Origin: Ruaniaceae bacterium KH17
Lineage (GTDB): Bacteria > Actinomycetota > Actinomycetes > Actinomycetales > Actinomycetaceae
Direction: 5' to 3'
DNA length: 64,000 nucleotides
Assembly: GCA_900199505.1 (NCBI GenBank)
Contig: FZQV01000006.1
Location: 1-64,000, forward strand
The position numbers and the translations under genes were made by a program. Of the stretch, positions 1 through 64,000 are shown one piece after another. How positions within the stretch are numbered: the stretch's first letter is position 1; every line of letters begins with the position of its first letter. The notes under the pieces were generated by a model. That model was not told the origin of the DNA. It saw only the letters and a list, made by a program, of their open reading frames with translations, and did not search any database.

Positions 1-1484
1 ATGATTTCGAGTTCTTGTCCGGCGAAGACGTGTTCGGTGAGGTACTGGTCCAGGGAGAGTTCCTTCGTGTGGGCGAGGTAGCTGGCGAGTACCGCGATGC
101 CCCATGATCCGCCTTCTGAGGCGCTTTGCCCGACGGCGACGGGGACTTTGAGTGCTCCCGCGAGGATTCGTTGGGCCACCACGGGCGTCCGGAAGACACC
201 ACCGTGGGCGTACATCTGATCGATGGCCACGTTCTCGGCTTCCAGGATCTTCATGCCGAGTGCCATGGTGGCGTAGACGCCGTAGAGGTGGGCGCGCATC
301 AGGTTCGCGAGGGTGAAATCGCTGTCCGGCGTGCGGACCACCAGTGGGCGGCCTTCCACGTTCCCGGTGATGGGTTCGCCGGCGAGGTGGTTGTATGCGA
401 GGAGGCCACCGGCGTCGGGAGAACCGGTCAGTGCCTCCTCGAACAGGATGTCGTAGACCTTCCCGGTGGGGATCTCAACTCCGGCGGCCTCGGCAAAGCG
501 GGCGAAGGTACCCACCCATTCGGCGAGCTCGCTGGCCCCGTTGTTGCAGTGCACCATCGCCACGCCATCCCCGGCAGGGGTGGTGACCAGATCGATCTCG
601 TGGTGCACGGAGGTGAAGGCGTGCTCCAGGACCACCATTGCGAAGATCGAGGTGCCCACAGAGACATTTCCGGTGCGTGGGGCGATCGAGTTGGTGGCAA
701 CCATTCCGGTGCCGGCATCGCCCTCGGGTGGGCACAGCGGGACTCCCGGCTGGAGTGTGCCACTCGAATCGAGGAGCGCGGCACCTTCCGCAGTGAGCGA
801 ACCGGCGTCCTGGCCGGCAACGAGTACCTCAGGCAGGAGCTCGGTCAGCGGACGCGCGAGGGCCGAACCCGAGGTGTGGGCGTCATACGCTGCCACCATG
901 CCGGCGTCGTAGGTGTTCTCCGTGATCGGGAACATGCCCGAGGCGTCGCCCACCCCGAGCACCTTCCGGCCCGTGAGCTTCCAGTGCACGTAGCCGGCGA
1001 GGGTGGTGACGAAACGGACGTCCGGAACGTGCGCCTCGCCGTCGAGCAACGCTTGGTGCACGTGTGCGATGGACCAGCGCAGCGGGATGTTGACGCCGAA
1101 GAGTTCGGTGAGCTCGGCGGCGGCGGGACCCGTGTTGGTGTTACGCCAGGTACGAAACGGCACGAGCAACTCGTCATTCGCATCGAAGGCGAGATAGCCG
1201 TGCATCATCGCGGAGATGCCGATCGCCGCGAAGTTCGTGGGGCGCAAACCGTACTTCGCTTCAACCTCGGCCACGAGCGCCGCGTAGGCGCCGCGCAGTC
1301 CTTCCCACACGTTCTCAAGCGAGTAGGTCCACAGGCCGTCCGCGAGCTGGTTCTCCCAATCAAACCCGCCCGTAGCGAAAACCACATTCGGATCCTCACC
1401 CACAAGACACGCCTTAATACGCGTCGAACCGAGTTCAATGCCGAGCGTCGCACGACCCAGCTCGATCGTCTCGCCGGAGTTCAC
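1..1484 (-). CDS. araB: FGGY-family carbohydrate kinase, probable L-ribulokinase (3' end outside window)
   Basis: Phosphorylates a ketopentose in the cytoplasm, most likely L-ribulose to L-ribulose 5-phosphate, the substrate of the araD product upstream. The frame is open for 494 codons to the window edge without a stop. The N-terminus has the sugar-kinase phosphate-binding pattern LGIELGSTRIKACLVGED, and the C-terminal part has GGVFRTPVVAQRILAG and ASEGGSWGIAVLASYL, typical of FGGY kinases. The start is a GTG at 1484-1482 that overlaps the araD stop as GTGA, so the two are translationally coupled. The missing isomerase araA probably lies further left. Substrate is inferred from context; FGGY kinases also include xylulokinases. 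Confidence 0.85.
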   Translation of the reverse strand, partial: MNSGETIELGRATLGIELGSTRIKACLVGEDPNVVFATGGFDWENQLADGLWTYSLENVWEGLRGAYAALVAEVEAKYGLRPTNFAAIGISAMMHGYLAFDANDELLVPFRTWRNTNTGPAAAELTELFGVNIPLRWSIAHVHQALLDGEAHVPDVRFVTTLAGYVHWKLTGRKVLGVGDASGMFPITENTYDAGMVAAYDAHTSGSALARPLTELLPEVLVAGQDAGSLTAEGAALLDSSGTLQPGVPLCPPEGDAGTGMVATNSIAPRTGNVSVGTSIFAMVVLEHAFTSVHHEIDLVTTPAGDGVAMVHCNNGASELAEWVGTFARFAEAAGVEIPTGKVYDILFEEALTGSPDAGGLLAYNHLAGEPITGNVEGRPLVVRTPDSDFTLANLMRAHLYGVYATMALGMKILEAENVAIDQMYAHGGVFRTPVVAQRILAGALKVPVAVGQSASEGGSWGIAVLASYLAHTKELSLDQYLTEHVFAGQELEI

Positions 1485-2173
1485 TTGTCCCGCCGATCGT
1501 CTGTGGATTGGCCGTACACGTTCTGGTAGCGATCGAAGTAGCGGTCGATCATCTCCGGCGGGATAGGGATGGGTTCGCCGAGCTGCCGGGAGATATGGAT
1601 TGTGCGCGCCACGTCCTCACACATCACGGCGGCCTTCACCGCGTCCTTGGCGGTGACTCCGATCGTGAACGGGCCGTGATTCTGCATGAGCACCGCGCGT
1701 GAGCGGTGGTTCTGAAGGGTCTCGACGATGCCTTGGCCGATCGAGTCATCGCCGATGATCGCGAGCGGGCCCACGGGGATCGGGCCGCCGAACTCGTCCG
1801 CCATGCCGGTGATCACGCAGGGGATTTCCTCGCCTCGGGCCGCCCAGGCGCACGCATAGGTGGAGTGGGTGTGCACCACACCGCCCACCTCGGGCATATG
1901 CCGATACACGTAGGCGTGCGCCGCGGTATCCGACGACGGCGATCGCTCCGAACCCTGCGAACCCGGCACAACGTTTCCGTCCAGATCGCACAGGATCATG
2001 TTTTCGGGCGTCAGATCGTCATACCGGACACCCGAAGGCTTGATCACGAACAGGTCCGTTCCCGGTACGCGGCCGGAGACGTTTCCGCCCGTCCAGATCA
2101 CGAGTCCATAGCGGACCAACTCGGAATGCAACGCGGCAACGTCATCGCGGACTGCCTGAATGGCCTCGTCCAT
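1481..2173 (-). CDS. araD: L-ribulose-5-phosphate 4-epimerase
   Basis: Class II aldolase-fold epimerase converting L-ribulose 5-phosphate to D-xylulose 5-phosphate, the last dedicated step of L-arabinose catabolism. It has 230 residues, normal for the family. Visible signatures are TGGNVSGR (phosphate binding), KPSGVRYDDL, the zinc histidines in VVHTHSTYACAWA, and the third histidine in LMQNHGPFTIG. It is the first gene of a leftward operon with araB (GTGA overlap). A LacI-type operator overlaps its promoter, so it is probably controlled by the LacI protein at 7190-8197. Confidence 0.93.
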   Translation of the reverse strand: MDEAIQAVRDDVAALHSELVRYGLVIWTGGNVSGRVPGTDLFVIKPSGVRYDDLTPENMILCDLDGNVVPGSQGSERSPSSDTAAHAYVYRHMPEVGGVVHTHSTYACAWAARGEEIPCVITGMADEFGGPIPVGPLAIIGDDSIGQGIVETLQNHRSRAVLMQNHGPFTIGVTAKDAVKAAVMCEDVARTIHISRQLGEPIPIPPEMIDRYFDRYQNVYGQSTDDRRDK

Positions 2174-2236
2174 GTCTCTCTCACTTCCTCGTGGGGGCTG
2201 CGGGCGTGATCTCGCCCCGCGAATCCAGGTTATCTA

Positions 2237-2265
2237 ATGTTAGCGCTCACAGCATGTGAGTACAA
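2237..2265 (-). promoter_or_regulatory. araD promoter with LacI-family operator
   Basis: Read on the minus strand there is a -35 TTGTAC, exactly 17 bp, then a -10 TAACAT. The sequence TGTGAGCGCTAACA (2238-2251) overlaps the -10. Its AGCGCT core is the typical centre of LacI-family operators and matches the second site at 2359-2372 in 12 of 14 positions. Confidence 0.75.
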
Positions 2266-2345
2266 CCACGTTATTTCGGGCCAGCGGGCGCGGGCGCGAT
2301 CGCGTCAAAATCTCCAATTTGTTACCGAACTGTGACCGCCCACGC

Positions 2346-2373
2346 TGGACAACGCAAGAGTTAGCGCTAACAT
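2346..2373 (+). promoter_or_regulatory. Sugar ABC operon promoter with LacI-family operator
   Basis: A -35 TGGACA and a -10 TAACAT are separated by 16 bp. The perfect palindrome GTTAGCGCTAAC (2360-2371) overlaps the -10, so a bound repressor would block polymerase. It mirrors the site in the divergent araD promoter. Confidence 0.75.
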
Positions 2374-2460
2374 TGTGGAACAAACGACGGTCCGGTGAGG
2401 ACGAGTTCGGGTCCGTCGGAACATCTCGGCACGGTGCCGAGGTATTTCAAGGAGGAAAGA

Positions 2461-3438
2461 ATGCAGACCCCCAAGATCATGCGCCGCACCGCCATGGCGG
2501 CAGCGGCAGCACTGGCCATGGTCTCCCTCGCCGCCTGTGGTGGCAGCGACGGCGGCGACGGTGACGGCAGCGCCGATGGCGACCTGATCCGTGTTGGCTA
2601 CTCGCAGCTCGGCGCCGAGTCGGGATGGCGCACCGCGAACACCGAGTCGGTCAAGGCGTCCCTCACGGAGGAGAACGGCATCGACCTGACCTTCGTTGAC
2701 GCCCAGCAGAAGCAGGAGAACCAGATCAAGGCGCTGCGTGACTTCGTGGCGCAGGACATGGACGTCATTGCGTTCTCGCCAGTCATCGAGACGGGCTGGG
2801 ACGAGGTGCTCCAGGAGATCAAGGATTCCGGCATCCCGGTGATCCTTGTGGACCGCTCCGTTGATACCACGGTGGAGGATGCCTACCTCACCCACATCGG
2901 TTCGGACATGTGCATTGAGGGCACGATGGCCGGCGAATGGGTCCAGGAGAACTACCCGGACGCCAAGATCTTCGAGCTTCAGGGCACCATGGGTTCCGGC
3001 CCGCAGATCGACCGCCAGCGTTGCTTCGGCGACATCATGGGCGACAACATCCTCGGCCAGGCCTCGGGTAACTTCACCCGCGCAGAGGGCAAGACGGCCA
3101 TGGAAGCCGCGCTCCAGACCTACCCGGACCTCGACCTGGTCTTCTCGCACAACGATGACATGGGCCTGGGCGCCGTCGAGGCCATCGAGGCCGCCGGCAA
3201 GGTTCCGGGCGAGGACATCAAGATCGTGACGATCGACGCGGTGCGCGACGGCCTGCAGGCCCTCGTGGACGGGAAGTTCAACTTCGTGGTCGAGTGCAAC
3301 CCGGTCTTCGGTGACCAGCTCGTTGACCTCGTGAAGGCCATCGTGGCCGGTGACGAGATTCCCGCGGAGACGGTCGTGATCGACGGTTCGTTCGACCAGT
3401 CCATTACGCAGGAAGAGGTGGACGCGCGCCTGTACTAG
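2461..3438 (+). CDS. Sugar ABC transporter substrate-binding lipoprotein, YtfQ/AraU-like
   Basis: Periplasmic-binding-protein-like lipoprotein that captures a sugar outside the membrane for the ATPase and permeases downstream. The ATG at 2461 follows an excellent ribosome site (AAGGAGG). The signal peptide ends in the lipobox VSLAAC (acylated Cys about residue 22), followed by a Gly/Asp-rich linker. The mature part reads GYSQLGAESGWRTANTESV, DAQQKQENQIKALRDF and AHNDDMG-like SHNDDMGLGA, strongly resembling E. coli YtfQ (galactofuranose) and the AraU-type arabinose-binding proteins. With araBD and a LacI regulator beside it, a furanose pentose such as L-arabinose is the likely ligand; this is inference. 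Confidence 0.9.
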   Translation: MQTPKIMRRTAMAAAAALAMVSLAACGGSDGGDGDGSADGDLIRVGYSQLGAESGWRTANTESVKASLTEENGIDLTFVDAQQKQENQIKALRDFVAQDMDVIAFSPVIETGWDEVLQEIKDSGIPVILVDRSVDTTVEDAYLTHIGSDMCIEGTMAGEWVQENYPDAKIFELQGTMGSGPQIDRQRCFGDIMGDNILGQASGNFTRAEGKTAMEAALQTYPDLDLVFSHNDDMGLGAVEAIEAAGKVPGEDIKIVTIDAVRDGLQALVDGKFNFVVECNPVFGDQLVDLVKAIVAGDEIPAETVVIDGSFDQSITQEEVDARLY

Positions 3439-3469
3439 GCTCACGCGTTACCCTTAACCAAACAGTGAC

Positions 3470-3497
3470 GAGCGGCCCGGCTACGGCCGGGCCGCTC
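3470..3497 (+). promoter_or_regulatory. Intercistronic stem-loop between binding protein and ATPase genes
   Basis: A perfect 12-bp GC stem (GAGCGGCCCGGC pairing with GCCGGGCCGCTC) with a TACG loop lies 31 nt after the binding-protein stop and 25 nt before the ATPase start. No T tract follows. Such hairpins in binding-protein operons usually stabilise the upstream mRNA or partly terminate, keeping the binding protein in excess. Confidence 0.7.
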
Positions 3498-3522
3498 GGC
3501 CGTCTCAAGGAAGAGAAGAGCA

Positions 3523-5073
3523 ATGGCAGAGAACTCCACTCCCATCGTTCAGATGAGCGGAATCTCCGTGGTGTTTCCCGGGGTGCGCGCGCTCGACGGT
3601 GTCGACTTCCGGCTCTTTCCAGGTGAAGTGCACGCCCTCATGGGTGAGAATGGCGCCGGAAAGTCCACGCTGATCAAGGCGCTCACCGGCATCAACAGCC
3701 TCGCCGCCGGAACGATCACGGTGAACGGCCAGCCTTACGAGTCCAACGGACCCGAGGATGCAGAGGCCGCCGGAATCGCCACCGTGTACCAAGAGGTCAA
3801 CCTCTGCGGAAACATCACGGTCGCCGAGAACATCATGCTCGGACACGAGATCCGCCGCGGACCAACGATCAACTGGCGGGCCACGCGTAAGGCCGCCGCC
3901 GAGCAGCTGGAGCGACTCCACCTGAACATCGATCCGCGTTCGCAACTCTCTTCCCACACCATCGCCGTGCAGCAGCTCTGCGCGATCGCCCGCGCGCTGG
4001 TCACGAATGCCCGCGTGCTGATTCTTGACGAGCCCACCTCGTCCCTCGATCGTGACGAGGTCCGCGACCTCTTCCAGATCGTCCGGGAGCTTCGGGACGA
4101 TGGCGTTGCGATCCTCTTCGTGTCCCACTTCCTCGACCAGGTCTATGAGATCTCAGACCGCATGACAGTGCTCCGCAATGGCACCTTCATCGGCGAGAAG
4201 ATGAAGGAAGACCTCCCGCGCCGCGAGCTGATCGAGATGATGGTCGGTCGCTCCGTAAACGAGCTTTCGGACATCGAGCACGCCGCCGATGACGCCGCGG
4301 GTGACATCGAGCACGAAACGGTCCTCTCCGCCGACGGTGTGGGGCGCGGCAATGCCGTCCACCCATTCGACCTGAAGGTTCGCAAGGGAGAAATCGTTGG
4401 CCTTGCGGGACTCCTTGGCTCGGGCCGCACCGAGGCCGCGCGGCTCCTCGCCGGAATCGACAAGCCCGATTCGGGCACGCTGACGGTTGACGGCACTCCA
4501 AAGAAGTTTGCCGCCCCGCTAGCCGCCCTGAAGATGGGCATCGCCTACTCCACGGAAGACCGCAAAGGCAACGGCATCATCGGCGATCTCTCCGTGCGTG
4601 AGAACATCGCCCTCGCATTGCAGTCAATCCGCGGCGCCATGCGTCCGATCCCGCGCGCGGAACTCGATGCGATCGTCGAGAAGTTCATGAACGCCCTCGA
4701 CATCAACCCGCGTAACCCCAATGCGCTGATCAAGAACCTCTCCGGCGGCAATCAGCAGAAGGTACTCCTTGCACGGTGGCTGGCGATCGAGCCCAGCCTG
4801 CTCGTGCTGGACGAACCAACTCGAGGCATCGACGTCGGCGCGAAGGCCGAGATTCAGGGGCTCGTGGCGCAGCTCGCGACCGATGGCACCTCGATCGTGT
4901 TCATTTCCTCGGAACTCGAAGAGGTTGTGCGGCTCTGCCGCAAGGTAGCCGTAATGCGCGACCGCGAGATGATCGCGACCCTCGATCGCTCCGAGCGACT
5001 CGATCAAGACCTGATCCTCGAAACGATCGCCGCGACCGTCGCCGCAGCGGATGGAGAGACGAACAATGGCTGA
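3523..5073 (+). CDS. Sugar ABC transporter ATP-binding protein (two fused nucleotide-binding domains)
   Basis: Energises sugar import with the two permeases downstream. It has 516 residues, the usual size of RbsA/AraG/YtfR-type tandem ATPases. The first domain has Walker A GENGAGKSTL and LILDEPTSSLD. The second has the degenerate P-loop GLLGSGRTEAA, normal in this family, with signature LSGGNQQK and LVLDEPTRGID. A ribosome site precedes the ATG (GGAAGAG). Its 3' end overlaps the next gene by 8 nt. Confidence 0.93.
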   Translation: MAENSTPIVQMSGISVVFPGVRALDGVDFRLFPGEVHALMGENGAGKSTLIKALTGINSLAAGTITVNGQPYESNGPEDAEAAGIATVYQEVNLCGNITVAENIMLGHEIRRGPTINWRATRKAAAEQLERLHLNIDPRSQLSSHTIAVQQLCAIARALVTNARVLILDEPTSSLDRDEVRDLFQIVRELRDDGVAILFVSHFLDQVYEISDRMTVLRNGTFIGEKMKEDLPRRELIEMMVGRSVNELSDIEHAADDAAGDIEHETVLSADGVGRGNAVHPFDLKVRKGEIVGLAGLLGSGRTEAARLLAGIDKPDSGTLTVDGTPKKFAAPLAALKMGIAYSTEDRKGNGIIGDLSVRENIALALQSIRGAMRPIPRAELDAIVEKFMNALDINPRNPNALIKNLSGGNQQKVLLARWLAIEPSLLVLDEPTRGIDVGAKAEIQGLVAQLATDGTSIVFISSELEEVVRLCRKVAVMRDREMIATLDRSERLDQDLILETIAATVAAADGETNNG

Positions 5074-6124
5074 CGCAGCCGCAAAGAAGTTTGATATCGG
5101 AGGATTCCTCCGCGGGGTCTCGGGCCATTCCTCGTTCTGGCCGGCGATCGCGCTGATCGCGTTGCTGATCGCATGCGGGATCGCCAGCCCGGGCTTCCTC
5201 AATGTGTCCATCAACAATGGCGCCCTCTTTGGCCAGCTCGTGGACATCACGCGCAACTCCATGACGCCGTTGCTGCTGGCGCTCGGAATGTGCCTGGTGA
5301 TCGCCACGGGCGGCATCGACCTTTCGGTGGGCGCCGTGATGGCGATCTCGCTCTCCTTCTCACTAACCTTCCTGGATCGCTCCGCCTCCGCCGGTTCCAT
5401 GCCAACGGTGCTGGCCGCCGTCGGGATCGGGCTCGCGGTAGCGCTCGCCGCCGGCGCCTTCAACGGCTTCCTCGTGACGGGGCTGAAGATCCAACCGTTC
5501 ATCGCCACCATGATCCTGATGGTCGCGGGCCGGGGAATCGCGATGCTCCTCACCCGGGGCCAGATCACCACGGTGACCAGCCCGCCCTTCAAGGCGATCG
5601 GCTCCGGGTTCCTCTTCGGAGTCCCGATGCCGATCATCATTGGCGCCGTGGTCTTCACAATCCTCGCGATCTTCGTCCGCAAGACCGCCTTCGGCATGCA
5701 GCTCGAATCGATCGGAATCAACGGCGACGCCGCGCGTGTGGCCGGTGTGAAGTCCCGCCAGGTGACGTGGACCGTCTACATCATCTGCGGTCTCCTTGCG
5801 GGTGTCGCGGGCATCGTCTACGGTGCTCCCACCATGGCGGCCGACGCCAACAACATCGGCCTGATGAAAGAGATGGACGCAATCATGGTGGTGGTCCTCG
5901 GTGGCACCTCGCTCGCCGGTGGCCGGTTCAGCCTCGGTGGCACGATCGTGGGCGCACTCCTACTCTCGACTCTCGAGCGCGCCGTGATCATCTTCGGCTT
6001 CCCCTCGCAGATCACCCCACTGTTTAAGGCGATCGTGCTGATCACCGTCTGTGTTGCGGCCTCGCCGAGAATCCGCGAATTTTCCCGTCAACGTCGAAAC
6101 CGCCGTGCGGCGGCGAGGGCCTGA
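5066..6124 (+). CDS. Sugar ABC transporter permease 1 (YtfT/RbsC-like)
   Basis: Integral-membrane half of a ribose/arabinose-type importer. Many hydrophobic segments are visible, with the family signature ATGGIDLSVGAVMAIS and the cytoplasmic loop INGDAARVAGVKSRQVTW. I chose the ATG at 5066 over 5051 because GGAGAG sits just upstream and the overlap ATGGCTGA with the ATPase stop indicates translational coupling. It pairs with the second permease to form a heterodimer. Confidence 0.9.
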   Translation: MADAAAKKFDIGGFLRGVSGHSSFWPAIALIALLIACGIASPGFLNVSINNGALFGQLVDITRNSMTPLLLALGMCLVIATGGIDLSVGAVMAISLSFSLTFLDRSASAGSMPTVLAAVGIGLAVALAAGAFNGFLVTGLKIQPFIATMILMVAGRGIAMLLTRGQITTVTSPPFKAIGSGFLFGVPMPIIIGAVVFTILAIFVRKTAFGMQLESIGINGDAARVAGVKSRQVTWTVYIICGLLAGVAGIVYGAPTMAADANNIGLMKEMDAIMVVVLGGTSLAGGRFSLGGTIVGALLLSTLERAVIIFGFPSQITPLFKAIVLITVCVAASPRIREFSRQRRNRRAAARA

Positions 6125-6135
6125 GGAGACGAATC

Positions 6136-7161
6136 ATGACGACATCCATTGACACTCGTACTCCCACGACGTCGCGATTCCGCTTCCACGTGGACCGCCG
6201 CTTCCTTCCGGTGATTGGCACCCTCGCAACACTTCTCGTGATGCTCGTGATCGGGGAGTTGCGGTACGGCCAGGGCAGTCGCAGCTTCGTCTCGATGAAG
6301 CTGTTCTCCAACCTGATGGTGGATAACGCCTACCTGCTCGTGCTCGCCGTCGGCATGACCTTCGTGATTATCACGGGGGGTATCGATCTCTCCGTGGGTG
6401 CCGTGGTGGCGCTCGTGGGGCTGGTGACCGCACAGCTGTTCATCGCCGGGGCATCGCTGCCCGTGGTGCTGATCGTGGGGGTTCTGATCGGAACCTCGTG
6501 CGGCCTGCTGATCGGGATCCTCGTGCAAGTGTTCGACATTCAACCCTTCATCGCGTCGCTCGGCGTCATGTTCCTTGCGCGCGGCCTTGCCAACGTTGTG
6601 TCGGTGCAGTCGCTGCCGATCCAGAATGACGCGTTCTCGGCCCTCGCAGGGTGGTCGCTCAAGTTTGGTGAAGGGAAGGAACTGTGGCGGATCAATGCGT
6701 CGATGATCATCGCCTTCGTGGTGTTGGCGATTGGGTTCTTCCTACTGCACTACACGCGGTTCGGGCGGACGGTCTACGGACTCGGTGCGGGCGATGACGG
6801 CCAGGCCGTGCGCTTGATGGGCTTGAACGCCGCGCGCACCAAGATCCTCGTCTACGTGATCTCCGGGACCTGCGCGGGCATCGCCGGCATCCTCTTCGCG
6901 CTCTACACGAAGTCCGGGTTCAACCTGACCGGCATCGGCATGGAGCTCGATGCGATCGCCTCCGTGGTGATCGGCGGCACGCTCCTCGCGGGCGGCTATG
7001 GGTTCGTGGCCGGAACCGGCGTGGGTGTGCTGGTGTACGGACTCATCCAGGTGATGATCGCGCGCGAGGGCCTCGACTCCTGGTGGACTAAAGTCTTTAT
7101 CGGAGTCGTACTGCTGGCATTCGTGGTGCTCCAGAAGGCGATCTCTTCTCGCAGGGAGTGA
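6136..7161 (+). CDS. Sugar ABC transporter permease 2 (YjfF-like)
   Basis: Second membrane subunit of the same importer; YtfT/YjfF systems also use two different permeases. It has the same signature, ITGGIDLSVGAVVALVGLV, and the loop GLNAARTKILVYVISG. A ribosome site (GAGGAG) is 12 nt after the previous stop. The protein is strongly hydrophobic throughout with a short cytoplasmic N-terminus. Confidence 0.9.
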   Translation: MTTSIDTRTPTTSRFRFHVDRRFLPVIGTLATLLVMLVIGELRYGQGSRSFVSMKLFSNLMVDNAYLLVLAVGMTFVIITGGIDLSVGAVVALVGLVTAQLFIAGASLPVVLIVGVLIGTSCGLLIGILVQVFDIQPFIASLGVMFLARGLANVVSVQSLPIQNDAFSALAGWSLKFGEGKELWRINASMIIAFVVLAIGFFLLHYTRFGRTVYGLGAGDDGQAVRLMGLNAARTKILVYVISGTCAGIAGILFALYTKSGFNLTGIGMELDAIASVVIGGTLLAGGYGFVAGTGVGVLVYGLIQVMIAREGLDSWWTKVFIGVVLLAFVVLQKAISSRRE

Positions 7162-7189
7162 GGCGCCGATCGGGCAGGGAGGATCGGAG

Positions 7190-8197
7190 ATGACGAGTGT
7201 GCCAGAGCTCGCGCCGCGGCGTTCGAGGCCAAGCATCTATGACGTGGCCGAACGGGCCGGAGTCTCGCACCAGACCGTCTCGAGAGTGCTCAATGGGCGG
7301 AGTAATGTCCGTGAGAGCACACGCGACAAGGTGCTCAGCGCGATGTCCGAGATCGGATACACGCCGAGCACGGTTGCGCGGGCGCTCGCCACGAGTCGGA
7401 CTCGTCGCATCGGTGTGATTGTCGACCTACCCACGTATTACGGGCCGAACAGCACACTGTGGGGTGTCAGCCAAGCGGCACGGCAGGCGGGATACACGGT
7501 CGCCTCGGCGGCCGACGACGATGACGCCAGTTTTGTGGAGCGCTACAGGCAACTGCGGGCACAGAATGTGGACGCGCTCTGCGTGATCGCGCCCCGCTAC
7601 ACCCGGGCGGACGTGCACGAGGTGGACGTTCCGATGATCCTGGTGGAGGCCGAGCCGCAGCTGGGAATTCTCACGGCCGCCGTCGATCAGTATGCTGGCG
7701 CGTTGCTCGCCGTCGATCATCTCCTCGAGCTCGGGCATACCAAGATCGTGCACGTGGCAGGCTTCCAGGATTGGGCGGACGGCCGCGTGCGTTCGCGCGC
7801 GTATGCGGACCGGATGGCCGAGGTGGGGCTCACACCGTATGTGGTAGTGGGCGACTGGTCCGCGGATTTCGGATACGAGCTCGGCCTGCGCGCAGACTTC
7901 CCGGGCCAGGCCACGGCCATCTTCGCCGGAAATGACCAGATGGCGCAGGGCCTGATTCATGGGCTGCACACTCGAGGGATTCGGGTGCCGGAGGACATCT
8001 CGATGGTGGGCTTCGATGACATCCCCGAGGCGCGGCACTTCATCCCGCCGCTGACCACCGTGCGCCAGGACTTCCACGCCCTGGGGACGTCCGCTGTTCG
8101 ATCGTTGATCCGGATGATCGAGGGAGAGGCGGAACCCAGGATGGAGTTCATTACGCCGGAGTTGATCGTACGCGAATCGACCGCGCCCCCACACTGA
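7190..8197 (+). CDS. LacI-family transcriptional regulator of the arabinose locus
   Basis: A 335-residue repressor. The N-terminal helix-turn-helix reads SIYDVAERAGVSHQTVSRVLNG, followed by the hinge-helix pattern PSTVARALATSRTRRIGV; the rest is a sugar-binding-protein-like effector domain ending in the usual FDDIPEARHFIPPLTTVRQD region. It is the fifth gene of the rightward operon. It probably binds the two TTAGCGCTAA-type sites at 2238-2251 and 2359-2372 and releases them when an arabinose-related sugar is present; target assignment is inference from location and operator type. Confidence 0.9.
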   Translation: MTSVPELAPRRSRPSIYDVAERAGVSHQTVSRVLNGRSNVRESTRDKVLSAMSEIGYTPSTVARALATSRTRRIGVIVDLPTYYGPNSTLWGVSQAARQAGYTVASAADDDDASFVERYRQLRAQNVDALCVIAPRYTRADVHEVDVPMILVEAEPQLGILTAAVDQYAGALLAVDHLLELGHTKIVHVAGFQDWADGRVRSRAYADRMAEVGLTPYVVVGDWSADFGYELGLRADFPGQATAIFAGNDQMAQGLIHGLHTRGIRVPEDISMVGFDDIPEARHFIPPLTTVRQDFHALGTSAVRSLIRMIEGEAEPRMEFITPELIVRESTAPPH

Positions 8198-8210
8198 CCG
8201 AGGAAGAACG

Positions 8211-9512
8211 ATGCGCTCGACACCTCCACAAGGCTGGAACAGTTGGGACTGCTTCGGATCCTCCGTCACGGAGGCCGAGGTGCTCGCCAATGCCGAGTTC
8301 ATCGCGGAGCACCTGCTCGAGTTCGGCTGGGACACCGTGGTGGTGGATATCGACTGGTCGGACCCGACGGCGAGTGCCCACGAATACAACGCCGGCGCGC
8401 CTCTGGAGATGGACGGGTATGGCCGGCTCGTGCCCGCACCGAACCGTTTCCCGAGCGCGGCCGACGGCGCCGGGTTTGGTCCGCTCGCGGAGCGGATCCA
8501 CGCGCTTGGGCTGAAGTTTGGCATCCACACGATGCGCGGAGTGCCGCGGAACGCCGTCGCCCAGAACACTCCGGTGCTCGGCACCTCGGCGACCGCCGCC
8601 GAGATTGCCGCCCCGGAGAACTCCTGCCAGTGGAACCCGGACATGGTGGGGCTCGACTGGTCGATTCCGGCGGCGCAGGCCTACTACGATTCGACGCTCG
8701 CGTTGTATGCGCAGTGGGGCGTGGACTTCATCAAGTGCGATGACATGCTGTGGCCATACCAGAGCGCCGATATCGCGGCATATGCCACGGCCATCGCGAA
8801 GACGGGGCGCGAGATCGAGTTGTCACTCTCTCCGGGGCGCGAGCTTTCTTTCGCGCATCTCGACCACCTACGCGCGAACGCGACCATGTGGCGTATCTCG
8901 GATGATCTGTGGGACCGGTGGGAGGACGTTGAGGCGAACTTCATGCGCTTCTCGCGCTGGGCGCCGCATGCGTCGGCCGATGGCTGGCCCGACGGCGACA
9001 TGCTTCCGCTTGGCCGGATCGGCATCCGTGCGCATGACGGCGTCGAGCGGGATTCGCGGCTCACGCATGCCGAGCAGGTGACGCTGATGACCCTCTGGGT
9101 GATCGCGCGCTCGCCGCTGATGATCGGCGGGCACCTGCCGGAGTCGAAGCCGGAGACGATCGCGCTCTTCACGAACCGCGAGGTACTTGAGGTGCTGCGG
9201 AGTTCGGGCAATCGCGAGTTGGTGCGCGAGGGCAACGTGGTGATCTGGGGTGCTGATGGCGAGGCGGACGTGCGCTACGTCGCCGTCTTCAACCTGTCTG
9301 ACGGCGATGCGACGCTTTCGGTGGACCCGCAAGAGGCGGGGCTACCCGGGGTGCTGACGGGTGAGCTTCGGGAGCTGTGGACGGGAGAGGTTCTCGCACC
9401 GCGGCTGGTGACGAGCCACCCCGACGGCGACCGCGGCGTCCTTCCAGGCAACACCGCAATCGACCCCGTGCTACCCCGGCACGGCTCCGCCCTCCTGCGC
9501 TACCGGCCGTAG
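8211..9512 (+). CDS. GH27 glycoside hydrolase (alpha-galactosidase or beta-L-arabinopyranosidase)
   Basis: Retaining exo-glycosidase of clan GH-D. The N-terminus PPQGWNSWDCFG is the family hallmark; the nucleophile lies in VDFIKCDDM and the acid/base in WRISDDLWDRW; a C-terminal beta domain follows. It has 433 residues and no signal peptide, so it acts inside the cell on imported glycosides. It has its own ribosome site (GAGGAAG) 13 nt after lacI and ends the arabinose operon. GH27 includes beta-L-arabinopyranosidases as well as alpha-galactosidases, and the operon context favours an arabinose-containing substrate. Confidence 0.85.
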   Translation: MRSTPPQGWNSWDCFGSSVTEAEVLANAEFIAEHLLEFGWDTVVVDIDWSDPTASAHEYNAGAPLEMDGYGRLVPAPNRFPSAADGAGFGPLAERIHALGLKFGIHTMRGVPRNAVAQNTPVLGTSATAAEIAAPENSCQWNPDMVGLDWSIPAAQAYYDSTLALYAQWGVDFIKCDDMLWPYQSADIAAYATAIAKTGREIELSLSPGRELSFAHLDHLRANATMWRISDDLWDRWEDVEANFMRFSRWAPHASADGWPDGDMLPLGRIGIRAHDGVERDSRLTHAEQVTLMTLWVIARSPLMIGGHLPESKPETIALFTNREVLEVLRSSGNRELVREGNVVIWGADGEADVRYVAVFNLSDGDATLSVDPQEAGLPGVLTGELRELWTGEVLAPRLVTSHPDGDRGVLPGNTAIDPVLPRHGSALLRYRP

Positions 9513-9560
9513 TCCACGACACGCCGGGGAGCGACACGCCAGCGAGTGAGATCCCCACCC

Positions 9561-9712
9561 TGTGGATAGTGGGAATCTGCGTGATTCCAACGGTTTCGAG
9601 GCGTGTAGACAGGACCTTATCCACAGGTGACCGCAGGTTGTGCACAGGAGGTTACACCGACTCGGCGTGTCATCCACAACTCCATCCACCGCCGTCGGGC
9701 ACGTTATCCACC
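9561..9712. promoter_or_regulatory. DnaA-box cluster upstream of dnaB
   Basis: A perfect DnaA box TTATCCACA (9617-9625) is accompanied by TTATCCACC (9704-9712), TCATCCACA (9670-9678), an inverted TGTGGATAG (9561-9569) and a weaker TTGTGCACA. They end about 60 bp before the dnaB start. This suggests DnaA control of dnaB rather than an origin: there is no AT-rich unwinding region and dnaA/dnaN are absent. Confidence 0.65.
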
Positions 9713-9775
9713 GGCCCATTTCGTTGTGTCAGTGGGGACGCGTAACGTTGCTCTAGCGTTTCGGAAGGAGTATGC

Positions 9776-11137
9776 ATGGCGATGCCCATGACGGAGGCAC
9801 CCGCGTTCGATCGACTGCCGCCGCAGGACCTTGAGGCGGAACAATCGGTGCTCGGCGGCATGATGCTGTCCAAGGACGCGATCGCCGATGTGATGCAGGA
9901 GCTGAAGGGTACCGACTTCTACCGGCCGGCCCACGAGCTGATCCACGATGCCATCATGGACCTCTACGGGCGCGGCGAACCGGCCGACGCCGTCACGGTC
10001 GCCAACGAACTCTCCAGGCAGGGCGATCTGGCGCGGATCGGTGGGGCGCCGTATCTGCACACGCTGATCGCCTCGGTTCCCACGGCCGCGAACGCCGGCT
10101 ACTACGCGCGGATCGTGCACGATCAGGCGATCATGCGGCGGCTGGTCGAGGCGGGCACCCGGATCACACAGCTTGGCTATGCCCAGGACGGCAGCGACAT
10201 CGTCGATCTGGTGAATGCCGCGCAGTCCGAGGTCTACTCGGTCACGGACAATCGAAAGTCTGAGGACTACCAGCCACTCTCGGTGACCGGCCCCGAAACT
10301 TTCGACGAGATCGAGCGGATCTCGAACCACGACACCGAGATGGTGGGTGTTCCCACGGGATTCCAGCGGCTCGACGATCTGACGAACGGGTTGCAGCCCG
10401 GGCAGATGGTGATCATCGCAGCGCGCCCAGCGATGGGCAAGTCCACGCTCGCGATCGACATTTGCCGTTCGGCCAGCATCAAGCACGGCATGACCTCGGT
10501 GGTGTTCTCGCTGGAGATGGGCCGCACCGAGCTCACGATGCGCCTGCTCTCGGCGGAGTCGGAGATCGAATTGCAGACCTTGCGCCGCGGCGTGAAGGCG
10601 TCGAACGACTGGACGAAGCTGGCGAAGACCCTGAATCGAATCTCCTCGGCTCCCCTGTTCATCGACGATTCGCCCAACATGTCACTGATGGAGATCCGGG
10701 CGAAGTGTCGCCGGCTCAAGCAGCAGCACGATCTGAAGCTGGTTGTGATCGACTACCTCCAGCTGATGAGCTCGGGCAAGCGCGTCGAGTCGCGCCAGCA
10801 AGAGGTCTCGGAGTTCTCGCGCGCACTGAAGCTCTTGGCCAAGGAGCTTGAGGTGCCGGTGATCGCCGTCGCGCAACTGAACCGTGGGCCGGAGGCGCGC
10901 ACGGACAAGAAGCCGATGATGTCCGATCTGCGCGAGTCTGGTTCCCTTGAGCAGGACGCGGACATGGTGATCCTGCTGCACCGCGATGATGTCTATAAAT
11001 CGCGCGATGAGGAGAAGTCCGGCGAGGCCGAGATCATCCTGGCCAAGCACCGCAACGGTCCGACGGCGACCTTCTCGCTGGCGTTCCGCGGCCACCTTGC
11101 CCGCTTCGACAACATGGCTACGGAAGACGCCTTCTAG
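9776..11137 (+). CDS. dnaB: Replicative DNA helicase DnaB
   Basis: Hexameric ring helicase that unwinds the fork. It has 453 residues, the normal size, with no intein. The N-terminal domain begins PPQDLEAEQSVLGGMML. The RecA-like motor has Walker A ARPAMGKST, the H1a region FSLEMGRTEL, Walker B LVVIDYLQLM and SGSLEQDADMVILLHR. The ATG at 9776 follows AAGGAG; an ATG six bases later is a weaker alternative. Its upstream region carries several DnaA boxes. Confidence 0.97.
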   Translation: MAMPMTEAPAFDRLPPQDLEAEQSVLGGMMLSKDAIADVMQELKGTDFYRPAHELIHDAIMDLYGRGEPADAVTVANELSRQGDLARIGGAPYLHTLIASVPTAANAGYYARIVHDQAIMRRLVEAGTRITQLGYAQDGSDIVDLVNAAQSEVYSVTDNRKSEDYQPLSVTGPETFDEIERISNHDTEMVGVPTGFQRLDDLTNGLQPGQMVIIAARPAMGKSTLAIDICRSASIKHGMTSVVFSLEMGRTELTMRLLSAESEIELQTLRRGVKASNDWTKLAKTLNRISSAPLFIDDSPNMSLMEIRAKCRRLKQQHDLKLVVIDYLQLMSSGKRVESRQQEVSEFSRALKLLAKELEVPVIAVAQLNRGPEARTDKKPMMSDLRESGSLEQDADMVILLHRDDVYKSRDEEKSGEAEIILAKHRNGPTATFSLAFRGHLARFDNMATEDAF

Positions 11138-11175
11138 CTATATCTAACCGGTGTTGTTCCAGCTAGGATCACCGC

Positions 11176-11442
11176 ATGAAGCCCGCAGTTCCCGATCCGG
11201 ATGCGCCAATCGATGTCGCCCACCAGAATGTCGATCGGATTGGCTTCCTCAATGGGCGGGCGCACGTGCCGGAGGGCTTCGACGCGGTGGCCGCGGAGGA
11301 GATCGCCGAACTCTTCGGGATCGCTCAGTACGATGACGAGTCGGTGACGGCGACGCTCAACGCGTTTGCTGATGAAGGCGTCGCGGAAGCGGTGCCCAAT
11401 GCAGGGCGCGCATTGATCGATTCAGGGGACTGGGAGTGGTAG
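11176..11442 (+). CDS. Small acidic protein of unknown function
   Basis: An 88-residue, strongly acidic protein with no membrane segment or recognisable domain; residues 40-50 contain AAEEIAELFGI. A -10 box TAGGAT lies exactly 6 nt before the ATG with no ribosome site, so it is probably expressed from a leaderless mRNA independently of dnaB, 38 nt upstream. Codon use matches its neighbours, which supports it being real. Confidence 0.6.
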   Translation: MKPAVPDPDAPIDVAHQNVDRIGFLNGRAHVPEGFDAVAAEEIAELFGIAQYDDESVTATLNAFADEGVAEAVPNAGRALIDSGDWEW

Positions 11443-11537
11443 TGCGGGGTGAGGTCTGGTGGATAACGGCCTCCGCCCGGTCCTCTCCCCTGCATGAAGT
11501 GGAGCTTTCGTCCCTCCGCCGCGCGGGCACGTGAACG

Positions 11538-11613
11538 TTTGCCACTCACGTGAGTGCGAAATGTCCGCGTCAGGCACGGATTGCGTACGTTTGCCACTCA
11601 CGTGAGTGCGAAA
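11538..11613. repeat. Family A paired palindrome, copy 1
   Basis: Two copies of the palindrome CACTCACGTGAGTG (11543-11556 and 11595-11608), each flanked by TTTGC / GCGAAA arms, with centres exactly 52 bp apart. The spacer contains GGATTGCGTACGTTTG, also found in the copy at 14106. It lies between the small ORF and the DUF559 gene. Confidence 0.85.
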
Positions 11614-11661
11614 GGGACACTCGGACGTTCAGTGGGCCGATGTGTGGCGGCAAGGCGACAC

Positions 11662-12573
11662 TCAGATGTAGGCAGAGACTTCCGGGAAGTGCCTGCGCCA
11701 CTCGTCGCTCGAGATGCTCACTCGCATCCCTTCCTTTCGCATTGCCGCGACGATACGTTCCAGCGTCTTCCCGGGCGTCCTATAAATGTCCTTCGCGAGG
11801 AGAGTAACGATGCGCCAGTCGGCGCCATCAAACTCTTCCCTCCTCGCAATATCAGCCTCCCACTGCGCCTGTGTCTCCGCGTGATGCCGTCCGTCGTACT
11901 CGATCGCAAGCCGATAGTCGCGGTACCCCATTTCCGTACGCCTCACCACATCGCCGTATTCATTGAAGAAGCAGATATTGACCTCGGGCTCCGGCAGGCC
12001 GGCCAGGACAATCAATAGCCGTGAGCGCGTCTCCATCGGCGAGTCTGTTCCGGTTCGAACAAGTTGGGCGGCTGTCAGTGCGTGACTGCGCAGCTGTGGA
12101 AGTGCGTTCTCACTCGCTCGAATGAGTTGGTCCGATGTTGCGCGCTTGAGCCGCACAAGAGAATCGCCCAGCACCACGAGGTCGACAGTCGAGAGATGCG
12201 CTGCCATGTCGGCGAACGTGTCTTCAGGGCTCGTGACGGGAAGCCCTCGGAAGGTGGTCGGCGTGCGCGCCGACTTGTGAACGGCAATCTCCTTCCGGCG
12301 CGAACGGTGCCGGTCCTCCCGGACACTTGCATGGAACACGTCTGTGTGGGGCACGGTAGCCCCATAGAGACGGGCGGCCTGATGGTGCGAAAGAAACGCG
12401 CCCGGTCCTGCCGCGAGCAGAACGGCACACCCTTCGCGCCGGGCATCGAGCGGCTCCGCGCCGAGCACGTAGACGCCATGGAAGAGCCTCCGGAACGGCG
12501 TTGCTTGAATCTTCCGCCGCGAGTAGCCAGCTTTCAGTGCGTCTCGGAGAAGAAAGGGCTCATTCATGTTCAT
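11662..12573 (-). CDS. AbiEi-like winged helix plus DUF559 (Vsr-type endonuclease fold) protein
   Basis: About 303 residues from the ATG at 12573; a second ATG is at 12567. The N-terminal half (LRDALKAGYSRRKIQATPFRR, VYVLG, SHHQAARLYG) resembles the winged-helix regulators with AbiEi-antitoxin-like domains widespread in actinomycetes. The C-terminal half has the DUF559 pattern RLAIEYDGRHH and WRIVTLLAKDIYRTP, a PD-(D/E)XK nuclease-like fold. Real activity is unknown. It is a single gene on the minus strand flanked by family A palindromes, and the region looks accessory. Confidence 0.75.
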   Translation of the reverse strand: MNMNEPFLLRDALKAGYSRRKIQATPFRRLFHGVYVLGAEPLDARREGCAVLLAAGPGAFLSHHQAARLYGATVPHTDVFHASVREDRHRSRRKEIAVHKSARTPTTFRGLPVTSPEDTFADMAAHLSTVDLVVLGDSLVRLKRATSDQLIRASENALPQLRSHALTAAQLVRTGTDSPMETRSRLLIVLAGLPEPEVNICFFNEYGDVVRRTEMGYRDYRLAIEYDGRHHAETQAQWEADIARREEFDGADWRIVTLLAKDIYRTPGKTLERIVAAMRKEGMRVSISSDEWRRHFPEVSAYI

Positions 12574-12669
12574 TGAGGAATCTTGCCGCACTCGGCGAAG
12601 TCCTCGCTTGAGTTTTCCACAGGCCAGGCTCAACGCCGTCGGCGGGCATGTGCCACCCTGCCCGGCCTC

Positions 12670-12691
12670 TTGCCACTCACGTGAGTGCGAA
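12670..12691. repeat. Family A palindrome, single copy
   Basis: One CACTCACGTGAGTG core (12674-12687) with TTGC / GCGAA arms. No partner is found 52 bp to either side, so this is a solo or decayed copy. It lies in the 284-bp gap between the divergently transcribed DUF559 and P-loop/kinase genes; I see nothing else there. Confidence 0.8.
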
Positions 12692-12857
12692 AGGGCGGCG
12701 GCGGTAATGGTTCCACACCACCTTCTCTTATGAGGGCCGCCGTGTGAGCAAGTGGCGGCACGAGGCTCCTGCCCTGACACGCGGCGAGGCGCGATATCAC
12801 CTGGCGCTGGCGAGGATGTGACTCATACGCTGGGAAGAATAGCGAGGAGGTAAGCGG

Positions 12858-14102
12858 ATGTTGCTATGCCTGACGGGCGCGAGCGGCGCAGGCAAGTCCA
12901 CCGTCCTTAGATACCTGCAGGATGTGGACTGGGGGCAGGCGGTCACGTGCGTTGAGTTCGATTCCATCGGCGTTCCCGACGGCGCCGACACAGCTTGGCG
13001 GCATTCGGCGATCGAGCAGTGGGTCCAGCGTGCACTGGACGCACAAGCCCGCGGTGAGCACCTCTTCCTCTTCGGGCAAGTGCCGATGGGGGAGCTCCTC
13101 GCTGCGCCATCTGCCGAGCGCGTCGAGGACATAGCCGTGTGTATGTTGCACTGCTCGGGCGAGGTCCGCAGTGCCCGGCTACGGGCACGAGGCGGGCCGG
13201 AAGAGAGCCTCATCCATCACGTCCGGTTCGGTGACTGGTTTCTCGCCCACACTCTCGACCCCACGCACGCGCCGGAGGTGATTCGTGTGCCAAGCGCGAC
13301 GCCCATGCGTTGGGATCGTTGGCAGGGCTGGAGCCCCGGAGACCCGCGCTGGACGGCGCACGTTATCGATACTGATGCACTGGTGCCGCATGATGTGACG
13401 CGACAGGTTGAGACGTGGGCCCGCGCGCAGCTCGTGTTGAATCTGCCAGAGGACACCTCACATCGGGGCGTCGAGTCACTCATGCGCGATGCAGGCTGGC
13501 AGTCCTGCGGTGCGGGCGATTGGGCTATTGCCCTCGCGGCGCCGTCGGGCGAAGTTGTTGCCCGGATCAGCCCCTTCGACCCCGTTGGCCCCTACACGGC
13601 TCGGCTCTACCGTGAGGCGGCCGGCACTGGACGGGTGCCAGCGATCTATGCGCATCGCCGTCTCGCTGGAGGTGGCGACGTACAGATTCTGGAGAAGCTC
13701 ACCGCTGTCGGCGCGGATGAGGCTGCGCTCTTCCTCAAGAGACTCACATCCGGAGATGCTGAGCTGTCCGAACTCGCGGCCATCACCGCGAGCCTTCATC
13801 GCGATGCGCAACGCGAGCTTCCGTGGTGTGGGCCTTTGGACAGCAATCCGTCCAATGTCATGAGAACGCGCTCGGGCCGGCTGGTGCTCACCGATCCGTA
13901 CTACGCGGATGGCCCGAGTCTCTACGCGACGGCGGAGGCGCATCCTGAGATCGTCGCCGGGAGGATCCCGGAGGGTGAGCGGCGGTTCATGACCGAGATT
14001 CCGTTGGCGTGCTCCGGGCCGTGGAGTCTGGACGACCGCGAAGCAATGCGCGAAGCGCTGGCTCGCGAAGACGCCAGAGCCGAGACCAGAGCGCGCTCCT
14101 GA
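12858..14102 (+). CDS. P-loop kinase domain fused to a phosphotransferase/protein-kinase-like domain, unknown function
   Basis: A 414-residue protein with GAGGAGG before its ATG. Residues 1-180 are a P-loop nucleoside-kinase-like domain opening with MLLCLTGASGAGKSTVLRYL. Residues about 200-400 have a kinase-like end: SNPSNVMRTRSGRLVLTDPYY resembles the catalytic-loop Asn and the metal-binding Asp (DFG-like LTDP) of aminoglycoside phosphotransferase and Ser/Thr kinase folds, and AIALAAPSGEVVARISPF could be the ATP-site lysine region but has no clear lysine. I do not recognise the family or substrate. It stands alone, with family A palindromes on both sides. Confidence 0.6.
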   Translation: MLLCLTGASGAGKSTVLRYLQDVDWGQAVTCVEFDSIGVPDGADTAWRHSAIEQWVQRALDAQARGEHLFLFGQVPMGELLAAPSAERVEDIAVCMLHCSGEVRSARLRARGGPEESLIHHVRFGDWFLAHTLDPTHAPEVIRVPSATPMRWDRWQGWSPGDPRWTAHVIDTDALVPHDVTRQVETWARAQLVLNLPEDTSHRGVESLMRDAGWQSCGAGDWAIALAAPSGEVVARISPFDPVGPYTARLYREAAGTGRVPAIYAHRRLAGGGDVQILEKLTAVGADEAALFLKRLTSGDAELSELAAITASLHRDAQRELPWCGPLDSNPSNVMRTRSGRLVLTDPYYADGPSLYATAEAHPEIVAGRIPEGERRFMTEIPLACSGPWSLDDREAMREALAREDARAETRARS

Positions 14103-14105
14103 ACG

Positions 14106-14188
14106 TTTGCCACTCAGGTGAGTGGCAAAAGACCGTGTTCGGTGTGGATTGCGTACGTTTGGAACTCACGTGAGTGGCAAACGTACGG
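14106..14188. repeat. Family A paired palindrome, copy 2
   Basis: Cores at 14111-14124 (CACTCAGGTGAGTG) and 14163-14176 (AACTCACGTGAGTG), again with a 52-bp centre-to-centre distance. The second palindrome extends outward as CGTACGTTTG...CAAACGTACG. It begins 3 nt after the stop of the P-loop/kinase gene. Confidence 0.85.
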
Positions 14189-14222
14189 GTCGGCGGGCCT
14201 GGGAGGGGCGGTTGGTCAGAGG

Positions 14223-14296
14223 GTGACGTAGCGGGCCAGGTAGTGGGCGAGAGGCGAGGCAGCGCGCGGGCTATTGGGCGACGTAGCGGGCCAGGT
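14223..14296. repeat. Short direct duplication of the end of the UvrA-like gene
   Basis: GACGTAGCGGGCCAGGTA occurs at 14225-14242 and again at 14279-14296, where it encodes the C-terminal residues YLARYV of the UvrA-like protein. The outer copy would encode YLARYVTL and a stop. This suggests a 54-bp tandem slip or relic of an older 3' end. Confidence 0.7.
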
Positions 14297-16628
14297 ACTC
14301 GCCCGTGAGGGTCGCCTGCGTGGCCACGAGCTCGGCGGGCGTACCCTCGAAGACCACGCGGCCGCCGTCGTGTCCCGCCCCCGGGCCGAGATCGATGATC
14401 CAGTCCGCGTGCGCCATCACCGCCTGGTGATGCTCGATCACGATCACTGACTTCCCCGAATCCACCAGCCCATCCAGCATCGCGAGGAGCTGCTCCACGT
14501 CCGCGAGATGCAGACCGTTGGTGGGCTCGTCCAGCACGAACACGCCCGCCTTCTCATCCATCCGGCTCGCCAGCTTCAGCCTCTGGCGCTCGCCGCCGGA
14601 GAGCGTGGTGAGCGGCTGGCCGATCGTCAGGTACCCCAGCCCCACCGACTGCAGGCGCGCCACCAGCTTGTGCGCCGCAGGGAGCGTGCCATCGCCGTCG
14701 GCGAAGAAGGCCTCCGCATCATCCACCGAGAGTTGCAGGACCTCGTGGATGTCCTTCCCGCCAAAGCGGTACGCAAGCACCTCCGGCAGGAAGCCCTTCG
14801 TGTCACACTCCTCGCACGGCACGGTCACGCCCGCCATCACCGCGAGGTCCATGTAGATCACGCCCGCGCCCTTACATGCGGGGCAGGCGCCTGCCGAGTT
14901 CGCCGAGAACAGCGCCGGCTTCACCCCGTTCGCCTTTGCGAAGGCCTTCCGGATCGGCTCGAGCAGGCCCGTGTAGGTGGCAGGGTTCGAGCGGCGGGAC
15001 CCCTTGATGGCGCTCTGGTCGACGGCGATCACTTCCGCCGATCTCGGAAGGGAACCATGCAGGAGGGAGCTCTTTCCAGAGCCCGCCACGCCCGTGATCA
15101 CCGTGAGCACGCCGAGCGGGATGTCCACGTCCACGTTCTGCAAGTTGTTCGTGTGGGCGCCCCTGATCTCGATCACGCCGTTCGGCGTGCGAACCGTGTC
15201 CTTGAGGGTGGCGCGGTCGTCAAAGTGCTGGCCGGTGAGGGTGCCTGCGTTACGTAGCTCCTCGACCGTGCCCTCGAAGACCAGTTCACCGCCCGCCGAT
15301 CCGGCCCGGGGGCCGAGATCGATCACGTGATCCGCCGTGAGGATCACCTCCGGCTTGTGCTCCACGACGAGGATCGTGTTGCCTTTATCCCGCAGGTCCC
15401 GTAGCAGGCCGTTCATGCGTTGCACATCGTGCGGGTGCAGGCCGATGCTCGGCTCGTCGAAGACGTAAGTGACGTCCGTGAGTGCCGAGCCGAGATGCCG
15501 GATCATCTTGGTGCGCTGCGCCTCCCCGCCCGAGAGCGTCCCCGAGGGCCGGTTCAGGCTGAGGTAGCCGAGCCCGATCTCCACGAAAGAGTCGAGCGTC
15601 TCGCGCAGTTCGGTGAGGAGCGGTGCCACGCTCGGCTCGTCGATTCCGCGCACCCACTCGGCGAGATCCGAGATCTGCATGGACGCGGCATCCGCGATCG
15701 AAATGCCGCCGATCTTTGAGGACCGCGCGAGCTCGTTGAGGCGGGTGCCACCGCAGTCGGGGCAGGTCTGGAAGGTGATCGCGCGGTCCACGAAGGCGCG
15801 GATATGCGGCTGCATCGCCTCGCGGTCCTTGGAGAGGTATGACTTCTTGATTCGCGGAATCAGCCCCTCGTAGGAGACGTTGATGCCATCCACCTTGATC
15901 CGGGTGACGTCTTTGTAGAGGAAGTCCGCCATTTGGCGCTTCGTGAAGGTGCTGATCGGCTTGTCCGCGGGGAAGAACTCGCCGCTGCCGAAGATCCGGT
16001 TGTACCAGCCGTCCATCGAGAACCCGGGCACGGTGATCGCGCCCTCCTTGATGGACTTCGTCTCGTCGAAGAGGGCCGCGAGATCGAAGTCCGAGACGCT
16101 CCCCATTCCCTCGCAGCGCGGGCACATCCCGCCGGTGATCGAGAACTCTTCGCGCTTCTTGACCGTGCGCCCGTTCTTCTCCGTGGTGGTGGCGCCCGCG
16201 CCCGAAATGGTCGCCACGTTGAACGAGAACGCTTGGGACGAGCCGATGTGCGGCTCGCCGAGCCGGCTGAACAGGATTCGCAGCAGCGTGTACGCATCCG
16301 TCACGGTGCCCACGGTGGAACGCGGATTGGCGCCGATCCGCTCCTGATCCACGATGATCGCTGTCGTGAGGCCATCGAGGAGGTCCACATCGGGGCGGGC
16401 CAGGGTGGGCATGAAGCCTTGCACGAAGGTCGAGTAGGTCTCGTTGATGAGGCGCTGCGATTCGGCCGCGATCGTGTCGAACACGAGCGAGCTCTTGCCC
16501 GAGCCGGATACCCCGGTGAAGACGGTCAGGCGGCGCTTCGGGATCTCGACCGAGACGTCCTTCAGGTTGTTCTCTCGGGCACCGCTGACGCGGATGATCT
16601 CGTGCGTATCGGCGGGATGAGTGGACAC
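14271..16628 (-). CDS. UvrA-like ABC ATPase, short (DrrC/UvrA2-type)
   Basis: A 785-residue relative of excinuclease subunit A, against about 950 in true UvrA. Two ABC ATPase heads are visible: P-loops [10 protein letters not shown] and [10 protein letters not shown], signatures LSGGEAQR and LSGGERQR, and DEP motifs [11 protein letters not shown] and [10 protein letters not shown]. Zinc-finger cysteine pairs occur in [24 protein letters not shown] and CEECDTKG. The GTG start at 16628 follows GAGGAGG; longer readings run antisense into the next gene. Short UvrA-like proteins in actinomycetes are linked to resistance to DNA-binding drugs (DrrC), so self-protection or accessory repair is likely. 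Confidence 0.88.
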
Positions 16629-16751
16629 GGGTGACCTCCTCAGCAGTTGGCGTGCGCGTAAAGGTAGCACGCATTGAGCCCCGGGTGTGTGCGAGGCACC
16701 CGGGCTTGGTATTTTCGGTACCACAGATCGACCGGCGCTCGAGGAGCATCC

Positions 16752-18197
16752 ATCAGTAGCAACGACACAGCAGCGACAGCGCGAGCACCCCACACGCGGC
16801 TCGGACTCGTCGCGCTCACGGGGATCGTGCTCGGCTCCATGATCGGCGCGGGCATCTTCTCGCTCCCGCAGAACATGGCTGCCGGGCCCGCTGCCCCGGG
16901 TGCGCTCATGATCGGTTGGCTTGTGACCGGTGTCGGCATGCTTGCGCTCGCGCGCACCTTCCAATACCTCGCCCACAACGCGAAGGACCAAGAGGGCGGC
17001 CTGCACGGCTACGCGCGGGACGGCTTCGGCCCGTTCATGGGGTTCCTCTCCGCTTGGGGCTACTGGATTAGCGCCACGCTCGGGAACCTCGCGTATCTCG
17101 TGCTGGTCTTCTCGACACTCGGCCTGTTCTTCCCGGCGTTTGCGGAGGGCACCAACTGGGCGTCGATTCTTGGCAGTTCGGTGATGCTGTGGCTCTACAC
17201 GGCGCTTCTTCTGCGGGGCGTGCGCGAGGCGTCCGGTGTGAACGTGGTGGTGACGATCGCCAAAATCGTGCCGCTGGTGATCTTCCTCGTGATCGCCGTG
17301 AAGTACTTCGATCCGGCCGTGTTCACCGCCGACTTTTGGGGTACGAAAGAGGGCCTCGGCTCCACATTCGAGCAGGTCCGCGCCATGATGCTGGTGACCG
17401 TGTGGGCGTTCCTCGGCATTGAGGGTGCGAGCGTTTACGCGCGGCGAGCCAAGGAGCCGGCGCACGTTGGCAGAGCAACGGTGGGCGGATTCCTCCTGGT
17501 GCTGTGTCTTCTCATCTCCGTGAATCTGCTCTCCACCGGGATCCTGAGCCGCGCCGAACTGGCGGAGCTTCCGGATCCGGCGCTCGCGGGCATCCTCGAT
17601 GCCACGGTGGGCCGGTGGGGCGCGGTACTGATCTCGATCGGCCTGATCATCTCCGTCTCGGGCGCGCTCCTCGCGTGGATGCTGATGTGCGCCGAGATCC
17701 TGTCCTCGACCGGTAAGGCGGGCGCGTTCCCGGCCGCGTGGGGCGAGGAGCCGCGCGAAGGTGTGCCGCGCACGGCGATCCTGATCACCTCGGGGGTGCT
17801 TCAGGTGGCACTCTTTGCCGTGCATGCCATGGGGCACGGCTACTACAACATCATCCTGATGTCCGGCTCGATGATGCTGGTCCCGTATCTCTTCTCCGCT
17901 GGCTACGCGGTCACACTCGCGCTACGCGATAAGCGCGCCGGACGATCTGGGGGCGTGATCCTCGCCGTCACCATTGTCTCCACGATCTACGCGCTGTGGC
18001 TGTTGTTCGCCGGCGGGCTCGAGTACTTGCTGATGTCCTCGATCTTCTACGCGGTCGGCGTGGGCATCCACTGGTGGACGAGGCGGAAGAAGGGACTCGT
18101 TGCGTTCGCGGGCTGGGAAGCGGCGATCGCCATCACGATCGTGGTCCTCGCGGGGTGCGCCATCTGGGGTCTCGCCGCCGGCTGGCTGACCTTCTAG
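16752..18197 (+). CDS. APC-family amino-acid transporter, basic amino acid antiporter type (ArcD/LysP-like)
   Basis: About 12 hydrophobic segments. The N-terminal LVALTGIVLGSMIGAGIFSLP and the GLHGYARDGFGPFMGFLSAWGY region resemble arginine/ornithine and lysine/cadaverine antiporters. The first canonical in-frame starts (ATG 16674, GTG 16686) add an unlikely leader and lack a ribosome site; GAGGAG at 16741-16746 is ideally placed for an ATC codon at 16752, so initiation may be at ATC. The stop shares CTAG with the convergent azlD stop. No arginine deiminase genes are nearby, so the substrate is uncertain. Confidence 0.8.
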   Translation: MSSNDTAATARAPHTRLGLVALTGIVLGSMIGAGIFSLPQNMAAGPAAPGALMIGWLVTGVGMLALARTFQYLAHNAKDQEGGLHGYARDGFGPFMGFLSAWGYWISATLGNLAYLVLVFSTLGLFFPAFAEGTNWASILGSSVMLWLYTALLLRGVREASGVNVVVTIAKIVPLVIFLVIAVKYFDPAVFTADFWGTKEGLGSTFEQVRAMMLVTVWAFLGIEGASVYARRAKEPAHVGRATVGGFLLVLCLLISVNLLSTGILSRAELAELPDPALAGILDATVGRWGAVLISIGLIISVSGALLAWMLMCAEILSSTGKAGAFPAAWGEEPREGVPRTAILITSGVLQVALFAVHAMGHGYYNIILMSGSMMLVPYLFSAGYAVTLALRDKRAGRSGGVILAVTIVSTIYALWLLFAGGLEYLLMSSIFYAVGVGIHWWTRRKKGLVAFAGWEAAIAITIVVLAGCAIWGLAAGWLTF

Positions 18198-18505
18198 TTC
18201 AGCCCAAGGTACCGCCCCAGCGCCACCACTCCTGCGCCGAGCAGGACCACCACCAAGAACGGGGCGCGGAGCAGGAGCGCGACGACGGCAACCACTAAGG
18301 CGAGGATGCGGGCATCGGCTGCCACACCGCCGTCGGCCGAAAGGGTCTGCACCACCACGAGGGCAGCAAGCAGGCCCACTGTCATTGCTTCGGCCACACG
18401 GACGACGGCGGGGCGTTCCAAGATCTCGCGCGGCACCAAGTAGCCGGCGAGTTTGGTGAGGTAGGCGATCACGCTGCTGGCGATCACCCAGAGCCAGGCG
18501 ATCAT
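18194..18505 (-). CDS. azlD: AzlD-family branched-chain amino acid exporter subunit
   Basis: A small 103-residue membrane protein with four hydrophobic segments (IAYLTKLAGYLVPREILERP is typical of AzlD). It is the partner of AzlC upstream; AzlCD pairs export branched-chain amino acids. Its ATG overlaps the azlC stop as ATGA. Its TAG stop coincides with that of the convergent APC transporter inside the palindrome CTAG. Confidence 0.85.
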   Translation of the reverse strand: MIAWLWVIASSVIAYLTKLAGYLVPREILERPAVVRVAEAMTVGLLAALVVVQTLSADGGVAADARILALVVAVVALLLRAPFLVVVLLGAGVVALGRYLGLN

Positions 18506-19170
18506 GCGTTCCTCCGCAGGTATCCCCAGAGCCCCGAGACGACGGCGGCCACCAGAATTGGCGCGCCCGGCGGCAAGAGCGGGAGTGTCAGTGCGGTGAC
18601 GAGCCCGCATACCCCGGCGATCGCCCACGCCTCGCCGCTCTTGATGTGCGGCCACAACAGGCCGACATACGCGGCCACGGCGGCGCCGTCCAGCCCCCAG
18701 GCGGAGGGGTTGCCGATCGACTGCCCGATCAGCGCGCCCACGATCGTGAACGTGAGCCAGAGTAGCCACACGCCGATCCCGGCGGCCCAGAAGCCGCGCA
18801 CCCGCTCCTTCGGATCGCTCTGTGCGAGGGAGGTGGCCATGGACTCGTCGATCGTGAGTTGCGCGGTCAGGAAGGTCATGGCGCGGCTCGGCTGGAGGAC
18901 CGGGGACAGGCGCATTCCATAGAGCCCGTTGCGTACACCGACGAGGGACGCCGCTCCGGCCGCCGCCGCGAAGCCGCCGCCCGCGCCGACCACGCCCACG
19001 AAGGCGAGTTGTGAACCGCCGGTGAACATGAACGCCGAGAGGAAGACGGTTTGCCAGAACGTGAGGCCGGCGGTGACCGCCAGGGCGCCGTAGCTGATGG
19101 CGAACAGCCCGACGGCGACGGAGATTGCCACGCCCATCCGCACTGCGGGGGAAGAGATGAGGGTGCGCAC
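18502..19170 (-). CDS. azlC: AzlC-family branched-chain amino acid exporter
   Basis: A 222-residue membrane protein with the AzlC pattern FMFTGGSQLAFVGVV and VGVRNGLYGMRLSP, followed by a TIDESMA region. It works with AzlD. The start is a GTG at 19170 with a -10-like TAGCCT exactly 6 nt upstream and no ribosome site, which indicates a leaderless mRNA. Confidence 0.88.
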   Translation of the reverse strand: MRTLISSPAVRMGVAISVAVGLFAISYGALAVTAGLTFWQTVFLSAFMFTGGSQLAFVGVVGAGGGFAAAAGAASLVGVRNGLYGMRLSPVLQPSRAMTFLTAQLTIDESMATSLAQSDPKERVRGFWAAGIGVWLLWLTFTIVGALIGQSIGNPSAWGLDGAAVAAYVGLLWPHIKSGEAWAIAGVCGLVTALTLPLLPPGAPILVAAVVSGLWGYLRRNA

Positions 19171-19227
19171 GGTCCGAGGCTACCTGTCCTCGCGGGCGAG
19201 GGCGTGCCGTCTTCCACGTAGCGGGCG

Positions 19228-19283
19228 GTGTGGTTGCACTGCGGGAGTCCCAGGCCCGCGAGACGCCAGTGCAGCAACCACAC
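19228..19283. repeat. Family E nested inverted repeat, copy 1
   Basis: The outer arms GTGTGGTTGC and GCAACCACAC enclose an inner GCGGG/CCCGC hairpin. A related structure with GTGGTTGC...GCAACCAC arms occurs at 32734-32793. It lies between divergent azlC and the diacylglycerol-kinase-like gene. Confidence 0.65.
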
Positions 19284-19376
19284 GGCCGCGGAGTGGCTCG
19301 GGCCGTGGCGCGAGGAATCGCCGCGGCGCGACTAAGCTCAGGGGTGGCACCAGCCGGTGCCTGTGAGAGGAGTCAG

Positions 19377-20240
19377 ATGCGGCGCTTGCTGCTGGTGGTG
19401 AACCCCGTTGCCGGAGGTGGGCGTGCCCGTGAGATCGCGGATTCGGTGCGCCGGGTCCTCACCGAGGAGGGCTACGACGTCGAGATGACGTTCACCACCT
19501 CTGCTGAGCACGCCACCACGCTTCTCGCCGAGTGTTACCCGGGCCAGCGCGTCGCCGTGCTCGCGGGCGACGGCGTCCTGGCCCGCGCGCTCCAAGGCGC
19601 CTACCAATCGGGAGCCGTGGTGGCACCGCTCGGAGGCGGCCGCGGCAATGACCTGGTCCGTGCGCTCGGCGTCAACCTCGATCCGCTCCAGGCCGCCCGC
19701 GAGTTGGCGGGGGCAACCGAGCACAGTATCGATCTCGGGCGGTGCAATGGCCGGATCTTCTTTGGCGTGGCGACCGTGGGTATCGCCTCGCTCGCGAACC
19801 AAGTGGCGAACGAGACCAAGTTCCTGCGTGGCACGGCGGTCTATGTGTGGGGCGTACTACGCGCACTCATAAGCTATTCGCCGCAGCGCTTCACAATCGA
19901 GGTGGACGGTAAGAAGCATGCGCAGAAGGCCTGGAATATCTCGGTCGGCAACGCGACGTCGATCGGTGGCGGGATGCAGATTTGCCCCAACGCGAAGCTG
20001 GACGACGGCGTCTTCGATCTCAACATCATCGACGACGCCCCCCGCCGGCTTGTGGTGCCGATCCTCACCAAGATCTTCGACGGCAAGCACATCACGATGA
20101 AGGAAGTGACCGAGCAGCGCGGCGAGACCATCACGATCGCCAACACCGAGCCGCTGGCCATCATGGCCGACGGCGAGTTCCTCGATTCGCTCCCGGCCAC
20201 CTTCACCGTGGAGCGGCAGGCCGTCCGCGTGCTCGTCTAG
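19377..20240 (+). CDS. Diacylglycerol-kinase-family lipid kinase
   Basis: A DagK/YegS-type enzyme that phosphorylates diacylglycerol or a related lipid at the membrane face. It has 287 residues from the ATG at 19377, preceded by GAGAGGAG. The nucleotide-binding motif is LAGDGVL (usually GGDGT) and the second is APLGGGRGNDLVRALG (usually PLGTGNDFAR); both deviate from consensus but the GDG and GND cores remain. The second domain has SVGNATSIGGGMQICPNA and the end PLAIMADGEF, as expected. Upstream frame extension is not needed. Confidence 0.87.
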   Translation: MRRLLLVVNPVAGGGRAREIADSVRRVLTEEGYDVEMTFTTSAEHATTLLAECYPGQRVAVLAGDGVLARALQGAYQSGAVVAPLGGGRGNDLVRALGVNLDPLQAARELAGATEHSIDLGRCNGRIFFGVATVGIASLANQVANETKFLRGTAVYVWGVLRALISYSPQRFTIEVDGKKHAQKAWNISVGNATSIGGGMQICPNAKLDDGVFDLNIIDDAPRRLVVPILTKIFDGKHITMKEVTEQRGETITIANTEPLAIMADGEFLDSLPATFTVERQAVRVLV

Positions 20241-20251
20241 GGAGAGACTCC

Positions 20252-21409
20252 CTAGATCCGTCGGAGCGTGAGCAGGACCGCGAGCGTCACCAGATAAACC
20301 GGCACAATCAGCGTGGCGAGATGGAGTTCCATCTGCCCCGCCAGCACACCCAGAAGCAGCGGGCTGAGACCCGTCGATGTGCCGATCGCGAGCACCGTGA
20401 GTTGCGAACCGCGCTCGGTGTTTCCTGGGAAGGCGGCCAGGATCCGTGTGGCGAGGATTGGGTAAACGATCGAGAGTCCGAGCCCGTTGACGAAGAGCCC
20501 AAGGACCGCGACCGGATACACGGGTGAAGCGAAGAACGTGATGAATCCGGCGAGCGCCACCGCGATCGCGGACATGGCGGCGGCGTACGGGGTGAGCCGA
20601 CTAATCACGCCGCGCCCGAAGAGCCGCCCGATCGCGATACCGCTGATCAGCGCGCCCATGGTGATCACGGCAACCGAATCGTCCACGGCGAACCGTTCGG
20701 ATGTGACGCTCGCGGACCAGAACACCAGCGCGAATTCCGAACTCACCACGAGGATTGCGCCGACGAACGGCACGAGCCAGGCTCCGGTCCCATGCGTGGC
20801 AGCCAGGGGAGCGGGAGCCGGCCGATCGTCGTCGGGCTGGTGGCGGAGAGTGGAAATGAGCAGGACGAGGCCCGCGGCGAGAATCGGCGCGAGGAAACCG
20901 AACCGCCACGTGATTCCGAGGCCGAGCACCGCCCCCACGAGTAGCGCGGGAGCGATCGCCGAGAACGAAGCGGCCGAGTTCGCCTCAGACATCGCGATGT
21001 CCGTGCGCGTGCCGTACAGCTGCGAGAGCCGCCCCGGCACCACCTGCAGCATGCACGCCGTGCCAAGTCCGAGTACCAGCGCACCCACCAGGGTCGCCGG
21101 TCGCGACGGGAGCCAGAACAACGCCGCGCCCGCGATGAGCAGGGCGAGGCTGACGATCAGAAGCCGGGTGTGGCCCAGCCTGCGGGCGAGTGGGGCGCCC
21201 ACGAGCCCGACGGCGATCGTGGAGAGCGAGTAGACGGTCGGGTAGAGCGCCACGGAGGCGTAGTCAACGCCGAGATCGGTCTGGAGGGGCAGAAGCACCG
21301 CGCCGAGGCCGTTGACCACGAACGAGCCGATTCCCATCACGGCGTAGAGCCGCCAGGTTTCGGCGCCGCGCGGCGCGAGGGAGGTCTGCGTGGAGGGGGC
21401 GCTGGTCAC
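20252..21409 (-). CDS. MFS transporter
   Basis: About 385 residues with roughly 12 hydrophobic segments. The N-terminal half ends its second helix with APLARRLGHTRLL, the MFS motif A position, and there is a conserved charged loop after helix 6 (RHQPDDDRPAP). Substrate unknown; the family is closest in feel to drug/metabolite exporters. I place the start at the GTG at 21409 because residues before it look random; the exact start is uncertain. Confidence 0.78.
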   Translation of the reverse strand: MTSAPSTQTSLAPRGAETWRLYAVMGIGSFVVNGLGAVLLPLQTDLGVDYASVALYPTVYSLSTIAVGLVGAPLARRLGHTRLLIVSLALLIAGAALFWLPSRPATLVGALVLGLGTACMLQVVPGRLSQLYGTRTDIAMSEANSAASFSAIAPALLVGAVLGLGITWRFGFLAPILAAGLVLLISTLRHQPDDDRPAPAPLAATHGTGAWLVPFVGAILVVSSEFALVFWSASVTSERFAVDDSVAVITMGALISGIAIGRLFGRGVISRLTPYAAAMSAIAVALAGFITFFASPVYPVAVLGLFVNGLGLSIVYPILATRILAAFPGNTERGSQLTVLAIGTSTGLSPLLLGVLAGQMELHLATLIVPVYLVTLAVLLTLRRI

Positions 21410-21630
21410 ATCTCCAATGATGGCCCTTGCTGACGCGGGAGAGCAGTCGTGTCGGGCATCCGCACGGGAGGTCTTCATCACCCTGCGCGCGGGCGTCCCA
21501 CACCAGCGCCCCGCCCCTTCCCTCGAACGTGTGCCACTGATCCCTGAGCATTCAGACCGGTCCAGATGTGGGATCAGCAGCACAAGTCTGGGGGAAAGGG
21601 GGAGAATGGCTGCGAAGAAAGGCGGCATTC

Positions 21631-22428
21631 ATGGTAAACATCGCATTCACGATCGCGGGCTCCGAGGCGTCCGGCGGGGCCGGCGCACAGACGGACCTGA
21701 AGACCTTTCACGAGCTCGGCACCTTCGGGGTCGCCGCGCTCACCTGCATCGTCTCCTTTGACCCCAAGAACGACTGGGGGCACCGCTTCGTCCCCGTGGA
21801 CCCGCAGGTGATCCGCGATCAGATCGAGGCCGCCACCGCCGTGCACGACATCGACACCGTGAAGATCGGCATGCTCGGCACGCCGACGACGATCGCGGCC
21901 GTCGCGGACGAGCTCGCCTCCCGCTCGTGGCGGCACATCGTGCTGGACCCGGTGCTGATCTGCAAGGGCCAGGAGCCCGGCGCGGCGCTGGACACGGACA
22001 ACGCACTCAAGGCGCAGATTCTGCCGCTGGCAACGGTGGTGACGCCGAACGTGTTCGAGGCCGGCGCCCTCTCGGGCATCGAGATCGAGACGCTCGATGA
22101 CCTGAAAGCCGCAGCGAAGGCGATTCACAAGCTCGGCGTTCCCTACGTAGTGGCGAAGGGCGGCGCCGTGCTGCCCGGCGATGACGCGGTTGATGTGTTG
22201 TACGACGGCGAGACGTTCACCGAGTTCCGGGCCCCCAAAGTGGGCGAGCGCTACGTTTCAGGGGCGGGCTGCACGCTGGCTGCCGCGATCACGGCGGAGC
22301 TCGCCAAAGGTGCCAGCGTGGTGGATGCGGTGCGTGTTGCGAAGGAGTTCGTGACGCATGCGATCACGAACCGGATCACCCCACACACCCCGTTCGACGA
22401 GGTCTACCAGGGCGGCTTCGGCGGCTGA
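21631..22428 (+). CDS. pdxK: Pyridoxine/pyridoxal kinase, ThiD-like
   Basis: A ribokinase-fold enzyme making pyridoxal 5-phosphate from B6 vitamers. The N-terminus IAFTIAGSEASGGAGAQTDLK is the ThiD/PdxK signature; SFDPKNDWGHRFVPV matches the Gram-positive PdxK type (B. subtilis PdxK has a similar NxWxH segment) rather than a strict hydroxymethylpyrimidine kinase. The catalytic Asp/anion hole region is SGAGCTLAAAI, with GAGC replacing the usual GTGC. The start at 21631 is chosen because homology begins there; an upstream ATG adds 21 residues. Confidence 0.83.
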   Translation: MVNIAFTIAGSEASGGAGAQTDLKTFHELGTFGVAALTCIVSFDPKNDWGHRFVPVDPQVIRDQIEAATAVHDIDTVKIGMLGTPTTIAAVADELASRSWRHIVLDPVLICKGQEPGAALDTDNALKAQILPLATVVTPNVFEAGALSGIEIETLDDLKAAAKAIHKLGVPYVVAKGGAVLPGDDAVDVLYDGETFTEFRAPKVGERYVSGAGCTLAAAITAELAKGASVVDAVRVAKEFVTHAITNRITPHTPFDEVYQGGFGG

Positions 22429-22485
22429 GCGCCGCCCTCCACGCGGAATGACGAAGGTCAGGGCGTGCAGGGTAAGAGTTGAGCG

Positions 22486-23433
22486 CTACATTCCCGCGGC
22501 GTCGAAAGCTGCGATCGCCTTCTCGCGGCCCACGTCCGCGATCGTTGCCGCGCGGTGGAAGTCGTAGGTTGACGCGGTGTCGTGGGGGATCGAGATCAGC
22601 ACGTCCGCGGGGTTCGCGGCCATGCGGTATCGCTCGATGGTTCCCTCCATGACGTCGAGCGACCCCGAGATCACGTCGGCCAGCTTGAAGTGATCGGGCA
22701 ACTCGTCGAACTTAGGTGTGGAATCGCCGTCGGGAAGATCGGCGATGCTGGGCTTGTCCTTGCGCGGGAGCCGTGCCGCGAGGTTCTTTACGAGATCGCT
22801 TTCGACGAGCTCTGCGGCCGAGCGCCAGAACCTCTCGGCCCAATCCGGCCGCTCCTCCGCGTCCGCGGCCGTGACCGTGCGAATCGCTGAAGGCTTACCG
22901 CGGAGCGTCACGGCGACCGTGGCCTCGGCGGACACAGGCGCGAGGGGTTCGAGCGGCACGGGGTTCATGACACCGCCGTCCGCGAGAATGTGACCGTTCA
23001 GATTCACCGGCGTGATCACGCTCGGGATCGCGATCGAGGCGCGAATGGCCATCGCGAGTGGGCCCTGCTGGAACCACACCTCGCGCTTCGCGGTGAGGTC
23101 CGTCGCCACGGCCGTGTAGGGGATTGCGAGGTCCTCGATCAGGACGTTGCCCAGGATGTCCGCCACTTCGCCGACGACGCGATCCGCCTTGATCACGCCC
23201 GGCCCCAACAGCGTGGGGTCCAGTAGGCGGAGCACCGCGGACTGCGTGAGCGCGTTCGCCCAGTCGCGGAACTCGGGGAGCTTGCCGGCCGCGTAGACGC
23301 CACCCACGAGCGCGCCCATCGACGCGCCCGCGACCGCCACGATCTCGTGGCCGCGTGCCTCGAGTTCCTCGATGATGCCGATGTGTGCATACCCCCGCGC
23401 GCCGCCGGAGCCGAGTGACAGTGCAATCTTCAT
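22486..23433 (-). CDS. Patatin-like phospholipase
   Basis: A serine lipid hydrolase with a Ser-Asp dyad. The oxyanion loop is GSGGARGYAH, the nucleophile GASMGALVGG (GXSXG) and the catalytic Asp ADGGVMNPVP. It has 315 residues from the ATG at 23433 and no signal peptide. A -10-like GATACT lies 6 nt before the ATG, suggesting a leaderless mRNA. It is similar to RssA-type proteins. Its natural substrate is unknown. Confidence 0.9.
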   Translation of the reverse strand: MKIALSLGSGGARGYAHIGIIEELEARGHEIVAVAGASMGALVGGVYAAGKLPEFRDWANALTQSAVLRLLDPTLLGPGVIKADRVVGEVADILGNVLIEDLAIPYTAVATDLTAKREVWFQQGPLAMAIRASIAIPSVITPVNLNGHILADGGVMNPVPLEPLAPVSAEATVAVTLRGKPSAIRTVTAADAEERPDWAERFWRSAAELVESDLVKNLAARLPRKDKPSIADLPDGDSTPKFDELPDHFKLADVISGSLDVMEGTIERYRMAANPADVLISIPHDTASTYDFHRAATIADVGREKAIAAFDAAGM

Positions 23434-23510
23434 GGCTTCAGTATCCCAGGCCCACGTTTCCGTGCCGCGCACGCCGCTACGTCACCTCCCCGCGCGCGGC
23501 CCGCGTGCCT

Positions 23511-23591
23511 TTTGCCACTCAGCTGAGTGGCAAACGACCGCTTTGGCGTCCCGATCTGGCCTTTTGGCACTCACGTGAGTGCCAAAAGGCC
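23511..23591. repeat. Family A paired palindrome, copy 3
   Basis: Cores CACTCAGCTGAGTG (23516-23529) and CACTCACGTGAGTG (23568-23581), again 52 bp apart. The second is part of a perfect 34-bp palindrome at 23558-23591 with GGCCTTTTGG arms. It lies in the 494-bp gap between the patatin and methyltransferase genes. Confidence 0.88.
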
Positions 23592-23757
23592 GGTAGGGGA
23601 ATCTGTCGGGGCTAAAGCTGCTCACGTGAGATGGGTGACGCTGGGTGATGGGAGTGCGTGGGACGCGTGGCGTGGACGGGTTTGGACGGGGAAGCTCTTC
23701 TAGGTATATCGTTCATTTCGCTACATCGGCATTGCGAAATTGCGAAGGGAGGGCGCC

Positions 23758-23823
23758 GTGTTCCTGGTCCCGCCCGGGGTCGGCGAAGGCGGGTACGTGG
23801 GCCAGCAGCTGCTCGCTGGTTGA
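23758..23823 (+). pseudogene. Possible gene remnant cut by a family C repeat
   Basis: GAAGGGAGGG is followed by a GTG at 23758 and 21 sense codons (VFLVPPGVGEGGYVGQQLLAG) before a TGA at 23821-23823. That stop is supplied by GGTTGA, the first bases of a family C repeat. Upstream, a TATATC-containing AT-rich stretch (23704-23720) looks promoter-like. It may be the 5' end of a gene whose body was lost; it could equally be chance. Confidence 0.3.
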
Positions 23824-23920
23824 AAGCCCAAAGGGCTGGAGTCGAAACCATAGCGAGAGCTGATTTCGTCTTCGCTCAATCCAAGGGTTTCGACTTCGGC
23901 CGATGGCCTCCGCTCAACCA
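23817..23920. repeat. Family C inverted repeat, long copy
   Basis: The left arm TGGTTGAAAGCCC...GTCGAAACCA (23817-23850) and right arm GGTTTCGACTTCGG...GCTCAACCA (23886-23920) are inverted copies separated by about 35 bp. It lies 7 bp from the stop codon of the methyltransferase gene. The GGTTGAGCGAAGCGAGTCGAAACC type is a common dispersed element in actinomycetes. Confidence 0.8.
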
Positions 23921-23927
23921 ACGATGC

Positions 23928-24986
23928 TCAGCCGACGGCGCTCGCGGCGCGGGCGGCCGCGTCCACCTTCTCGCTCGGCCCGGCCACGAAGATGTACTCG
24001 GTGTTGCGCAGGTGCGACACCCTCCCCACCTTCTCCCCGGCCGGATTGAACACGCCGATCTGCGCGCCTACGTACCGCTTGTAGTCGAACTCGAGCATCC
24101 GGACATCCTCGTGCCCGGCGTCGTGCAGTGTGTGCAGCATCTCCTCGGCGGTTATCCAGGATTCGTCGTTGTAGGAGACGATCAGGACCTCGGCGCGTGC
24201 CCGCTCGATCACGCTCTTCATCGCCAGCGGCATCTCCCGCTTCTTGTTGAACACGCTCTTGGTCTCGTCATCGCGCGCGTCCACGCGCTTGCAGGCGATG
24301 CCGTAATGCTCGGGTGCGTCCCAGCGCACCAGAGTCTCCCACACGTGGTAGTTCGTGAAGTAGCGGTGCTGGTTGTACGGCGGGTCGAGGTACATCAGGT
24401 CCACGGGCGGTAGCTCGTCGACCGTCTCCATCGCGTTGCCGAGCACCGTGGCGCCGGGTCCCGGAATCAGTTCGGGGCGGCGCAGTTCGAGGTCCTTGTG
24501 CGCGCGCGGCGCCCAGTCCTTGAGGTACGCCATCTGGAGCCCGGTGGTGGAGTCCACCCGATCGGCGGCCTCCATCAGCGAGGTCAGCAGGATCGGGTAG
24601 AGCGCCGATCCCGCGTATTCTGCCTCGATGGCGTCCCGGATCGCGTCCACGCGCGCGCCGTTCTTTGGCTGGAAGTAGCGCGATTGAACGCAGAACGTCT
24701 CGGTGAAGTACCCCGCCTTCCCGGGCAGAGCGTTGAGGCCGGCGAGAGCGTGATTGAGGTGCTCGCCGTCGACGGCGTTCGCATCGGTCGCGATGTAGCA
24801 GTCACTGAGGATGGCCGAGTAGGTGGCGAGATCGGTGGCGGTGACGTACATACCGCGGCGCTTGAGCTCTTGGGCCACGCGGGTGGTGCCGGTGAAGAGG
24901 TCCACGGCGGTTGCGGCCCCGGTGGCGGTGGCGATATTTCCGAGTACGGGCACGAGTGTGCGCTTCGAGCCGAGGTACTTGATCAC
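23928..24986 (-). CDS. Orphan D12-class N6-adenine DNA methyltransferase
   Basis: Transfers a methyl group from S-adenosylmethionine to adenine in DNA. It has 352 residues. The N-terminal MIKYLGSKRTLVP is the start typical of D12/Dam-type enzymes, the SAM-binding motif is DLFTGTTRVAQELKRRG, and the catalytic motif is YLDPPYNQHRYF (DPPY). No restriction endonuclease is adjacent, so it may be a solitary methylase with an epigenetic or anti-restriction role. The GTG start at 24986 has a TAGGCT -10 box 6 nt upstream (leaderless). Confidence 0.88.
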   Translation of the reverse strand: MIKYLGSKRTLVPVLGNIATATGAATAVDLFTGTTRVAQELKRRGMYVTATDLATYSAILSDCYIATDANAVDGEHLNHALAGLNALPGKAGYFTETFCVQSRYFQPKNGARVDAIRDAIEAEYAGSALYPILLTSLMEAADRVDSTTGLQMAYLKDWAPRAHKDLELRRPELIPGPGATVLGNAMETVDELPPVDLMYLDPPYNQHRYFTNYHVWETLVRWDAPEHYGIACKRVDARDDETKSVFNKKREMPLAMKSVIERARAEVLIVSYNDESWITAEEMLHTLHDAGHEDVRMLEFDYKRYVGAQIGVFNPAGEKVGRVSHLRNTEYIFVAGPSEKVDAAARAASAVG

Positions 24987-25036
24987 CGCCCCAGCCTAAT
25001 TCGTACGCGCCGCGAATCCCGCCCACCGTGTCACAT

Positions 25037-25068
25037 CTGATACGTCTCACGGCCGTGGGACGTACCAG
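25037..25068. repeat. Family G palindrome, copy 1
   Basis: CTGATACGTCTCAC and GTGGGACGTACCAG flank a GGCC centre, forming a near-perfect 32-bp palindrome. A relative sharing the TGGTACGT...ACGTACCA arms is at 32665-32696. It is in the 150-bp gap between the methyltransferase promoter and the response regulator gene. Confidence 0.65.
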
Positions 25069-25136
25069 CTCACGCACCGCTCGGGATGGCGACGTGATTC
25101 GAGAGGCGGTCCTACTGTGATGGACACGAAGAGCTT

Positions 25137-25835
25137 TCAGGCCTGTGGGCGCTCGGTGAGGTAGGCCAGCACCGCCCGGACCCGGCGATTCTCCTCGCCG
25201 GGACCGAGGTTGAGTTTCGCGAACACGTTCGCAACATGCTTCGCCACGGCGCCGCCGGAGAGGAACAACGAGTCCGCGATCTGTTGGTTCGACAGCCCGT
25301 TTGCCATTAGCTCCAGGACCTCAAGCTCTCGCGGAGTGAGGGCATCGAGCGCCGAGCGCTTGCTCTGCAAGAGGTGGGTCGCCACCTCCGGATCGACGAC
25401 GACGCCCCCAGCAGCCACGATGCCAAGCGAGCGCATGAAGTCGGCCACCCGGGAGATCCGGTCCTTGAGCAGGTAGCCAACGCCGCCGGTCGGCTCGTCG
25501 GGACTCGGGACACCGATCCCCGGGCCTCCGCTCGCGAAGAGCTCCGTCGCATAGGCGGGCGCCACGTACTGCGAGAGCACCAGAATGCCCAACTGCGGAT
25601 AGCGGGAGCGAAGGGCGAGCGCCGTCTCCAGGCCGTCGTCGGTCATGGTGGGAGGCATGCGAACGTCCGTCAGAACGACGTCGGGGGCGTGACCCTCCCG
25701 CATTGCGCGGTCCACGACGGCCTCGAGCTCGGTGGCGCTCGCGGCTTGCGCGATCACCTCGTGGCCCTGGCGTTCCAGCAAACCCACGAGCCCCTCACGT
25801 AGTAGCGCCGCATCATCGGCAATGATCAGCTTCAC
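25137..25835 (-). CDS. NarL/LuxR-type response regulator
   Basis: Receiver domain with phosphoacceptor Asp in DVVLTDVRMPP and the conserved Lys in GYLLKDRI; C-terminal LuxR helix-turn-helix LTPRELEVLELMANGLSNQQIADSLFLSGGAV. It has 232 residues. It forms a pair with the histidine kinase just upstream (25938-26870), although a family C repeat lies between them. The divergent ABC exporter at 26999 is the probable target or co-sensor. The receiver contains an insertion (SGGPGIGVPSPDEPTGG) longer than usual. Confidence 0.93.
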   Translation of the reverse strand: MKLIIADDAALLREGLVGLLERQGHEVIAQAASATELEAVVDRAMREGHAPDVVLTDVRMPPTMTDDGLETALALRSRYPQLGILVLSQYVAPAYATELFASGGPGIGVPSPDEPTGGVGYLLKDRISRVADFMRSLGIVAAGGVVVDPEVATHLLQSKRSALDALTPRELEVLELMANGLSNQQIADSLFLSGGAVAKHVANVFAKLNLGPGEENRRVRAVLAYLTERPQA

Positions 25836-25849
25836 TTCACACCTCTCTC

Positions 25850-25931
25850 GTTGGCTGAGCGGAGCGCAACGGAGTCGAGATCATAGATCGCCATGGTCTC
25901 GACTCCGCCCTCTGGCCTTCGCTCAACCAAC
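25850..25931. repeat. Family C inverted repeat between kinase and regulator genes
   Basis: Arms GTTGGCTGAGCGGAGCG...GTCGAGATC and GGTCTCGACTCC...GCTCAACCAAC are inverted. It begins 6 bp from the histidine kinase stop. It may act as a partial terminator or mRNA end within the two-component operon. Confidence 0.8.
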
Positions 25932-25937
25932 GGAATC

Positions 25938-26870
25938 TCATGACTCCTCCTCAAGTGGAATGACCACGGAGGACTCGCCTTCCAGGAGCAGGAGCGGAAT
26001 CCGCGTGGAGACGGTGGTGGGGCCGCCAGGCGGGCTCGACAGCTCCAGTGTTCCACCAAAGGCGCGCAACCGCTCACGCATGCCCATGAGGCCGTGGCCG
26101 GCCTGAAGACGCGCACCACCTGGGCCGGAATCGACAACGCTCACGTGGAGGTCGTTATCCGCAGCGAGGAGCACCGTGACCTCGGCATCGCGGGCGTACT
26201 TCGCGACATTCGTGAGCGCTTCGGAGACCAGAAAGTACGCAGACGCCACCACACCTTCCGGTATCTGGGGGAGTGGGTGCGGCACGCGTACCGTGACGTC
26301 CAGGCTGGAGCGTGCGGCGATATCCCGCACGGCCGCCTCGAGCCCCATGTCGCTGAGCACCTTGGGGTGGATCCCCGCGACGGTGCGGCGCAGCTCAGTG
26401 AGCGCCTCGTCCGTGGTGTCTTGCGCCTTGCTGAGGAGCTCCGCGACACTCGCCAGCCGTGGGTCCGCCTGGCCCTCGCGGACGCCGTCGAGCAACATGC
26501 TCGCCTCCCCCACCTGCATGGAGGCGGCCACGATGTACTGCTGGGCGCCGTCGTGCAGGTCCCGCTCGATCCGGCGCCGCTCAATCTCGAACGCCTGCAC
26601 GATCTCACGCCGACTCTGCGTGAGTTCCTGAAGTTCGGTGGAGTATGTGGCGGGGTCCCCGAGCGGTGCCTCGCGGCGGCTCCTGCGGCGCTCCAGCCAC
26701 GGGATGAGCAGCGTGCACATTCCTGCCCACATGACGAGAATGAGCACCGTGCCGAAAGCTCCGGGCCGCGCACCGAGCATCGCAAGGAACGACACCGCTG
26801 CCACCACCGGCACGACGGCGATCGCCAGCACGGCCCGTACGGGCAGGCGGTGCTGGGGTTCAGATCGCAT
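25938..26870 (-). CDS. Sensor histidine kinase (HisKA_3/NarX-type)
   Basis: Membrane sensor with two N-terminal transmembrane helices (residues about 12-60), then the dimerisation/phosphoacceptor segment EIERRRIERDLHDGAQQY with the phosphorylated His in LHDGAQ, and a HATPase domain (SEALTNVAKYA N-box, DSGPGGA, GHGLMGMRERLRAFGG). It has 310 residues. The short extracellular loop suggests intramembrane sensing, possibly with the divergent ABC exporter. A TATCGT -10 box 6 nt before the ATG suggests a leaderless mRNA. Confidence 0.92.
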   Translation of the reverse strand: MRSEPQHRLPVRAVLAIAVVPVVAAVSFLAMLGARPGAFGTVLILVMWAGMCTLLIPWLERRRSRREAPLGDPATYSTELQELTQSRREIVQAFEIERRRIERDLHDGAQQYIVAASMQVGEASMLLDGVREGQADPRLASVAELLSKAQDTTDEALTELRRTVAGIHPKVLSDMGLEAAVRDIAARSSLDVTVRVPHPLPQIPEGVVASAYFLVSEALTNVAKYARDAEVTVLLAADNDLHVSVVDSGPGGARLQAGHGLMGMRERLRAFGGTLELSSPPGGPTTVSTRIPLLLLEGESSVVIPLEEES

Positions 26871-26906
26871 ACCCTAACGATATGCGGCGCGAGTGCCCGT
26901 GACAGT

Positions 26907-26937
26907 AGCCCCAGCACCCCTACGGGTGGTGCTGGCT
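26907..26937. promoter_or_regulatory. Inverted repeat in the divergent kinase/ABC promoter region
   Basis: AGCCCCAGCACCC and GGGTGGTGCTGGCT form an imperfect stem with a CTAC centre between the divergently read sensor kinase and ABC genes. It could be an operator for the response regulator or a shared hairpin; no T tract is present. Confidence 0.45.
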
Positions 26938-26998
26938 CCACCTCACTTCGGAACCTGGCACCATAGATCGGGATGCCGTCCGGCGCTGAAATGGAGAC

Positions 26999-27742
26999 AT
27001 GAACCAGATGACTCAGCCCACGTCCCCGGGTGCCCCGGCGCCGTCCACCCCTCGCCCCGGCGATCTGGCCGGATTTGACCTCACCAAGAGCTACGGCCAC
27101 GTCCGGGCGCTCGCAGGAGTCTCGCTCGTGGTGCCGAAGGGTCAATCGCTCGCCGTGATGGGGCCCTCCGGTTCCGGTAAGTCCACGCTGATCCACGTGA
27201 TCTCGGGCATCTTGACCCCCGACGACGGCGTGGCCCAGTTGGGCGGAGCACCGATCTCGACGCTCTCGGACGCCGCGCGCTCGAAGCTGCGCCGCGAGCA
27301 ATTCGGGTTCGTGTTCCAGGACGGCCAGCTCCTGCCGGAACTGCCCGCGCGCGAGAATGTGGCGCTTCCACTCATGTTGAACGGCAGCTCACGATCGATT
27401 GCCCTGGGGATCGCCGACTCCTGGCTGGAGCGGCTCGGTCTCGCCGGCATGGGCGACCGCCGCCCCGGCGAAATGTCCGGTGGTCAGGCCCAGCGCGTGG
27501 CGATCGCGCGCGCCATGGTGCACCAGCCCGCCGTCGTCTTCGCCGATGAGCCGACCGGCGCCCTCGACCAGGCCACCGGCCACGAGGTCATGCAGATCCT
27601 CACCACCGCGACCCAGATGGCGGGGGCCTCGCTGATCGTGGTGACGCATGACTCTAAGGTGGCCGGATGGTGCCAGCGGCTCGTGGAGATTCGCGACGCC
27701 GTGATTCACGATGACCGCATGATCGGCGGTGCTGCACGATGA
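26999..27742 (+). CDS. ABC transporter ATP-binding protein (LolD/BceA-type)
   Basis: ATPase of a MacB/Bce-like transporter. It has 247 residues, with Walker A GPSGSGKSTL, signature MSGGQAQRVAIAR, Walker B VVFADEPTGALD and the H-loop VTHDSKV. The start ATG at 26999 has GGAGAC upstream; a second ATG is at 27008. It overlaps its permease gene by 4 nt (ATGA). A divergent two-component system next to it fits the antimicrobial-peptide-sensing modules of Gram-positives, though the permease here is shorter than BceB. Confidence 0.92.
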   Translation: MNQMTQPTSPGAPAPSTPRPGDLAGFDLTKSYGHVRALAGVSLVVPKGQSLAVMGPSGSGKSTLIHVISGILTPDDGVAQLGGAPISTLSDAARSKLRREQFGFVFQDGQLLPELPARENVALPLMLNGSSRSIALGIADSWLERLGLAGMGDRRPGEMSGGQAQRVAIARAMVHQPAVVFADEPTGALDQATGHEVMQILTTATQMAGASLIVVTHDSKVAGWCQRLVEIRDAVIHDDRMIGGAAR

Positions 27743-29148
27743 AGAACGCGCTCTCGCTCGCGCCGCGGCTCGCGGCGGCACGGCTAAAGGGTGGCCGCGG
27801 CGGGGCCGTCCTCGATGTCTTCGCCGTGATCGCCTTCACCGTCGCCACGTTGCTGGCGCTCACCGTTGCCGGCGGCACCTGGATGTTCCTCGACTGGAAC
27901 TGGAACGGAAACCCCGAACTGCTCACGAACCTCGGCCTGCCCAACGACGAGGCAACACAGTCGTTCATCGAGATCTATGTGCTCCTTGCCGCGCTCGCCT
28001 GCGCACTGGTCGTGGTGCCGATCCTGAGCCTCGGCGGTGCGGCGGCGCGCCTCGGTGCGCGCGGGCGTTCGACCCGCCTCGCCTCACTGCGTCTGATCGG
28101 AATGACCGGTGGTGAGGTTGTCGCGATCTCCGTGGTCGAGACCATCGTGCAGGCCGTCGTCGGCATGATCCTGGGCACCATTCTGTGGCTCGTGTCGCTT
28201 CCCGCATGGGGTTTGATTACTTTTCAGACGGTGCAGCTCACGCCGTCTCTCATGCGCGGGCCCTGGTGGCTGTGGCTCGCCGTGTGGGGCGTGATCTTGG
28301 TGCTCGCGATCATTTCGACGATTGTCGGCTTGCGCCGCGTGCGGATTTCTCCGCTTGGCGTGGCGGCGCGGCAAACGCCGCCCGCGATGAAGGTGTGGCG
28401 CGCGGTGGCATTTGTTGTGGTCGCCGTGGTCGCCGTCGTCTACGTCCAGAGCATGCCGACGGACGGGATCCGTAACATCCTGACAGTAGTTGGCGTGGTT
28501 GCCGGGTTCATTGCGGCGCTCCTCCTCGTGATCAACCTGGTGGGTCCATGGGTAATCCAGCTGATCGCCCGGATGCGCACCCGCACCGATTCGGTTCCGA
28601 TGCTGCTTGCCGCGCGCCGCCTCGCCGACGACCCGAAGGCCGCCTGGCGCAACGTCTCGGCGCTCGCACTACTCGGGTTTCTCGGCGCGTTCGCGATCAT
28701 GATTCCTTCCGGCAGTGACGAGTTCTTCGTGGACGATCCGCTCTCGGCAACAATGTTCACGGACCTGCGCACAGGCGTGCTCATCACGCTCGCGATCGGA
28801 TTCGTGGTGGGCGCGGTCTCGACATTGGTCGCCCAGTCCGCGTCCGTCGTCGACCGTGCAGATGAGGCGCGCTCCCTTGACCGGATGGGTGTGCCGCGCA
28901 ATGTCTTCGCGAAGATGCGCCGCCGCCAGGTGTTGCTACCGCTGCTCGTCACGCTCGGCGTCTCGGTGGGACTTGGGCTCCTGCTCTCCTCGCCTTTCTT
29001 TGCGGTGATGGCGCAGATGAACGCATTGAACCCACTCATGCTCGTGGCCGTGGTGACGTTCGGGATCGGGCTTACTGTGATCGCCGCCGAGGCCTGCCGT
29101 CCGGTGCAGACCTCGATCCTCAACCAGGCCTCCCGTCGCAACGACTGA
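27739..29148 (+). CDS. FtsX-like ABC transporter permease
   Basis: 469 residues with about eight hydrophobic segments in two sets; RLASLRLIGMTGGEVVAISVVETIVQA is the characteristic cytoplasmic FtsX-domain motif, repeated near the C-terminus as RSLDRMGVPRNVFAKMRRRQ. It couples to the ATPase encoded immediately upstream. Probably exports or removes a lipid-phase compound such as an antimicrobial peptide; substrate unknown. It lacks the very large extracellular domain of BceB. Confidence 0.88.
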   Translation: MKNALSLAPRLAAARLKGGRGGAVLDVFAVIAFTVATLLALTVAGGTWMFLDWNWNGNPELLTNLGLPNDEATQSFIEIYVLLAALACALVVVPILSLGGAAARLGARGRSTRLASLRLIGMTGGEVVAISVVETIVQAVVGMILGTILWLVSLPAWGLITFQTVQLTPSLMRGPWWLWLAVWGVILVLAIISTIVGLRRVRISPLGVAARQTPPAMKVWRAVAFVVVAVVAVVYVQSMPTDGIRNILTVVGVVAGFIAALLLVINLVGPWVIQLIARMRTRTDSVPMLLAARRLADDPKAAWRNVSALALLGFLGAFAIMIPSGSDEFFVDDPLSATMFTDLRTGVLITLAIGFVVGAVSTLVAQSASVVDRADEARSLDRMGVPRNVFAKMRRRQVLLPLLVTLGVSVGLGLLLSSPFFAVMAQMNALNPLMLVAVVTFGIGLTVIAAEACRPVQTSILNQASRRND

Positions 29149-29154
29149 ATCACG

Positions 29155-29257
29155 TCATCCTGCGCGGAGCGAAGCGAAGTCGCAGGATCCAGATGGCGCG
29201 CGGGTTCTTGGCGCAGTCGAGTTGCGTTCCTGGATCCTGCGACTGCGCGCAGGATGA
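29155..29257. repeat. Family D inverted repeat, copy 1
   Basis: TCATCCTGCGCGGAGCGAAG...CGCAGGATCC on the left and GGATCCTGCGACTGCGCGCAGGATGA on the right are inverted arms around about 40 bp. It begins 7 bp after the permease stop. A second copy is at 61631-61739. Confidence 0.8.
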
Positions 29258-29273
29258 TGAAGCTGTGGGCAGC

Positions 29274-29621
29274 CTATTCCTCGCTCGGTGGCAGGTCCGC
29301 GGTGGCCAGCCGGACGTCGTCGGCGAAGGACTCCGGATCCACGAGCGCGCGGCGAATCGCGCACCCTTGGCCGTCTGTCCGAATGGGCGTGCCTTCTTGG
29401 AGCCAACGCTCCCGGGCCTCATGGAGGAGCTGGCCCGGGAGCGTTCCTTGTGCGTTGGTGACCCGCCACCACGGCACAGTCCCGCCCCAAGCGCTCATCA
29501 CGGCGCCCACCTGGCGCGGACCGGTTCCCACGAGCGCGGCGATCAGGCCGTAATTGGCCACACACCCTGGCGGGACGCACTCCGCTGCTCGGAGGACCCG
29601 TTCCACCAGCACCTCGTCCAT
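29274..29621 (-). CDS. Alkyltransferase-like protein (ATL, MGMT-related, no catalytic Cys)
   Basis: A 115-residue DNA-repair protein that binds O6-alkylguanine and flags it for nucleotide excision repair. It matches the MGMT C-terminal domain: RVLRAAECVPPGCVANYGLIAALVG, then RQVGAVMSAWGGTVPWWRVTNAQG. The active-site PCHR of methyltransferases is PWWR here, so it cannot accept the alkyl group, as in E. coli YbaZ (PWHR). The ATG at 29621 starts the homology. Confidence 0.88.
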   Translation of the reverse strand: MDEVLVERVLRAAECVPPGCVANYGLIAALVGTGPRQVGAVMSAWGGTVPWWRVTNAQGTLPGQLLHEARERWLQEGTPIRTDGQGCAIRRALVDPESFADDVRLATADLPPSEE

Positions 29622-29901
29622 GGTGCGAGCATACGACGCCGAAATCATACACAGTTGCCAAAAAGGTGCCCCTCTGAGCGCAGAGAAGCTCACAGATGTA
29701 CGGATCTCAGCAGATTATGGTCGTGGTGGCCGGTAGCCGCCGGAAAAGTGCGGCACTCAGATCGCGATTCTGGGCCACCATGGGCAGGAGACTCCATCTG
29801 GCAACCTTTTTTCCGCGCCGGCGGGGTGAGATGTCCTGCGCGGCACGTGGCCGGGTGGGCCCACGAATGGTGAGATACTGGCAGGGCTACAAGGAGGATT
29901 C

Positions 29902-30438
29902 ATGCTGACTCGTGCGCGTATTCGTGCCGTTGCGTTTCTCGCCGCCGCCGGAGTCCTGGCGGCATGCACCTCGAGTGTGAACCCGGCGCCGGAGGCCACA
30001 ACGCCGCAGGGCGCAGCACCGCAGCCAGCTGAGGTCACGGTTGAGGATCCGTGGATCAAAGCCACCGATGAGATGATGACCGGCGCCTTTGGCACGATCC
30101 ACAATGACACCGGCCGCGATCTGCATGCCGTGAGCGCCGCGAGCCCACTGAGTGCGCGCGTGGAGCTACACGAAGTGCTCGCTCAGGGCACCACACCGGT
30201 CATGAGTGAGATGCCGGACGGCTTCTTGATCCCCGCTGGCGGCAGCTACACCCTCGAGCCGGGCGGCCCGCACGTGATGCTCATGGGCCTGACGGCGCCC
30301 ATCGAAGCGGGCGAAGACGTGGAACTCACGCTGACCTTCAGCGATGGAAGCGACGTCACGTGGACCGCCCCAGCGCGCACATATTCGGGCGCGGGCGAGT
30401 CTTACATGGGCGATGGGGAGGCCACGGAAGCGCCGTGA
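29902..30438 (+). CDS. PCuAC-family copper chaperone lipoprotein
   Basis: Extracytoplasmic copper(I)-binding lipoprotein. The ATG follows AAGGAGG. The signal peptide ends in the lipobox GVLAAC (Cys about residue 21). The metal motif is H-x(n)-M ... H-x-M: a His in RVELHEVLAQGTTPVMSEM and the final HVMLMGL. It has 178 residues. Its stop overlaps the start of the DyP peroxidase gene (GTGA), which implies that the chaperone and peroxidase are made together. Confidence 0.88.
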   Translation: MLTRARIRAVAFLAAAGVLAACTSSVNPAPEATTPQGAAPQPAEVTVEDPWIKATDEMMTGAFGTIHNDTGRDLHAVSAASPLSARVELHEVLAQGTTPVMSEMPDGFLIPAGGSYTLEPGGPHVMLMGLTAPIEAGEDVELTLTFSDGSDVTWTAPARTYSGAGESYMGDGEATEAP

Positions 30439-31679
30439 CACACGATCCGATCTCCGGCAACGAGGCCGGTGAGAGTTCCGTCCCCGAGAGTGTGGACCCG
30501 CAACGCGAGGGCCTCTCGCGTCGTGCCCTCCTGTTCGGTGGTGGTGGACTCGCGGTGGGCGCGATTGCAGGGGCGGCGCTCGCAGGCAATGTGATCGATC
30601 GGGCTGCGACCAGTGTGGACGCCATCGTCCCGTGGCGCGGCGCGCACCAGGCGGGGATCGTGACCACACCGCAGGGTTTCCTCACGCTGATCGCGTTCGA
30701 TCTGGCCGACGGCGTTGACGCACTCCGCTTGGAACGGCTCCTTCGGATCTGGACCGACGGCATCGACCGGCTCACTCAGGGTAGGCCCGGACTCACGGAC
30801 ACGGAGCCGGAACTCGCGGCGCATCCGGCGCGGCTGACCTGCACGGTGGGTCTCGGATCGGGCGCTTTCACGCAGACCGGGCTCGAGTCGCGCCGACCGG
30901 TGTGGCTTCGCCCGCTCCCGGCGTTCCCGAACGAGGAACTGGACGAGGCCTGGTCCGGCGGTGATCTCGTGCTGCAGGTGTGCGGGGAGGATCCGTCCGT
31001 GGTGGCCCATGCGGCGCGCTTCCTCGCGAAGGATGTGCGGGACTTCACCACGGTGCGCTGGACCCAGAACGGGTTCCGGAACGCCGCCGGTCAGGTACCC
31101 GCGGGCACTTTCCGCAACCAGTTTGGTCAGCTCGATGGCTCGCAGAACCTGCAGGGCGAGGAGGCGCAGTACGTCTTCATCGACGATCCCACCGCCCCCG
31201 CGTGGCTGCTCGGCGGTTCCACTATGGTGGTGCGCAGGATCCGGATGAACCTGGACACCTGGGACGAACTTGATCGCCCAGGCCGGGAAAACGCCGTCGG
31301 GCGGAGGCTTGATGATGGGGCGCCGCTCACGGGCGGAACGGAGGCGAGTGCCGCCGATCTGGATGCGAAGAACGCACTCGGATTTCCGGTGATCGATCAG
31401 GCGGCACACATCCGCCGTTCCCGCACGGACGATCCCACGCAGCGTTTTCTGCGACGGCCATACACGTACCAGGGGGAACCGGCGGGCACGATTTCGGATA
31501 CCGGGCAGGTGTGGATCGCATTCCAGAAGGACATCGAGCACCAGTACATCCCGGTGCAGCGGCGGCAGTCTGAGTTGGATCTGTTGAACGTGTGGATCAC
31601 GCCGATCGGCTCGGCCGTGTTCGCGGTGCCGCGAGGCGTGCGCGAGGGCGAGTTCCTCGCGCAGGACCTATTCGGCTAG
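30435..31679 (+). CDS. Tat-exported DyP-type haem peroxidase
   Basis: Haem peroxidase exported folded by Tat: the N-terminus has SRRALLFGGGGLAVGAIAG (twin Arg plus hydrophobic core). It has the DyP motif GxxDG in FGQLDGSQN, the proximal haem His in VIDQAAHIRR and the C-terminal FQKDIEHQYIPVQRR, as in EfeB/DtpA. It has 414 residues. The GTG start overlaps the copper chaperone stop. In Streptomyces, DtpA-type peroxidases are encoded beside copper chaperones and work in copper trafficking, so this could be a similar pair. Confidence 0.92.
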   Translation: MTHDPISGNEAGESSVPESVDPQREGLSRRALLFGGGGLAVGAIAGAALAGNVIDRAATSVDAIVPWRGAHQAGIVTTPQGFLTLIAFDLADGVDALRLERLLRIWTDGIDRLTQGRPGLTDTEPELAAHPARLTCTVGLGSGAFTQTGLESRRPVWLRPLPAFPNEELDEAWSGGDLVLQVCGEDPSVVAHAARFLAKDVRDFTTVRWTQNGFRNAAGQVPAGTFRNQFGQLDGSQNLQGEEAQYVFIDDPTAPAWLLGGSTMVVRRIRMNLDTWDELDRPGRENAVGRRLDDGAPLTGGTEASAADLDAKNALGFPVIDQAAHIRRSRTDDPTQRFLRRPYTYQGEPAGTISDTGQVWIAFQKDIEHQYIPVQRRQSELDLLNVWITPIGSAVFAVPRGVREGEFLAQDLFG

Positions 31680-31708
31680 CCGTCGTTTTCCGAGCGTATG
31701 TTCTACCG

Positions 31709-31773
31709 CTGGTTGAAAGCCGCCGGCGGGAGTCGAAGCCATTGCGCGCTGTGATTGCGGTTCGCTCAATTGT
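31709..31773. repeat. Family C repeat between convergent genes
   Basis: GGTTGAAAGCC...GAGTCGAAGCC and GGTTCGCTCAAT form the decayed arms. It lies 29 bp after the peroxidase stop and 6 bp from the bioY stop, where it could terminate both genes. Confidence 0.7.
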
Positions 31774-31779
31774 GGAGGT

Positions 31780-32376
31780 TTAGCGGCGCTTCCCGAGCAG
31801 GCGCCAGGTGCCGGGCAGGAGCGCGGCGGCGGCCACGGCCTTGATGGCGTCGCCGATCAGGAAGGGCACGACGCCGAGTGCGAGGGCGCCGGGTAGGTCT
31901 AGGCCGGCGAAGACCGCGAGCCACGGCACACCGAAGAGGTACACCACGGTGGTGGCTCCCACCGCCGAAAGTACAGTGGGTAGCACACGCCGGTCTGCGC
32001 GGCGCCGAGCAAGGACACCCATCAGCACGGCGGCGGCGATGTACCCGAGGATGTAGCCGAACGAGGCGAAGGCCCACCCGGACGCGCCGTCCGCGAACAT
32101 GGGTGCGCCCGCGAGGCCGAGCACGAGGTATGCGCCGGTCGCGGCGAGCGCGCGCAGCGGCCCGAGCCCCGCGCCGATCAGGAGCACCGAGAACGTGGCG
32201 AGCGAGAGCGGGACCGGCGTGAACGGCAGCGGGATCGCAACGTTGCCGGTGCCCCATAGCAGTAGCACGGCGCCGGCGATCAGTGCCACCTCGCGCGCGA
32301 CGCGCTGGGCGGCTGCGGGGAGCCGGGGGACGAGCACGTCCGAGAGCACGGGTGCGGTGAGGGCGGGAGTGGTCAC
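31780..32376 (-). CDS. bioY: BioY biotin transporter substrate-binding subunit
   Basis: S-component of a biotin ECF transporter with six hydrophobic segments. It has 198 residues. VAIPLPFTPVPLSLATFSVLLIGAGLGPLRA is cut here to the motif PFTPVPLSLATFSVLL with the following GASGWAFASFGYILGYIAAA, both BioY hallmarks; the C-terminal VVPFLIGDAIKAVAAAALLP also fits. No ECF ATPase/T subunit is adjacent, so it would use shared ones. The GTG start at 32376 follows AAAGGA. Confidence 0.93.
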   Translation of the reverse strand: MTTPALTAPVLSDVLVPRLPAAAQRVAREVALIAGAVLLLWGTGNVAIPLPFTPVPLSLATFSVLLIGAGLGPLRALAATGAYLVLGLAGAPMFADGASGWAFASFGYILGYIAAAVLMGVLARRRADRRVLPTVLSAVGATTVVYLFGVPWLAVFAGLDLPGALALGVVPFLIGDAIKAVAAAALLPGTWRLLGKRR

Positions 32377-32664
32377 GGGGGTCCTTTCGCGGGCCTCGGT
32401 CTGCGATACACAGCGGGTTCGCCGCCGTTCCCCAATCTATGGCCGACGGCGCTCCCACCACCTGGTACGAACCCTCCAATTCGCAGCGCGGCCGGGTGTG
32501 CGTGCGCTCTAGGACCCGGGTGTGGTTGCGGCGGGCGGCTGAGGCTGAGGATGGCGGGGTTGGGTGCGCGGACGACGGCATGCCGTGCGGCGGTGTGCGG
32601 CCACGGCCGGGGACGGCGACAACGGGCGCGCGCGTGGACGCGTCCCGCGCGAGCTGTGTGCGAT

Positions 32665-32696
32665 TTGGTACGTATCGGGCGCCTGAGACGTACCAA
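32665..32696. repeat. Family G palindrome, copy 2
   Basis: Nine-bp perfect arms TTGGTACGT / ACGTACCAA around a GGCGCC centre. It is one of two large palindromes in the 654-bp gene-free stretch 32377-33030; the rest of that gap shows no convincing gene. Confidence 0.65.
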
Positions 32697-32733
32697 GACA
32701 TGCAGGGCTCGAGCGGATCGGGTTCCCGAGGGC

Positions 32734-32793
32734 CGAAGTGGTTGCAGCTCTGGCGCGTCAAGAGTGCGAGGCGCCAGAGGAGCAACCACTTCG
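32734..32793. repeat. Family E long inverted repeat, copy 2
   Basis: 23-bp arms beginning CGAAGTGGTTGC and ending GCAACCACTTCG with two mismatches, separated by 14 bp. The arms include CTCTGGCGC/GCGCCAGAG. Related to the repeat at 19228-19283 through GTGGTTGC. Confidence 0.75.
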
Positions 32794-33007
32794 TCCTGGC
32801 GGCCTTGTGACGTCGCCGTCCGCGCGTTGTCACGGGACTGTGACACCGGATTGGTCCGTCCCCAGCCCGAAGCGGTGCGCGGCCGGCGCGGCATGGTTGA
32901 ACTGGTGCCGGGATGAATGCGTCCGTCCCTAGCCTGAAACCGTACGCCGCCGCACGGTGCGCGGGTGCGCGGATCGGAGATCCCGCGCAGGGCCTTCCCG
33001 ATCGCTG

Positions 33008-33038
33008 AACGATCGTTTAGTATGGTGAACATGCGTTC
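33008..33038 (+). promoter_or_regulatory. tetR promoter with tandem operator-like palindromes
   Basis: AACGATCGTT (33008-33017) and TGAACATGCGTTCA (33025-33038) are two palindromes sharing GAAC/GTTC half-sites. The -10 box TAGTAT (33018-33023) lies between them, 7 nt before the ATG. This fits autorepression by the TetR protein. Confidence 0.6.
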
Positions 33039-33618
33039 AGACCTCACCGCCGCGGCCCGGATCCGGGATGCGGCCATCGACGTTTTCGGCCAGCGTGGCT
33101 TCGACGCCGCCTCGGTCCGCGATATCGCACACGAGGCGAGAGTCTCTCCGGCGCTGGTGATGCACCACTTTGGCTCCAAGGACGGCCTGCGCGAGCACTG
33201 TGATGAGTACCTGATGAATGAAGGCCTGCGGCTTGGCGGAGACGTCGATATCGCCGACTCCGCCGCGCTCACCGCCATGATCGCCGCCTATCCGCCGGAC
33301 CACCCCTGGCTCGTTTACATCTCCCGAATCATCCTCGACGGCGGACCTGCGGGCGCCGCGCTCTGGGACCGGCTCGCCGCGGAGGCCGAGCGCGCACTGG
33401 ACACAGGCAGCTACCCCCTCCAACTTCGCCCAGAGCTCGACCCGGCCGCGGCAGCGTCGGTAGCCACCGCCGTCGGGCTGATTCCGCTGGCTTTCCAGAG
33501 CCATCTGGCACGCAACCTCGGCGCCGAGCGGCTCGAGGGCGACGCCTACCAGAACGTCATGGCCACCCTGATGGAGCTCCTTATGAGCGGGCTCTACGAA
33601 CCGAAAGGAGACGCATGA
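33031..33618 (+). CDS. TetR-family transcriptional regulator
   Basis: A 195-residue repressor; N-terminal helix-turn-helix AAIDVFGQRGFDAASVRDIAHEARVSPALVMHHFGSKDGL is classic (cited segments: FGQRGFDAASVRDIAHEA and MHHFGSKDGL). It is the first gene of an operon with an ABC ATPase and permease, overlapping the ATPase gene by 4 nt, and probably represses this operon until the exporter's substrate is present. The ATG at 33031 fits a leaderless mRNA; another ATG is 9 bp upstream. Confidence 0.9.
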   Translation: MRSDLTAAARIRDAAIDVFGQRGFDAASVRDIAHEARVSPALVMHHFGSKDGLREHCDEYLMNEGLRLGGDVDIADSAALTAMIAAYPPDHPWLVYISRIILDGGPAGAALWDRLAAEAERALDTGSYPLQLRPELDPAAAASVATAVGLIPLAFQSHLARNLGAERLEGDAYQNVMATLMELLMSGLYEPKGDA

Positions 33619-34667
33619 ACACCGCGATCGCAACGCACCGCCTCCGAAAGGAGTTCGGCCAGCTGCGCGCCCTCGATGACCTGGATCTGGAGATTCCCTC
33701 GGGATCGATCTTCGGGGTGATCGGCCACAACGGCGCGGGCAAGACCACGCTGATGCGGATCCTGCTCGACGTCGTGCGCCCCACCGCAGGCACCGCCACC
33801 GTGCTCGGCGTGAACCCGCGCGAGGCCGGGGCGGAGCTGCGCCAGCGGATCGGATACCTCCCCGGCGAGCTGCGTCTGAACCCGCAGCAGACGGGCGCCG
33901 ACCACCTCCGCTTCTGGGCATCCCTCGCCGCGAACCCAAAGCCCGCGCACACGGAGGCACTGCGTCTCGCCGAGCAACTCGAGGTGCGGTTCGGCGAGCC
34001 GACGCGCAAGCTTTCGAAGGGTAATAAGCAGAAGCTGGGGATCATCCAGGCGTTCATGCACCGCCCCGAGCTCGTGATCCTCGACGAGCCCACGTCCGGG
34101 CTCGACCCGCTCGTGCAGCAGCAGGTGCTCGGGCTGGTGAGCGCGGCGCGTGAAGCTGGCGCCACCGTGTTCCTCTCCTCGCACGTGATGAGCGAGATCG
34201 AGCAGATCGCGGATACGGCTGCTGTCCTCAACCGCGGCCGGCTGGTGGACGTGGCTCCCATGAGCGAGCTGCGCGCATCCGCTGCCCGGCACGTTCAGGC
34301 AATTGTGCGGGATCCCGAGGCCGACGTCGCAGCCCTCCTTGGGAGGTTCGGCTTGGCGCTGGATGTGGCCGGAAGCGAGACGGGCGAGGTGGCGATCACT
34401 GGGGTCCGCGAGGGCGGTCGTTCCACTCCTGCAGGGCCTGGGAGTGTGGGCGAGACGATCATCAGTGGTCTGCTTGAGGGGCGGCCCAATGATCTCGTGG
34501 CGGCGCTGGCGGAGCTTGATGTCGTGAGTCTCGTGGTCGCTGAGCCGGATCTTGAGGAACGAGTTCTCGGAATGTACGAGGCAGGGGAAGCTGACGACGC
34601 AGCGACACAAGGTGCGAGTGGGCTGCGTGCGCGTGATCGAAGCCACGTGAAGGGTAGTGAGCAGTGA
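33615..34667 (+). CDS. ABC-2 type exporter ATP-binding protein
   Basis: ATPase of a TetR-controlled drug-type exporter. It has Walker A GHNGAGKTTL and Walker B LVILDEPTSGLDP. The signature is LSKGNKQKLG, where LSKGN replaces LSGGQ, which is common in this ABC-2 subgroup. Residues about 230-350 are a C-terminal extension that also carries an unusual Gly/Arg/Ser-rich insert (REGGRSTPAGPG). 350 residues. It overlaps both neighbours by 4 nt. Confidence 0.9.
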   Translation: MNTAIATHRLRKEFGQLRALDDLDLEIPSGSIFGVIGHNGAGKTTLMRILLDVVRPTAGTATVLGVNPREAGAELRQRIGYLPGELRLNPQQTGADHLRFWASLAANPKPAHTEALRLAEQLEVRFGEPTRKLSKGNKQKLGIIQAFMHRPELVILDEPTSGLDPLVQQQVLGLVSAAREAGATVFLSSHVMSEIEQIADTAAVLNRGRLVDVAPMSELRASAARHVQAIVRDPEADVAALLGRFGLALDVAGSETGEVAITGVREGGRSTPAGPGSVGETIISGLLEGRPNDLVAALAELDVVSLVVAEPDLEERVLGMYEAGEADDAATQGASGLRARDRSHVKGSEQ

Positions 34668-35455
34668 TGCCGATCTTTGCGAACGAACTCAGGCACGGCT
34701 GGAAGTCGTTGTTGTGGTGGGCACTGGGGCTTGTGCTCGTGACCCTGATGTACGTGCCGTTCTACGAGTCGATTGGGGCAAGCCCCGAAATGGCCTCGCT
34801 CCTGGAGTCGCTGCCGCAGGCGCTGATTGTGGGGATGGGCTTCGATTCGATGTTGAGCGGTGCGGGCTACGTGCACTCGTCGATCCTCGAGCTCACGGCG
34901 GCGATCGTGGTGCTGATTGCGGGGATGGCGTGGGGTGCGCGCGCCATCGCCGGAGATGAGGAGGAGGGAATGCTGGAGCTGACTCTCGCACACGGTGTCT
35001 CTCGCGGCCGTGTCTACGCGGAGCGGGCGCTCGCCATCGCCGTGAAGCTGGCGGCTCTCGGGCTGGTGCTGGGGCTCACGCTGGCGGCATCGAACGGGCC
35101 GTTTGGGTTGGAGCTGGATCTGGGCTTCCTAACCGCCGGGGTCGTCTCGTTCACTCTCCTCGCGGCCGCGCTTGCATACGTGGCGCTCGCCGTGGGCGCT
35201 GCCACTGGTCGGCGTGGCATGGCAGTAGGCGTCGGTTCCGTGGTTGCGGTTGCCGCGTACATGGCGAATGTGTTCGCCCGGCAGTCGGAAGATTTCGACT
35301 GGCTCGCGGACATCTCGCCGTTCGGCTGGGCCTTCGCCGAGATCCCGATCATGAACGGTTGGGACTGGCCGGGGATCGGGCTGCTCGCGGCTCTCGCGGC
35401 CGTGGCCTTCGCCGTCGGGCTCGTGACGCTGAACCGCCGCGACCTCCACGACTGA
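34664..35455 (+). CDS. ABC-2 type exporter permease
   Basis: 263-residue membrane protein with about six hydrophobic segments; ARAIAGDEEEGMLELTLAHGVSRGRVYAERA is the typical cytoplasmic ABC-2 loop (GDEEEGMLELTLAHGVSR). Partner of the upstream ATPase, overlapping it by ATGA-type coupling. Substrate unknown, probably a toxic compound sensed by the TetR protein. Confidence 0.87.
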   Translation: MMPIFANELRHGWKSLLWWALGLVLVTLMYVPFYESIGASPEMASLLESLPQALIVGMGFDSMLSGAGYVHSSILELTAAIVVLIAGMAWGARAIAGDEEEGMLELTLAHGVSRGRVYAERALAIAVKLAALGLVLGLTLAASNGPFGLELDLGFLTAGVVSFTLLAAALAYVALAVGAATGRRGMAVGVGSVVAVAAYMANVFARQSEDFDWLADISPFGWAFAEIPIMNGWDWPGIGLLAALAAVAFAVGLVTLNRRDLHD

Positions 35456-35500
35456 CGACGGGTATCGACAAGGTGTAGTGCCGACTGCAATACTATGCGT

Positions 35501-35734
35501 ATGTCGCAGCTAGTTGTACGCATCGATCCGCAAACCGAACGCGCCCTGGAACGGCTCATCGAACTGACCGGTGAGAACAAGTCTGAGATTGTGCGCCGCA
35601 CAATTCAGGAGGCTGAGCGCGAAGCGGTGCTTGAGCGGGTTCGGCAGCAGGCGGCGGAAGTACGAGATGATCCGGAGGATCGCGCCGAGATGCTGGCCCT
35701 TGCCGACGAAATGGACTCGCTCCGTGCGTGGTGA
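35501..35734 (+). CDS. Ribbon-helix-helix antitoxin
   Basis: 77-residue protein with the RHH DNA-binding pattern MSQLVVRIDPQTERALERL then GENKSEIVRRTIQEA, followed by a charged C-terminal tail that would bind the toxin. It overlaps the toxin gene by 11 nt. I choose the ATG at 35501 over 35495 because an AATACT -10 box sits 6 nt upstream of it. Probably represses its own operon. Confidence 0.83.
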   Translation: MSQLVVRIDPQTERALERLIELTGENKSEIVRRTIQEAEREAVLERVRQQAAEVRDDPEDRAEMLALADEMDSLRAW

Positions 35735-36041
35735 CATCTATCGGCTGCGGTCCGACCGACGCGCCCAGGGTCACGAGCAGCGTGGAGCGAGGTACGCCGT
35801 TGTGGTGCAGTCGGACTACGTGAACCTCTCAACACTCCTCGTCGCGCCAACTTCTACGAGCGCGCGTGCAACCGAGTTCCGACCGACGATCACGATAGAC
35901 GGAACCGAGACGCGGGTGCTCGTCGAGCAGACCGCTGCGGTGAACCCTGAGACGAGACTCGGTGACTTTGTGGGGCGCCTCGATGCCGCCGAGCGTGCCG
36001 AGTTGGACCGCGCTCTGCAGATCGTATTCGGGCTGTTCTGA
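35724..36041 (+). CDS. MazF/PemK-type mRNA endonuclease toxin
   Basis: 105-residue toxin from a GTG at 35724. The N-terminal RGDIYRLRSDRRAQGHEQRG, the RYAVVVQSDY core, LVAPTSTSAR and TRVLVEQTAAVNPETRLG are the MazF fold landmarks, including the conserved Arg and Thr/Ser of the active site. It cleaves RNA unless bound by the antitoxin encoded just upstream. Type II toxin-antitoxin pair. Confidence 0.87.
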   Translation: MRGDIYRLRSDRRAQGHEQRGARYAVVVQSDYVNLSTLLVAPTSTSARATEFRPTITIDGTETRVLVEQTAAVNPETRLGDFVGRLDAAERAELDRALQIVFGLF

Positions 36042-36099
36042 CAGCGCGCAGCGGCGACCTCCACGGCTAAGGTTTCGCGATCGGCTTAGCGTGCAACGT

Positions 36100-36176
36100 C
36101 GCTGAAATTCGTACACCAGTGACCCAGAACGACCCCAGAAAGGCCGGAGGAAGCGACTGGTGTACGGATTTCAGCG
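36100..36176. repeat. Family F long inverted repeat
   Basis: 21-bp arms (CGCTGAAATTCGTACACCAG... and its inverse) with one mismatch enclose 35 bp. It lies between the toxin gene and the GH31 gene, which converge on it. A diverged relative with GTACGGATCTCAGCAG is at about 29694-29716. Confidence 0.75.
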
Positions 36177-36203
36177 GATTGCTGGATACGGCGGGTTCTG
36201 AGC

Positions 36204-38717
36204 CTAAAACGCCGGGGTTGCCGCCGCGCGCTCGAGGAGGGCGGCGCGAAGGGCCGGCGGCAGCCCGATCGTGGCGAGTTCCTGTGCGAGTGCGAGGCCG
36301 CCACGTCGCTTCACAGCCGCCCATGCCTGCTCCTTGACCGTGAACGCGATCTCCGCGGCGTCCAGCAGCGCGAAGGTCTCGGTAACCACGTCTACCGGCG
36401 CAGCCTGGAGGTCCTTCAGCCTGACGATGATTCCGTGAGTCATATTGACTTTGCCAAGTTCGATGCGGAGTGCGGGGGAGAGGAGTTCATCCGCCTTGAT
36501 GCTCGGTGTGGTTTCGTCTGCGTTCGCTTCGCTCTCTCCGCCCGACCCGCGGGAAGTGGCGCCCTCGCTTGACTCGGGCTCGTTGGCTGAGTGGAGGCCG
36601 AAGGCCGACGTCGAGACCTTGGCAACCGTGCCGGCACCCACGATTTCGAGGCTGATCTCGCGTTCAACGAGAGGATCGGGCCCCGTGGTTGGCGCGATGA
36701 CGAGTTCGAGATCGGCGAGGCCATTCGTGCGGGGGGTGAGGGTCTGCGTGAACCGCGTGATGTTCCGATCGGCCGCGGTGGGCGCGCCCTCGCCGTGGTC
36801 CTCGATGAGCTCCGAAACGCCCGTCCCCGGGAACACCCGCAGCGTGAGCCGCACGGGCGCGTCGGTGATCGGCTCCAGCGCCTCGGCTAGCGGGAGTACA
36901 GCACCCGCGCGTGCCAGAACGGGGATCTGCTCGTCGGGCCGGTGTAGCGCAACGTGCTGATCGCCGTCGTACCGCTGGCCCGTAAACAGATCGAACCAGG
37001 TGCCCTCGGGAAGCCACGCGCGCACCGATCCGAGCCCCGATTGGGGCTCAGCGGGGGCGGTGATCGGCGCGACCAGAAGATGCGCGCCGAGCATCGACTG
37101 GTTGTTCACACCGTACGCCGCCGAGAGGCCCGGGTGGTCGTGGTACATCGGCCGGGCGACGGCGATCGCATCCGTATGTGCTCTCCATGCGGCCGTGTAG
37201 AGGGCGGGGACGAGCCGGTGCCGTAGGCGCAGGTACTTCGCCATGGCGGCGTGGGCACGCGGTCCGTATCCCCACGGTTCCTTACTGGCGAAGGGGCTAT
37301 TGGAGGAGTGCAAACGGTTGATCGGTGAGAAGACGCCGTACTCGAACCAGCGCAGTGCCATCTCGGTATCGCGCGTGCCGAGCATGTGCCCGCCGATGTC
37401 GTGTGACCACCAGGTGTAGCCCACGTTCGCCGCGCGATTCGTGAACTCGGGTTGGAAGTCGAGGGAGCGCCACGTGGTGAGTGTGTCTCCGGAAAAGCCC
37501 ACGGGGTAGCGGTGGCTCCCGAGCCCGGCGTAGCGGGAGAAGGTGAGCGGCCGCTTGCCATCGCGGCCCGAATCGAGGAAGTGGATGTGGTTGAGCATCC
37601 AGAGTGGATCCAGGCCGGCGATCCGGGTCGTCCCGCCGGATTGCCAGTCCAGCCACCAGAAGTCCACGCCTTGCGCCTCGAGCGGGTGGTGCGCGTACCG
37701 CAGGTACGCATCCACGAACTCGCGCGAGGTGACATCGAAGGCCACGGGGAGTCCGGACTCAGGATCGATCCCGACGGCGCTCGCCACCTCGGCATAGGCG
37801 TCCTCGTGGCGGCGGATGCCGTCGGCCGGGTGGACGTTCAGCGTGACGGCGAGCCCCTTCTCGTGGAGTGCTGAGAGGAAGGCCTCCGGGTCCGGGAAGA
37901 GGTCACGGTTCCAGGTGTAGCCGGTCCATCCGGTGCCGATCTCGGGATCGATGTCCACGAGATGCCAGTCCATGTCGATGACGGCGACCGAGAGCGGAAT
38001 CTGCTCGGCCTCAAAACGCTCCATGAGAGTGAGGTACTCATCCGCCGAGTAGTCCCAGTAGCGGGACCACCAGTTGCCGAGCGTGTAGCGCGGCACCACG
38101 GGGGTGGGGCCGGTGAGGCGGTGGTAGTCCGCGAGCGCCGCGGCAAAATCGCGGCCGTGTGCGAACAGGTAGATGTCCTTCCGGCCGCCTGGACCGGCTT
38201 CGGGGCGCGCCGCAATCCAGCCATCCGCCGCCAACAGCGCGCTGTTCGAATCGTCCACCGCCGCGAACCCGAAGGTGGCGAGGATCCCGGGCTCCAGCTC
38301 GCAACGGCCGTCCACGTTGTCCAGCGTGCGCGCGGTCCCGAGCAGGTTGCCCCGGCCCCAGCCGAGTTCCTGCGGGTAGTCCATGCCGTAGTGCCAGGTC
38401 GAGTAGTGGATGTCGCTGGACGCTTTGAGGAGCTTCACGCTGAGCCCGGCGCTGGAGAATGCTCGCCCGTCGTAGCGCAGCTGGAGGTAGTCCGTGCGAA
38501 TGTCCACACCGCCGTCGGGCAGATGGGTCACCTCAAACTCGGGCACGGGGAACTCCCGCGAGACCACGAGCTGCGTGCGCTCATCGATGAACTCGCCGCG
38601 TTCGTTCCACTCCATGCGGATCAGGCGGTCCGTGAGCACCGTGAAGCGGTAGGTCTCTCCTTGGACGACGGCGTTGGGATCGGCTGGCGCGAGGGCGCCG
38701 TCGGACAGAGCGAACAT
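36204..38717 (-). CDS. GH31 family alpha-glycosidase (alpha-glucosidase or alpha-xylosidase)
   Basis: Retaining enzyme removing terminal alpha-glucosyl or alpha-xylosyl units. 837 residues, no signal peptide, so cytoplasmic. The nucleophile is in VDFWWLDWQSGG and the acid/base in VGFSGDTLTTW; WWSHDIGGHMLGTRD is also conserved. AGGAG precedes the ATG. Residues about 700-745 form a Ser/Glu-rich linker (NEPESSEGATSRGSGGE) that follows a stretch resembling a family C repeat, then a C-terminal domain (from IKADELL) not usual for the family, with XRE-like or helical look. Substrate unknown. Confidence 0.9.
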   Translation of the reverse strand: MFALSDGALAPADPNAVVQGETYRFTVLTDRLIRMEWNERGEFIDERTQLVVSREFPVPEFEVTHLPDGGVDIRTDYLQLRYDGRAFSSAGLSVKLLKASSDIHYSTWHYGMDYPQELGWGRGNLLGTARTLDNVDGRCELEPGILATFGFAAVDDSNSALLAADGWIAARPEAGPGGRKDIYLFAHGRDFAAALADYHRLTGPTPVVPRYTLGNWWSRYWDYSADEYLTLMERFEAEQIPLSVAVIDMDWHLVDIDPEIGTGWTGYTWNRDLFPDPEAFLSALHEKGLAVTLNVHPADGIRRHEDAYAEVASAVGIDPESGLPVAFDVTSREFVDAYLRYAHHPLEAQGVDFWWLDWQSGGTTRIAGLDPLWMLNHIHFLDSGRDGKRPLTFSRYAGLGSHRYPVGFSGDTLTTWRSLDFQPEFTNRAANVGYTWWSHDIGGHMLGTRDTEMALRWFEYGVFSPINRLHSSNSPFASKEPWGYGPRAHAAMAKYLRLRHRLVPALYTAAWRAHTDAIAVARPMYHDHPGLSAAYGVNNQSMLGAHLLVAPITAPAEPQSGLGSVRAWLPEGTWFDLFTGQRYDGDQHVALHRPDEQIPVLARAGAVLPLAEALEPITDAPVRLTLRVFPGTGVSELIEDHGEGAPTAADRNITRFTQTLTPRTNGLADLELVIAPTTGPDPLVEREISLEIVGAGTVAKVSTSAFGLHSANEPESSEGATSRGSGGESEANADETTPSIKADELLSPALRIELGKVNMTHGIIVRLKDLQAAPVDVVTETFALLDAAEIAFTVKEQAWAAVKRRGGLALAQELATIGLPPALRAALLERAAATPAF
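36580..36618. repeat. Family C repeat arm inside the GH31 coding sequence
   Basis: The 38-bp stretch CGTTGGCTGAGTGGAGGCCG...GTCGAGACC matches the right arm of the copy at 23886-23920 at about 31 of 38 positions. It is in frame in the GH31 gene, encoding KVSTSAFGLHSANE directly before the Ser/Glu linker. Confidence 0.6.
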
Positions 38718-38783
38718 GACTGGCTCCTGGGCTCGAAAGTGCGGGCAGGATCTAGTCTATGGCGGCAGCGACCTGCCCCCGAA

Positions 38784-38835
38784 AGTTGAGCGGATCAGTA
38801 CGTTATCCGGCCATAACGTACTGATCCGCTCAACT
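38784..38835. repeat. Family B 52-bp palindrome, perfect copy
   Basis: 23-bp perfect arms starting AGTTGAGCGGATCAGTACG around a CCGGCC centre. It lies between the GH31 start and the acyl-CoA ligase stop on the same strand, so may end the ligase mRNA. A degenerate 52-bp copy is at 61795-61846. Confidence 0.85.
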
Positions 38836-38846
38836 AGCGCCAGTGC

Positions 38847-40802
38847 TCAGTGCGCCCCGGGGGTGTGCGGGCCCTCCGAAGTGGAACCCGGCCCATCGCC
38901 GTCGGGCTGATCGTCCGGACGAATCGCGTCCTTCACCTTCTCGGAGACCTCGGCGGCAACCTCCACCGCCTTGCCGGCCAGCTCACCGGCCCGCTCGCTG
39001 AGGCCCTCGGAGAACTCGGATGCCGCCTCCACGGCCTTGCCGGCCAGCTCCTCCGCCTTCTCGGCGAGTTCAGCACTGCCCTCGCGTAGCTTCTCCACTG
39101 CCGTTCGCACCTCGCGCCGCAGCACCTTGCCCATGTTGTTCTTCGGCAGCTCGGGGAGCACGAACACCTTGCGCGGCACCTTATACGCGGCCAGCGACTC
39201 CTTGATCTTGGCGCGGATCTCGTCCGTGTCCACATGGAATCCCTCGTTCACCACGACGGCCGCCACGACTTCCTCGGAGCCCAACTCGTTTACGAGGCCG
39301 ACCACCGCGGCGTCAGCCACGCCGTCGTACCCCTTCAGCACGCCCTCAACTTCGCTCGGGTACACATTGAAGCCGCCGGTGATGACCACCTCCTTGATCC
39401 GATCCACGATCGAGATGAAGCCATCTTCATCGACGACGGCGATGTCCCCAGTTCGGAACCAGCCGTCGTGGAACGCTGCGGCCGTCTCCTCGGGGCGGTT
39501 GCGGTAGCCCTTGAAGACTTGCGGCCCACGGGCCACGATCTCCCCGCGCTCGCCGCGCTCCACATCGCGATCCGGGTCCTCCGGGTCCACCAGCCGGATC
39601 TCGGTGCGTGGGAACGGGATGCCGATGGAGCGGGCCTTTCGAGTGGGGAGCACGGGGTTCCCCACGAGGATCGGCGAGGTTTCGGAGAGGCCGTAGCCCT
39701 CAATGAGAAGTCCGCCGGTGGCCGCCTCCCACTTCGCGATGAGCTCCGGCGAGAGCGGCATTGCGCCGGAGATGCCGGTGCGGCAGCCCTCAAGTGACAC
39801 GCCGTGCTCTGCCGCGGCATCCGCCAGACGATCGAACAGCGGTGGTACGGCGATCAGCAGTGTGGGAACGCGGCGCTTGACTGCATCCAGCATGAGGCCC
39901 AGCTCGGGCTTGGGTAGCAGGTGCACCATGGCGCCGATACTCAGTCCGGCGTTCATCGACAGCGAGCAGCCGAACACGTGGAACAGTGGCAGTGCCGCCA
40001 TGAAGCACTCGTTGCCGGGTTCGAGGTTCCACACCCATTCGTGAGCCATGTTCGTGTTCGAGGCCATGTTGGCGTGCGTGAGCGGCACGCCCTTGGGGCC
40101 CGCGGTGGTGCCGGAGGTGTAGAGGATGAGGGCGTCGTCGTCGGGCTGGGGACGGCTCTGTGCGATCGCCGTCATGGAGGTGGCGCTCGCGGCCTCGGTG
40201 AGCTTGTGCCAGGGCAGCATGTCCTTGGGTGCGGGGGTGGAGAGTTGGGCGCGCGAAGCCTGGACCTTCTTGATCGGCAGCTTGAGCAGCGCGCGCTTGC
40301 CGAACGGCAGCTCCTCGATCATGTTGACGGCGATCACAACCTTGGGGCGCACGTCCGCCGGCAGCTCGCGCATGAGGTGTGCGCAGCCATCCCAGACGAT
40401 CGCCACCTCCGCCCGGTGATCCGCGAACGGCTCCGCCAGCTCGGCGGCCGTGAACTGGGGGTTGTGCTCCACAACGGTCGCACCCGCCGTCAGTACGGCG
40501 TAGAAGGCGATAACGTGCTGGGGGCAGTTGGGCATGAGTAGTGCCACGTGGCTTCCCGGCCCGACGCCGATCTCCCGCAGCCGGGCGGCCGTGTTCTTGA
40601 TCGCTCGGCCGAGTTGGGCGAAGCTGGTGCGTTTCCCGAAGAAGTCCAGGGCGTCTTGATCGGAGTAGCGTGCGCAGGCTCGTTCGATCTGGTCGACGAG
40701 AGTCTCCTCGGGGAGGTCGAGATTGCGGTCCACCTGAATCGGGGTGGCGGCGTTCCACAGAGCGGCGAGTTGCTCGCGCACGGGAGGGGGCGTGGTGGTC
40801 AT
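38847..40802 (-). CDS. Long-chain acyl-CoA ligase with an amphipathic C-terminal tail
   Basis: Activates fatty acids to acyl-CoA through an acyl-AMP intermediate. AMP-binding motif LILYTSGTTAGPKGVPLTHAN (core YTSGTTAGPKG), motif LIEGYGLSETSP, and the C-terminal Lys region PKNNMGKVLRRE. 651 residues; the catalytic part ends near residue 568. The extra tail has two 22-residue near-repeats starting ELAGKAVEAASEFSE and ELAGKAVEVAAEVSE, as in amphipathic apolipoprotein-like helices, suggesting membrane or lipid-droplet attachment. A CTACG palindrome overlaps its probable promoter. Confidence 0.93.
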   Translation of the reverse strand: MTTTPPPVREQLAALWNAATPIQVDRNLDLPEETLVDQIERACARYSDQDALDFFGKRTSFAQLGRAIKNTAARLREIGVGPGSHVALLMPNCPQHVIAFYAVLTAGATVVEHNPQFTAAELAEPFADHRAEVAIVWDGCAHLMRELPADVRPKVVIAVNMIEELPFGKRALLKLPIKKVQASRAQLSTPAPKDMLPWHKLTEAASATSMTAIAQSRPQPDDDALILYTSGTTAGPKGVPLTHANMASNTNMAHEWVWNLEPGNECFMAALPLFHVFGCSLSMNAGLSIGAMVHLLPKPELGLMLDAVKRRVPTLLIAVPPLFDRLADAAAEHGVSLEGCRTGISGAMPLSPELIAKWEAATGGLLIEGYGLSETSPILVGNPVLPTRKARSIGIPFPRTEIRLVDPEDPDRDVERGERGEIVARGPQVFKGYRNRPEETAAAFHDGWFRTGDIAVVDEDGFISIVDRIKEVVITGGFNVYPSEVEGVLKGYDGVADAAVVGLVNELGSEEVVAAVVVNEGFHVDTDEIRAKIKESLAAYKVPRKVFVLPELPKNNMGKVLRREVRTAVEKLREGSAELAEKAEELAGKAVEAASEFSEGLSERAGELAGKAVEVAAEVSEKVKDAIRPDDQPDGDGPGSTSEGPHTPGAH

Positions 40803-40840
40803 GATGGGCCTCTCTGCAAGACGACTTCGGCGCTAGAACC

Positions 40841-40854
40841 TACGCTACCGTAGC
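40841..40854 (-). promoter_or_regulatory. Palindrome in the acyl-CoA ligase promoter
   Basis: CTACGCTACCGTAG (arms CTACG/CGTAG) lies 39 bp upstream of the ligase ATG and includes a possible -10 TAGGTT on the minus strand. It is a candidate operator for a fatty-acid-responsive regulator. Confidence 0.45.
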
Positions 40855-40968
40855 TTCCCTGGTGCCGGATACCCAAGGGCTCAACTTCTGCCGGTTCACG
40901 CATGCGGCTGGGGGTGGCGCCGGCGGCCACGCACTGGACCACACCGCCGCCCGCAGCGCGCTCCTGGC

Positions 40969-41901
40969 ATGATCGGTGCCGTGGCTGGCGTGCTCTCGGG
41001 ATTGAGCCTCATCTGGGTGATCATCGTGCTCGGGTGGGCGCTCGGCCGTTTCCGCGTGCTACCGTCGCAGGCGCCGGAGGTGCTGAACCGGCTTGTCTTC
41101 TTCGTCGCCAGCCCCGCCCTTCTCTTCGCCACGCTCGCGGGGCTCGATGTGCGCACCGTCTTCGGCCCGCCGCTGATCATCGCGGGAGCGAGCGCGATCG
41201 GAAGCGCGCTGCTCTTCGTCCTCTATGCGCGGATCCGGCGGCTCGACCTCGGGCGGACCGTGGTGGGCGCGATGAGTTCGTCCCTCAACAACGCCGGGCA
41301 TCTCGGAATCCCGCTGGCCACCTACATTCTCGGCTCGCCGCAGCACGTGCTTCCGGTCCTAGTGTTCCAGCTCGGCTTCTTCTCGCCGATGTACTTCGTG
41401 CTGTCCGATCTCGCGGGCCGCTCGGGCAAGGTCTCGCCCGGTAAGGTGCTCCGGATGATCGTTACCAACCCGATGCTGATCGCGGCGGTGCTTGGCATCT
41501 CGGTCAGCCTTACGGGGCTTGCTTTGCCCGACGTCGTTTTCGCACCCATCGAGACCGTGGCGGGTCTCGCTGTGCCCGCCATCCTGATCGCATTCGGACT
41601 CTCGCTGGACGCTGAGAAGGTGCTACCCGCGCGGGCCGAAGCGCCCACTGTCGCCGTGGCGACGGTGCTGAAGTTGGCGATCCACCCGCTGCTCGCGTGG
41701 GTACTGGCGCATTACGCATTCGGGCTCTCGGCACCCGCGGTGTTCGCGGCCGTGGCAATGGCCGGGCTCCCCACCGCGCAGAACGCCTATGTGGCCGCGT
41801 TTCGAGCGCGCACCGGCGAGGGTCTTGCCCGTAGTGTCGTGCTCAGCACCACGATTCTCGTGACGCCGAGCCTCCTGGTGATCGCCGCGCTCCTCGCCTA
41901 G
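40969..41901 (+). CDS. AEC-family auxin efflux-carrier-like transporter
   Basis: 310-residue membrane permease with ten hydrophobic segments, an N-terminal LGWALGRFRVLPSQAPEVLNRLVFFVASPALLF (core LNRLVFFVASPALLF) and NAGHLGIPLATYILG, both typical of AEC carriers, many of which move malate or malonate in bacteria. C-terminal AGLPTAQNAYVAA also fits. Substrate unknown. Start uncertain: ATG 40969 or GTG 40979-type starts nearby. Its TAG stop overlaps the convergent pfs stop in CTAG. Confidence 0.85.
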   Translation: MIGAVAGVLSGLSLIWVIIVLGWALGRFRVLPSQAPEVLNRLVFFVASPALLFATLAGLDVRTVFGPPLIIAGASAIGSALLFVLYARIRRLDLGRTVVGAMSSSLNNAGHLGIPLATYILGSPQHVLPVLVFQLGFFSPMYFVLSDLAGRSGKVSPGKVLRMIVTNPMLIAAVLGISVSLTGLALPDVVFAPIETVAGLAVPAILIAFGLSLDAEKVLPARAEAPTVAVATVLKLAIHPLLAWVLAHYAFGLSAPAVFAAVAMAGLPTAQNAYVAAFRARTGEGLARSVVLSTTILVTPSLLVIAALLA

Positions 41902-42569
41902 TACGCGTCGATGACCGAGGTGGTGACGCTGGCCGCCCGGGCCGCCGCCTCGTCCAGGGAGAGCGAGAAGTCTCGGCTCGCCGTCGGGCCGCAGAGGTCC
42001 GAAATAGCGCGGATGGGGAGGAACGGGAGTGCGAAGCGGTGAGCCACCTGGCCCACGGCCGTGGACTCCATGTCCGCGGCGAGGGCGCTTGGGAACGCCT
42101 TCCGGACCGACTCGACCAGGTGATCGGCGACAAACGAGTTCCCGGCGACTACCCGGCCCTTGCGGATCCGGTAATCGCTGGTCACCGAGGTGGCGATTCG
42201 CAGGAGCTCGGGATCGGCCTCGTACTGCTCGGGCATGCCGGGGATCTGGCCGAGCGCGTAACTGAACGCGGTGGAATCGGCGTCGTGATAGGTGCACGAG
42301 GAGCCGATCACCACGTCGCCCACGAAGATGCCCTGCGAGAGGCCGCCGGAGGCGCCGGGGTTGAGGATGGCGCGCGGCGAGAAGGTGACGATCGCGGCCG
42401 CGACCGTCGCCGCGGCATTCACGAGGCCCACCCCCGTCACCAGCATGATCACGCGCTTGTGGCGGAACATGACTTCCCATGCCGTGCCGAGCGGCGTCTC
42501 CACGGGTTCGGCACCGTGGAGGAAGGGCTGCGCCTCTTCCTTCATCGCCGTCGCAATCAGGATCGTCAT
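41898..42569 (-). CDS. mtnN: 5'-methylthioadenosine/S-adenosylhomocysteine nucleosidase
   Basis: Also called Pfs. Hydrolyses S-adenosylhomocysteine and methylthioadenosine, releasing adenine; its product S-ribosylhomocysteine is the LuxS substrate. It has 223 residues. [16 protein letters not shown] at the start, [35 protein letters not shown], the nucleoside-binding [12 protein letters not shown] and the catalytic Asp in IRAISDLCG are all as in the family. It follows luxS with an ATGA overlap, so the two consecutive steps are coupled. Confidence 0.93.
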
Positions 42570-43024
42570 GCCATGACCTCCTGCCACTCGGTCTGCGACG
42601 CGAGCATCGTGCGGGCGGCGTCCTGTGCCCCCGTGAGTGTATGGTGCGCGCCCCAACCACACTGGACCTCGTTGGCGGCTGGCACCGAATCGGCGTCGAG
42701 CACATCCTGGAGGGTGGCGGCGATGAGCGCGTGGATTTCGTCATCGGTGTGGTCCCCGACGGCGATGAGATAGAACCCCGTTTGGCAGCCCATCGGCGAG
42801 AAGTCCACGATGTAGTCCGCGTGATTGCGCAGATTCTCGGCGATCAGGTGCTCGAGGGAGTGGACCGTGTCCATCTCGAGGTGGGCCACGTTGGGTTGGG
42901 TGAAGCGGACGTCGTACTTCACGAGAACATCGCCGTGTGGCAGGACCTTGCGATCGGCAATCCGGATATAGGGGGCCGCGACGGCCGTGTGATCGAGATT
43001 GAAGCTCTCTACGTTCATCTTCAT
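42566..43024 (-). CDS. luxS: S-ribosylhomocysteine lyase LuxS
   Basis: Splits S-ribosylhomocysteine into homocysteine and DPD, the AI-2 precursor. It has 152 residues. The metal site HSLEH (HXXEH) and the catalytic Cys in MGCQTGFYL are present; the third metal ligand is the His in the CGWGAHH region, where LuxS normally has CGxxxxH. It forms an operon with the nucleosidase gene. A TAGGTT -10 box 6 nt before the ATG and an overlapping inverted repeat suggest leaderless, regulated expression. Confidence 0.93.
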
Positions 43025-43030
43025 GGCACT

Positions 43031-43071
43031 AACCTAGCGGGCCGAGTGCCGCCTGTGGGAGGCCCGCTAGG
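43031..43071 (-). promoter_or_regulatory. luxS promoter with long inverted repeat
   Basis: CCTAGCGGGC and GCCCGCTAGG are perfect 10-bp arms around about 19 bp, ending 8 nt from the luxS ATG. On the minus strand the distal arm contains the -10 TAGGTT. It is either an operator over the promoter, or the terminator of the upstream operon without a T tract. Confidence 0.55.
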
Positions 43072-43114
43072 TGAACAGTGAAATGCGCATCAGCCGTGAT
43101 CCGTACCTCTGGAC

Positions 43115-44110
43115 TCAGCTTTCGCGGGTGGGCGTGGTTGGGGGTGGTTCCGTGGGCGCCGTCGGCGGCGGGGTCTCCTGAAGGAACTCGACGATCACTT
43201 CCACGGTCGTATCGAAGTACGAGCGGCCATCTGGCGCGATCGCGCGGTGGTCGAGGTACCAGCGCTTCGAGTCGTGCTTCATGGGTCCGATGCAGAGATT
43301 GACGGCGCGGCCCTCCGCCTGCGCGTCGTGGAACGCCGAGTTCTTCACCCAGCGCCAGCGGCCCGGTGAGATCACGGCGCCGAGTCTATGCAAGAGGTCC
43401 TTCGATCCCCACAAGTGCAGGAAGCGGTGGATCCGCGTGAACGCTGGGGCGTTCGTGAAGACGCCCCCCATCGAGATGATCTGGGTTGGGATGCCGCCAC
43501 TCTCGAGAAACCAGGAGGCGTTGAGCGCCATCTGTGAGCCGCCCGAATACCCGATCACGGTCACGGTAGCTCCACTGCCGGGAACATAGCCCTCGGCGCG
43601 GATCGCCCGCGAGATCACGTTGGCGAGGCCGAGCCCGTAGGTGGGGCCGTAGCGCGGATCGATCGCCACGAGCACCTGGAACACGTTGCGCAGATTGACA
43701 ACGTACGGCGCGAGCGATGGGAATGTGGACTCCCGGCCACGCCCCGCCCGCGCCCACAACCAGCCGCCACGGCGTTCGGTGAGGCCGCGGTTCGCGGCCG
43801 AGTACGGGAAGACATCGCCAATCACGCGCGTCCCGGGGACCTGCTCCTCGAGTGCCCGAAGGAAGTGTTGTTCTGTCTTCGAGTTCGAGTTTCCCTTCCC
43901 CCCGACGGCGCCCACCCCCGAGAGGTAGACGACGAACTGGCGAGGTGCCTGGCTGGGCGAGGAGACGCCGTCGGGCGGTGGGGTGAGGAACTGCAACATC
44001 CCCGCGGCTTCATCGCCGTCCTTGGCCCACCAGCGCAGGCTCTCGAGCGGCGAGAGGAGCGCCAGCACCACGAGCGCACCGAGGAGGATCCACACCGCCC
44101 ACTCGATCAT
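43115..44110 (-). CDS. Membrane-anchored putative serine hydrolase, paralogue 2
   Basis: 331 residues with one N-terminal transmembrane helix (WAVWILLGALVVLALLSPL), leaving the body outside or membrane-bound. An alpha/beta-hydrolase-like nucleophile elbow is visible as VTVIGYSGGSQMALNA (GYSGG); preceding it are RYGPTYGLGLANVISRAI and VGDVFPYS-type segments. About half of the residues match the gene just upstream. It overlaps that gene by ATGA and ends in a Pro/Thr-rich tail (TAPTEPPPTTPT). The family is unknown to me; a lipase/esterase role is a guess. Confidence 0.7.
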   Translation of the reverse strand: MIEWAVWILLGALVVLALLSPLESLRWWAKDGDEAAGMLQFLTPPPDGVSSPSQAPRQFVVYLSGVGAVGGKGNSNSKTEQHFLRALEEQVPGTRVIGDVFPYSAANRGLTERRGGWLWARAGRGRESTFPSLAPYVVNLRNVFQVLVAIDPRYGPTYGLGLANVISRAIRAEGYVPGSGATVTVIGYSGGSQMALNASWFLESGGIPTQIISMGGVFTNAPAFTRIHRFLHLWGSKDLLHRLGAVISPGRWRWVKNSAFHDAQAEGRAVNLCIGPMKHDSKRWYLDHRAIAPDGRSYFDTTVEVIVEFLQETPPPTAPTEPPPTTPTRES

Positions 44111-45099
44111 GAGGTGCGCCCGTCTCGTGGACGAGTGGTAGGAAGCGGGGTCTCGTGGAGAAACTCCACGATCGCGTCGGTGGTGATATCGAAGTAGGAG
44201 TGACCATCGGGCGTGGTAGCGCGGTGGTCGAGGTACCACTGGGCGGCGTCGTGCCGCATGGGGCCGATACAGCGATCGAGCACGCGGCCCTCGGCCTTCG
44301 CGCGGTTGAAGGCGGAGCTGGGAAACCAGCGCAGGCGCCGCGGCGAGAAGACGGGCCCAAGATGGTGCAGCAGGTCCTTCGATCCCCACAGGTGGATGAA
44401 TCGGTGGAGCCGCTCGAACGCCGGGTTATTCGCGAAGATCCCGCCCATCGAGACGATCTGGGTGGGGATGCCACTGGATTCGAGGAACCACGCGGCGTTG
44501 AGGCACATCTGGGCGCCGCCGGAGAAGCCGATCACGGTCACGGTGGTGCCGCTCCCGAGCCGGTACCCCTTGTCGAGGAGAGACCGGGTGATCTCGTTCG
44601 CTAGACCGAGCCCGTAGGTGGGCCCGTAGCGTGGATCTCCCGCCACCATGATCTGCAGGATGTTGCGGATCTTGATGAGATAGGAGAGAAGCGAGAAGCG
44701 TGAGCGACGGCGGTGGCGGATGGCGAAGGACCATAGTCGGCCGCTCAACCGCCGCTGCGGCAGGCCGAGATTCTGTGGGGAGTAGGGGAACACGTCCCCC
44801 GTTATGCGGGCGCCGGGAAGCCGGTCCGAGAGGGCGTCCAGGAAGTGCATCTCAGTTTTCGACGTGGAGTTCGCGCCACCGCTCGCTACTGCCACGCCCG
44901 AGAGGTACACGACGAACTGCTGGACGGGATCGGCGTCGGCATCCGAGCGTGCCGCGTCCAACTCTTCCGGCGCGGCCTTGCGGACGAGGCTCGCCACGGA
45001 TTGGCCGTCCCGCGCCCACCAGCGCAGGCTCTCGAGGGGCGAGAGGAGCGCAAGCGTCAGGAGGCTTCCGAAGAGGATCCACAACGCCCAGGTGATCAT
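44107..45099 (-). CDS. Membrane-anchored putative serine hydrolase, paralogue 1
   Basis: 330 residues, same layout as its neighbour: N-terminal helix WALWILFGSLLTLALLSPLE, then QFVVYLSGVAVASGG, RITGDVFPYSPQNLGLP, RYGPTYGLGLANEITRS, and the GXSXG-like VTVIGFSGGAQMCLN followed by IPTQIVSMGGIFANNPAF and LWGSKDLLHHLG. It arose with paralogue 2 by tandem duplication. All three genes of the operon overlap by ATGA. Candidate catalytic Asp and His are in GSKDLL and in YLDHR. Confidence 0.7.
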   Translation of the reverse strand: MITWALWILFGSLLTLALLSPLESLRWWARDGQSVASLVRKAAPEELDAARSDADADPVQQFVVYLSGVAVASGGANSTSKTEMHFLDALSDRLPGARITGDVFPYSPQNLGLPQRRLSGRLWSFAIRHRRRSRFSLLSYLIKIRNILQIMVAGDPRYGPTYGLGLANEITRSLLDKGYRLGSGTTVTVIGFSGGAQMCLNAAWFLESSGIPTQIVSMGGIFANNPAFERLHRFIHLWGSKDLLHHLGPVFSPRRLRWFPSSAFNRAKAEGRVLDRCIGPMRHDAAQWYLDHRATTPDGHSYFDITTDAIVEFLHETPLPTTRPRDGRTS

Positions 45100-45740
45100 T
45101 CGCCTGCCGCTTCTGCAGGCTCGGCACTGATGGGAATGATGGGGGTGCCGGCCAGGATGTCGCGCGCCGTGATCTGCGTGGGGACGCCAGTCACGAGGCG
45201 CCAGATCCGCGCCGTCCCGCGGCTGATGACGGGCCCGATCAGGTCTGAGAGGAGGTTCATCACGAGCCAGGCGGCGCCGGACACGATGAGTGCGCGGAGC
45301 CAGGTCGTGGAGTAGGCGCCGAGCACCAGAGTCCACAGGGCAACGAAGCTCCAGGCGTTCAGGAACTTGGTGAAGACGATGCCGAGAATCGGCACGAATC
45401 CGAAGACACTAAGGATCAGCGGTGCGGTGGAGGCCAGTGTGAGGGCGATGACCAAGGTGAGTGGCTCGCGGTGCCCGATGATCAGCGGTGCCACGAGAAA
45501 GAGCACGAATGCGTGCGCCACATAGAGGAGCACGAGCAGGACCCCGGAGAGCGCCAGTGCGGCGGCGGCGCGTAGCCCGCGGACGCGGTTGATATAGAGC
45601 ACGGCGCCGTGGCCAAGGAGGGTGGATACGCCCGCGAGGAACGCGATGCCGATCGCGATGTCGAGCGAGGGTACGCTGGCTCGCCCGGGCGTGAGAACAC
45701 CCCAGGCTGAGGCGAAGACGGAGGCGAACCACTCGAGCAT
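45096..45740 (-). CDS. Polytopic membrane protein heading the hydrolase operon
   Basis: 214 residues with about six hydrophobic segments and an amphipathic C-terminal tail. No family recognised. It is the first gene of a three-gene leftward operon; the overlap with paralogue 1 (ATGA) implies a fixed ratio, so it may be a membrane platform or transport partner for the two hydrolases. The divergent side faces the nrd regulatory region. Confidence 0.65.
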   Translation of the reverse strand: MLEWFASVFASAWGVLTPGRASVPSLDIAIGIAFLAGVSTLLGHGAVLYINRVRGLRAAAALALSGVLLVLLYVAHAFVLFLVAPLIIGHREPLTLVIALTLASTAPLILSVFGFVPILGIVFTKFLNAWSFVALWTLVLGAYSTTWLRALIVSGAAWLVMNLLSDLIGPVISRGTARIWRLVTGVPTQITARDILAGTPIIPISAEPAEAAGE

Positions 45741-45799
45741 TCCCCCATTATGCGCGACACGCCGAAACGACGAGAGTTCCGGAACTCGTTTTCGCGATG

Positions 45800-45964
45800 T
45801 TATCCACAGGTTCGCGTGCGTTGTGGATAGAGCCCGACGGCGTTGTCCACCGGTCGGCGGAGCCCGGCCAGGCCGTCGTGTCAGTGATAAGCGGCAGAAT
45901 CTTCAGTAGGGCATCGATAGGGCGATCCACAGGTCCTCCCCAAGGTGTCCGCGGCTGTCCACAG
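45800..45964. promoter_or_regulatory. DnaA-box cluster upstream of nrdHIE
   Basis: A perfect TTATCCACA (45800-45808), an inverted TTGTGGATAG (45821-45830), TTGTCCACC (45843-45851), and weaker GATCCACAGG and TGTCCACAGG near 45924 and 45957. The order and the neighbouring words (CCACCGG, GTGTCAGTG) mirror the region before dnaB. The 426-bp gap 45741-46166 holds these, the NrdR boxes and the nrd promoter. Confidence 0.65.
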
Positions 45965-46009
45965 GAAAGGAGACTGGGATGTGGAGCACACAAGGCACGC
46001 GACACGCCG

Positions 46010-46057
46010 ACACGACATCTAGTGGTGATGCACGAATGCGACCACTAGGTGTAGTGT
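46010..46057. promoter_or_regulatory. Pair of NrdR boxes
   Basis: ACACGACATCTAGTGG (46010-46025) and CCACTAGGTGTAGTGT (46042-46057, the inverse reads ACACTACACCTAGTGG). The starts are 32 bp apart, three helical turns, as usual for NrdR box pairs. NrdR with ATP/dATP would repress nrdHIE here. Confidence 0.82.
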
Positions 46058-46166
46058 CTGAACTCCGGGCAGACGCCTATGCAGAAACGAACTACATGAG
46101 TGTTGTTACGCGTGTGACATTTGAGTCGCGAGTAACAACTCCCCGCCGAGAAGGAGTACACGGAAT

Positions 46167-46430
46167 ATGAGCATCACGGTCTACAGCAAGCCGAACTGCG
46201 TGCAGTGCGATGCCACCTACCGCGCGCTCAAGAAGCACGGCCTCGAGTATGACGTTGTGGATATCTCGGTTGACGCCGAGGCGCTCCAAACGGTGAAGGC
46301 GCTTGGTTACCAGCAGGCTCCTGTCGTGTTTGCCGGTGGCGACCACTGGGCCGGCTTCCGCCCGGACCGCATCAAGGCCGTGGCCGCCGTCGTCGCCGAG
46401 GCGGAGACCGCCGTCGTCGCGAACGCGTAA
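46167..46430 (+). CDS. nrdH: Glutaredoxin-like electron donor NrdH
   Basis: Small thiol redox protein that reduces the class Ib ribonucleotide reductase. 87 residues. Redox site CVQC in [16 protein letters not shown] and the NrdH motif WAGFRPDRI near the C-terminus. AAGGAG precedes the ATG. First gene of nrdHIE, behind NrdR and DnaA sites. Confidence 0.96.
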
Positions 46431-46483
46431 CACAGTCGAAGTTCCGCGCTCTTCATGAGCGCTCGTATGCCGGGAGGGGAGTC

Positions 46484-46897
46484 ATGGCACGCATCGTCTA
46501 TTTCTCCTCGGTGTCCGAAAACACGCGCCGGTTCGTGGAGCGGCTGGGGTTCCCTGCCACGCGCATCCCGTTGCACTGGCAGGACGGCTTCCAGGTGGAC
46601 GAGGAGTACGTCCTGATAGTGCCGACCTATGGTGGGGGCGAACACAAGGGCGCGGTCCCGAAGCAGGTCATCAAGTTCCTGAATGACCCGCACAATCGGG
46701 GCCTGATCCGGGGCGTGATTGCCTCGGGCAACACCAATTTCGGTACCGGGTACTGCATCGCGGGGGACATCATCGCCGCGAAGTGCCAGGTTCCGGTGCT
46801 GTATCGATATGAGTTGCTGGGAACAGCGGAGGACGCCGAGCGCGTCCGAGAAGGATTGAGGACGTTTTGGCAGAGACACTCACAGATATCGGCCTAG
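46484..46897 (+). CDS. nrdI: Flavodoxin-like protein NrdI
   Basis: FMN protein that supplies the oxidant to build the Mn(III)2-tyrosyl radical in NrdF. 137 residues. [16 protein letters not shown] binds the FMN phosphate and [32 protein letters not shown] are the other FMN loops. Ribosome site GGGAGGGG precedes the ATG. Its 3' end overlaps nrdE by 31 nt. Confidence 0.95.
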
Positions 46898-49020
46898 AGA
46901 CTACGCCGGATTCGCTTGAGCTTGATTACCACTCGCTCAACGCGATGCTGAACCTGTATGACGCCGATGGCAACATCCAGTTCGACAAGGACCGGGCTGC
47001 CGCGCGGCAATACTTCCTGCAGCACGTCAACCAGAACACGGTCTTCTTCCACAACCTGAAGGAGAAGCTCGATTACCTGGTGACCGAGGGCTACTACGAG
47101 TCCGAGGTGCTCGACAAGTACGATTACGAGTTCATCAAGAGCGTCTTCAAGTTCGCTTACTCCTTCAAGTTCCGCTTCCCCACGTTCCTCGGCGCGTTCA
47201 AGTACTACACCTCGTACACGCTGAAGACCTTCGATGGGAAGCGCTATCTCGAGCGCTTCGAGGATCGTGTGTCGATGGTGGCGCTGTCTCTGGCCGACGG
47301 CGATCGCGACTTCGCGCTCAAGCTGGTCGAAGAGATCATCACGGGCCGGTTCCAGCCGGCCACGCCCACGTTCCTGAACGCGGGAAAGAAGCAGCGCGGC
47401 GAGGCCGTCTCCTGCTTCCTGCTGCGCATCGAGGACAACATGGAGTCGATCGCCCGCGGCATCAACTCGGCGCTACAACTGTCGAAGCGTGGCGGTGGGG
47501 TGGCGCTGTTGCTCACCAACCTGCGTGAGGCCGGCGCCCCGATCAAGAAGATCCAGAACCAGTCCTCGGGAGTGATTCCCGTGATGAAGCTGCTGGAAGA
47601 CTCGTTCTCGTACGCGAACCAGCTCGGTGCGCGCCAGGGTGCGGGCGCCGTCTACCTGAACGCGCACCACCCGGACATCGAGTCCTTCCTCGACACGAAG
47701 CGGGAGAACGCGGACGAGAAGATCCGCATCAAGACCCTCTCGCTCGGTGTGGTGATCCCGGACATCACGTTCGAGCTCGCGCGCAAGAACGAAGACATGT
47801 ACTTGTTCTCGCCATATGACGTCGAGCGAATCTATGGCGTTCCGTTCTCGGACATCAGCGTGACCGAGAAGTACCACGAGATGGTGGACAACAAGCAGAT
47901 CCGCAAGAAGAAGATCAACGCCCGGCAGTTCTTCCAGATGCTTGCCGAGATCCAGTTCGAGTCCGGCTATCCGTACATCATGTTTGAGGACACCGTGAAT
48001 CGGGCGAACCCGGTAGCGGGCAAGGTTGTCATGTCCAACCTGTGCTCGGAGATCCTGCAGGTGTCATCGCCGTCGGTCTACAACGATGATCTCTCCTACA
48101 AGGAGATCGGCAAGGACATCTCCTGCAACCTCGGCTCGATGAACATCGCGAAGTCGATGGAGTCCCCGGACTTGGGGCGCACGGTTGGCACCGCGATCCG
48201 CGCGCTCACGGCGGTCTCGGACCAGACCTCGATCGACTCGGTTCCCTCCATCGTCAAGGGCAACAACGAATCGCACGCGATCGGCCTCGGCCAGATGAAC
48301 CTGCACGGGTACTTGGCGAAGGAGCGGATCTACTACGGATCCGAAGAGGGCCTGGACTTCACGAACATCTACTTCTATACGGTGCTTTTCCACGCGCTGA
48401 CCGAGTCGAACAAGCTCGCGATCGAACGGGGCCAGGCGTTCGGCGGCTTCGAGAACTCGAAGTACGCCTCCGGTGAGTTCTTCGAGAAGTACGTGGACCA
48501 GGTGTGGGAGCCAAAGACGGCGCGTGTGCGGGAACTGTTCGAGGGGATCCACATTCCGACCCAGGCCGACTGGGCGGCGCTGCGCGATTCGGTGATGGAG
48601 CACGGCATCTACAACCAGAACCTGCAGGCCGTGCCGCCCACGGGATCGATCTCGTACATCAACCACTCGACGTCCTCGATCCACCCGATCGTCTCCAAGA
48701 TCGAGATCCGTAAGGAAGGCAAGATCGGGCGCGTCTACTATCCGGCGCCGTACATGACGAACGAGAACCTGGAGTACTACCAGGACGCGTACGAGATCGG
48801 GTACGAGAAGATCATTGACACGTATGCCGAGGCCACGCAGCACGTGGACCAGGGCCTCTCGCTGACGCTGTTCTTCCCGAGCACGGCGACCACGCGTGAC
48901 ATCAACAAGGCGCAGATCTACGCGTGGAAGAAGGGCATCAAGACCCTCTACTACATCCGCCTACGCCAGATGGCGCTGGAAGGAACCGAAGTCGAGGGTT
49001 GCGTCTCCTGCATGCTGTAG
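46867..49020 (+). CDS. nrdE: Class Ib ribonucleoside-diphosphate reductase alpha subunit
   Basis: Catalytic subunit reducing ribonucleoside diphosphates. 717 residues, usual size. [11 protein letters not shown]-like [23 protein letters not shown] has the first active-site Cys; NLCSEILQ the radical Cys; [26 protein letters not shown]; and the C-terminal redox pair CVSCML. The start is a TTG at 46867 after GAGGA, inside the end of nrdI. No ATP-cone activity domain, as expected for class Ib. A strong terminator follows at 49117, so nrdF is not in this operon. Confidence 0.96.
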
Positions 49021-49037
49021 CACTCGCGCCTCCTGAA

Positions 49038-49110
49038 GGTCGTTGAGTGACGAGCGGAGCGAGGAGCGCCGTGCTGAGCGAGCGGAGCGAGACGAAGTAT
49101 CGAAACGCTC
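49038..49110. repeat. Family C repeat after nrdE
   Basis: CGTTGAGTGACGAGCGGAGCG...GAGCGAGACGAAGTATCGAAACG, an expanded copy with internal AGCGGAGCGAG reiterations. A second fragment, GCTCGTTGAGTGACGAAGC, is at 49182-49200. It lies between the nrdE stop and its terminator. Confidence 0.7.
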
Positions 49111-49116
49111 GGAGGG

Positions 49117-49145
49117 GGCCGGTAGCAATCGCTACCGGCCCTTTT
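49117..49145 (+). terminator. Rho-independent terminator of nrdHIE
   Basis: A perfect 10-bp stem GGCCGGTAGC / GCTACCGGCC with an AATC loop, followed by CTTTTC. Confidence 0.87.
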
Positions 49146-49204
49146 CGCGCCCCGACGTCCGGCAGCGTCCCACCTTTGAAGCTCGTTGAGTGACGAAGCA
49201 TCAC

Positions 49205-49256
49205 GTTGCAACGCAGGAAACCTGATCGTTGCAAGAGCGGGTATAAAAGTGTTGCA
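49205..49256. promoter_or_regulatory. Three GTTGCA motifs at 23-bp period before the DUF4143 gene
   Basis: GTTGCA starts at 49205, 49228 and 49251, with exactly 17 bp between motifs. A TATAAA box (49242-49247) sits between the second and third. The arrangement looks like a phased operator for autoregulation. Confidence 0.6.
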
Positions 49257-49265
49257 GATCAAGGT

Positions 49266-50531
49266 ATGGTAATTCGTATGGCCTATCGTCCGAGAGTTGC
49301 CGACAGCGTCGTGAGTGAGCTTCTTGCGAGTATGGGAGGCGTCCTCATTGAGGGCTCTCGTGGTTGTGGGAAGACTTCAACCGGGCTTGAGCATTCGCGA
49401 AGCTCGATCCGGCTGGATCGGGCGCCGCACTACATTCAGCTAGCCGAGCTGAACCCGGTAGAACTCCTCAAGGGACCTACGCCGCGATTGCTAGATGAAT
49501 GGCAGTTGGCGCCCGCTCTCTGGAACGTTGTCCGGCATGAGATCGATGACCGTCAAGAGCGTGGTCAGTTTATTCTCTCGGGTTCGGCGACTCCGTCTGA
49601 TGACATCACGCGCCACTCCGGTGCTGGCAGGATTGGGCGACTCAGGATGCGCACGATGTCGTTGTCGGAGAGTGGTGCGTCATCTGGCGAGGTCTCCCTA
49701 TCCGGGTTGTCGATGGAGAGCACAGTGGGGGGAAAGTCGCCCCTCGCATACGCGGACATGGCCGAGCAGGCGGTGAGAGGAGGGTGGCCGGCGCTCCTCT
49801 CAGCGAGCACGCGTCAGGCAACCATATTCAATCGTAGTTATTGTGACGATCTCTGTGATACCGAGGTGCGCGAGGCTACTGGAGTGCGGCATGATGCGTA
49901 CCGCCTCCGTCGCCTACTCGAAGCTGTGGCGCGAAGCCTGTCTGGAGAGGTGACACTCAAGAGCCTCGCGCAGGACATTGTCGGTGTGTCAGGCGAGCAC
50001 GCTGACCCAAAGACTGTCGCAACGTATCTCGATGCACTCCGACGAGTTTTCGCGGTAGAAGATCTGCCCGCCTGGAGTGTTGCGCTCCGTTCGCGTTCCC
50101 GGCTACGCAGTTCTCCGAAGATGCATCTGGCGGATCCAGCGCTTGCATGTGCAGCACTGGGAGTTGGCACAGATCGGTTGGCACATGATCCCCAGTATTT
50201 TGGTCAAGTCTTCGAGTCGATGGTGATCCGAGATCTGCGTGTCTTGGCCAGTGCCGAGTATGGCCGCGTCTACCACTATCGTGACAATACGGGTCTCGAG
50301 GTGGATGCGATCGTCGAGTATCCCGATGGGAAGTGGGGGGCGGTTGAAGTCAAGCTAGGGTCATCACGAATCCCTGATGCGGAGCGGAGCCTCCTCACCC
50401 TGCGTGACCAGCGAGTCGATCTCGACCGGGTGGGTGCGCCCGCGTTCTTGGCAGTGGTGACGGCGACGGAGTATGCGTATACGCTTCCAAGTGGGATCGA
50501 TGTCATTCCTCTTGGCGTTCTTGGCGCCTGA
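49266..50531 (+). CDS. AAA_14/DUF4143 ATPase
   Basis: About 421 residues. N-terminal AAA+ domain with P-loop GSRGCGKTSTG, Walker B-like PRLLDEWQLAP and sensor ILSGSATPS; the C-terminal DUF4143 part has FESMVIRDLRVLAS and EVDAIVEYPDGKWGAVEVKLGSS, a nuclease-like (PD-(D/E)XK-like E-V-K) pattern. Function of the family is poorly known. Starts at ATG 49266 or 49278. Many copies occur as horizontally spread singletons in actinomycetes. Codon use here is less G/C-ending than in neighbours, supporting transfer. Confidence 0.85.
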   Translation: MVIRMAYRPRVADSVVSELLASMGGVLIEGSRGCGKTSTGLEHSRSSIRLDRAPHYIQLAELNPVELLKGPTPRLLDEWQLAPALWNVVRHEIDDRQERGQFILSGSATPSDDITRHSGAGRIGRLRMRTMSLSESGASSGEVSLSGLSMESTVGGKSPLAYADMAEQAVRGGWPALLSASTRQATIFNRSYCDDLCDTEVREATGVRHDAYRLRRLLEAVARSLSGEVTLKSLAQDIVGVSGEHADPKTVATYLDALRRVFAVEDLPAWSVALRSRSRLRSSPKMHLADPALACAALGVGTDRLAHDPQYFGQVFESMVIRDLRVLASAEYGRVYHYRDNTGLEVDAIVEYPDGKWGAVEVKLGSSRIPDAERSLLTLRDQRVDLDRVGAPAFLAVVTATEYAYTLPSGIDVIPLGVLGA

Positions 50532-50618
50532 CCTCCCCAGCGAGTTGTCGCGAAGCCTAACCGGCCTCTCGCCAGCCGCGCTGACAGGAGCGCGATCTCG
50601 TCGGTTGGGTGAGTCCGG

Positions 50619-51839
50619 CTATTCCGGAAGCGCGGTGACGGCGAAGTAGACCGTGCAGGTGTTGTCTTGATGCCCGTAGGCGGAGGCCAATTGCAGCAGT
50701 CGTCCGCTTTCGGGAAGTGGGAGGAGCGGAGAAGAGTAGTTGGGGCAGAAGTTGTCCCAGGGATCCTTGACCGAGACGGGGGCTTGCGCGGGCGTCCACG
50801 GTCCGGAGGTGTCGCCCTCGTTGACGAAGATCCGGGAGCCGTTGCCCTCGGCAACCTCTTCACCTTTGAAGAGCATTTGGCCGACGGTGAGCAGTTGTCC
50901 GTCGCTGGTGCCGTCGTCGTACCAGGCAAGGGTGGGGGCGTGCCGGAAATGGGTGCCGTCCTCAGCGATCAGTGTGGAGCCGAGATCGGTGGGGTCGCCC
51001 CAGTCGAGACCGTCCTCGGAGGTTCGCCACCTTTGCTCGCAGTTACCGAGGATCTGAGCACAGACCTCATACGTCATCAGGTAGCTCTCGTCTGGGAGAC
51101 GGCGCACCATCGGCATCCCTGGCCGCAGTGCAGGGTCGGTAGCGGCGACGACGGGGGCGGGCGCATCCCACGAGACCAAATCCGAGGAGGTCATCAGCTG
51201 CAGCGTCTGACTGTAGGTGGGCTGCTCGGTCTCGTCGGCGAAGTACACGGCGAGCCGACCGTCGCTGGTGACGGCGAACTCCGGCTCCCAGATGCCACCA
51301 GAGTTCGGGGCGGTGACGATGGGCGGCTGTTGCTGCCAGGTTCGACCTGCATCGGTGCTGGACCACAGTGGGAGCACCATCCGGCGGTCGGCACCCGCGT
51401 CAGCACCCGCGGATGCGGACCAAAGTAGTGTGCCGGCGTCGAACTCGCCCACCGCTTGAGGGAGCTCATAGATCACGCCGCAACACAGCCCTTTGCGTGC
51501 GTCCTGGTCCCGGATTTCGCCCACTTCGGTGAATGTGGTGCCCTCATCGGTGCTGTGGAAGATTTTCGCGAGACCGTTCGATCCGGAGAATGCCACGACG
51601 CTGGCAACGATGGTGCCAGCGTCCTCGCCGTTCTCGATGCGCACCACCCGCGGGTACAGAGCGAGCCCGTCCGTCAGCTGGGTGCCCGTCACCGCCTGTC
51701 CCTTGATGGCATCTCGCTCGACAAGGTCGGGGATGGGATGTGGGGGAGGAGTGCTGGCGCAGGCGCTGAGAATGAAGACCAAGAGAGTTGCGAGGACGAT
51801 GAAGCCCTTCTTCGGTTTCGGGCGGTCATGGTTCCCCAA
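50619..51839 (-). CDS. Secreted Asp-box (BNR) lipoprotein, sialidase/beta-propeller-like
   Basis: About 406 residues. Signal peptide with lipobox VFILSAC. The exported part carries Asp-box repeats (HSTDEGTTFTEVG, SSTDAGRTWQQQP, RTSEDGLDWGDP), the pattern S-x-D-x-G-x-x-W of six-bladed propeller sialidases and related hydrolases or binding proteins. No canonical ATG in frame near the signal peptide; a TTG at 51839 is the likely start. Divergent from GH32, so it may help bind or trim a fructan or another glycan outside the cell. Confidence 0.72.
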   Translation of the reverse strand: MGNHDRPKPKKGFIVLATLLVFILSACASTPPPHPIPDLVERDAIKGQAVTGTQLTDGLALYPRVVRIENGEDAGTIVASVVAFSGSNGLAKIFHSTDEGTTFTEVGEIRDQDARKGLCCGVIYELPQAVGEFDAGTLLWSASAGADAGADRRMVLPLWSSTDAGRTWQQQPPIVTAPNSGGIWEPEFAVTSDGRLAVYFADETEQPTYSQTLQLMTSSDLVSWDAPAPVVAATDPALRPGMPMVRRLPDESYLMTYEVCAQILGNCEQRWRTSEDGLDWGDPTDLGSTLIAEDGTHFRHAPTLAWYDDGTSDGQLLTVGQMLFKGEEVAEGNGSRIFVNEGDTSGPWTPAQAPVSVKDPWDNFCPNYSSPLLPLPESGRLLQLASAYGHQDNTCTVYFAVTALPE

Positions 51840-51939
51840 TTCGGAGCCTGCTGCGAACGTGCACGAACAGCACGATGTTATCGAACTGTCTCCGCACCGA
51901 CGGATGGAATGGAGCAGGCGTGTGGCGGTACGCGAGAAT

Positions 51940-53433
51940 ATGAACGTGATGGACGAGCTCGCGCGGGCGGAAGAGGTGAACGCCCAATTGCGCACTCAAC
52001 GCAACGATCGCTGGTACCCCGGCTTCCACATCGCGGCGCCGGCCGGCTGGATCAACGACCCGAACGGGATCTCGTTCTTTGGCGGTCGGTACCACGTGTT
52101 CTACCAGCACAACCCGTACGCGGCCCATCACGCGAACATGCACTGGGGCCATGTCTCCTCGACGGACATGGTGACGTGGCGGCACGAGCCGATTGCGCTC
52201 GCGCCCAGCCTTGAGGCAGATCTCGACGGCGTCTACTCCGGTTCCGCTCTCGAGCACGAAGGCAAGCTCTACGCCTTCTACACCGGCCACCGCTGGTTCG
52301 GCGAGGAGATCGGTTCGAGGCAGGTGCAGTACCTCGCGATCTCCGAGGACGGCATCACGTTCGAGAAGCGCGGCGTGATCATCGACACGCCCGAGGGCAT
52401 CCAGGACTTCCGCGACCCGAAGGTCTGGAAGATGGGCGAGACCTGGTACATGGTGGTGGCCGCCGAGTCGCTCGAGCGCCGCGGCCAGGTGTGGCTCTAC
52501 ACCTCCCAGAACCTCACGGACTGGGAGTACCAGGAAATCCTCTTCGAGGATCCGGATCCGGGCGTCTTCATGCTCGAATGCCCGGACTTCTTCCCGCTCG
52601 GTGAGCACTGGGTGCTGCTCTACGGCCCCATGGGCACCACCCCCACGGGGTACACGAACCGAAACGCCCACAACTCCGGATACGTGGTGGGAAATTGGAC
52701 GCCCGGCCAGCCCTTCGAGCCGCTCACCGAATATCGAATGCTCGATTGGGGCCACAACTTCTACGCCCCGCAAACCTTCGAAGCGCCCGACGGCCGCCGC
52801 ATCGTCTATGCATGGATGGGCCACTTCGTCAGCCCGATCCCGCCGCAACTCACCGACGGCTGGTCCGGCCAACTCACGTTCCCCCGCGAGCTCACGCTTA
52901 CTCCAGATCTGCGGGTTGCGAGCCGGCGCATCGCCGAGCTTGCGCAACTTCGGACCGAAACGATCGACGTCGGGCCGCTGGAACTCGGCGCATACGAGGA
53001 CCGAGTCATCCTGCCCGACGGCGATCTGCTCGAGTTCGAGCTAGAGGTGGACCTCGCGCACACCACGGCCGAGCGATTCGGACTGCGGGTGCACGCGACT
53101 CCCGACGGCGCCCACACTCTCGTGGGCTACGATCGAACCGGCCAGCATGTGTTCATCGACCGCCGGCTCACTGGCAACGGGGATCGCGGTTGCCGCGCCG
53201 CGCCAGTCAATGACGCGCTGCGCCTGCGCGTGCTCGTGGACCGCGGCTCGGTCGAGGTCTTCGCAAACGACGGCGAGGAGGCGCTCTCATCCTTCTCGTT
53301 CCCCAACGAGGGTAAGTGCTCGGTGACGATCTGCTCCGAGGCCGGTACTACCGCCGTCGGGACGTTGCGAATCCACCGCCTCCGTAGCATCTGGGATCGA
53401 GACGACGGCGGGGCATCACCCCCCGAAGTGTGA
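51940..53433 (+). CDS. GH32 beta-fructosidase (sucrose/fructan hydrolase)
   Basis: About 497 residues. The GH32 nucleophile motif GWINDPNG, the transition-state RDP motif in IQDFRDPKVWK and the acid/base EC in FMLECPDFF are present; the C-terminal beta-sandwich has LRVLVDRGSVEVFANDGE. No signal peptide from the ATG at 51940, so it is cytoplasmic and cleaves imported sucrose or short fructans. An alternative ATG is 9 bp on; ribosome site is weak. The stop codon lies inside a long hairpin shared with the convergent transporter operon. Confidence 0.93.
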   Translation: MNVMDELARAEEVNAQLRTQRNDRWYPGFHIAAPAGWINDPNGISFFGGRYHVFYQHNPYAAHHANMHWGHVSSTDMVTWRHEPIALAPSLEADLDGVYSGSALEHEGKLYAFYTGHRWFGEEIGSRQVQYLAISEDGITFEKRGVIIDTPEGIQDFRDPKVWKMGETWYMVVAAESLERRGQVWLYTSQNLTDWEYQEILFEDPDPGVFMLECPDFFPLGEHWVLLYGPMGTTPTGYTNRNAHNSGYVVGNWTPGQPFEPLTEYRMLDWGHNFYAPQTFEAPDGRRIVYAWMGHFVSPIPPQLTDGWSGQLTFPRELTLTPDLRVASRRIAELAQLRTETIDVGPLELGAYEDRVILPDGDLLEFELEVDLAHTTAERFGLRVHATPDGAHTLVGYDRTGQHVFIDRRLTGNGDRGCRAAPVNDALRLRVLVDRGSVEVFANDGEEALSSFSFPNEGKCSVTICSEAGTTAVGTLRIHRLRSIWDRDDGGASPPEV

Positions 53434-53443
53434 TGCCCCGCCG
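53406..53443. terminator. Bidirectional hairpin between GH32 and aglG-like gene
   Basis: A perfect 14-bp stem CGGCGGGGCATCAC / GTGATGCCCCGCCG with a 10-nt loop. It contains the GH32 stop codon (53431-53433) and lies 12 bp from the stop of the convergent permease gene. No T tract. Confidence 0.75.
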
Positions 53444-53454
53444 GTCGAGCCCGG

Positions 53455-54345
53455 TCAGCCCTTCACTGCGCCGGACGACATTCCTCTGACGAGGAACTTC
53501 TGCAATCCGAAGAACACCAGCAGCGGCACGGTCATCGTAAGGAATGCGCCGGCCGTCAGAAGTTCCGCACCTTGACCCTGCGTGCCAAGCAACTGCTGCT
53601 GCTGCACGATGATCGTGGTGTTGGCCGGGTAGAGGAACAGCTTTGCTATGAGCAGGTCGTTCCACACCCAGAGGAACTGTAGGGTGGCGAACGCCGCGAT
53701 TGCGGGCATCGACATCGGGGCCACCAGTTTCCAGAAGGTCTGGTAGTGGCTGGCGCCATCGATCTTGGCCGATTCGACGACCGAGTACGGCAACGAGGAC
53801 ATGTAGTTCCGCAACGTGTAGAGACACAGCGGCATCCCAAATCCCGTATGCAGTAGCCACACGGCCACAAACTGCCCGGAGATGCCAATCCCGTTCGGGC
53901 CGAACAGGTTCAGCAGGGGCTGGAACGCGACCTGGATCGGCACCACCATCAGCGCGATGATCGTCACGAATAGAACCTCTTTGCCGGGGAAGTTCATGAA
54001 CGTGAACGCGTACGCAGCGAACGCGGCGAACATGATCGGCAGGATTGTGGCCGGAATCGTCACCACGAGTGTGTTGACGAACCCGGTGCCCATGTTCGCG
54101 CCGCTGAGCACTCCGGCGTAGTTGTCGAGTGTCCAGCCTTGACCCGCAGGGTTGAAGAGCGCGGTCCACCACCCGGAGCTGGCCACGGATTCGCGGTCAC
54201 GGAAGGAGCTGACGAGGAGCCCGATCGTCGGAATCGTCCAGAGCAGAGCCAGAACGACCATGACGACGATTGAGGTGATCGAGCGCGTGCGTCCGTCCTT
54301 CATTCGGCCCGGCTGTTTCTTGACGGTAATTGCGGTGGCGGTCAT
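53455..54345 (-). CDS. Alpha-glucoside ABC transporter permease (AglG/MalG-type)
   Basis: 296 residues, six hydrophobic segments; the EAA loop is [26 protein letters not shown], cited as [20 protein letters not shown]. It pairs with the AglF-type permease, whose stop it overlaps by ATGA. C-terminal [17 protein letters not shown] is the usual end of MalG-type subunits. No ATPase in this operon, so it would use a shared MsmK/MalK-type subunit. Confidence 0.92.
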
Positions 54346-55457
54346 CGGGCCTGCTCCTTGCGGTAGTGCCGCACCTGATAGAACAAGATCGGCATGACAA
54401 GTATGAGCAGGACGACGACGATGGCCGAGGCCCGGCCGGCACGCCCCGCTGTGAACAGTTCTTGGAAGAACATCAGAGCGATCACGTTCGTTCTCGCTTG
54501 GCCGTTCGTCAGCACGTACACAATGTCGAAGACCTTGAGCACGAGGATGACGACGGTAATGAACACCGTGATGATGGTCCCCTTGATCTGCGGGATGATC
54601 ACCTTGAAGAAGATCTGACGCTCATTTGCGCCGTCGATCCGGGCGGCCTCAAGGGTCTCCTCCGGCACATTCTTGATTGCGCCGGAGAGCAGCACCATCG
54701 CGAATCCCGTCTGCATCCAGATCAAGATCACCATCATGAGCAGCGAGTTGAGCCGCCCGTCACTGATCCGGATCCAGTTGTTCTCGGTGCCAAGAATCGC
54801 GTTGAGCATGCCCACGTTGGGGTTCGCGTCGTAGATCAGCTTGCCCCAGATTGTCGAGGCGGCCACGAAGGAGATCGCCATCGGCAAGAAGACCAGCGCC
54901 TTGGAGACCTTCTCGCCGGTTGCCGAGAGCCGATCCGCGAAGAGTGCGACCACGACACCGAGCGCAACAGTCACTGCTGGAACGATAATCAACCAGAGCG
55001 CGTTGTTGGTGAGTGCGATCCAGAACTCGCCGTCGCTGAAGATTGCCTTGAAGTTGTCGAGGCCTACATACCTCGTACTGTTGTTGTTCGCGAAGGCATA
55101 GTTGACCGTCTGCGCCGCGGGATAGAGCAGCATCAACGCGATCAGTGCGAATGCAGGCAGCAGGAATGCGTAGGGAATCAGCCCCTCCTGAAACTTCTGC
55201 GGCAACCCCTCAACGAAGACGTTGATGCAGTAGAACAGCAGAGCGGCGCCACCGATGCCAGCCAGCATGCCGACGAGGCCCATTACGATACGGTTGTTGA
55301 AGTACCACTCGGGGTAGTACGCCAACGAGAGGAACGTGTTCGCGATCAGCCAGCCGACAGCAAACGACCCGATCAGCCCCAGCAGGAGCTTGGCGGGTTG
55401 CGCCGCGGAGGGCCCGCGTACCTCCACTGAGGGAGGCGAGATGGTGGCAGCGGTCAT
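54342..55457 (-). CDS. Alpha-glucoside ABC transporter permease (AglF/MalF-type)
   Basis: 371 residues with an extended N-terminus and two extra hydrophobic segments before the transporter core. EAA loop in [20 protein letters not shown]. Typical of AglF, which imports sucrose, trehalose or maltose. Overlaps both neighbours by ATGA-type junctions. Confidence 0.92.
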
Positions 55458-56839
55458 GAGTCGGATTCCTCATCGGACTCGTCTTGTGGCCAACTCGCCT
55501 GGATCTCGGCCGTCACTTGCTCGGCGGTCTTCTCGCCGGAGAGCCATGAGACCATGCCACTCCAGAAGGTTCCACCACCGACGGCGTTCGGCATGAGGTC
55601 GGAGCCGTCGAAGCGGAAGACGTCCGCCGCAGACACCATTCCCGCGGTTGCTCGAGTGATGTCATCCGCGTAGTTGCTTGCATCGAAGGTGCGGTGCGGT
55701 GAGAGCCACCCGCCACCGGCTGCCCATGGGCCACCGAACTGGTCGGAAGTAAGGAAGTTCATCACCGTGATCGAGTCAGGGTCGTTCCCGTTCATGAGCG
55801 CGGCGAGGTCGCCACCACCGAGCATCGGCTGGCCCTGGTACTCGGCGTCGGCGCCGCCACGTGGGAAGACGAAGAGCCCCACCTGGTTGTCGAGATCCGA
55901 GAGGATGTTCGACGGGAAGAAGCCCGTCACAAAGTTGCCTTGGCGCTCCAACATGCACCCTGGCGGGTCCTGCCATGCGGGCAGCATCGCGTCGCTGAAT
56001 GCCGTTGCCAGCACGCCTGAGCGCCCACCGAGCACGTTGCCTTCGATATCGAGCATCTCGCCGAGCGCGTCGAATGCGGCGATCACACGCTCGTCATTGA
56101 AGGGGATGTCGTTGGAGACCCACTGGTCATAGACCTCGGGGCCCCAGAGGCGCAGCATGTACTCTTCGATCCAATCCGTGCCAACCCATCCTGTTGCGTT
56201 GTCGGACTCCCACCCCATGCACCACGGGGTCTGGCCATCCGCGCGCATCGCGGCAGCCAGATCGCTGAGTTCGTCGAGGTTCGCGGGTTCGGCGTTGTAG
56301 CCACCCTCCTCGAAAGCGATCTTCGGGTACCAGACAACGGACTTGACGGCCATGCGCATTGGAGCGCCATACACGCGACCGTTCAGCCGCGCGGACTCGA
56401 GGAAGCCGGGGACCAGAGTGCGGTTGATTTCATCGAAGTCGAGATATGTGTCGATCGGCTGGATGTAGCCCTGCTTCGCGAGCTCCAGCAGGCCTCCCGG
56501 CTGCGGGAAGATCGCGATATCGGGAGCCTGTCCCGAACTCGTGCGCAAGCGGATCAGGTTGGTGAAGTCTTGATCGCTCGTGTACTGCACGTCAATGCCC
56601 GTCTCCGCTTCGAAATCGGCCAGAGAAGCGTTGAAGAGATCGGCCTCACCGCCACCAAAGGCGCCAAGGACGGTCACGACCTTGTCCCCGTCCACCTCCG
56701 AGTTGTCGGCGACGCCGTCGCCTCCTCCGCCAGCGGAGCCGCCAACTCTGTTCGGATCCTGCAGGCACCCCGTGAGGAGTAACGCTCCCGCAGCTCCTAC
56801 TGCTGCGAACGCCATGAGGCGTCGCCTCGTCTCTCGCAT
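55454..56839 (-). CDS. Alpha-glucoside ABC transporter substrate-binding lipoprotein (AglE-like)
   Basis: 461 residues. Signal peptide with lipobox ALLLTGC, then a Gly-rich linker; the body (FNASLADFEAETGIDVQY, RTSSGQAPDIAIFPQPGGL, TPWCMGWESDNATGW) resembles AglE alpha-glucoside receptors. AAAGGAG precedes the ATG. First gene of the operon; together with GH32 and amylosucrase on either side, sucrose is the likely main ligand. Promoter and operator at 56865-56899. Confidence 0.92.
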   Translation of the reverse strand: MRETRRRLMAFAAVGAAGALLLTGCLQDPNRVGGSAGGGGDGVADNSEVDGDKVVTVLGAFGGGEADLFNASLADFEAETGIDVQYTSDQDFTNLIRLRTSSGQAPDIAIFPQPGGLLELAKQGYIQPIDTYLDFDEINRTLVPGFLESARLNGRVYGAPMRMAVKSVVWYPKIAFEEGGYNAEPANLDELSDLAAAMRADGQTPWCMGWESDNATGWVGTDWIEEYMLRLWGPEVYDQWVSNDIPFNDERVIAAFDALGEMLDIEGNVLGGRSGVLATAFSDAMLPAWQDPPGCMLERQGNFVTGFFPSNILSDLDNQVGLFVFPRGGADAEYQGQPMLGGGDLAALMNGNDPDSITVMNFLTSDQFGGPWAAGGGWLSPHRTFDASNYADDITRATAGMVSAADVFRFDGSDLMPNAVGGGTFWSGMVSWLSGEKTAEQVTAEIQASWPQDESDEESDS

Positions 56840-56864
56840 CCTGACTCCTTTGTCGCTCCCAAAC

Positions 56865-56899
56865 TCACACCCTGTCGGTGTGACCTACGACATATGCTA
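56865..56899 (-). promoter_or_regulatory. aglEFG promoter and palindromic operator
   Basis: TCACACC and GGTGTGA (56865-56883) form a perfect palindrome with a 5-bp centre, just downstream of a -10 TAGCAT (56894-56899, minus strand). A repressor there would block initiation. No regulator gene is adjacent in the window. Confidence 0.6.
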
Positions 56900-56957
56900 G
56901 GCGGAGGTTGCGCTGGCGGGAAGAGGTTGCCCCTCTGGAAGGCAGGCGGACTCGATT

Positions 56958-57221
56958 GTGGTGAGAGACCAAATTGCGTCTGTGCGCTCGATGGGTTTTC
57001 GTCGCCAAGACGACGCCGACGGCGTCAGCTTCTATGCCGAGACAGCGATTGACATCCAGATTCCTGTCCTCGGCGCGCTATTGAACTGGCTAGCCCGACC
57101 GTTTCTCTTCTCCCGAGCCACGGCAGATCACTGGATCCGTCACCACATCGAGGAAACCGGCCGCACCAGCGACATCCTTCCGGCCATCTACAATGCCGCT
57201 CACCCGATGAACCAGGACTAG
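56958..57221 (+). pseudogene. C-terminal fragment resembling a DAPG-hydrolase/SRPBCC-type protein
   Basis: 87 residues from a GTG. VLGALLNWLARPFLFSRATADHWIRHHIEETG (core RHHIEETGRTSDILPAIY) resembles the C-terminal end of diacetylphloroglucinol hydrolase-like proteins, normally about 250-300 residues. No N-terminal part is seen upstream. Probably a remnant, though it keeps an open frame and a GTG; it could be a small functional protein. Confidence 0.4.
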
Positions 57222-57267
57222 CTGGCACGTTGCTTCGGCCCGGTCCGCTCACAACCAGCGGCAAGGT

Positions 57268-57302
57268 GTTTCGACTCCGGCTACGCCTGCGCTCAACCAG
57301 CG
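57268..57302. repeat. Family C arm overlapping the amylosucrase stop
   Basis: GTTTCGACTCC...GCTCAACCAGCGG, one arm of the repeat. On the minus strand GCTGGTTGA supplies the last two residues (AG) and the stop of the amylosucrase gene. Confidence 0.75.
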
Positions 57303-59194
57303 GTACGCGGCGTCACCTTGAGCCAGAGCACGCCGTGGGCTGGGATGTTCACGCCACCGCTTAGATCGTGTGCCTCGCCCGAGATGAGGTCGACGGCGTC
57401 CGGCTCGAACCCCGCGAATCGGTGTGTTGAGAGTAGGGCTGGGTGGTCGTCGACGTTCGCAAGCACCACAATCCGCGTTCCCTCGCCGGGGCGTTGGAAG
57501 CCGAGCACGTGCCCGTTGTTCGTGACGAACTCGATCAGCTCGTTGCCCGCGAACTCCGGGGTCTCGCGCCGCACCTCGAATAGCCGCGTGAGCCGCTGGA
57601 AGATGCGCCCTGACATGGTGCGCGGGTCCTCCCGAACCGCGTAGGCGCCGTCGGGCCGGAAAGGCCTGTGCACCCAGCGCGAATCCCCCGCCTCGGCCGG
57701 CCGGTTGCGGTAGTAGTAGTCGTTGAGCTGGCCCACCTCATCGCCGAGGTAGAGAAGCGGGATGCCGCCCGTGGAGAGCGCGAGCGCGTGGGCGAGGATC
57801 ACGCGGTCCTCGCCGCCGTCGTCGCCCTTCTCCACCCCGGCGAGCGAGGCCGTGGTTCCCGCCACCCGGGCGTCGCCGGTCTTGGGGTTCTCCTGGAACG
57901 GCACGCCGCGCGCGAAGCCACCCGCGAAGCGCCCCACATAGAAGTCGTTGAGGAAGCGCCGGTGGGCGTGGCCGTCGATCCCGAGCGCCATCGCGTCCTC
58001 GTCTGAGAACGTCCAGCCGATGTCATCGTGACTACGCACGTAGTTCACCCACGCCGTGCCGGGCGGGAGCGCGTGCCGGTGGACGAGTGCCTGGTTGAGC
58101 AGCCGCGCGTCCCGGGTGGCGAGCGCCTCCCACGTGAGCGCCATCTGGAGCGGATTGTACGAGATCTGGCACTCGCCGGGGGAGATGTATTCGATCACCT
58201 CGTCCGGGTGCACGATCGCCTCGGACTTGAACAGTAGGCTCGGCGCCGCGATCCGTAGCACCTCGTTGAATGCCTGGAGTAGCAGATGCGCCTCGGGGAG
58301 CGACTCGCAGGGTGTGCCGAGCTTCTTCCAAATGAACGCAACCGCGTCCATCCGCAGGATCTCGATGCCCTGGTTCGCGAGGAACAGCATCTCGCCGGCC
58401 ATCGCGCGGAACACGGCCGGGTTGGCATAGTTGAGGTCCCACTGGAAGTGATAGAACGTGGACCAGATCCAGCGGCCGTCCGGGAGCTGGATGAACGAGC
58501 CGGGGTGATCGTCCGGGAAGATCTCGCGCGTGGTCCGCTCGTACTGATCGGGCAGCTCGCGATCGGGGAAGATCAGGTAGAAATCCTCGAACCCAGGCTC
58601 GCCCGCCACGCACTTCTGCGCCCACTCGTGCTCGCTACTCGTGTGGTTGAAGATGAAGTCCACCACCGGCGAGATCCCCGCCGCGCGGAGCTTCGTCGCG
58701 AGCGCGCGTAGCTCGGCCATCGTGCCCAGCTTCGGGTCCACCTCGCGGTAGCTGCTCACGGCATACCCGCCGTCGTTATCGCCCTCGGGCGATTTGAAGA
58801 GCGGCATCAGGTGGAGATAGGTGAGCCCGAGCTCCGTGAAGTACGGGATCTGGTTCCCAACTCCGGCCAGAGAGCCCGCGTAGCGATCGGCATAGCAGAC
58901 CCCGCCGAGCATCTTCTCGGAGGTGAACCACGTGGGGTCCGCAGCGCGGGCGGCGTCCAGCTCCTTCAGATCGCGTGGGCGCTCGTTCCACGATTCCTGC
59001 GCGACGGCGATCACCTCGGCCAGCGCTTCGAGGAGCCCCTCGCGCTCGCCATAGATTTGCTGGAAGAGGCCGTGAAGCGTGGGGAAATGCTCCTCATACC
59101 GGGCCGCGAAATCGCCGTCGAACGGGCCCGACTTCGCTTCGGCGGCGGTTCGGCAATAGTCCAGGTCCGCGTACAGGTTGCTGAGAGTACCCAC
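57293..59194 (-). CDS. GH13 amylosucrase / sucrose hydrolase
   Basis: 633 residues. Splits sucrose, transferring glucose to make alpha-glucan (amylosucrase) or to water. Start motifs EEHFPTLHGLFQQIYGERE and FTSEKMLGGVCYADRYAGSLAGV are specific for this subfamily (GH13_4). Catalytic nucleophile in EILRMDAVAFIWK, acid/base in LLFKSEAIVHPD, stabiliser in YVRSHDDIGW. The GTG start at 59194 follows AAGGAGG. No signal peptide: works on imported sucrose. Its C-terminus is formed by a family C repeat. Confidence 0.92.
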   Translation of the reverse strand: MGTLSNLYADLDYCRTAAEAKSGPFDGDFAARYEEHFPTLHGLFQQIYGEREGLLEALAEVIAVAQESWNERPRDLKELDAARAADPTWFTSEKMLGGVCYADRYAGSLAGVGNQIPYFTELGLTYLHLMPLFKSPEGDNDGGYAVSSYREVDPKLGTMAELRALATKLRAAGISPVVDFIFNHTSSEHEWAQKCVAGEPGFEDFYLIFPDRELPDQYERTTREIFPDDHPGSFIQLPDGRWIWSTFYHFQWDLNYANPAVFRAMAGEMLFLANQGIEILRMDAVAFIWKKLGTPCESLPEAHLLLQAFNEVLRIAAPSLLFKSEAIVHPDEVIEYISPGECQISYNPLQMALTWEALATRDARLLNQALVHRHALPPGTAWVNYVRSHDDIGWTFSDEDAMALGIDGHAHRRFLNDFYVGRFAGGFARGVPFQENPKTGDARVAGTTASLAGVEKGDDGGEDRVILAHALALSTGGIPLLYLGDEVGQLNDYYYRNRPAEAGDSRWVHRPFRPDGAYAVREDPRTMSGRIFQRLTRLFEVRRETPEFAGNELIEFVTNNGHVLGFQRPGEGTRIVVLANVDDHPALLSTHRFAGFEPDAVDLISGEAHDLSGGVNIPAHGVLWLKVTPRTAG

Positions 59195-59352
59195 GATGCC
59201 TCCTTGCCCGGCGCCCGCCTCCGTGCGGCAACGCTCTACGTGAAGGCTACCAACGAAGAGTGCGCTAGTGGCAGGGTTTTCGCCCTCCACCAGCGCACTC
59301 TTGCCCCCCGCTTCGAGCCGCCCCCCCGCGGTCTCGAGTTCGACTGCCCGTC

Positions 59353-60204
59353 CTACTGGACGGCCACGAAGATCTTGTCAGAGAACATATCGACCGTGAT
59401 AGCGAGGGTGCCGTCCGCGACACCCTCGGCGGGAACCTGGAGGATCGCGTTCCCGGTCGTCGACGCGCCCTCGTACAGGGTGGTCAGGCTGTCGAACGCG
59501 TCCGGTGCCACGGCGAAGGTGTCGAAGCTCAGCGCGTCGAAGGTGTTCCCGCCGGCAGAGACGTACTCAACCAGAGCCCACGGCATGGCGCCCGCGGCGT
59601 CGCTACCGGTGTACGTGGCGGTCAGATTCACGAGGATGTAGACGTTGCCATCTTCGGGCGGATCGTTGAACTCGTTCTCGGCCATGACGGCGTCGGTCGC
59701 ATCGAGATCGACGCCGTTGACCACTAAGGTCCAGTCATCCGTTCTGAGCTCGGTTCCGATCGGGTACGGGTTCGCGCGGGTGCCGTCCGGTCCCGCGGAC
59801 TCGGCCGCATCCTCACCGGTGGCCGCGTCGTCGTCCGGCTCGGCAGATTCAGTTGCCGCGGGCGGCTGGGCGGTGACGTTCTCGTTGAAGGCGTCGTCGA
59901 CGGCGTTGCCTACCACCGCGACGAACACAATCACTCCCACGATCGTTCCCACGATTGAGATGATCAGTGCCGCGAGTGCGCCACCACGCCTCTTGTTCTT
60001 CGCCACGAGCGCCACGATCGAGAGAATGAATGCGATCGGCAGCAGGATCCAGCCGACGATAAGCGCGCCCGGAATGCACGCGAAGATGAAGCCAACGATC
60101 GCCAGCACCAGCGCGATAGTCCCCAGCGTGTTCTTCGCGGGGGGTTCGGGCTGCGGCGCGGCTGGGACGGGGTAAGCGGGTGAAGGGGGAGTCTGACTGG
60201 TCAT
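59353..60204 (-). CDS. DUF4190-type membrane protein with an extracellular DUF4352-like domain
   Basis: 283 residues. A Pro-rich cytoplasmic N-terminus (SPAYPVPAAPQPEPP), two close transmembrane helices with NKRRGGALAA between them, then an acidic linker (TESAEPDDDAATGEDAAE) and an exported beta domain (WTLVVNGVDLDATDAVMAEN, VYILVNLTATYTG) as in DUF4352. Role unknown; possibly cell-envelope or secretion related. It is a single gene divergent from the second histidine kinase. Confidence 0.78.
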   Translation of the reverse strand: MTSQTPPSPAYPVPAAPQPEPPAKNTLGTIALVLAIVGFIFACIPGALIVGWILLPIAFILSIVALVAKNKRRGGALAALIISIVGTIVGVIVFVAVVGNAVDDAFNENVTAQPPAATESAEPDDDAATGEDAAESAGPDGTRANPYPIGTELRTDDWTLVVNGVDLDATDAVMAENEFNDPPEDGNVYILVNLTATYTGSDAAGAMPWALVEYVSAGGNTFDALSFDTFAVAPDAFDSLTTLYEGASTTGNAILQVPAEGVADGTLAITVDMFSDKIFVAVQ

Positions 60205-60372
60205 GGTTCCTAGCCTCTCGGCGCAACGTGCGCGATGTGTGATGACTCGAGCCTCCCGGTTTCGCTAGGGCCCGCGCGCCGCCCATTCGGGTCGAGTGGG
60301 ATGCCCGATCGGGCATGGCTCGCTACCCACTCGGGCGTGGGCGATGTCAGCGAGCGTCATTAGGCTTGCGAT

Positions 60373-61578
60373 ATGAGGCGGTGGGCGCTGCGGTTCGGCC
60401 GCATACTGGCGGTGATCCTGATGATCGCCGTCGGCCTGGTCCTTCTCTCGTTCGCCATCCTGGCCGATTCTCGGAACACTCTGCCCGACGGCGAGACGCT
60501 CACGAACCTCGGTCTCGTCCGGTTTGCGTGTGGGTTCTTCGCGCTCTTCCTGATCCCCTTCTATCGCCGCACTCCACTCCTCTTGATTGGTGCAGGGGCG
60601 CTCTGCGCGGTGGGCGTTGGAACCGACCCGTTTGTGCTCGCGATCGGACTGACCGTGTGGCTCGGCCGTGCCGAGAAGCGCTGGGAGTGGTGGGTGTTCG
60701 GCGGAGGGATGGCGGCGATCCTCGTGAGTGCCGTGCGGATGCTGCTCATGGTGCGCCTCCAGGCGGACGACGTGCGAGAGGTCGGCATGATCGCGATCCC
60801 GGTGCTCCTCGTGCTCTGTCTCTGCCTGATCGTGGGAATCGGGATGTGGAGCCGCCAACGCAAACGCACGGAAGTGGCGGCAGCCTCAGCGGACAAGGCA
60901 CAGCGGAGCGCGGATCAGCTCGCGGGCGATCTGGCGCGGCAACGTGAGCGTGAAGATCTTGCCCGCGAGGTCCACGACACTCTTGCGAGCCGGCTCTCGG
61001 CGATCGCGCTTCAGACGGGGAGCCTCGAAGACGTGGCGCGCAAGGCGGGAGATCCCGAACTCGACGACGCGATGCGTGCGGTTCGCGCGAATGCCACGAG
61101 CGCGCTGGGGGACCTGCGTTCCCTGCTTTCTTCTTTGCGCGCAGGTGGTGCACAGGCGCAGTCCCCCTCGGCTCCGCCGGCGGGGATCAGCGACATCAAC
61201 GATCTGTTCACCGATGCCAGCGCCGCGGGCCTCTCGATCACGCCATACGTTGTGCTTGACGGATTCGCCGAAGCGCCGGATGGGCTGCGGCGTGCCGTCA
61301 TTCGGATTACGCAGGAGGCGCTCACGAACGCGCTCCGGCACAGCTCGGACAAGGCCGTGAGCGTGCGCATCGAGGGGGCGCCCGGCCAGGGGATCCGGCT
61401 CGAGTACCGGAACCGCTACGGATATGGACCGGACGAGTTCGACGACGGCGCGGGAAGTGGTCTCCACGGTGTAGCGGAGCGGGCGCGGCTCGTGGGCGGG
61501 CGTGCACAGTACTCGCGTTCGAATGGGGAGTTTGCGCTCGCCGTCGAGCTGCCGTGGGCCACGGAGCGCACTAGATGA
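60373..61578 (+). CDS. Sensor histidine kinase (HisKA_3 type)
   Basis: 401 residues with five or six N-terminal transmembrane segments, a coiled-coil (about 175-200), the phosphoacceptor REDLAREVHDTLASRLS and a HATPase domain (ITQEALTNALRHS, DGAGSGLHGVAERA). A TAGGCT -10 box lies 6 nt before the ATG (leaderless). The cognate regulator follows after a 324-bp spacer containing two repeats rather than being coupled. Confidence 0.92.
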   Translation: MRRWALRFGRILAVILMIAVGLVLLSFAILADSRNTLPDGETLTNLGLVRFACGFFALFLIPFYRRTPLLLIGAGALCAVGVGTDPFVLAIGLTVWLGRAEKRWEWWVFGGGMAAILVSAVRMLLMVRLQADDVREVGMIAIPVLLVLCLCLIVGIGMWSRQRKRTEVAAASADKAQRSADQLAGDLARQREREDLAREVHDTLASRLSAIALQTGSLEDVARKAGDPELDDAMRAVRANATSALGDLRSLLSSLRAGGAQAQSPSAPPAGISDINDLFTDASAAGLSITPYVVLDGFAEAPDGLRRAVIRITQEALTNALRHSSDKAVSVRIEGAPGQGIRLEYRNRYGYGPDEFDDGAGSGLHGVAERARLVGGRAQYSRSNGEFALAVELPWATERTR

Positions 61579-61630
61579 TTGCTTCCAAGCTGGGTTTATG
61601 ACTCAACACACGCGTGCTAAGTGAACTCTT

Positions 61631-61739
61631 GTTATTCTGCGCGGAGCGTAGTCGCAGGGTCCAGAACGTACGTGGGGAATGGCGCACCACCATGGATCCT
61701 GCGACTCCCCAGCCTTCGGCTTCCGCGCAGGATGACAAA
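61631..61739. repeat. Family D inverted repeat, copy 2
   Basis: TTATTCTGCGCGGAGCGTAG...CGCAGGGTCC and GGATCCTGCGACTCC...GCGCAGGATGAC are inverted arms, as at 29155-29257. It fills much of the 324-bp gap between the kinase and regulator genes. Confidence 0.78.
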
Positions 61740-61794
61740 GAATGCGAACTCAACACCAGACGCAAACACCGTCACACCTAGGAATCAATCATCT

Positions 61795-61846
61795 AGTTGA
61801 GCCGTGCGGTACGCATCAGCTCTGATCCGTACCTCTCAGCTCAACT
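61795..61846. repeat. Family B 52-bp palindrome, degenerate copy
   Basis: AGTTGAGC...GGTACGCATC and GATCCGTACC...GCTCAACT; same length as the perfect copy at 38784-38835. A further partial copy (GCATCAGCCGTGATCCGTAC) is at about 43085-43110. Confidence 0.72.
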
Positions 61847-61902
61847 TTCACGGTGGCGGGCAGGGCGATAGGTGTGTCGGCGCGCGCCGATAGACTGGCC
61901 GG

Positions 61903-62565
61903 GTGCCATTGCGCGTGATCCTGATCGACGACGAGACCCTGGTCCTCGACGCCCTCGAACGGATCCTTGCGAGCGAGTCCGAGATCGACGTCGTCGGCAC
62001 GGCAACCACGGGGCGCGATGGAATCCGGCTCGCTCGAGAGGCCCGGCCGGACGTCGTTGTCACCGATCTCTTACTGAAGGGTGATACCGACGGTGTGGAG
62101 GTGACCCGGCGGATCCGCAACGCGCTGAACCCGCCGGCCGTGCTCGTGGTGACCAGCTTCGATTCCGAGACCCAGATGCGTGGCGCACTCGAGGCGGGCG
62201 CGGTGGGCTTCCTGCTGAAGACCGACGCCACGGATTCGCTCGCCACCGCGATCCGGATGGCGGCCGACGGCGACCCGATGATCTCGCCCGCGATGACGAC
62301 TCGCCTCATCGCGAGCTACGTGGCTCCCACGATCGATCCGGCGGCCGAGGAGGCGCGGCGGAAGGTGGCGCTGCTCAGTGAGCGCGAGATCGAGGTGGCG
62401 CAGCTCGTGGGCGCGGGCCGCACATACGGCGAGATTGGCCGCGAGTTGTTCATCTCGGACAGCACCGTGAAGGCAACGATCGGCCGGGCGCTTCGGAAGG
62501 TTGACGCCGATTCGGGTGCCCAGCTGGCCGTGATCGTCGCGATGGCTCGCCTCGACCTGAAGTGA
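61903..62565 (+). CDS. NarL/LuxR-type response regulator
   Basis: 220 residues. Receiver with Asp in DVVVTDLLLKGDTDGVEV and Lys in GFLLKTDATDS; LuxR-type C-terminus LLSEREIEVAQLVGAGRTYGEIGRELFISDSTV. GTG start at 61903; a TAGACT -10 box 6 nt upstream suggests leaderless transcription. Ends 82 bp before nrdF. Pairs with the kinase at 60373. Confidence 0.92.
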   Translation: MPLRVILIDDETLVLDALERILASESEIDVVGTATTGRDGIRLAREARPDVVVTDLLLKGDTDGVEVTRRIRNALNPPAVLVVTSFDSETQMRGALEAGAVGFLLKTDATDSLATAIRMAADGDPMISPAMTTRLIASYVAPTIDPAAEEARRKVALLSEREIEVAQLVGAGRTYGEIGRELFISDSTVKATIGRALRKVDADSGAQLAVIVAMARLDLK

Positions 62566-62584
62566 CGCCACAGGGCGGACGTGA

Positions 62585-63625
<1,041 letters not shown>

Positions 63626-63628
63626 AGG

Positions 63629-63668
63629 TGTTCCGCTGGTCGAGCGAGCGTTAGCGAGCCGAAACCCA
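63629..63668. repeat. Family C repeat after nrdF
   Basis: CCGCTGGTCGAGCGAGCGTT and GCGAGCCGAAACCC; a short copy starting 3 bp from the nrdF stop. Confidence 0.65.
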
Positions 63669-63678
63669 TCCAGCGCAC

Positions 63679-63720
63679 GAGGCCCGGACCTGCAGAATCC
63701 TGTGGGCCCGGGCCTCTTTT
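63679..63720 (+). terminator. Rho-independent terminator of nrdF
   Basis: GAGGCCCG pairs with CGGGCCTC and is followed by TTTT. The long loop (about 22 nt) can form its own internal pairing GGACC/GGGCC. Confidence 0.8.
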
Positions 63721-63756
63721 CGTGCCTTCTCTCGAAATGAACAGAGGAGGACAGAG

Positions 63757-64000
63757 ATGGAGATCGATACCAGGAACCTGTGGCACGCGAGTGGCACGTG
63801 CGTACCTACGAGGCACGAGCGTGGTGGTCCGCTGATCGGGAGTTGGCTGCTAGGGGCTGCCGTGGTCGTGCCATATCGTGCCACAAGTGGCTGGTCCGAC
63901 AGCCTGGAATCCGCAGAGTTATGCGGTTCTCGGGGGATGCGGGGTCCGAATGGCACGGAGTGGCACGACCGTCCGCGAAGGTCTGCTAGTGGCCACGGGA
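63757..64000 (+). CDS. Possible small protein, open at window end
   Basis: An ATG at 63757 follows a near-perfect ribosome site GAGGAGG with 6-nt spacing, and the frame stays open for 81 codons to the window edge. The residues (MEIDTRNLWHASG, then PLIGSWLLGAAVVVPYRAT) match nothing I know and codon use (AGG, CTA, TTA) is atypical. It may be the start of an accessory gene; equally a chance frame in a motif-rich region. Confidence 0.35.
   Translation, partial: MEIDTRNLWHASGTCVPTRHERGGPLIGSWLLGAAVVVPYRATSGWSDSLESAELCGSRGMRGPNGTEWHDRPRRSASGHG
63781..63967. repeat. Three paired TGGCACG motifs
   Basis: TGGCACG at 63781 and 63792; inverted CGTGCCA at 63867 and 63877; TGGCACG at 63951 and 63961. 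Within pairs the step is 10-11 bp, and pairs are about 85 bp apart. Looks like phased protein-binding sites. Confidence 0.55.

Follow-up and report, generated by a model that had tools for sequence, protein, structure and literature searches.

The Brevibacterium Lanthipeptide Island (BreLI) is described as an ICE of 96–100 kb that carries conjugation genes, and its excision and circular form were shown by PCR, according to the accessible parts of the two reports (PMC6579920; PMC5719810). In the published passages at hand, the arm-type sites of actinobacterial integrases are mostly termed putative. In cluster K1 mycobacteriophages, arm words with T versus G are on record, and integrase substitutions at positions 17 and 19 were proposed as the cause (excerpts of Pope et al., PMC3203893). 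No paper joining arm-type integrase sites and ribonucleotide reductase was found in the open-licence literature, and the text portions retrieved from it contained TGGCACG with an integrase or attP only in fly, Gateway cloning, and Pf phage contexts.

Near the end of the window, that is, the whole 64-kb stretch of DNA that was analyzed, six exact copies of TGGCACG form three pairs between nrdF and an integrase gene. All six are exact word matches and are listed here as putative arm-type sites:

63781–63787, plus strand: site 1 (pair 1), TGGCACG
63792–63798, plus strand: site 2 (pair 1), TGGCACG
63867–63873, minus strand: site 3 (pair 2, inverted)
63877–63883, minus strand: site 4 (pair 2, inverted)
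63951–63957, plus strand: site 5 (pair 3), TGGCACG
63961–63967, plus strand: site 6 (pair 3), TGGCACG

The words of a pair start 11, 10, and 10 bp apart, successive pairs are offset by 86 and 84 bp from start to start, and the middle pair is oriented opposite to pairs 1 and 3, which agrees with an earlier sequence-only reading of six motifs in three pairs of alternating orientation, with steps of 10–11 bp and about 85 bp between pairs. That reading also called for counting the word. TGGCACG is not enriched over the whole 64-kb window (17 copies against a shuffle mean of 14.6, with 34 of 100 shuffles reaching 17), but the local cluster is beyond chance: against the background of the contig itself, at least six copies in 187 bp have a probability of about 1.7e-12, or about 7e-6 once multiplied by 8192 words and 520 windows. 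When the whole 97-kb contig was scanned with a step of 1, only TGGCACG and the self-overlapping CGCGCGC reached at least six copies per 200 bp. The 2.72-Mb genome contains three direct TGGCACG pairs separated by a gap of 1–6 bp, and all three belong to this array.

The array is embedded in the following features, with coordinates continued beyond the window along contig C49, which runs 33 kb further:

62603–63625, plus strand: nrdF, an ORF with matches in 98 of 101 genomes of the family; the proposed integration target is at its 3′ end
63612–63623, plus strand: putative attL core ACTGGGAGTTCT, recognized from its sequence, second copies in relatives, and the BreLI repeat
63679–63720, plus strand: GC-rich hairpin (about 63679–63716) followed by a T run, terminator-like, recognized from its sequence and conserved in the attL of relatives
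63757–64000 (to 64011), plus strand: leader frame of 84 codons with a strong ribosome site, holding all six sites
64008–65357, plus strand: tyrosine integrase, 449 aa (PF00589)
65347–65553, plus strand: excisionase, 68 aa (TIGR01764)
68182–68580 (L002:8182-8580): Mutator-type transposase fragment inside the element
68794–69543, minus strand: XhoI-type endonuclease of a restriction-modification pair
69554–71245, minus strand: methyltransferase of the XhoI-type restriction-modification pair

The integrase gene starts 7 bp past the window end (64008), and its product is a tyrosine recombinase according to its score against PF00589 (42.4 bits; cut-off 27.1); among the 21 sequences of alignment A1, the catalytic residues R249, H359, and R362 are invariant and H385 and Y394 nearly so. 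The excisionase encoded next to it scored 35.5 bits against TIGR01764 (cut-off 28.8). Beside the excisionase gene, a protein of 814–841 aa (L002:5754-8279, contig 65754–68279) had no Pfam, PADLOC, or NCBIfam match, and the transposase fragment that comes after it is possibly a sign of element decay. The XhoI-type pair is followed by a 356-aa protein without a match, then by a PGPGW-family gene and a glyoxalase-like gene, both of which look chromosomal. About 9 kb of genes lie between nrdF and the next chromosome-like gene; the PGPGW gene bounds the element only loosely, because in a relative of the same family (G014) it lies about 3 kb past nrdF on the strand opposite to that in the window. 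The G+C content is 56–61% for the cargo genes, 64% for the integrase and excisionase genes, and 65% for the window. The suspicion that the array stood at the border of an accessory region is thus supported by the genes that follow, namely an integrase, an excisionase, an unassigned gene, and the XhoI-type pair. A scan of nine proteins between 64.0 and 73.9 kb gave no match to a replication or partition family, or to a conjugation family, so that the region does not locally qualify as an ICE. A second integrase, 32% identical, is encoded elsewhere in the same genome (G000:C45:66801-67850, L007).

The window core ACTGGGAGTTCT lies at the 3′ end of nrdF, as in an nrdF-targeting element, and shares 11 of 12 bases with the BreLI repeat and with the core ACTGGGACTTCT common to attL and attR of relatives, from which it differs by one base. 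Three hosts (L017, L018, and L019) with differing nrdF codons have an identical sequence from the core onward, which places the exchange point within the core. Since the hairpin is on the element side of the core and its conservation goes along with that of the element, it was probably brought by the element; the words do follow a hairpin, as the sequence-only reading had stated, but this hairpin is probably not nrdF's own terminator. A tRNA target was rejected, since the window locus (L002) contains no tRNA gene.

Related integrases were found at 39 loci in a scan of a species-genome collection, all in other Actinomycetota, the hosts including Leucobacter, Microbacterium, Gulosibacter, Pseudoclavibacter, Mycetocola, Brevibacterium, Nesterenkonia, Isoptericola, Tessaracoccus, and Arthrobacter. 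Searches at E 1e-60 recovered the integrase from 10 of 398 genomes of one family, from 7 of 60 of a second family, and from 21 of 366 of a genus. Within the family to which the window belongs, none of 31 other nrdF loci contained it in the flanks examined; no relatives were found in viral contigs, nor among 72,556 plasmid records at E 1e-40. Upstream nrdF DNA was present at 37 of the 39 loci, as a rule 0.3–0.4 kb before the integrase gene; at L011 the nrdF end was seen as a 42-bp match only, and at L026 nrdF lay 1.3 kb from the integrase gene. The two loci without upstream nrdF were L016, with matches only after the core, and L045, which begins inside the integrase gene. In L026 (Brevibacterium sp. 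CS2), an insert at about 2.87–3.93 kb splits nrdF and the region that follows it from pair 3 and the integrase gene.

Excisionase homologues were found at 31 of the 39 loci, mostly directly after the integrase gene. The 71 downstream proteins scanned from 22 relatives included TraG-type coupling proteins, single-strand binding proteins, and a TrwC relaxase, and at least some relatives therefore look conjugative. Seven of these 71 proteins are DprA-like (PF02481, with matches also to the PADLOC ShosA/PsyrA models); the gene was identified directly in L008 (5538-6515, minus strand) and inferred from 62–68% identity in L009, L013, L014, L020, L022, and L028.

A second copy of the nrdF end was found on the same contig and strand in six cases, 10–48 kb downstream in five and 116 kb downstream in one, and the second core copy is preceded by GAGTAC, GAGTAT, or GAGAAC instead of nrdF codons. 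A P-arm word pair was present before the core in eight of ten fetched regions, at −71/−60 from the core and, in one case, at −81/−70; in L131, its second word reads TGGCATG. The two regions without such a pair (L129 and L130) are the 3′ ends of further nrdF-like genes. Arm words thus flank the core on both sides in relatives, with the P′ pairs in attL and the P pair in attR. In Gulosibacter chungangensis (L123/L151; G101 contig C16, 193.8–194.5 kb), a partial integrase of the same family directly follows an attR-like region, an arrangement that suggests tandem elements at one nrdF.

Very probably, the six words are arm-type (P′-arm) sites of the downstream tyrosine integrase, and they would lie in the attL of a BreLI-related element recombined into the last nrdF codons. 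They are read as arm-type attL sites, as in lambda and L5, on account of the nrdF-end repeat of relatives, the fourth pair, and the BreLI repeat; the sequences show the location, the conserved geometry, the core repeats and fourth pair of relatives, and the covariation with one integrase residue, and binding, looping, and excision are inferred. The integrase would grip the paired sites through its N-terminal arm-binding domain and cut the core with its catalytic domain. Roughly one helical turn separates the words within a pair and roughly eight turns separate the pairs, and integrase monomers would most likely bridge the arm pairs and the core through DNA bending, as in lambda. Four pairs would allow different subsets to be used for integration and excision, with the excisionase setting the direction of recombination. 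The element would supply the last nrdF codons, the stop codon, and the hairpin, so that nrdF stays whole.

Searches for a direct repeat, for the core, and for a P-arm pair did not recover the right end of the element in the window's genome, which is a draft of 72 contigs. No second core (attR) with up to two mismatches was present downstream of nrdF on the contig. Elsewhere in the genome, ten places match the core with two mismatches; two of these are on the same contig, upstream of nrdF, and none of the ten adjoins a P-arm-like pair. The P-arm pattern with one mismatch matched 16 other places, in a range comparable to that of a backward control (12). Arm sites were found on the attL side only in this genome. 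The local element may be a fossil that has lost its right end, or this end may lie elsewhere; because no right end was found, integration of the window copy is argued from its relatives, and we infer from them that it once moved.

The layout of the array, 7-4-7-68-7-3-7-67-7-3-7 (spacers 4-68-3-67-3), is identical in 37 of 39 distinct arrays, these being the 47 leader frames minus L012, L043, and identical sequences; L012 has spacers of 68/66. Some elements carry GGGCACG in place of TGGCACG, and arrays were scored with the first base left out. This first base at sites 2–6 follows the residue after a W-G motif in the integrase (Ser15 in the window numbering): W-G-Ser goes with T and W-G-Arg with G at 34 of 34 loci of a first set (23 Ser, 11 Arg). 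The first set comprised 40 rows (the window and 39 loci), from which six were dropped: L026, with DNA inserted in the array and a remaining pair that reads TGG with Ser; L040, L043, L044, and L045, truncated or without upstream DNA; and L046, a decayed Arg locus with a mixed array. A second set consisted of 41 further loci, of which 26 were dropped for a 400-bp stretch identical with the first set and two (L151 and L174) for lack of a scorable array; the same rule held at sites 2–6 in all 13 that were left (10 Ser, 3 Arg), which are relatives of first-set elements and thus not fully independent. Over the 39 distinct arrays, each of sites 2–6 is T in 26 of 26 Ser types and G in 13 of 13 Arg types, and the five sites of an array always agree with one another. 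Site 1 is looser (T 21, G 4, and A 1 in the 26 Ser types; G 12 and A 1 in the 13 Arg types).

The P-arm pair does not strictly follow this rule. All eight cases have T at the first site of the pair; at the second site, G occurs in the four Arg-type elements (L122, L124, L125, and L126), and also in the Ser-type element of L008 (L123). The second site is likewise G in L127, where the integrase is not linked, and T in L128 and L131.

Among the integrase columns scanned in 47 proteins, column 15 alone predicts the base fully (0.879 of 0.879 bits), the next best reaching 0.399. In the excisionase, no column tracks the word (best 0.297 of 0.797 bits in 29 proteins from first-set loci), and the column scan thus does not support the excisionase as the binder. 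The recombinase sites envisaged in the sequence-only reading are supported by these data, as an integrase adjoins the array and the first base of sites 2–6 follows an integrase residue and not an excisionase residue.

The Ser/Arg type changes ten times on a tree of the rest of the integrase (41 rows), and at least five of these changes are forced by well-supported branches. Sister pairs were hand-picked from this tree, L036/L166 not being scorable and L008/L037, a tenth opposite-type pair, being too distant throughout. The nine opposite-type pairs are 81–96% identical from the core to pair 1 and 88–98% over codons 61–330, but only 59–66% in the 250-bp block from pair 1 to the W-G motif; five of six same-type pairs are 91–99% identical in this block, the sixth (L008/L165) being 76% identical. 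The array and the first integrase codons thus appear, from these alignments, to be exchanged as a block of about 250 bp.

We tentatively propose that Ser or Arg at position 15 may set the T or G at the start of the word, and that the array with the first integrase codons may form a swappable cassette of about 250 bp which keeps apart the complexes of elements using the same nrdF, even in tandem. A different and rather unlikely explanation is that the association merely reflects hitch-hiking of neighboring sequence rather than recognition. Linkage may explain part of it, because the residue lies near the sites and both are on one exchanged block, and the P-arm pair, which is outside this block, does not keep strictly to the rule. 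Hitch-hiking accords less well with a single perfectly associated column, with the constant agreement among sites 2–6, and with at least five changes of type on the tree. From the W-G motif onward, the integrases of L009 and L142 are identical except at 9 of 415 residues, and Ser/Arg is their sole difference in the first 62 residues from the motif, yet their words are of opposite type; linkage alone would not single out one residue in this way. These two proteins are also unlike at residues 2–4, ahead of the motif.

Recognition of the words by the integrase N-terminus was also considered from its predicted structure. Residues 15–66 are predicted to form a beta-beta-beta-alpha domain (pLDDT 87.9), and residue 15, Ser or Arg, is at the start of the first strand. 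With VIA-align, the top matches of this domain were AP2 domains (Z 5.3, 49–50 residues, rmsd 3.2), a weak similarity; those with the Tn916 integrase N-domain (Z 4.0, 48 residues, rmsd 2.5, with unrelated folds ranking between) and with the arm-binding domains of the P4-like and HPI integrases (Z 3.5 and 3.2) were weak as well, and Foldseek returned no match for the isolated domain at E 0.001. For the whole integrase, the first Foldseek match was lambda Int, which, aligned from residue 16, ranked eighth by Z (Z 14.1, rmsd 16.6 over 305 residues). AP2-type sheets sit in the DNA major groove, and Arg commonly reads G. The covariation of the words with residue 15 supports an arm-binding role for this predicted domain.

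The sites might instead mainly be operators that regulate the integrase gene, bound by the integrase or the excisionase, with recombination not needing all of them, a reading that we regard as improbable. It draws on the position of all six sites in the leader frame right before the integrase gene and on the precedent of intS in prophage KplE1, for which the accessible part of the report describes an attL that overlaps the integrase promoter and demonstrates negative autoregulation (PMC2951348). A fourth pair at the far end of the element in relatives and the lack of covariation between excisionase residues and the word speak against it; operators are, moreover, compatible with arm sites and not opposed to them. 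The regulatory option of the sequence-only reading may thus hold in addition, with the integrase perhaps controlling its own gene through these sites. If the words are arm-type sites, the integrase may repress itself through the P′ pairs, because all of these lie just before its gene.

That the repeats are a by-product of a conserved 84-residue leader protein is highly unlikely. The frame, correctly noted before as overlapping the motifs and having a perfect ribosome site, spans 84 codons (63757–64011), and its stop codon TGA overlaps the ATG of the integrase. In 43 of 47 loci it has 83–84 codons and overlaps the integrase start, and its length is kept in 24 of 28 clusters, whereas with shuffled linkers the mean probability that it stays open is 0.34. 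However, substitutions are even over the codon positions (107, 86, and 96), G+C is flat over the positions, and the ratio is the same in a wrong frame (0.77 versus 0.79 and 0.97). One antisense frame is open as well, in 39 of 43 cases (0.29 expected), and the leader frame has no NCBIfam or PHROGs match. A conserved leader protein was rejected, as the codon-position counts reveal no codon-level constraint; the leader may couple translation to the integrase gene.

A further reading takes the words for iterons or, as the sequence-only reading had considered, for a partition site, in a plasmid-like accessory region. Paired phased repeats near an accessory border do look like iterons, and the D29 record offers the label 'iteron' for its own att repeats. 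This reading was rejected as extremely improbable, since the nine scanned proteins include no replication or partition family, no integrase relative was found among 72,556 plasmid records at E 1e-40, and the words track a residue of the integrase.

The natural variants at this one chromosomal site number in the dozens and amount to an internally replicated recognition rule. Near-identical integrases that are one arm-domain residue apart, from the W-G motif on, and whose six words are all unlike make recognition directly testable, as well as any mutual avoidance among elements that use one target. The att architecture described here applies to nrdF-targeting elements beyond BreLI and helps to delimit such islands in genomes.

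Compared with known systems, the element resembles BreLI in its target, as BreLI integrates at the 3′ end of the class Ib ribonucleotide reductase beta gene, and in its core: the 12-bp BreLI repeat AGAAGTCCCAGT, as given in the available text (PMC6579920), is the reverse complement of the core ACTGGGACTTCT of relatives. L023 and L024 are BreLI strains named in that text, and they carry a related integrase and the same array. The window region differs in its size of about 9 kb, its XhoI-type pair, the lack of a conjugation family among the scanned proteins, and the right end that was not found; arm sites are not described in the accessible portion of the published BreLI text.

Like those of lambda and Tn916, the present integrase probably has two parts, with a predicted beta-beta-beta-alpha N-domain, although the structural scores of the isolated domain are weak. 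The closest phage integrases are that of Actinomyces phage xhp1 (38.8%) and then those of the L5/D29 kind (about 31%; for D29, 30.9% identity with 90% query coverage). D29 has repeats near or upstream of its integrase gene, some in pairs 11–12 bp apart, but their word is another (AAGGTCGC-like) and D29 is a phage. In our own comparison of K1 phages, CrimD has Leu19 with T and Anaya has Arg19 with G, among other differences. That case involves few phages and several candidate residues, whereas the present one involves a single residue, 39 distinct arrays, and a second set. A natural switch of arm specificity is thus not a new idea, as the excerpts of the K1 study make clear (PMC3203893); the present analysis adds the narrowing to one residue, the number of cases, and a second set.
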